Source: a virus
Direction: 5' to 3' (one strand)
IMG/VR virus record: IMGVR_UViG_3300030406_006891
Coordinates: 1 to 20,528 of that record
DNA: 20,528 nucleotides
How positions within the stretch are numbered: the first letter of the stretch is position 1; each line of letters opens with the position of its first letter. Below, piece by piece: positions 1 through 20,528 of this stretch. The notes beneath the pieces were generated by a model. The model was not told where the DNA came from. It ran no database searches and saw only the letters and a list, made by a program, of their open reading frames with translations. A program made the translations under genes and the position numbers.

Positions 1-53
1 TTTCAATTATGATCCAAAAACATTTTTAAATATTGATATTATTGAATTTTTTG

Positions 54-99
54 CAAAAAACTGAACTAATCAAAGTTCAATCAAAGTTCAGTATTTTTT
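54..99 (-). terminator. Intrinsic (rho-independent) terminator, probably bidirectional
   Basis: An 8-bp inverted repeat (actgaact at 60-67, agttcagt at 85-92) is flanked by an A-run at 55-60 and a T-run at 94-99. Read on the minus strand, the stem is followed by a run of T residues, as in an intrinsic terminator; read on the plus strand it also ends in T residues. The loop holds an 11-bp tandem duplication (68-78 and 79-89), so a shorter alternative hairpin can form between 62-67 and 74-79. It lies about 100 nt beyond the last gene (endolysin), where the late transcript should end. Seen in the sequence; activity is inferred. Confidence 0.7.
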
Positions 100-103
100 G
101 TGA

Positions 104-201
104 ATAATTTGAATTGGTTGGTAATGGAGGAAACTGGTTGTCCAGACCATTCAAGGCTAATAAAGAAGGTCAGAAAAAATTAGCCTTTATTCCCTCCATT
201 C
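104..201. other. Intergenic stretch with nested inverted repeats
   Basis: No gene is seen between the endolysin stop and the terminator. The stretch holds an outer inverted repeat (aatggagg at 123-130, cctccatt at 193-200) and an inner 9-bp one (153-161 with 179-187). In minus-strand RNA this could fold as a long 3'-UTR hairpin beginning right after the endolysin stop codon. It may stabilise the mRNA, assist termination or be a short structured RNA. The pairing is visible; no function can be assigned. Confidence 0.45.
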
Positions 202-720
202 CTATTCAGTCAATCCTGGAAAATATTTAGGATTTCCTGACTTATCCTTGACCATTCTTTTGACATCCTTTCGGTTTTCACCAACTGAGGAAAAGGAAAC
301 GTGAACCCAACCTGAGTTCGGCCCTTCAGGTTTTCCAGTAATCTTTGAAACCCGATCAGGTGCATAGTTTTCCAAAATCAGTTGATCAAATTCTAAATTA
401 TCACGAATCCATTCAGCCAGTTCTAAATTAGAAACTTCTTCAGAAAAGATTTCGATATCAGCGGCCGCCGAAGTTCCTGAACAGCAGTGTTGTGAATTTG
501 GTGATCCTTTGACCAATTCATTTAATGGTTTTGACCGAAAACAGGAATTGACCTTAGTTGGCCCAAATTGATTTCTGACAGGCTGTAAAACATTTATTAC
601 CAAAGCAGTTATTCTGCTAACCGCATTGTGGTCCAAATGGTCTTCTTGATCAATGCCTGCATGAAGTGCAGTTGGACTATAAACCAATTCCTGTAATGTA
701 AAGTTTGCTGAAATCTGCAT
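202..720 (-). CDS. Peptidase M15-family endolysin (zinc D-Ala-D-Ala carboxypeptidase-like)
   Basis: The protein is predicted to cut peptidoglycan peptide cross-links at host lysis. From the chosen ATG it is 172 aa and begins MQISANFTLQELVYSPTA, the usual start of phage M15_3-type proteins. The putative zinc ligands are H78 (in SQH), D88 (in ADIEI) and H140 (in GWVHVS), with the family FDQLILE segment at 111-117. H78 and D88 are ten residues apart, whereas the family pattern HxxGxAxD has seven, so the active-site loop seems three residues longer. There is no signal peptide, so export would depend on a holin. The reading frame is open 44 codons further upstream, but that extension overlaps the preceding gene and has no family similarity. 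The start has only a weak ribosome binding site. It is the last gene of the lysis cluster. Confidence 0.87.
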   Translation of the reverse strand: MQISANFTLQELVYSPTALHAGIDQEDHLDHNAVSRITALVINVLQPVRNQFGPTKVNSCFRSKPLNELVKGSPNSQHCCSGTSAAADIEIFSEEVSNLELAEWIRDNLEFDQLILENYAPDRVSKITGKPEGPNSGWVHVSFSSVGENRKDVKRMVKDKSGNPKYFPGLTE

Positions 721-739
721 CGCTAATAAATATGGTTCT

Positions 740-997
740 TCAGCCTTTAATGAGATCGACAAGATTTTTGTGACCATGACTATTGTCACCGTTAACCGCA
801 TCATCAAGAGCCTCACGAGCCTCTTTTGGCAACTTATTAAGATGTTCTTCAAGATGCTCAGATGCTAACGACTGCGCCTTATCAACAACCATATCTCGTA
901 GCATATTTGCCACAAAAGGGAGTACCAGATTAAGCATAGGATCCTTTTCAGTTTTTGAAGTTGAAAATAAATCATAAAAAAATGTGAGTAGTTTCAC
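740..997 (-). CDS. Small hypothetical protein in the lysis cluster
   Basis: I do not recognise this 85-aa protein. It starts with GTG, overlapping the TGA of the holin-like gene (GTGA), with a good AAGG ribosome binding site about 7 nt upstream. The N-terminal third (residues 1-45) is hydrophobic to amphipathic without a clear transmembrane helix; the middle (about 42-68) is a charged helix rich in E and K, and the end is polar. Its place between holin and endolysin suggests a lysis accessory or a small membrane-associated protein, but no motif proves this. An internal ATG at residue 21 is an alternative start. Confidence 0.7.
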   Translation of the reverse strand: MKLLTFFYDLFSTSKTEKDPMLNLVLPFVANMLRDMVVDKAQSLASEHLEEHLNKLPKEAREALDDAVNGDNSHGHKNLVDLIKG

Positions 998-1341
998 TTT
1001 TGCCCTTCTTTGGTCTGCCCTTCTTCTTGGACTTCTTTATTATCATTATTGTCAGAAGTATCACTTTTTGGATCACCGTACATAAAACTTCCGATCTGCG
1101 AAATTAACACAGTTAAGGCACCTATGACGGATACCAATAATGTGGACGTTTTATCATCCATATTAATCGGTTGGTACATTAAACTGTATATCGTAAATGC
1201 GTAAATGGCTAAAATAAGAATAGCTAAAAGAAACCTAAATGATGCACGCCTAAGAACAATTTTTTCGGTTACAGTATGTTCCCTTTTGCCGTTTTTTGCG
1301 GGTGGGTCCGATCTTGTAATTTTTTCAATTGTTTCTGCCAT
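994..1341 (-). CDS. Holin-like protein, two transmembrane segments
   Basis: This 115-aa protein has a charged N-terminus (1-33), a first hydrophobic helix at about 36-55, a short loop containing N and D, a second hydrophobic helix at about 67-88, and a very acidic, hydrophilic tail (89-115). Small size, two membrane helices, a polar tail and location two genes upstream of the endolysin fit a holin that would permeabilise the inner membrane at lysis. With both tails inside it would be class II-like. Sequence alone cannot separate a true holin from another small phage membrane protein. It overlaps the upstream gene by 1 nt (TAATG) and the downstream gene by 4 nt. Confidence 0.65.
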   Translation of the reverse strand: MAETIEKITRSDPPAKNGKREHTVTEKIVLRRASFRFLLAILILAIYAFTIYSLMYQPINMDDKTSTLLVSVIGALTVLISQIGSFMYGDPKSDTSDNNDNKEVQEEGQTKEGQK

Positions 1342-1751
1342 TATCCCTTTAGCTTAGTGAATATAAAATCTTTGGTGGTTTCGATTTCACGTTCGACATT
1401 TTGCATACGAGCATCTAATGAGCTTAAATGGGTTTTAACTTCTACTAGATTATCTTGTGATCTTTCAACCAATGATTCCAATTTCGTTTGTAAATTAATT
1501 CTGTCAGTACGAGCAAGTGATTCGGTTTTATAAAAATAAATACCTAATATTAATAACATCGCCCCCATTATGCCTTGTTCCAAAAACAAATTAACCAACA
1601 TATCCGACATAGAAGATGATGTTTGTAATGGTTGCTGTAATTGCTGTAACTGTAAAAATCTGGCTTCTTGGTACGGATCAATAGCTAATTTATCCGCATA
1701 TAACGGTAAACACAGAAACAGAAAAAAAATTACAGTAAAAAGTTTTTTCAT
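1341..1751 (-). CDS. Exported or membrane-anchored coiled-coil protein, possible lysis accessory
   Basis: This 136-aa protein has an N-terminal signal-like segment (K2, K3, hydrophobic 4-18, likely cut after LYA at 19), then a Q-rich stretch (32-43), a second hydrophobic segment (about 57-75) and a long charged helix predicted to form a coiled coil (about 85-128). No lipobox is evident: the Cys in FLFLC is preceded by Leu. Such a layout could suit a spanin-like or holin-associated protein in a Gram-negative host, but the order differs from classical i-spanin/o-spanin pairs. It overlaps its upstream neighbour by 4 nt (ATGA) and is followed by the holin-like gene. Function is inferred from topology and context only. 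Confidence 0.68.
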   Translation of the reverse strand: MKKLFTVIFFLFLCLPLYADKLAIDPYQEARFLQLQQLQQPLQTSSSMSDMLVNLFLEQGIMGAMLLILGIYFYKTESLARTDRINLQTKLESLVERSQDNLVEVKTHLSSLDARMQNVEREIETTKDFIFTKLKG

Positions 1752-2074
1752 GTAGGCTTCGGATTGTCGGCTTTGACTTTAGCTCGTTTTGCAGTGATCT
1801 CTTTCCACATCGTATCGTTTCCTTCTTGTTTTTCTGCTAACGCTACGACTACATCTTGGATACTTGGGTATTGGGACGCTCTGTCTCGTTGGTATTGAGT
1901 TGCTTGAAATTCTGAAATAATTTTGTTGTCTTGTGTTTCTACTTTTGCGTAATCAATTTTTATTAAATCTTCATTTTCGTCATATACTTTAAATGATTTT
2001 GTTTCCTGAGAATATTTAACAATTTTAGCATTAGGGTATAAATTTCTTATAGCTTGATGGTTGTATTGTTTCAT
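1748..2074 (-). CDS. XkdW-like fibre-associated small protein (cassette 3)
   Basis: This 108-aa protein follows the 202-aa fibre gene with an ATGA overlap. The N-terminal part (5-50) has the pattern AIRNLYPNAKIV followed by a VYDENEDLI hairpin; the C-terminal part contains QYPSIQDVVVAL (68-79) and ends VKADNPKP. Both resemble small XkdW-type phage tail proteins that usually follow a fibre gene and may act as fibre-assembly partners. The ending resembles that of the 83-aa protein three genes upstream, which suggests a shared role. That it is a fibre chaperone is inferred from position; it may instead be a virion part. Confidence 0.72.
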   Translation of the reverse strand: MKQYNHQAIRNLYPNAKIVKYSQETKSFKVYDENEDLIKIDYAKVETQDNKIISEFQATQYQRDRASQYPSIQDVVVALAEKQEGNDTMWKEITAKRAKVKADNPKPT

Positions 2075-2679
2075 TGGGCAATCTCCATCAAAGTAATTAT
2101 ACTCATGTGCCTGCCCATGTTGCTATCAGATGTGCTATCATTTTCAGGCATATTATATCCACAAACACCAGATTGGTTACCAGAAGTCCACCCAACCACT
2201 CCGTATGTTATAGCTGAAGGGGGATCTGAAATTGTTGGCGAATCTAAAAATGTTATTGACTGCTTAAACATAGAGTGAATTGATGGTCCTCTTACTGAAA
2301 AAGTTGCAGATGTGGTTGAAGTGTCAGCAGGACCGTTTGCTAGTCGTACATAACTGCCAGTAGGGTCACGCACTAAATCAATGTGACAAGTATCATTATC
2401 TTGATGACCTACTGATATATCTAAAGTTATTAAGATTTTACTATTTGTAAAATAAGGGGTTATTGAGCAATTTAAATTATCAAATGGTGTATTTGTTTTA
2501 TTACTGGAACTAACATCAAATGTTGTATTGTCTGTGTCAGTTTTTTGTACGACTTGAATAATTGTATGTTGTGGAACCCCTTTACCCCAACTCCAGTCAC
2601 CAGAAGCATATTCAGCTAGCTCCTTATTAGTCGTTGCTGAACCATCAATTATTTTGTCAACTTGTAGTGTACTAGGCAT
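2071..2679 (-). CDS. Short tail fibre / receptor-binding-like protein (cassette 3)
   Basis: This 202-aa protein begins MPSTLQVDKIIDGSATTNKE, a start shared with many short marine-phage fibres, and continues as a beta-rich polypeptide with SITPYFTNSKILITLDISV (about 73-91) and a final ITLMEI segment. This pattern is familiar from small trimeric tail-fibre or virion-decoration proteins. There is no enzymatic motif. It is the third and smallest of the fibre genes and is followed by an XkdW-like protein. Function as a receptor-binding fibre is inferred from family resemblance and place downstream of the tail tip genes. Confidence 0.72.
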   Translation of the reverse strand: MPSTLQVDKIIDGSATTNKELAEYASGDWSWGKGVPQHTIIQVVQKTDTDNTTFDVSSSNKTNTPFDNLNCSITPYFTNSKILITLDISVGHQDNDTCHIDLVRDPTGSYVRLANGPADTSTTSATFSVRGPSIHSMFKQSITFLDSPTISDPPSAITYGVVGWTSGNQSGVCGYNMPENDSTSDSNMGRHMSIITLMEIAQ

Positions 2680-2684
2680 GATTT

Positions 2685-2936
2685 TTATTCAGGTTTAGGA
2701 TGATCCGTTTTTACTTGTTGTATTTTGGCAGTCATTTCTTCAGAAAATGCCCCTTGCTTAAATAGGTCATCAAGCTGATCACCGATGTTAGGGTAAACTA
2801 TTTTGCGGTCATTTTTATACTTAATTTTAGCTTGTTCTTGTTCATGTTTTTTTATGGTAGCTTGAGTTTCTTCGTATGCTTTTAGTTCTTCAGGAGTCAT
2901 TTCTCTTGACTCCCCTCCATTATTTATTCTAGGCAT
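2685..2936 (-). CDS. XkdW-like fibre-associated small protein (cassette 2)
   Basis: From ATG at 2936 the protein is 83 aa. A GTG at 2969 would extend it by 11 residues, but it has no ribosome binding site and would overlap the fibre gene by 41 nt; the ATG gives an 8-nt overlap and has CGGA upstream. The N-terminal half is a charged helix rich in E, K and Q (10-45); the C-terminal half contains YPNIGDQLDDLFKQG (48-62) and ends VKTDHPKPE, the typical ending of phage small tail proteins of the XkdW kind. It probably helps assembly of the adjacent 243-aa fibre. Confidence 0.72.
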   Translation of the reverse strand: MPRINNGGESREMTPEELKAYEETQATIKKHEQEQAKIKYKNDRKIVYPNIGDQLDDLFKQGAFSEEMTAKIQQVKTDHPKPE

Positions 2937-3660
2937 CTTTAATTCCGTAAAATGATATTTTTGCGCCACTTTGGAAGGAATCGCTCTCTGTTGTAAATTT
3001 AAGTCTATCTACTACATAGTTATTTACAGTCGTGGTTGATCCTGTCATGCCATAAAAATAACCATTAGATGAGTAAAAGGTTGTATGAAAATAAGCATTG
3101 GTGCAGTAATTAGCATCGGCTGGATTATAAAATATAAAAGTTCCAGTTAAACCACCATTAGCTTTAACATTTCTCAAGGGACCTGGCGCAGAGTCCCAAA
3201 AATAACTTCTACTTAAATTTGCGCTTGCCCCACTATTAGTGGAACCATCGTCATACCAATTATGATACCCACCTCTACAGCCAGTGTCATATCCCCCTGA
3301 ACTCCCAACTTGGATGTAAACATTCTTTGAATTAGTAGTTGGAATTACCCCTGAAAAATGCAATACATAAATGCGATAGGTGGAATCAAAAACTACTCCA
3401 TTATAATTATTTTGAAACAATATTTCTGTATCACCATTAGATGTAGTAATAGTTTTTATTAACACCATACTACTACCAATAGATGCAGGAACTGAAACTG
3501 AAGAACTTAAAGTCCCTGCACTTATGGTCCCAGCATTTGCAATTCCACCTGAAGCAGTTAAAGCACCATTTACAGTAGTTGTTCCATCACTAGCCAGCAC
3601 CAGATTGTTACTGCCAGAGCTAGAATGCTTAATGTTAGTTACTTTAAGTTCGCTAGACAT
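2929..3660 (-). CDS. Short tail fibre protein (cassette 2)
   Basis: This 243-aa protein starts MSSELKVTNIKHSSSG, like other short phage fibres, followed by a low-complexity, Ser/Thr/Gly/Ala-rich shaft (about 15-70: TVNGALTASGGIANAGTIS and similar) that looks like a trimeric beta-helix or triple-coil region. The C-terminal half is rich in Tyr, Asn, Gly and Ser and ends GAKISFYGIKDA, an ending common in marine-phage fibre tips. It likely recognises the host surface. It overlaps the 88-aa gene upstream by 1 nt (TAATG) and is followed by an XkdW-like protein. Confidence 0.75.
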   Translation of the reverse strand: MSSELKVTNIKHSSSGSNNLVLASDGTTTVNGALTASGGIANAGTISAGTLSSSVSVPASIGSSMVLIKTITTSNGDTEILFQNNYNGVVFDSTYRIYVLHFSGVIPTTNSKNVYIQVGSSGGYDTGCRGGYHNWYDDGSTNSGASANLSRSYFWDSAPGPLRNVKANGGLTGTFIFYNPADANYCTNAYFHTTFYSSNGYFYGMTGSTTTVNNYVVDRLKFTTESDSFQSGAKISFYGIKDA

Positions 3661-3926
3661 TATTCAGGTACAGTTTGGGATGCTAAAAATGTTTGGTAGT
3701 TTGCTTTTATTTCATCAGTCATAACCGCATTGAATTGGGCTAGAACTAATGGATCAGATATTGTTGAGACGTCTGCATCTGGTTGAAGGACGTAACGATG
3801 AAACGATGAAGAAATTTCTTGTCCATCTTCAATAATCTGATTCCTTTCACGGATTTGAATAAAATAATGATCTTGAAATGCTACTGTTTCACATTTATCA
3901 ACAATAGTGTTTTTAGTTAATGCCAT
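3660..3926 (-). CDS. Small fibre-associated phage protein (cassette 1)
   Basis: This 88-aa protein follows the 285-aa fibre gene after 3 nt. It starts MALTKNTIVDKCETV and has an IREDG-like hairpin with GQEISSSFHRYVLQP (36-50), a pattern I associate with small hypothetical proteins next to fibres in marine phages. The C-terminal third is helical. It is not clearly similar to the two XkdW-like proteins downstream but occupies the equivalent place in its cassette. Fibre chaperone or minor virion protein are both possible; neither is proven. Confidence 0.7.
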   Translation of the reverse strand: MALTKNTIVDKCETVAFQDHYFIQIRERNQIIEDGQEISSSFHRYVLQPDADVSTISDPLVLAQFNAVMTDEIKANYQTFLASQTVPE

Positions 3927-3929
3927 AAT

Positions 3930-4787
3930 TTACGCTACATAATAGGTTATGGAAAAACCACCCCAAGAACCTGAACTTAAGGTATTAAAAGTGGCACCAG
4001 CCCAATTTGAATTTGCAGGTTGATAATTAACATGTATAAGACTATTTCCAGACGATATAGCAGTAAAAACATTTTCTTGATTAATTTTAGTATCCCAAGT
4101 CATCCACAAACTCCCAACATTATAATTACCTACACCCGCAAATGGTAATCCTTCTACTGTAATACTTCCTGAAAGTGATCCAAAGGTTGTTCTTGATGAA
4201 TAAGAAAACATTATATGACATATATTACCAATTCTGGTGTATCTTGCAGTTGATGAACCAACACCACTTGTAAATCCTGATAAAGTGTTGCCCCCTGACT
4301 TTATAACTGGTGTCCAATTGCCTTCTTCATAGTGGTCAAAAACTTCAGAAGAAGGTGTATAACTTGTTGAATGGGTTTGTGAATTACTAAAATCAATCCC
4401 ACCACCACTTTCAATTTTTAGGTTTTTACCTTCTATTGACATTAAATTGTTAAATCCACCAGCACCATCCATCCCTTTAAAACGAAAACCACCTTTTACA
4501 TCAGTTATTCTTTGTCCTACACCTGAAGAACCCTCAATTGATATTCCTTGTATTTGAGATATATCGTCATTATAACTAGGAATTCCTTCATCATTTTTAG
4601 TTGTTCCTTTGAATTTTAATGTTCCTAAAACACCATGTTCATCTGCATTAGCAGTATTGTGCCTAAAATCTATTGTTGGTGCAGTAAGCCATGATCCTGA
4701 ATACGCTGTTGAAGACGTATCTTCTATTTCAAGTGTAGGATTACCTTCTTTTGTTAAATCAATCTTTTCGTTTGTTATTACTGTCAT
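3930..4787 (-). CDS. Tail fibre with C-terminal receptor-binding-like domain (cassette 1)
   Basis: This is the largest fibre in the window (285 aa). The N-terminal part (1-130) contains beta repeats such as TLEIEDTSS and MSIEGKNLKIESGGG, which look like a fibre shaft or virion-attachment part. The C-terminal domain begins with DHYEEGNWTP (151-160) and contains ARYTRIGN (181-188) and VEGLPF (211-216). This series is characteristic of the receptor-binding tip of many short phage tail fibres. It overlaps the 90-aa gene by 4 nt (ATGA). Role in host adsorption is inferred from this domain and context. Confidence 0.8.
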   Translation of the reverse strand: MTVITNEKIDLTKEGNPTLEIEDTSSTAYSGSWLTAPTIDFRHNTANADEHGVLGTLKFKGTTKNDEGIPSYNDDISQIQGISIEGSSGVGQRITDVKGGFRFKGMDGAGGFNNLMSIEGKNLKIESGGGIDFSNSQTHSTSYTPSSEVFDHYEEGNWTPVIKSGGNTLSGFTSGVGSSTARYTRIGNICHIMFSYSSRTTFGSLSGSITVEGLPFAGVGNYNVGSLWMTWDTKINQENVFTAISSGNSLIHVNYQPANSNWAGATFNTLSSGSWGGFSITYYVA

Positions 4788-5056
4788 ACAATTACCAAAG
4801 TTCCATTAACAGTAAGAGTTCCAGTTGATGCTATGGTTACTGGCCCTGCCATAACTGCGTTTTCATTTGCGGTTATTTCTACTGCACTATTTATGCTTGC
4901 AGGATTTCTAAATATACCGCTTTGAGTTGCACTTATATGACCCGTCAGGCCACTAGAATCTGCTTGGTTAACAGTTATTCCGTTACTACGAATTTCTGTT
5001 ACGTTTTCGGTGGTGCTTTGAACACCATCCATTACTGCTCCAAGTCGTTTTCCCAT
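4784..5056 (-). CDS. Small beta-rich virion or fibre-like protein
   Basis: This 90-aa protein overlaps its upstream neighbour by 1 nt and the fibre gene downstream by 4 nt. The C-terminal segment, NENAVMAGPVTIASTGTLTV (64-83) then a short hydrophobic end, closely follows the pattern AGPITV...GxxVTV... found at the end of many marine phage fibre or decoration proteins. The N-terminal half has a charged helix and a polar stretch. It likely belongs to the distal tail structure. I cannot name a specific function. Confidence 0.65.
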   Translation of the reverse strand: MGKRLGAVMDGVQSTTENVTEIRSNGITVNQADSSGLTGHISATQSGIFRNPASINSAVEITANENAVMAGPVTIASTGTLTVNGTLVIV

Positions 5057-5343
5057 TAGCTTGCCGAATCAAGAACTGAAACATAAATAGCAACGGTACC
5101 TGAATCAACTGTAAGCACTAAAGTATCACCAGATACGGCTACAAGTTTTCCTTGTACTAATTCAACATTACCACCTGCAGGAATTTCCATATTGGTAGCA
5201 AGGTTGGTTGAACTTAAGGTTACATCAAACTGTGCGGTTGTCGTACCTGTGTTGGCTACCAAACAGCCAATAATGACATCGGTACTGTCAGCAGTATAAA
5301 TGGTACCAGTTGCGGTTCCTGTGAATCTGTTAAATGAGGCCAT
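5056..5343 (-). CDS. Small beta-sandwich virion protein
   Basis: This 95-aa protein is almost wholly beta-strand in character: alternating hydrophobic and Thr/Ser residues, VIIGCLVANTGTTTAQFDVT (23-42), then MEIPAGGNVELVQGKLVAVSG and a final VAIYVSVLD. The same pattern (universal conserved IPAGG turn, VSG-D-L-V) occurs in small structural proteins near tail fibres of marine siphoviruses, and would form a compact beta sandwich. Decoration, tail tip or fibre-attachment roles are possible. It starts 3 nt after the 81-aa gene. Confidence 0.65.
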   Translation of the reverse strand: MASFNRFTGTATGTIYTADSTDVIIGCLVANTGTTTAQFDVTLSSTNLATNMEIPAGGNVELVQGKLVAVSGDTLVLTVDSGTVAIYVSVLDSAS

Positions 5344-5346
5344 AGA

Positions 5347-5592
5347 TCATCCTAAAGCAATTGCGAAGATAATACTTTGTGAATCGGTATAATTTTTTGT
5401 CGATATACCTGTGCTGGCAGTAGGATCACCTACAACCGTTCCTTTACCATCAGTTTGAAAATTAACTGCTGTATAAGAACCAGTTTGAAACTGAATGGTT
5501 CCGTCCTCCTTTACTTTAATAAGACAACTGGCATTATCGTTTTGCAGTTTTAAATCATTACCTGCATCTGGTTTAATTATTCGATCTGCCAT
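5347..5592 (-). CDS. Small fibre-base-like virion protein
   Basis: This 81-aa protein starts MADRIIKPDAGNDLKLQND, and continues with short beta repeats (IKVKEDGTIQFQTG), then a Gly/Thr-rich stretch (TDGKGTVVGDPTASTG) and a hydrophobic end. The N-terminal pattern PDAGNDLKLQND with KVKEDGT resembles the start of phage fibre proteins, as if a fibre base had been detached from its tip. It overlaps the 408-aa tail protein by 1 nt. Structural role inferred. Confidence 0.62.
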   Translation of the reverse strand: MADRIIKPDAGNDLKLQNDNASCLIKVKEDGTIQFQTGSYTAVNFQTDGKGTVVGDPTASTGISTKNYTDSQSIIFAIALG

Positions 5593-6818
5593 TATAGTAC
5601 CTCACGAAACCTAAAATTAATTTGTTGCATTTCTGCCTGTTTGTATCCGTAATTTATTGTAGGTGCTTCTTGGAAATAGAAAAGCCCTGAATACGTTTTT
5701 CCTTCATTTTGTGCAGTTGGCATATCATTTAAAAGTAAAACAGGAAATGGTTTTGAACGGTATGCCCTAAAATGATCGATAAACGATTCAGATTGTGTCC
5801 TATTAACCAAAAGTGTACCCGAATAAATTGTTCCTACATTACGTTGGGTTTGACTGTAACCACCATTGTTTAAATCGTTTTTAAATGAATAATCAATAAA
5901 ACCTTTTTGCATTCCGTAAAGTGGATTTGCAGTTCTTACTACTGTACCAATTTGAAATACACCAATTTTAATCGGATTTAAAATTTCTGTAACTGAACCA
6001 GATGTAAATGTACCCGATAAAGTTATTGCACCTGAAGAAGTACCATCACCTATTATTTTGGTTACTTGGTAACGTGTACCACCGACAGTAATATGACTAC
6101 CAACCATAATATTGCCGTGGTTGTTTACATTAATAAAATTACTTGCTGTTGCCTCAGTGCTATCTTTTGCAAATCTGCCAGTAGCACCACTATCCTGTTG
6201 CCAATATCCAATATTATCACCATCAATAGCAGAATCTTTAACATCTACGGAAGTCGTTAAAGTAATTTGCATGGTGCCTGAGGTTAATGCTTGACCAGAC
6301 CCATTAAACTGGACTTGACCACCTGCTTCTAATCCGACAGTTAAAGTCGTTGTTGCATCTTCACCGTCTCCCAAAGTTAAATCTGCACCCAATTCCACTG
6401 AATCTGGTGAACCATTGGAACCTGTTAAAGTTGTGTCACTTGTAACGGATGCAGGTATTACAGTCCCAGAAAAACCGCCGATGCTACATCTTTGAAATTC
6501 AGGTGGAATTCTAAAATCTGTTCCTATTTTTATTTGTTCATTTGAACTGTATGCAGTTGTGTTTAAATCTAAAAACCCACCTGAAACTTCAGTATCGTCA
6601 ACATCTAAAGTAAGCTCTGCTGAATCAGCTAACAGGCCGTAAACAAAAAAACCCATTGAACCTGTTGCTACATTCGCATTAATGGTTTCACTTGTGGCGT
6701 TTGAGATATACGGCTTAGATGGTATATCATTGACGATATTGGTTAACGGATAACTGCTGTTTAAAGCACCACCAGTTGCGGTTATGGATGAAATATCAAC
6801 TGACTGCAAAATATCCAT
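5592..6818 (-). CDS. Tail-tip protein, beta-rich, function unknown
   Basis: This 408-aa protein comes second after the tape measure, where distal tail or tail-tip proteins lie in siphoviruses. Residues 1-120 and 281-408 look like one fold: the latter holds GTVVRTANPLYGMQKGFIDY (291-310), Arg/Tyr-rich beta segments and a QINFRFREVL end, suggestive of a distal-tail ring or tip protein. Residues about 122-280 are very different: low complexity, rich in Thr, Ser, Gly and Asp (for example TLTLGDGEDATTT-like strands), then a small beta module (VGSHITVGGTRYQVTKI). This middle part looks inserted. I do not recognise a named family. Confidence 0.72.
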   Translation of the reverse strand: MDILQSVDISSITATGGALNSSYPLTNIVNDIPSKPYISNATSETINANVATGSMGFFVYGLLADSAELTLDVDDTEVSGGFLDLNTTAYSSNEQIKIGTDFRIPPEFQRCSIGGFSGTVIPASVTSDTTLTGSNGSPDSVELGADLTLGDGEDATTTLTVGLEAGGQVQFNGSGQALTSGTMQITLTTSVDVKDSAIDGDNIGYWQQDSGATGRFAKDSTEATASNFINVNNHGNIMVGSHITVGGTRYQVTKIIGDGTSSGAITLSGTFTSGSVTEILNPIKIGVFQIGTVVRTANPLYGMQKGFIDYSFKNDLNNGGYSQTQRNVGTIYSGTLLVNRTQSESFIDHFRAYRSKPFPVLLLNDMPTAQNEGKTYSGLFYFQEAPTINYGYKQAEMQQINFRFREVL

Positions 6819-8476
6819 TAGGTTTTTTCCAAAAGTGAAATAGTTCCGTCACCTACAAATTTGGTTCTTTGGTTGTCCAAATCGTAATGAATTTCACGAA
6901 CCAAACATTGGTTGCAGGTTACGTTATCTTGAATTCTTGTAAAATTTAAATTATCCCCAGGCAAAATGTCTTTATTGATTTGATCAATAGTCACACTAAT
7001 TTTTAATTTTTTCCTATTATCCAAAATTGCTTGAAGATAATTTAACTGCTGACCCAAGGCATCGTGCATTTGATTGACTTTAATTTCTGTTCCTGAAGGG
7101 ATATTAGAATTTATTACTGACAATTCTTTTTCAGATTCAATAAATTGATAGTTGTCAGTCGCCAATGTTCCTTGCTCATTGCGTGTTTTAAATTTACAAG
7201 AAACCTGTTTAACAATATTAAAGTCATAAGATGTGCTAACTATATCTCTTTCATCCAAAATTGTTGCTGTCGGCACGTTTGCTTTATCTATAATAAATGC
7301 TTTAGGACTTACACCACCTGCGGTTGTTATTTTTAAATAAAATTGATAGTTGGTGTTTTTACATATTTCATCAGCAAATTCCTCAAAGTCAGTATCTTTA
7401 GCATTTGTCGCCATTATCCCTGCTAGTACATCATCATCTGAATTGGGTGCTTTTGTATTATTAGCAGGTGAAAACCATAAATCTAAAATTTCATAAATAT
7501 TTTTGTAAGTTGTTCTTGCCTCATACAACAAAACGCCATCCCAATCCGTTGTACTTTGGTAAACTTTAGAACTGACAGTAAATTGTGAATTTGAATTAAC
7601 ACCATCAATGTAAATATTTGTTTCGTAATCACCACTACCGTAGCCAGGATTTGGGTACCAGTTTGAAAATCCTATAAAAGCATATTTACCACTATAACCA
7701 TCCTGCCATTTACGATCCTTTGGAATTATTCTTTTGGATGATCCACGACTTAAAACTGCATAAGGTGTATTTAATCCTTTATTTATATATGCACGTTGTG
7801 CGGATCCTCCTGAGATACCACTGTCAGTTACGACTTGAAGCGCAGTAAAAGTCGCACTACTGCTGTCAACAGGTATGGTGCATGTATTACCCGATACTGA
7901 TAAAACTGTATAAACTACATCATTTTCAACAGGACTTTGCGCACCACCTGAAGTTATTTTTATTTGATCACCTGCTTTTAAATTTTCCTCTAGTGTGCCT
8001 GAACCCATTTCAACATTTGAAATAGTAATGGTGGTTGTACTACCTGCTGTAAAACTGGCTATGGGCCATGTTCCAACTGATCTGTTATTTGCTAACGATT
8101 GATGCCGTGCATACTCATATAAATCAAAAACAATTAAATCAGCATTTATGTTTTTTACTACTGAATAGCCGTACCACAAACCTAATTCCTTTGATGTCGG
8201 CTCACCAATATCAATTGCGGTTAAATACTGCTGATCAGGATTTGTAATTAAACTATTATAATTTGTTGCATACGAAAATGGATGTGATGTTTGGTCGGGT
8301 CGGTTAGCAATAGCCATTTGGCCTGCTTGCAATTTTATCCAACCCTCTCCTGACCATTTTATAGTCGGTAGTGAAACTATATGCGGTTCATAATAATTAA
8401 AACCTTGATAGCCCTCAGTTGACATATAGTAATCAGTCGAATTAACTGTCATCTGTACCGTTACAAGTTGGGTCAT
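6818..8476 (-). CDS. Tail-tip / baseplate-like protein, function unknown
   Basis: This 552-aa protein starts at an ATGA overlap with the tape measure stop, the usual place of a distal tail or hub protein. The N-terminal part (1-135) and C-terminal part (220-552) are globular and aromatic-rich. Residues 145-218 form a small beta module (AGDQIKITSGG, VVYTVLSVSGNT) that looks inserted between them. The C-terminus has DILPGDNLNFTRI (about 507-519), CNQC and VREIHYDLDN segments that recall hub-type tail proteins which end in a beta domain. No peptidase or lytic motif is visible. The protein is probably part of the tail tip complex, but I cannot name a family. Confidence 0.74.
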   Translation of the reverse strand: MTQLVTVQMTVNSTDYYMSTEGYQGFNYYEPHIVSLPTIKWSGEGWIKLQAGQMAIANRPDQTSHPFSYATNYNSLITNPDQQYLTAIDIGEPTSKELGLWYGYSVVKNINADLIVFDLYEYARHQSLANNRSVGTWPIASFTAGSTTTITISNVEMGSGTLEENLKAGDQIKITSGGAQSPVENDVVYTVLSVSGNTCTIPVDSSSATFTALQVVTDSGISGGSAQRAYINKGLNTPYAVLSRGSSKRIIPKDRKWQDGYSGKYAFIGFSNWYPNPGYGSGDYETNIYIDGVNSNSQFTVSSKVYQSTTDWDGVLLYEARTTYKNIYEILDLWFSPANNTKAPNSDDDVLAGIMATNAKDTDFEEFADEICKNTNYQFYLKITTAGGVSPKAFIIDKANVPTATILDERDIVSTSYDFNIVKQVSCKFKTRNEQGTLATDNYQFIESEKELSVINSNIPSGTEIKVNQMHDALGQQLNYLQAILDNRKKLKISVTIDQINKDILPGDNLNFTRIQDNVTCNQCLVREIHYDLDNQRTKFVGDGTISLLEKT

Positions 8477-11025
8477 CCTGCAAGTACCGTAGCAAGTTCA
8501 GGTTGTCCAGATCGATTTGCATTATTGACAACTGAACTAATGTATTGGTGTAAAGGAAGTTTTACTTGGCCTTCCATATCAAGGTAAACATTAACAACAG
8601 TTTGACCACCACCTAGTTCATGATTTGGAATAATTGTTCCGTTGCTAGGAGGTGTAAATAACTCTGGGCCTTTTTCACCGACAAGTATGGTTCTGCCACC
8701 GCGAACTGATCCACCATCTGCGAAAGGTAAAATCTTTTTTACTGTATTAACTACTTTATTAATTGTATTGGTAACTGGATTACCACTACCACCACCACCT
8801 ATATTTCCTATGCGATCAATAGCATTTTTAAGTGCATTAATTGGAGAAGCCAAAGCATCAATTGCACTTTTTAAAGCTATTAAAGGTGCTTTTAAAACTT
8901 CTAAAGGACTTTTTAGTGATTGTAAAAATGTACCAACCTTACCCAATATTCCTGCTACAAATTTTAAGGCATTAATTAAGGGTCGTAATAATTTTAACTG
9001 TTCTCTTAATAAAGGAACAAATACTTCAAATAATGGTTTTAATTCAACTAAAATTTCTACTAACGATTCAATAACTGGTGCCAGTAAATCTATTATGGGA
9101 TCAATTAATTCGAATAAAGCATCAAATACTTTTCCTAAAGCCTCTTGTACTTTTTCGTTGGAAAGAATCAAAGCCATCATTCCTTCTTGAATACCACCTT
9201 CAGCAAATGCTTTACCAACATTCATAGCACGTTGACCTGACTTACCACCTGCTTTGGCTATTGCAGAACCATGTTTACCGACAAAATCACCAACTGCTCC
9301 TGCACCTGCCTTAATACCTGTGACCATGGTAGTCATAAAATCAGCCATATCTGCTAACTGTGTTTTGTTACCCGATAATGACTTACTAAACTTGCTTGTA
9401 ACTGCATTTAATTTAGTCGCAGTATCTAAAATAAATTGGTAAGTATTTTGTTCATCTATAAGTTCTTGATTTACTTCAATGGTCATTTCAGTAAAACGAC
9501 CTTGTGCTTCTGCGGTTTTATTAGTTAGATCAACAACTTCTAACATCGCATCAACGGTTAATATGGTTTCTTCGGTTATTGTTTTACTTTGTGTTTGATA
9601 TTTACCGCTTAGATTTACGACTTCTAGGTGCTTTTCTTCCCACTCTTGTGCTTTTTTTATTGCCTCACTAGCTAACCTATCAACGTTTACATACTGTTGG
9701 GCTATGTTAATTGTATGTTCTTCAACACCAACTGTATTATCTTTTAGCGTTGATGTTAAATCGACAACTTCAAGAACATGGTCAACGACCTCCAAGGTTA
9801 CTTCAGAAAATCTTTGATATTCTTGACCACCTTGTTTTGTTAAATTTACAACTTCAACCTGTGCTTCTTCTAAAGCAATAGTGTGTTCTATTAAATTACT
9901 GTATTCCTTGTTGACTTCGCCTACTAATTCAACTACTTCAAGTTGAACTTCTTTTATATCACTTACTGGTTTTACTGTTGCTTCAAGATTCTGTTTAGCT
10001 TTTGCAACATTTTTATCTATTTCTGCAAAATCTATTGCCGTGGTACCTGTTTTTAAATTAAGTATTTCTTGTATTGCGGTTATTTTTTCTATGTTTTCAA
10101 GTCTTTCTTTATCTGTACGCAAAGCATTTTTAGTTATGTTTTCTCTTTCGTAATGTTTTAAATTTTGATTTTTTAATGCTTGTGCCTGTTTTTTAAAAAT
10201 TACATTAAGTTCCTCATTTCTTTTCAACAGTGCATTAACTTCTTTTTGTAATGTTTTGGTGCTTTTTTCCATTAAGGAAAAAGGATCGCCAGTAGTTGCC
10301 AAAAGAAATAACCGTTTTAAACCTAAAAAAGCTTTATTGACTATTGGCAAAACAACTTCGCCAAATATAACTCGAAATGTTTTTGATAATTTATTGATCT
10401 CGTCGTTAAAAGCGGCTGATTGGTCTATGGCGTCTTGAGTTAAAACACCGCCGTATGCTTCTAGTTGCTTGCCTAATAATCTTAAACCACTTTCACCTTC
10501 GTTTAAAAACGGCAACAGTTCTGCACCTGCACCACCAAAAAGTCTAACAGCCGTTTCAGCTTTTTCTGTTGGGTCTTTAAGATTTTTAATTCCAGTTGCT
10601 ACCTTAAAAAGTATTTCTTCAAGTGGTATGGCAACACCATTGACATCTGTAATCTGTACGCCTAGCTTTTCAAATGCTTCTGCTTGTACTTTGGAACCAT
10701 CAGTAGCTTTGCCTGCATTTATGGCTAATTTCTGAAGCGACTTATTTAGCTTTTCAGCACTAACTCCTGACTGTTCACCTGCAAATTGGAATTTTTGCAA
10801 TGCTTCTGCACCCAAACCAACTTGCAAAGATACTTTGTGAACCCGATCAGCAAAATCGAGCATTTTGTTAGTAAATGCGGTAATGGAACCAACAGCAAAT
10901 GCACCTGCAATAACTCCTTTTAAACTTCCAAAGCCTTTTTCAAGAGCCTGGACGTTTCGGTTTACTGCATTAAATGCCTTACCTGTTTTATCGGTTGCGG
11001 TTATACCGACATTTAAATTAGCCAT
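8473..11025 (-). CDS. Tape measure protein
   Basis: This 850-aa protein sets tail length and is injected with the DNA during infection. The N-terminus (ITATDKTGKAFNAV) is typical of lambda/HK97-type tape measures; a hydrophobic segment is at about 35-52, and hydrophobic helices recur at about 635-700. Long coiled-coil regions occupy 250-350. The C-terminus has FADGGSVRGG (768-777) and VGEKGPELFTP (782-792), the standard tape-measure signature. Residues about 362-528 hold a 28-residue repeat with the core LEVVDLT. Its ATG follows directly after the TAA of the frameshifted chaperone frame. At 850 aa the tail would be of the order of 1.5 Å per residue, about 130 nm, if the usual siphovirus ratio applies (inference). 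Confidence 0.93.
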   Translation of the reverse strand: MANLNVGITATDKTGKAFNAVNRNVQALEKGFGSLKGVIAGAFAVGSITAFTNKMLDFADRVHKVSLQVGLGAEALQKFQFAGEQSGVSAEKLNKSLQKLAINAGKATDGSKVQAEAFEKLGVQITDVNGVAIPLEEILFKVATGIKNLKDPTEKAETAVRLFGGAGAELLPFLNEGESGLRLLGKQLEAYGGVLTQDAIDQSAAFNDEINKLSKTFRVIFGEVVLPIVNKAFLGLKRLFLLATTGDPFSLMEKSTKTLQKEVNALLKRNEELNVIFKKQAQALKNQNLKHYERENITKNALRTDKERLENIEKITAIQEILNLKTGTTAIDFAEIDKNVAKAKQNLEATVKPVSDIKEVQLEVVELVGEVNKEYSNLIEHTIALEEAQVEVVNLTKQGGQEYQRFSEVTLEVVDHVLEVVDLTSTLKDNTVGVEEHTINIAQQYVNVDRLASEAIKKAQEWEEKHLEVVNLSGKYQTQSKTITEETILTVDAMLEVVDLTNKTAEAQGRFTEMTIEVNQELIDEQNTYQFILDTATKLNAVTSKFSKSLSGNKTQLADMADFMTTMVTGIKAGAGAVGDFVGKHGSAIAKAGGKSGQRAMNVGKAFAEGGIQEGMMALILSNEKVQEALGKVFDALFELIDPIIDLLAPVIESLVEILVELKPLFEVFVPLLREQLKLLRPLINALKFVAGILGKVGTFLQSLKSPLEVLKAPLIALKSAIDALASPINALKNAIDRIGNIGGGGSGNPVTNTINKVVNTVKKILPFADGGSVRGGRTILVGEKGPELFTPPSNGTIIPNHELGGGQTVVNVYLDMEGQVKLPLHQYISSVVNNANRSGQPELATVLAG

Positions 11026-11525
11026 TTATTTTTTTTCTTTGCTTTCCTTAACTTTAAAGTATCCGACCCATCCGTATATTTCGTTCATTGACATCTGCAT
11101 TATTTCAAAAACTGACTTATGTAAATGTTCAGCCAATTGAAATAAAAAATATAAGTCAGGATCGGATGTTAGTTTTTTTCCGCTACATCCGAATCAACTT
11201 CATCACCAGACATTTCACCAACTACACGACTTATTACTTCAGGATCAACCTGTCGCATAAGTTCCTGTCGGTTGACTGACCTAAAAATTGGTTTTCCTTC
11301 AGCATCCAAAGCTCTTTGAATCAGTGCTTCAACAATTGCTTCCGCTTTTTTGCCTTGATCACTTAAAGCAAGAATTTTTTCCTGCTGAAGAAAATTAAGT
11401 GATGGTTTGTAATAGATGACAGATGGTTTACCATCAACAGCCCATTCAGGGACTTCAATCGAGGATAAACCACCTGACAATCGTTCACGAAAATGACTTT
11501 TCGCTGACTCAAGTATTTGAGACAT
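11026..11525 (-). CDS. Tail assembly chaperone, frameshifted (G-T type) product
   Basis: If ribosomes slip by -1 at 11172-11178, the frame continues past the short stop for 48 more residues and stops at TAA 11026-11028, directly before the tape measure ATG. Base 11172 is read twice, giving a 166-aa product. The added tail reads LTSDPDLYFLFQLAEHLHKS, then VFEIMQMSMNEIYGWVGYFK and a lysine-rich end. LFQLAEHL and E-I-Y-G-W-x-x-Y-F are the conserved features of the T extension in siphovirus G-T chaperones. The extension has no start codon with a ribosome binding site of its own. Both products are usually needed in a fixed ratio to fold the tape measure. The frameshift is inferred from the heptamer and this conserved tail; not shown experimentally. 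Confidence 0.88.
11169..11525 (-). CDS. Tail assembly chaperone, short (G-type) product
   Basis: This 118-aa protein lies between the tail tube and tape measure genes, the place of lambda gpG. It is mostly helical, with a conserved YYKPSLNFLQQEKIL segment (38-52) and a VDPEVISRVVGEM helix near its end. It would bind the tape measure and keep it soluble during tail assembly. The zero-frame stop (TAA at 11169-11171) comes immediately after an A AAA AAC heptamer that can cause a -1 frameshift. The start ATG is preceded by AAGAAGGCC, which gives a short-spaced ribosome binding site. Confidence 0.88.
   Translation of the reverse strand: MSQILESAKSHFRERLSGGLSSIEVPEWAVDGKPSVIYYKPSLNFLQQEKILALSDQGKKAEAIVEALIQRALDAEGKPIFRSVNRQELMRQVDPEVISRVVGEMSGDEVDSDVAEKN
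11172..11178 (-). promoter_or_regulatory. -1 programmed ribosomal frameshift site (A AAA AAC)
   Basis: In the chaperone gene the final codons are GAA AAA AAC TAA. The heptamer A AAA AAC has the X XXY YYZ form in the correct phase, one codon before the stop. A -1 slip opens a 48-codon frame with a conserved tail chaperone sequence. An 8-bp inverted repeat (11162-11169 and 11185-11192) surrounds the heptamer. Confidence 0.87.
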
Positions 11526-11547
11526 GGCCTTCTTTTATTAAAGGTTA

Positions 11548-11937
11548 TTAAACAGTCGATGCTGTCAAAGCACCTGTTCCTTGAAAACTAAATGATGCAG
11601 TTACCATTGCACCAATAGCATTCGCCCGACTAATTGATGTAATTAAAGCAGTACCCGAATAATAGGTGTCACCTGTGGTAGCACCTTCTGGGTACAAATT
11701 TAACGTAACTGAAGCACCTGCGGTCATTGCACCCTGACCAGTGGTATCAGTTTCATCCCACATACAATCAATCGATCCGCTAAAAGAAGTTAAATCTGAA
11801 ACATAAGTCCTAGCGGAATCACTTAATTCAGTGTCTTCAATAGTGTCGGCAGTTTCATCGAAAGAAAAACCTGTTACCTCGGCAACAGTATTGCTTCCAA
11901 TTTTGACGATACCTTCACTTCCCTTGTGCGTTGCCAT
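11548..11937 (-). CDS. Major tail tube protein
   Basis: This 129-aa protein forms the stacked hexameric rings of the non-contractile tail. It starts MATHKGSEGIVKIGSNTVAE and contains SFDETADTIEDTELSD (25-40), ARTYVSDLTSFSGSIDCMWDET-type strands and NLYPEGATTGDTYYSG (79-94), a pattern strongly conserved among siphovirus tail tube proteins. It ends SFQGTGALT. The ATG has AAAGGG upstream at good spacing, fitting the high expression needed for a major virion protein. It overlaps the small gene upstream by 23 nt and is 22 nt from the chaperone gene. Confidence 0.92.
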   Translation of the reverse strand: MATHKGSEGIVKIGSNTVAEVTGFSFDETADTIEDTELSDSARTYVSDLTSFSGSIDCMWDETDTTGQGAMTAGASVTLNLYPEGATTGDTYYSGTALITSISRANAIGAMVTASFSFQGTGALTASTV

Positions 11938-12061
11938 CTTCTTTCCCTTTCTTATTTGATGATGACGGTTTATTTACTGACCAACCTTTCCTTTCCATTT
12001 CTTCCACCTTGGAAGGATGAACCTGAATGGAGTCAGTACCCTTAAAAAACATTTCAATCAT
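11915..12061 (-). CDS. 48-aa small protein between tail completion and tail tube genes
   Basis: This short gene fills the gap between the minor tail protein and the tail tube. The ATG at 12059-12061 overlaps the upstream stop as ATGA, the same arrangement as several neighbours, with AGAGG upstream; an in-frame ATG at 12052 is a second candidate. The protein begins MIEMFFKGTDSIQVHPSKVE and continues with EMERKGWSV, then a polar, lysine-rich tail. The pattern, a beta strand followed by V-H-P and a helix ending in K-G-W, is one I associate with tiny conserved phage proteins of this kind near head or tail genes. Function unknown. Confidence 0.72.
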   Translation of the reverse strand: MIEMFFKGTDSIQVHPSKVEEMERKGWSVNKPSSSNKKGKEDGNAQGK

Positions 12062-12696
12062 ATTGCCTCTCTTAAAAAGACCTGTTTAAAATTTTTTTCA
12101 AATTTATTTTTAAAATTACTATTAACATAGTGACGAACAATACTATAAAACGGATATCCACCTTGATAGGTGGTTTCAGGTTCAAAAGCTATTACCATGG
12201 TTACGTTATTTTTCTTGTCACGTTTAAAAATACCTGCACGGCCCTTAATTGTATGGGAAAAATAATTTGGTTTGCTTAATAACCTGCCTACATCGCCTCT
12301 TTTAATATTTCCAAATTTATTTGTTTTATAATTACTGGTAGGAACTGCAATTGCTTTTCGTTTTGGCAATCGTGTGCCTCCATGGGTTAAAAGCGACATA
12401 TAATCACTAGGGAAAGTCCCAATATTTGCTCTTCGTGCTTTTTTAGGAAAATTTGATGATAGAAAACCAACCCTAGATTCCAGTTTATTCTTATCTGTTT
12501 TTTCAAATAAAATAGATTTCATGGTAAATGGCGTTGGTCGATCAACATATTTTGGCAGTGTTTGTTGTAATCGTATTCTTGAACCCATTGCCAAATCATT
12601 TAAAGTATTTCTTATTATTGATGGAATCTTTTTTTTGCGTGTTCGATTCCATTTTTTGGTGAAATCCTTAATATCTGCTTCAATGTTTACTCTCAT
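12058..12696 (-). CDS. Minor tail / tail completion protein
   Basis: This 212-aa basic protein has an N-terminal helix followed by LNDLAMGSRIRLQQTLPKYV (32-51) and DRPTPFTMKS (52-61), which are typical of a family of siphovirus minor tail proteins found just before the tail tube gene. THGGTRLPKRKAIAVPTSNY (104-123) is the second conserved block of that family. It probably works at the head-tail interface or in completing the tail. It overlaps its upstream neighbour by 4 nt (ATGA). The exact role in the virion is inferred. Confidence 0.8.
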   Translation of the reverse strand: MRVNIEADIKDFTKKWNRTRKKKIPSIIRNTLNDLAMGSRIRLQQTLPKYVDRPTPFTMKSILFEKTDKNKLESRVGFLSSNFPKKARRANIGTFPSDYMSLLTHGGTRLPKRKAIAVPTSNYKTNKFGNIKRGDVGRLLSKPNYFSHTIKGRAGIFKRDKKNNVTMVIAFEPETTYQGGYPFYSIVRHYVNSNFKNKFEKNFKQVFLREAI

Positions 12697-13139
12697 TTTG
12701 CAACATCAGGTGCGTTTTCAGCAAAATGGTAAGAAACCACATAAATTAGCGATATAAAACCAATCGGTTTTTCAGTTGATCCATCAAAACTGATTTCTGT
12801 TGAAGACAACATAACTTCTTTGGCTAAACCATTTAAAAAACGATCACCAGATATTGCAATTTGCACTTCCTTAGAAATGGTATCAATGGTGTCATCAAAA
12901 TTGGACGTACCCTGACAGTAAGCCTCAATTGATAGCGATAATCTACTTTCGATTAATCGTGTATCACCAACTGATAAATATTCTGATTCTTCCTCATTGG
13001 TATAGATTAAAATACCTGGCAAACTGGATTGCTGTAACGGATAAATCCTGCTTTGAAAAACGTTAGATCCTGTGGTTGTCAAACCTGTTAATAAAGTGCC
13101 AACCCTTTCTCTAATTTGTTGCCTTAAATGATTTGCCAC
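12693..13139 (-). CDS. Tail terminator-like protein
   Basis: This 148-aa protein starts at a GTG codon overlapping the preceding TAG by one base. It begins MANHLRQQIRERVGTLLTGL and includes RIYPLQQSSLPGILIYTNEE (31-50), then LSIEAYCQ and TIDTISKEVQIAI (82-98 region) and a beta-rich end with FISLIYVVSYHFAENAP. This is the form of proteins that cap the tail and set its end (lambda gpU-like). Location between the head-tail joining and minor tail genes agrees. No odd feature apart from the GTG start. Confidence 0.85.
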   Translation of the reverse strand: MANHLRQQIRERVGTLLTGLTTTGSNVFQSRIYPLQQSSLPGILIYTNEEESEYLSVGDTRLIESRLSLSIEAYCQGTSNFDDTIDTISKEVQIAISGDRFLNGLAKEVMLSSTEISFDGSTEKPIGFISLIYVVSYHFAENAPDVAK

Positions 13140-13447
13140 TATTGTTCTTCAAGCATTATTTCAGTAATTCCAGTTCCATCTGGTCGTATATTGACAGCCT
13201 TGTAAGTAATGCTGTTAATTTCAAAAGTATCACCATGGGCTACTGCTGAAACATCTGACGTTTTAACAGTAATGATTGGTATTTGTGCTTCAACGCCGAC
13301 TTCCCCAGCATCCACAAGCTGATACTCGTTATTAAATATGCCATTAATAGAACTACTGCTCCCACCAGAAGGAGTGAAAGATATAGAAACCCCGTGGGTA
13401 TCAGTATCAAAAAACGCATCAAGATCCGCAGACGTCTCAAGTGGCAT
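13139..13447 (-). CDS. Head-tail joining protein (lambda FII / Phage_attach-like)
   Basis: This 102-aa protein is predicted to bind between the head connector and the tail. It starts with SADLDAFFDTDTHGVSISFT and includes ITVKTSDVS and GDTFEINSITYKAVNIRPDGTG strands (72-93 region), the conserved pattern of small head-tail attachment proteins that follow the capsid gene. Length fits the family. It overlaps the 65-aa gene upstream by 11 nt and the tail terminator-like gene downstream by 1 nt. Confidence 0.84.
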   Translation of the reverse strand: MPLETSADLDAFFDTDTHGVSISFTPSGGSSSSINGIFNNEYQLVDAGEVGVEAQIPIITVKTSDVSAVAHGDTFEINSITYKAVNIRPDGTGITEIMLEEQ

Positions 13448-13634
13448 TTTTCTTTCGTGTTTTCTTAACTGGTCCGTTTTCGGTTGTCAGTTTTTCCGCA
13501 GGCATTTCAGTCGTTGCTTCCGCACGTTCCATTCCGATTAACAATCTTGCTTCTTCATCAGGAATTTCTGCAACATCTCCGATTTTGTAGCCTTGCTTAT
13601 TTGCCCGACAATTCGCTTTAAATTTAATTTTCAT
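13437..13634 (-). CDS. Small basic protein following the capsid gene
   Basis: This 65-aa protein is the first gene after the major capsid ORF. The N-terminal 40 residues follow the pattern MKIKFKANCRANKQGYKIGD with AEIPDEEARLLI (21-33), a small beta-helix form seen in many phages between capsid and head-tail joining genes. The C-terminal 25 residues are polar and end in a Lys/Arg-rich stretch (KKTRKKNAT), which could bind DNA or the capsid interior. Precise role unknown. ATG is preceded by TGGAAAT. Confidence 0.75.
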   Translation of the reverse strand: MKIKFKANCRANKQGYKIGDVAEIPDEEARLLIGMERAEATTEMPAEKLTTENGPVKKTRKKNAT

Positions 13635-13652
13635 ATTTCCATTCGGGTTGAA

Positions 13653-13683
13653 CCCTTAGGACCGTTGGTGACGATCCTAAAGG
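13653..13683 (-). other. Stable intercistronic hairpin after the capsid gene
   Basis: Between the capsid stop (13699) and the 65-aa gene (13634), minus-strand RNA can form a 13-bp stem with two G-U pairs and a 5-nt loop: CCTTTAGGATCGT, loop CACCA, ACGGTCCTAAGGG. No T-run follows on the minus strand, so it is not a normal terminator in the sense direction; the T-run lies on the other side and would serve plus-strand transcripts. A role in stabilising the capsid mRNA or in limiting downstream expression is inferred. Confidence 0.6.
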
Positions 13684-13698
13684 TTTTTTAAACGATTA

Positions 13699-16074
13699 TT
13701 AGCTTACTGTAATATCCTGAATTGCAGTAAACGACTCAGCATGTCGCACCATCACATCGACATCGTAGAAAAACGAAAGTCGTGTGGCTCCAGTGGTTGA
13801 ATTGCTGTAAGGATCAACCAAAACATCCAAGGATCCCCATTCGCCAATAAAAAGTTCTGACCAGTTACCAAAGATCAAAGCATGGCAACTTCCAGAGGTA
13901 GAACCTTTGGTTAATGTTGAAGGAACATTGGTTGATGCCATCATTCTGTATCCCATCAAATCATTGGGATCGGTAAGAATGAATTGACCGAAATTCGATG
14001 CACGATCAATCGTCATCATTTCTGCACGCACACTAGGAGTCGTACACCATGCAAGATTCCCTGTTAATGCGTTAGCCGTATCCTGTGTTCCAAAAACATC
14101 AACTGTTTTGGCCCAAGTAATGGCTCCACCATCGGTGCCAATTGCAACATCCCCAATACCTGTGGTTTGCAGGATTCCAGTTGGCTCATTTGACCCACCA
14201 CCGTTTATGGCAACTGTGTCAACAGCCTGTGCCAATTGGTCGAGTACGTCATTTCTGACAACCTGCTCAACGGAAGGATCTGACTGTGCCATTAGTTTCC
14301 GAGAAACGTCGATGTAACTGGAAACTGATTTAGGAGACATTGAAATCTGCCTAAACGTGGGAGCGCCCTCAGTCGGAGCTGCGTTTTCGGCTACCCAGTA
14401 AACAGTGGTTTTAGCATTCAGTGCAGGAATCTGAACATCACCTTGCAAGCCAGTTAAAGATGAAGCTCCAAGTTCGCGTGTTACCATTCTTGCCCTGAGT
14501 GCATCCACAAATTGAGCGCCCAAATGGTCGGTTCCCACAAGGTTCCCACCTGCGGTAGCAGTTCCAACAGTCAGGTCACGTTTTTGAATCCTGATGTCGT
14601 TAGGAAGATAAAACCCACGATTTCCACCACGGTTTTCTTTTCCTGTTTTTTTGGCTACGGCCTGTGATGCTTCAAGCTCCAATCCCGCATTTGACCAATC
14701 ACCTGACAAAGAAGCCTCCACTGCTCTCAGCATGGAATAATTCCTAGCTTCTTTAGGAGTCATGTCGATATTGTCCGGCTTAATTTCGACCTGCTTTAAG
14801 GTCTTTAAAACTTCTTTGCTAAATTCTTCAACAGATCGGCCTTCATCAATGAATTGTCGTGCCATTTCCTGCTTATTTAATTCAGCGCCAATTGATTCAA
14901 TTTCACGAATGCGATTAACTTCTGTTTTTCGCACTTCATTCAGTGTTTGTTCCTGAACTTCCATTTTCGGTTTCCTTTCAATAATGGAATTTTTAACTGG
15001 TATTGTTTCAGCACTTCGTCCAACACCCACTGACTGATCGGCGGCGATACTAACCATGCTCACCTCGTAAGGTTCCCAATCAACAGCTCGAAAAAGTGCA
15101 TCATTTGAATCGTTATCTTTTTCCATTTTATGAATTCTGTATCCAACACTTACTTGATTTCTAATTCCGTCTTTAACATCCTGAAAAATCTCATCTGCCG
15201 TAGCCGATCTGCCAAATCGAACTATTGCTCTTCCGACTTTATCAGAATCAATTGTTGCCCGTTCAACTACACCAATAACAGGCTCTTGTTGGTGGTTAAT
15301 TAGTAATGGTGCTTTATTATTCAACCTGCCAAGGCGAACACTTTCACCACCATGACTTAAAACCTCCGTTCCAAAACTTCTTTGAACTGGTTCTTCTGAA
15401 GAAAATGCTAATTGAACTGTTCTGTTATCTTCATCTATTTTTTGACGATCAAGAAGAAATGTTCTGTATTTAATATCATCATTTAAAAATGATCTTTCTT
15501 CTTCTTCATCATTTTCTCTTTCTTCTTCATCTTCTTCATGCCCTTCTCTTTCTTCTTCATCTTCGTGGCCTTCTCTTTCATCATCTTCATCATAAGATTT
15601 TTCTTCTTCATCCTCATGGCCCATTCGTTCAACTTCTTCAGATTTGCCAAATTCAATTATGTAAGAATCATCTGTTTCAGTTACGTTTTTAATATGTCTT
15701 TCTTCAAGGTTCATTTCATCACCCCTTTCATCAATAGAATTTAATCTTCTAACTATTCGGTTGGCAAAAGACCTACCACTGTTGCCACCCCATAATAGCC
15801 AAGCAATTTTTCCTGCACCTGGATAATCTGGATGCTTTGGATTACTATTTTTTGGCACATCTAAATCGACTTCATGCCTATCAAAATAAGCCTTCATACG
15901 TTTAACCGTATCAAAACTTAAATTATCCCTTCTTCTTAACTGATTGGCCCTTGCTACACCAACCTGAGTTCCACCTCTGCCGTATTGTTTTCTCCACTTC
16001 AACCCTAATGTGGCTTCACGAGCCATACTAACAGTGGGTTTGGTGTTAATTTGTACGCCTTTATATCTCGGCAT
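13699..16074 (-). CDS. Fused head protein: conserved N-terminal domain, U35-type prohead protease, HK97-fold major capsid protein
   Basis: One 791-aa open frame combines several parts. Residues 1-115 form a conserved phage domain of unknown function (RGGTQVGVARA at 33-43, TVKRMKAYFDRHEVD at 56-70, GKIAWLLWGG at 88-97). Residues 152-194 are an acidic repeat region. Residues about 200-365 are a prohead protease: LLINHQQEP with likely catalytic H261, NQVSVGYRI with S309, and WEPYEVSMVSIAAD (333-346). Residues 371-485 are a helical scaffold-like delta segment, and 486-791 are the major capsid (RDLTVGTATAGGNLVGT, TVYWVAENAAPTEGAP). The protease should cut itself and the delta segment away during maturation. 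It overlaps the portal by 14 nt with AGAGGA upstream of ATG. Internal starts may yield shorter forms. Confidence 0.93.
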   Translation of the reverse strand: MPRYKGVQINTKPTVSMAREATLGLKWRKQYGRGGTQVGVARANQLRRRDNLSFDTVKRMKAYFDRHEVDLDVPKNSNPKHPDYPGAGKIAWLLWGGNSGRSFANRIVRRLNSIDERGDEMNLEERHIKNVTETDDSYIIEFGKSEEVERMGHEDEEEKSYDEDDEREGHEDEEEREGHEEDEEERENDEEEERSFLNDDIKYRTFLLDRQKIDEDNRTVQLAFSSEEPVQRSFGTEVLSHGGESVRLGRLNNKAPLLINHQQEPVIGVVERATIDSDKVGRAIVRFGRSATADEIFQDVKDGIRNQVSVGYRIHKMEKDNDSNDALFRAVDWEPYEVSMVSIAADQSVGVGRSAETIPVKNSIIERKPKMEVQEQTLNEVRKTEVNRIREIESIGAELNKQEMARQFIDEGRSVEEFSKEVLKTLKQVEIKPDNIDMTPKEARNYSMLRAVEASLSGDWSNAGLELEASQAVAKKTGKENRGGNRGFYLPNDIRIQKRDLTVGTATAGGNLVGTDHLGAQFVDALRARMVTRELGASSLTGLQGDVQIPALNAKTTVYWVAENAAPTEGAPTFRQISMSPKSVSSYIDVSRKLMAQSDPSVEQVVRNDVLDQLAQAVDTVAINGGGSNEPTGILQTTGIGDVAIGTDGGAITWAKTVDVFGTQDTANALTGNLAWCTTPSVRAEMMTIDRASNFGQFILTDPNDLMGYRMMASTNVPSTLTKGSTSGSCHALIFGNWSELFIGEWGSLDVLVDPYSNSTTGATRLSFFYDVDVMVRHAESFTAIQDITVS
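14965..14980 (-). promoter_or_regulatory. Internal ribosome binding site for a capsid-only product
   Basis: Inside the fused head ORF, AAAGGA lies 8 nt before an in-frame ATG (14962-14964, residue M371: MEVQEQTLNEV). This point is exactly the boundary between the protease and the delta/scaffold segment of the capsid. Initiation here would give a 421-aa delta-plus-capsid protein without protease. Seen: the site and its position. Inferred: use. Confidence 0.5.
15493..15621 (-). repeat. Acidic low-complexity repeat (E/D-rich linker)
   Basis: This encodes residues 152-194 of the fused head protein, where units such as EREGHEDEEE recur (GHEDEEE at 152-158, 169-175; GHEEDEEE near 178-185). The DNA is a run of near-repeated TTC/TTCT/CATC triplets (plus strand). 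It lies between the N-terminal domain and the protease, so it is probably a flexible linker; its length may vary between relatives through slippage. Confidence 0.8.
15715..15730 (-). promoter_or_regulatory. Internal ribosome binding site for a protease-capsid product
   Basis: AAAGGGGTGATGAA directly precedes the in-frame ATG at 15712-15714 (residue M121: MNLEERHIKN), with 7 nt between GGGG and ATG. GGTGAT also matches the extended anti-Shine-Dalgarno complement. It lies between the N-terminal domain and the acidic linker, so initiation here would give a 671-aa linker-protease-capsid product. The match is as good as that of most true starts in the window. Use is inferred. Confidence 0.55.
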
Positions 16075-17536
16075 CGTCTTCCTCTTGAACTGCTATTGTA
16101 ACGGCATCTTCTTTTTGTGGTAAACTGATTCCCAACTGTTCAGCTAGTTCATTTTCACGTTTAATTTTTTCAAATATTTCTTGCAAGTCTTTTCCTTTAC
16201 TTGATGCAATATCAGTTAATGACTCAACACCCATTTCATGTGCGACTTTATGAGCATTAATTTCCTTTAAAGGATCAACATATGACCAACCACGGGGAAC
16301 CCAAGAAACATTTTCAAACTTTTCAATTTTCTGCATCGGTAACTGTAATTCACCTGAAGCAATCGACATTCGTAGCCAATTATTAAAAACAGGTCGGCAG
16401 AAATTGTTAACCATGAAATTTTGCAGTGTTTGCCAAATAATTCTTTCTTCCATCACACCTGCTCTAATTGAACTAAAATTGACCGATTCTAAATCAGAAC
16501 TTAGTGCGTTATATGAAACACCCAAACCTGAAGAAATGCTTCTTAAGATCGATTTGACAAAAGTAGGGAAGGCATTAGTCGGATGATTGGGAGTAAATGG
16601 TTCAAATTTTACTCCGTCAGGTAATTGCTGAAAGGTTCCAGGCTGAAATTCAGTGATTATGTTGCCTGCTTCATCCCTGTCAACACCAGTGTAGCCCTGC
16701 GAATCCTGTGAGGTGAAAAAACCCATAGCACTTGAACCAATTCTAGAAGCAACTAACTCGCTTTCATGATACTGGTGTAGCATTTCCAAACCACGAAGTG
16801 CTGTATTCATCCAAGGAATACCACGACTTTGCCCTGGCCTTTCCATGATGTATAAATGGATTATTTCATCAGGTGATACTCTTTCAGTTGGTTTGGTAAA
16901 CGGATCCGTGACGTAGTTATTATTTGGCTGATATTGCAGTTGATGGTAGGCAACTGGCTCACCAAATCCATTTTGTTCAATCGACATTCGGATCACTGCA
17001 TTTTCATTAAGAAATTCATTTTTCTTAAGGTCGAACCAATCACCTTCCATGATAAATAAACTAAAGTTAAAAGGATTGTCAGGTGTTCTAACCATGCGTA
17101 TAAAAACCTCACCATCACGAGCCAAGGTTTCAATAACTAATCTTTGAATGTCCAACCAATTTAATCTGCGATCTGCTGATGCAAATCTTTTTTCTTCACC
17201 CCATTTTTTCCATGCTTTTTCTATGACTTGAATATCTACTGTGTCAAAAGATCCATCTTCACGTTTTGCTTTTGATTGTAAAATAATTCCATCAGAACCA
17301 ATCACGTTGGATTTGCACATGGCTAAAAACCGCCTTGCGTAAACATCGTCATTGCAAACCTGACGAACTCTGTTTCGCATGACCTGCAAATTGTTAATTA
17401 ATTCTTGATCCGCACTTAAATCGGTGCCTCGCCAACCATGAAATAAATTATCGTATTTCGCAGAAGCAAAATTTCTTTGAAAATACCTTTTTGGGGCAGT
17501 CGGTTTATCACGTTTAAAAAAATCTAAAATTTTCAT
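16061..17536 (-). CDS. Portal protein, lambda gpB-like family
   Basis: This 491-aa protein forms the dodecameric ring through which DNA enters and leaves the head. It belongs to the lambda-type portal family: MRNRVRQVCNDDVYARRFLA (53-72), then NVIGSDGI, DIQRLVIETLARDGEVFIRM (129-148), MERPGQSRGIPWMNTALRGL (231-250), GLGVSYNALSSDL (337-349) and FSSIRAGVMEER. Length is close to the family's usual size. The C-terminus is acidic. It overlaps the connector-like gene by 4 nt (ATGA) and the head ORF by 14 nt. Confidence 0.95.
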   Translation of the reverse strand: MKILDFFKRDKPTAPKRYFQRNFASAKYDNLFHGWRGTDLSADQELINNLQVMRNRVRQVCNDDVYARRFLAMCKSNVIGSDGIILQSKAKREDGSFDTVDIQVIEKAWKKWGEEKRFASADRRLNWLDIQRLVIETLARDGEVFIRMVRTPDNPFNFSLFIMEGDWFDLKKNEFLNENAVIRMSIEQNGFGEPVAYHQLQYQPNNNYVTDPFTKPTERVSPDEIIHLYIMERPGQSRGIPWMNTALRGLEMLHQYHESELVASRIGSSAMGFFTSQDSQGYTGVDRDEAGNIITEFQPGTFQQLPDGVKFEPFTPNHPTNAFPTFVKSILRSISSGLGVSYNALSSDLESVNFSSIRAGVMEERIIWQTLQNFMVNNFCRPVFNNWLRMSIASGELQLPMQKIEKFENVSWVPRGWSYVDPLKEINAHKVAHEMGVESLTDIASSKGKDLQEIFEKIKRENELAEQLGISLPQKEDAVTIAVQEEDDAEI

Positions 17537-18141
17537 GTAGGCAACCTAGTCAAAATGATTGAATCATTGCCACCGACTTCTTTATTTCTTAACTGTCTTT
17601 GTTCACGCAACCATCTTGCTCTGTAAACACCTTCAAACTGTAATAAATCCTCAATAGACATTCTTGAAAGTGATCTACCCGCAATGGAATAGCTCATTTG
17701 ATCCTGTGAAGCACGGCCTTCAATAATTGCGACCACTGCATCAAGAATTTTTTTATTTTGTGAACGTGGATCTGTGGTAGCAGAAGCAAGATTGGGAACG
17801 ACTTCCCATTGACCTGAATCGACGCGAATTCTAGCTGAATCAGAATCTCTAGTTATAAAAGCATCCCAATGATAAATGCCGACTGTGTAACTAGCTGATG
17901 CAGTAGAAGTTACTTCAACTAAATATTCATTGTTTGATTCAGTAGCCGTTAACGAAATGTTGGTGGACCCTGCGTTTTCTAGTCGGGCTTGGTACGTTAA
18001 CGTATAAAGAGAGGTAGAATAATCAGAATTTAGATCAGTCCTTTTCCATGCAGTATAGTCACCTGCAATGATGGGCCGACCAAATTCCTCAATGGTGGGT
18101 TCGTGTTCAGAATAATTGGACGAATCAAATAAATTAGCCAT
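17533..18141 (-). CDS. Two-domain head protein with gpW-like C-terminus
   Basis: This 202-aa protein sits between large terminase and portal, where lambda-like phages have gpW, a small head completion protein. The N-terminal part (about 20-118) is a beta domain with GDYTAWKR (27-34), TLTYQARL, YLVEVTSTASASYTVGIYHW and a WEVVPNLA end (112-119). The C-terminal part (125-182) is helical with NKKILDAVVAIIEGRASQDQ (129-148), SYSIAGRSLSRMSIEDLLQF (150-169) and YRARW, the usual gpW-like core. The fusion is known to me from other prophages in the same gene position, so it is probably normal for this lineage. It overlaps the terminase by 8 nt. Confidence 0.78.
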   Translation of the reverse strand: MANLFDSSNYSEHEPTIEEFGRPIIAGDYTAWKRTDLNSDYSTSLYTLTYQARLENAGSTNISLTATESNNEYLVEVTSTASASYTVGIYHWDAFITRDSDSARIRVDSGQWEVVPNLASATTDPRSQNKKILDAVVAIIEGRASQDQMSYSIAGRSLSRMSIEDLLQFEGVYRARWLREQRQLRNKEVGGNDSIILTRLPT

Positions 18142-19990
18142 ATCGTCGGTTCCTTACGGAACTGACCCAGCCTTTTTTAGTTTGTCTTCGATTTGTTTCT
18201 TTATTTTTGATTGGTGAATCTGATTCCGTTAATTTTTCAGTTAATACTTCCAAATTCGGATTTAATGCTACAAAACTAGCAAATGCGTAAACACGACAAT
18301 CCAATGCTTCATTCCTCCTTCTAGTTTTAACCCATTCTCTTTTGGGAAAGCCCTTCGAATATTTTGTAACCACTTTTTCGGCAGTTAGCATTAAAAAATA
18401 TTCCTTATCGTATGAGAATGGAAAGTGCATAAAACCACGGGCAGGTTCTCCAATTTTAAGTCGGGAATAAATCACTTCTTTTGCAGTGTCAGTACCGACT
18501 GAAAATAACAAAACATTGGATCTCGCAATTTTTGTTGGTTTACTTATAACAGGTTTACCAACAACTGATGAACCTTTGCAAGCAAAAATGCGTTTAAATT
18601 GCCTTTGAGAACAATATCGATAAACGGAGTCTGTATGATGTCCACCACTATCGATAAATGCACTTGCTATCGATAATTTTGCACCACTTGGATGATTAAA
18701 ACTAATATTGAAAAGATCATCTAATTTTGACCATACTTCTTCAGCGCCAGGATCACCGTAAATTTCATCATATATTAAACTGTAGGATTCTTCCCCATTA
18801 CACCATCCGACTACTTCAACAGCTAATCTATCATCTTGGGTATCTATACCTGCGGTTATTAAACAAACTTTTTCAGGCAATGGATCTGTTTTGTAATCTT
18901 CACGCCTTGCATATAGATATTCGTATTCCACACCTTCTCCTTGTTCTTCAAACACTTCACCCAAAACAGTATTTGTCCATGTTTTTAGCATGAACTTATC
19001 CTCTTTAGATTCCAAAAATTCACGAACGCATTCTTCCCATGATTTCCATCCTGCAGGCGAATATAAACAGTTAAGATGAAACCCTGCATTTTTGGGATTG
19101 TTGGTGGTATTGGTTGCTATCCATCGACCATTGGCAAGCATTTCTCCTTTATGGTGTTCAGCTATATGTTCACCACAAGATTCGCATTCGTATTTTGCTG
19201 TTTCAGGTAAATGATTTCCGTCTTCGTCCTTATCCCAAACAATGCCTGACCATTTTAAAAATTGTTCTGCTTTACAATAGGGGCAAGGCACAAAATATCG
19301 CCGTGCATCACTTTGATTGTACTCACGTTCGATTCGGCTAATGCCTTTGATAGTTGGTGTTGATATTTCAAGAATTTTTTTGCGACTAAATGTGGCAGTT
19401 CTTTTTATTGCCAGTGAAACAGGATCACCTTCTCCATCAGCATCAAGTGGATAAGCATCGACTTCATCAAGCATCAAATACCGACACGGCATTGATCTTA
19501 AGCCAACGGCAGAATTGGCACCTGTGGCAACAATAATTCCACCTTTAAATTCTTTTACTAATTGAGTGTTCCCTGAATCACGGGATTTTGGGTCCGAAAC
19601 TTTGTCTTTAAGAATCGGTGTTTCTGCTATCGTTGGGGCTAGTCTTTGAACAGACCATCTTTTCGCCAATTCCACTGTCGGTTGAACCACCATTGTCGGT
19701 GCAGGGGCTTGGCCTATAATGTAGCTTATCCAACAATTCCCTGCTTCCGTCCCTCCTAACTGTGATCCCTTCATAAAGACCACCTTCTCGACTGACGATT
19801 TCGGTGAAAGGCAGTCTAATATCTCCTTTAGGTATGGTGTTCTGCTTGTTCTCCATCTTCCAGGCTCCGATGATCCTTTGCTTGGTAATATTCTAAATTC
19901 ATCTGAAAATTCTGATACGGATAAGTCAGGATCAAGTTGCAATCCCTCCGCATACGACTCACGAAACAGTTTGTAAGGGTTGACTGCCAT
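18134..19990 (-). CDS. terL: Large terminase subunit (GpA family)
   Basis: This 618-aa ATP-driven motor packages DNA and cuts it into genome units. Counting from the codon before the ATG, Walker A-like KGSQLGGTE is near 75-83, Walker B LMLDEVD at 173-179, the coupling motif EISTPT at 209-214, a Cys4 zinc-finger-like pair (CPYC and CESC, residues 237-240 and 270-273), and nuclease acidic residues in AGIDTQDD (D384), FIDSGG (D448) and EALDCRVYA (D565). This is the layout of lambda gpA relatives. The chosen ATG overlaps the small subunit by 32 nt; a TTG immediately upstream is less likely. GpA-type enzymes usually cut at cos sites. Confidence 0.95.
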   Translation of the reverse strand: MAVNPYKLFRESYAEGLQLDPDLSVSEFSDEFRILPSKGSSEPGRWRTSRTPYLKEILDCLSPKSSVEKVVFMKGSQLGGTEAGNCWISYIIGQAPAPTMVVQPTVELAKRWSVQRLAPTIAETPILKDKVSDPKSRDSGNTQLVKEFKGGIIVATGANSAVGLRSMPCRYLMLDEVDAYPLDADGEGDPVSLAIKRTATFSRKKILEISTPTIKGISRIEREYNQSDARRYFVPCPYCKAEQFLKWSGIVWDKDEDGNHLPETAKYECESCGEHIAEHHKGEMLANGRWIATNTTNNPKNAGFHLNCLYSPAGWKSWEECVREFLESKEDKFMLKTWTNTVLGEVFEEQGEGVEYEYLYARREDYKTDPLPEKVCLITAGIDTQDDRLAVEVVGWCNGEESYSLIYDEIYGDPGAEEVWSKLDDLFNISFNHPSGAKLSIASAFIDSGGHHTDSVYRYCSQRQFKRIFACKGSSVVGKPVISKPTKIARSNVLLFSVGTDTAKEVIYSRLKIGEPARGFMHFPFSYDKEYFLMLTAEKVVTKYSKGFPKREWVKTRRRNEALDCRVYAFASFVALNPNLEVLTEKLTESDSPIKNKETNRRQTKKGWVSSVRNRRYG

Positions 19991-20462
19991 CAATTGCTCT
20001 TAAACAGGAAACGATTTCATCTTTAATTAGTTCATGAACCCGATGTTCATCAGTTTCATTTGCGATCACTGGTGATAACCGATTGGGAACTGAAAGCAGG
20101 GTATCACGCACCAACCTAGCTTGATTAAAAGCAGCGTCTTTTACGGCCTTTGCATCTATTAAGTTTCCTTCCAGTTGATCAACCTCTAATTTGGTTTTCT
20201 TGGCCCTTAAACCTTCGTGCATCGCTCGGATCCTTGTCAGGCTTGTAATGGATGTGTCAGGTGCTAATTCTTCAGCCAAATCAAAGTTCTTTTTCCTGTT
20301 TTGTAACCGTGGTGAGTTTTGCTCCCACTCAATATCGGCTTTTTCAGGATCTATTTTGCCGTTTATTGGTGTGATTTTTCCCTTGGCGATTGCCTTGGTG
20401 ATGTTGGCAGGCGAACATTTTCGGTGCCTAGCGTATTCAGAATAGGAAATTAATTTTGCCAT
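19959..20462 (-). CDS. terS: Small terminase subunit (Nu1-like)
   Basis: This 167-aa protein would recognise the packaging site on phage DNA and recruit the large subunit encoded just downstream (32-nt overlap). The first 30 residues look like a winged helix-turn-helix (ISYSEYARHRKCSPANITKA); the middle helix with KKTKLEVDQLEGNLIDAKAV (88-107) and LLSVPNRLSPVI (122-133) is the conserved oligomerisation region of lambda Nu1-like proteins. ATG is preceded by AAAGGT at 7 nt. It is the first complete gene of the window's late cluster. Confidence 0.86.
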   Translation of the reverse strand: MAKLISYSEYARHRKCSPANITKAIAKGKITPINGKIDPEKADIEWEQNSPRLQNRKKNFDLAEELAPDTSITSLTRIRAMHEGLRAKKTKLEVDQLEGNLIDAKAVKDAAFNQARLVRDTLLSVPNRLSPVIANETDEHRVHELIKDEIVSCLRAIDGSQPLQTVS

Positions 20463-20528
20463 CAGTTTACCTTTTAACCTAATTTTGGCCTATGTGATAA
20501 GCGAAACGTTGCGACCATGTGAAAAACC
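20463..20528. other. Short region upstream of the small terminase gene, gene not called
   Basis: The 66 bases before the terS start hold its ribosome binding site, but no complete gene or clear promoter is visible. An imperfect palindrome (cgaaacgttgcg at 20502-20513, core aacgtt) lies here. In lambda-like phages the cos site lies directly before the small terminase gene, so this is where a packaging site could be sought. The window ends too soon to decide. Confidence 0.3.

Follow-up and report, generated by a model that had tools for sequence, protein, structure and literature searches.

In phage Lambda, gene C encodes a protease with a downstream product, Nu3, nested in the same frame. The two are said to have been described as overlapping genes by Shaw and Murialdo in 1980, a work cited in PMC8508860 (Shaw & Murialdo 1980). 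Fusions of a prohead protease with the major capsid protein are another described arrangement, which in its form without the N-domain is broader still than the gene analysed here (VP882, phiHAP-1, Bas97, FoX3 and R4C are among the examples). In the fusions of the NCBIfam family NF045541, scaf_prot_MCP2 (VP882, phiHAP-1, ECO1230-10/Bas97, R4C, FoX), as in our locus, one frame encodes an S78 protease and then an HK97 capsid protein, the portal gene lies immediately upstream and an internal ATG follows the protease. Yet the members that we examined lack both the N-terminal domain and the acidic repeat that precede the protease in the gene described below.

The window, i.e. the whole stretch of 20,528 nucleotides analysed here, is a 20.5-kb virus record in its own right. 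Its first-pass annotation had proposed that one frame joins an unnamed domain, an acidic repeat, a prohead protease and a major capsid protein. This was confirmed: the frame starts with ATG, encodes 791 residues without internal stops and recurs in about 100 relatives (Table 1). Pfam recognises Peptidase_S78 (PF04586) at residues 253-349 (E 3.8e-7) and, further along the frame, Phage_capsid (PF05065) at residues 517-786 (E 1.4e-39); PHROG 617, 'major head protein', spans residues 204-789. The protease residues H261 and S309 are invariant in a six-sequence alignment. The curated cut-off of NF045541 is not reached by the window frame, which scores 161 bits against 525, over residues 213-434 only. 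Since the portal gene lies upstream, genes for a head-tail joining protein and both terminase subunits are neighbours and tail genes lie downstream, we take this region to be a tailed-phage head module.

Table 1. Features of the fused head gene in the window (residues are numbered from the first Met of the frame).
Feature	Position	Strand	Basis or remark
Whole open frame	13699..16074	-	N-domain, acidic linker, S78 protease, HK97-fold major capsid protein
Overlap of portal gene and window frame, 14 nt	16061..16074	-	Portal gene at 16061-17536
N-terminal domain (NTD), residues 1-118	15721..16074	-	Alignment, model; five helices, net charge +14 in the window phage
SD-like AAAGGGGTGAT ahead of Met121	15718..15728	-	Duplex energy -13.2 kcal/mol
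Putative internal start codon Met121 (MNLEERHIKNV...), protease-capsid product	15712..15714	-	Relatives with the RHI motif
Acidic repeat, residues 151-197	15484..15624	-	Highest acidity among 81 linkers
Prohead protease domain (S78), residues 213-353	15016..15438	-	Pfam, alignment
SD-like AAAGGA ahead of Met371	14973..14978	-	-5.6 kcal/mol
Putative internal start codon Met371, capsid protein with delta (scaffold) domain	14962..14964	-	Family conservation
Predicted delta/scaffold domain, residues 371-508	14551..14964	-	Model, R4C homology; mostly helical
Predicted mature major capsid protein, residues 509-791	13702..14550	-	Homologous to solved R4C virion chain

We showed that this gene is not a peculiarity of one contig. 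Scans of viral contigs found the N-domain, the protease and the capsid protein in one open frame at 87 of 170 loci, with 16 more cut by contig ends, and about 100 relatives, both isolates and IMG/VR contigs, keep the order NTD, acidic linker, S78 protease, HK97 capsid protein. A tblastn search with residues 1-126 retrieved the three-part gene in Roseobacter phages CRP-406, 811, 821, 822, 823 and 831 and in Synechococcus phages S-CBS1 and S-CBS3, where it is annotated 'major capsid protein'. Complete genomes with the one-frame architecture include those of CRP-406, CRP-811, CRP-821, S-CBS1 and S-CBS3, and no second capsid gene was found in the four complete genomes searched for one (CRP-821, CRP-406, CRP-811 and S-CBS1). 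Because some 100 loci share the one-frame order, the fusion is a widespread gene type, and the sequencing error or missed frameshift that had been considered as its cause is ruled out. The CRP-822-type roseophages (CRP-406, -811, -821, -831), S-CBS1 and S-CBS3 have architecture and gene neighbours identical to those of the window, but are 32-40% identical to it overall and, where the window has its acidic repeat, carry different linker modules. The paper on the CRP-822-type family uses the name 'capsid' for this gene, and nowhere in its text do 'protease', 'fusion' or 'fused' appear (PMC12629253). Annotation pipelines, too, name such genes, of 600-970 residues, 'major capsid protein'. The architecture is of a known and widespread kind; the nested reading of it proposed below was not found described in the literature searched.

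It had also been asked whether relatives carry the parts as ordinary separate genes with the same start sites, and this holds in part. The separate capsid genes of relatives start with MSE, MSD or MSEI behind a Shine-Dalgarno (SD) sequence, at a comparable distance to the capsid core. In two loci the protease-capsid fusion is a gene of its own, but there the N-domain rides on the portal: it forms the portal C-terminus (L150:2396-4333 and L158:2393-4333), directly 5' of a protease-capsid gene with a strong SD (-12). One candidate for a natural split between NTD and protease (L142, 3998-6342) was rejected as a frameshift, real or due to assembly; since its second frame carries the tail of the NTD, it is no evidence for separate parts. 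In a bacterial contig from an Akkermansiaceae MAG (L172:4675-6850) the protease-capsid part is split over several frames, and this is probably a decaying prophage.

The limits of the shell protein can be estimated from the marine siphophage vB_DshS-R4C, whose solved virion chain (PDB 8gta) comprises residues 362-629 of a 629-residue fused frame, i.e. the C-terminal 268 residues, and starts at the equivalent of window residue ~509. R4C shares the capsid fold, but lacks the NTD and is 30% identical to the capsid part of the window. When modelled from Met371, the window protein shows a delta domain made of helices and, behind it, the HK97 fold (pLDDT 79), and the AlphaFold2 model matches 8gta (E 8.6e-21) as well as HK97 head structures. 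Given the R4C homology and this model, the delta and shell parts would divide as in Table 1.

How is such a frame used? The first-pass annotation had reasoned that, if the frame is translated whole, protease and NTD would be attached to each capsid subunit. That all subunits carry these parts is probably wrong, since conserved internal start codons favour a short capsid product. To evaluate Met371, we aligned the protease-capsid linker across 82 dereplicated frames and compared SD duplex energies with those of synonymous codon shuffles. Met occupies this column in 72 of the 82 relatives (88%), against 14-52% in the adjacent linker columns; a 68% column lies six residues downstream, and none exceeds that value until 22 residues downstream. 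The remaining ten comprise four with Met shifted by one or a few residues and six with Val. All six Val codons are GTG, an outcome with a chance of 0.00085 given codon usage, in about three lineages only. A start-capable codon (ATG or GTG) is found at or near the position in 82/82 relatives. The SD energy at the column is -6.53 kcal/mol against -4.07 after synonymous shuffling (Wilcoxon p=2.5e-9 at the family level, which like our other p-values for internal starts is optimistic because relatives share ancestry), and the next two Met columns of the alignment show no excess (p=0.41 and 0.30). The SD test is sharp only once a specific start column has been aligned: pooled linker Mets differ weakly from synonymous shuffles between protease and capsid (-0.73 +/- 0.20) and show no excess in linker 1, between NTD and protease (-0.17 +/- 0.13).

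Ahead of the delta domain, SD energies reach -11.1 kcal/mol in CRP-821, -9.4 in CRP-406 and -9.1 in CRP-811; the cyanophages S-CBS1/3 and S-LBS1 keep the Met without an SD. Protease-capsid fusions devoid of the NTD have an ATG at this same position, directly behind the protease, in 11 of the 11 examined, with SD-like signals in VP882 (-9.5), R4C (-9.5), Persinger (-8.0) and phiHAP-1 (-6.7), and also in RcRhea and Bas97. In the E. coli phage HeidiAbel_Bas97 the predicted precursor start is codon 217, MEKILRDAAGNLV. In the window taken alone, the SD ahead of Met371 is within the synonymous expectation (p about 0.2), and mRNA structure at this codon is low, yet not below that of synonymous shuffles.

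A second putative start lies at Met121, just behind the NTD. Met stands just ahead of the RHI motif in 34 of the 40 relatives that have the motif, and the SD energy at this position is -7.58 kcal/mol in these relatives, against -5.30 expected (p=9.7e-5). In the window alone, the amino acids predict about -9.5 of the -13.2 kcal/mol at Met121 (p about 0.1). There is, moreover, little SD signal at gene starts throughout the window (202-20462): the mean is -3.2 kcal/mol, against -3.8 at internal ATGs, and the first ATG of our frame, at -6.0, ranks fourth best among 27 genes. Since gene starts are this weak, SD is not diagnostic in the window and the motif at Met121 proves little there; the host of this phage may use SD weakly. 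The case for internal starts is that of the family, and the SD evidence of the window is weak by itself.

One might argue that the peptide alone gives rise to the SD-like signals, its acidic and Lys/Glu-rich linkers being encoded by purine-rich codons, and that Met is kept because the protein needs it, for example at a processing site. The large share of the Met121 duplex explained by amino acids alone agrees with this, as does the lack of excess among pooled linker-1 Mets. But synonymous shuffling controls for the peptide, and a residual of -2.5 kcal/mol at the Met371 column and of -2.3 at the Met121 column persists; nor would a protein reason predict that Val substitutes are always GTG. We regard this explanation as improbable. 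A stronger contender is a polyprotein, in which translation of each subunit begins at Met1, NTD and protease stay attached during assembly, and all front parts are lost by proteolysis. About 100 loci have an uninterrupted frame, the SD of the first ATG is fair, and proteolysis would equally account for the absence of the front parts from the mature R4C shell. Yet a polyprotein does not explain why every relative has ATG or GTG where delta begins, nor the local SD excess or the second start behind the NTD. By our own estimate, moreover, if several hundred subunits each brought along ~370 additional residues, these would occupy much of the prohead. A polyprotein is therefore rather unlikely in our view, if less so than a by-product of the peptide.

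We thus favour, as the probable reading, a nested head gene in which one frame gives three products and most capsid protein comes from Met371. Conserved start codons and SD-like signals inside the frame make it most economical to regard the full-length chain as a minor product. Initiation at Met1 would yield a scarce chain comprising NTD, protease, delta and capsid; initiation at Met121 would give small amounts of a protease-capsid protein; and initiation at Met371 would supply the bulk of subunits, as capsid protein that brings a delta (scaffold) domain of its own. Since the longer forms would co-assemble with the shell through their capsid part, protease and NTD could reach the prohead in cis and in few copies. 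The protease would then excise itself together with the linkers and delta, so that the shell keeps the capsid domain (~509-791) while the NTD is set free in the head lumen. The NTD is then probably a minor passenger of the head and not part of every subunit. Initiation at the internal codons, product ratios, cleavage sites and the fate of the NTD are all things that we infer.

The likeness to Lambda C/Nu3 lies in the conserved in-frame internal start codon, which in our case is known from sequence comparison. The differences are that the nested product would here be delta plus capsid protein, the role of scaffold falling to the delta domain of that protein, that the protease is of the S78 type and that an extra module stands in front. 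We found no direct precedent for internal starts in capsid genes in the literature searched. If the nested reading is true, the annotated capsid start, mass and stoichiometry are wrong in many marine and enterobacterial phages, and a simple rule, one frame with two internal starts, accounts for the dosing of protease and cargo into the head. The starts could be examined in a culturable relative, the E. coli phage Bas97.

The acidic repeat, which the first-pass annotation noted behind the N-terminal domain, is not a conserved element: what is conserved is an acidic linker only. Linker 1 is acidic as a rule, with a mean net charge of -16 over 82 frames, but its modules differ: Tudor-like in CRP-811, DUF5824-like in CRP-821, PYPNEHAARL in S-CBS1 and the acidic tract in the window. 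This tract (residues ~151-197) is 62-72% Asp and Glu and is encoded by a 27/30-bp tandem array at 15496-15617. Over 40 residues, the window reaches 72% Asp/Glu, whereas the next of the 81 linkers reaches 53% and the median is 38%. The repeat is best described, from these comparisons, as a local expansion specific to the window within a generally acidic linker. Charge compensation between a basic NTD and an acidic linker finds no correlation across relatives (Spearman -0.09, p 0.44). Elsewhere in the window, a LEVVDLT-like motif recurs in the tape measure protein (8473-11025, minus strand; region 9523-9941), with DNA copies spaced by 231, 84 and 84 nt.

The NTD is, as had been proposed, a separate, conserved domain without an assigned role. 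Its motifs RGGTQVGVARA, HEVD and GKIAWLLWGG are present and conserved, and the structure prediction that had been suggested gave five confident helices over ~100 residues (AlphaFold2, pLDDT 89.8, pTM 0.81). None of its 84 members searched gave a consistent match in Pfam or NCBIfam. Residues 1-120 of the window have a single partial match, to a stretch of phrog_2859 ('unknown function'); no PDB sequence matches the domain, and the best hit of a fold search against PDB has E 3.0. In BFVD there are 58 model matches, to phage proteins, and the named ones are mostly head proteins (many bear the names prohead protease, XkdF or portal).

Whether the domain occurs alone or always beside proteases had been left as a question, and we can answer that it also occurs apart. 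Among the loci its partners are S78, XkdF-type and ClpP-type proteases as well as portal C-termini, and in Vibrio phage 1.123.O it is a small separate gene among head genes. Stand-alone copies of ~105 residues are found on the chromosomes of Mesorhizobium, Rhizobium, Sphingomonas, Henriciella, Xanthomonas and CPR bacteria, with Rhizobiales, Sphingomonads and Xanthomonas among the groups. They are 42-57% identical to the window NTD over ~100 residues and number one or two per genome in the six genomes checked; at the six loci inspected ordinary genes adjoin them and no head genes were seen. In a poorly resolved tree the chromosomal copies cluster and the fused copies need several changes. The copy in phage PaBG falls among the cellular ones, and its gene lies among replication genes. 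The NTD is hence a real, uncharacterised domain family of cells and phages, widespread although it has no family model, and culturable phages such as the Roseobacter phages CRP-822 or CRP-406 lend themselves to a test of its function.

What might this domain do in a head? A position inside the prohead, in line with the earlier proposal, is plausible. Several observations suggest an association with nucleic acids. Xanthomonas copies end in a tail rich in Lys and Ala that weakly matches the histone-H1-like HC2 (E 0.005), and at the Xanthomonas loci L215, L219, L234, L239 and L248 (~3900-4990) the NTD continues into such a long H1-like tail. A 1073-residue phage protein in one frame (L055:3281-6499) joins the NTD and weak S78/XkdF matches to Tudor-like and ferritin-like (Dps-type) domains. 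Other partners are, as seen above, phage-head proteins. The NTD may thus be a nucleic-acid-associated protein of the head interior, but we hold this tentatively, as a minority view, because in most fused relatives the NTD lacks a basic character (the mean net charge is about +1 there, against +14 in the window).

Nearly as possible, if doubtful, is an assembly factor that brings the protease-capsid precursor to the portal or orders the scaffold. The NTD sits at the junction of portal and protease genes, fused to either, and small separate genes occupy the same place in 1.123.O. But copies on chromosomes outside prophages and the PaBG copy among replication genes would need a different function, and many phages with protease-capsid fusions have no NTD on this gene. 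One might also speculate that the NTD is a host-takeover effector, carried in the head, ejected with the genome and derived from a cellular gene of similar function. The stand-alone chromosomal copies in the six genomes and the grouping of the PaBG copy are in line with such an origin, and the NTD does sit on lumenal partners (portal C-terminus, protease), but ejection and a similar function of the cellular copies are putative, and we consider an effector unlikely. Less likely again is the composite scenario of a DNA-associated helical domain shared by tailed phages and bacterial chromosomes, of which nesting with the protease ahead of the capsid gene and internal starts would bring few copies into the head, where maturation would release it and from where it would enter the next host along with the genome.

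In Vibrio phage 150E35-1 (L013:2848-3228) the NTD copy has an N-terminal extension ending in INE/AKSYKPT, which resembles T4-type capsid-targeting sequences, cut after I/L-x-E.
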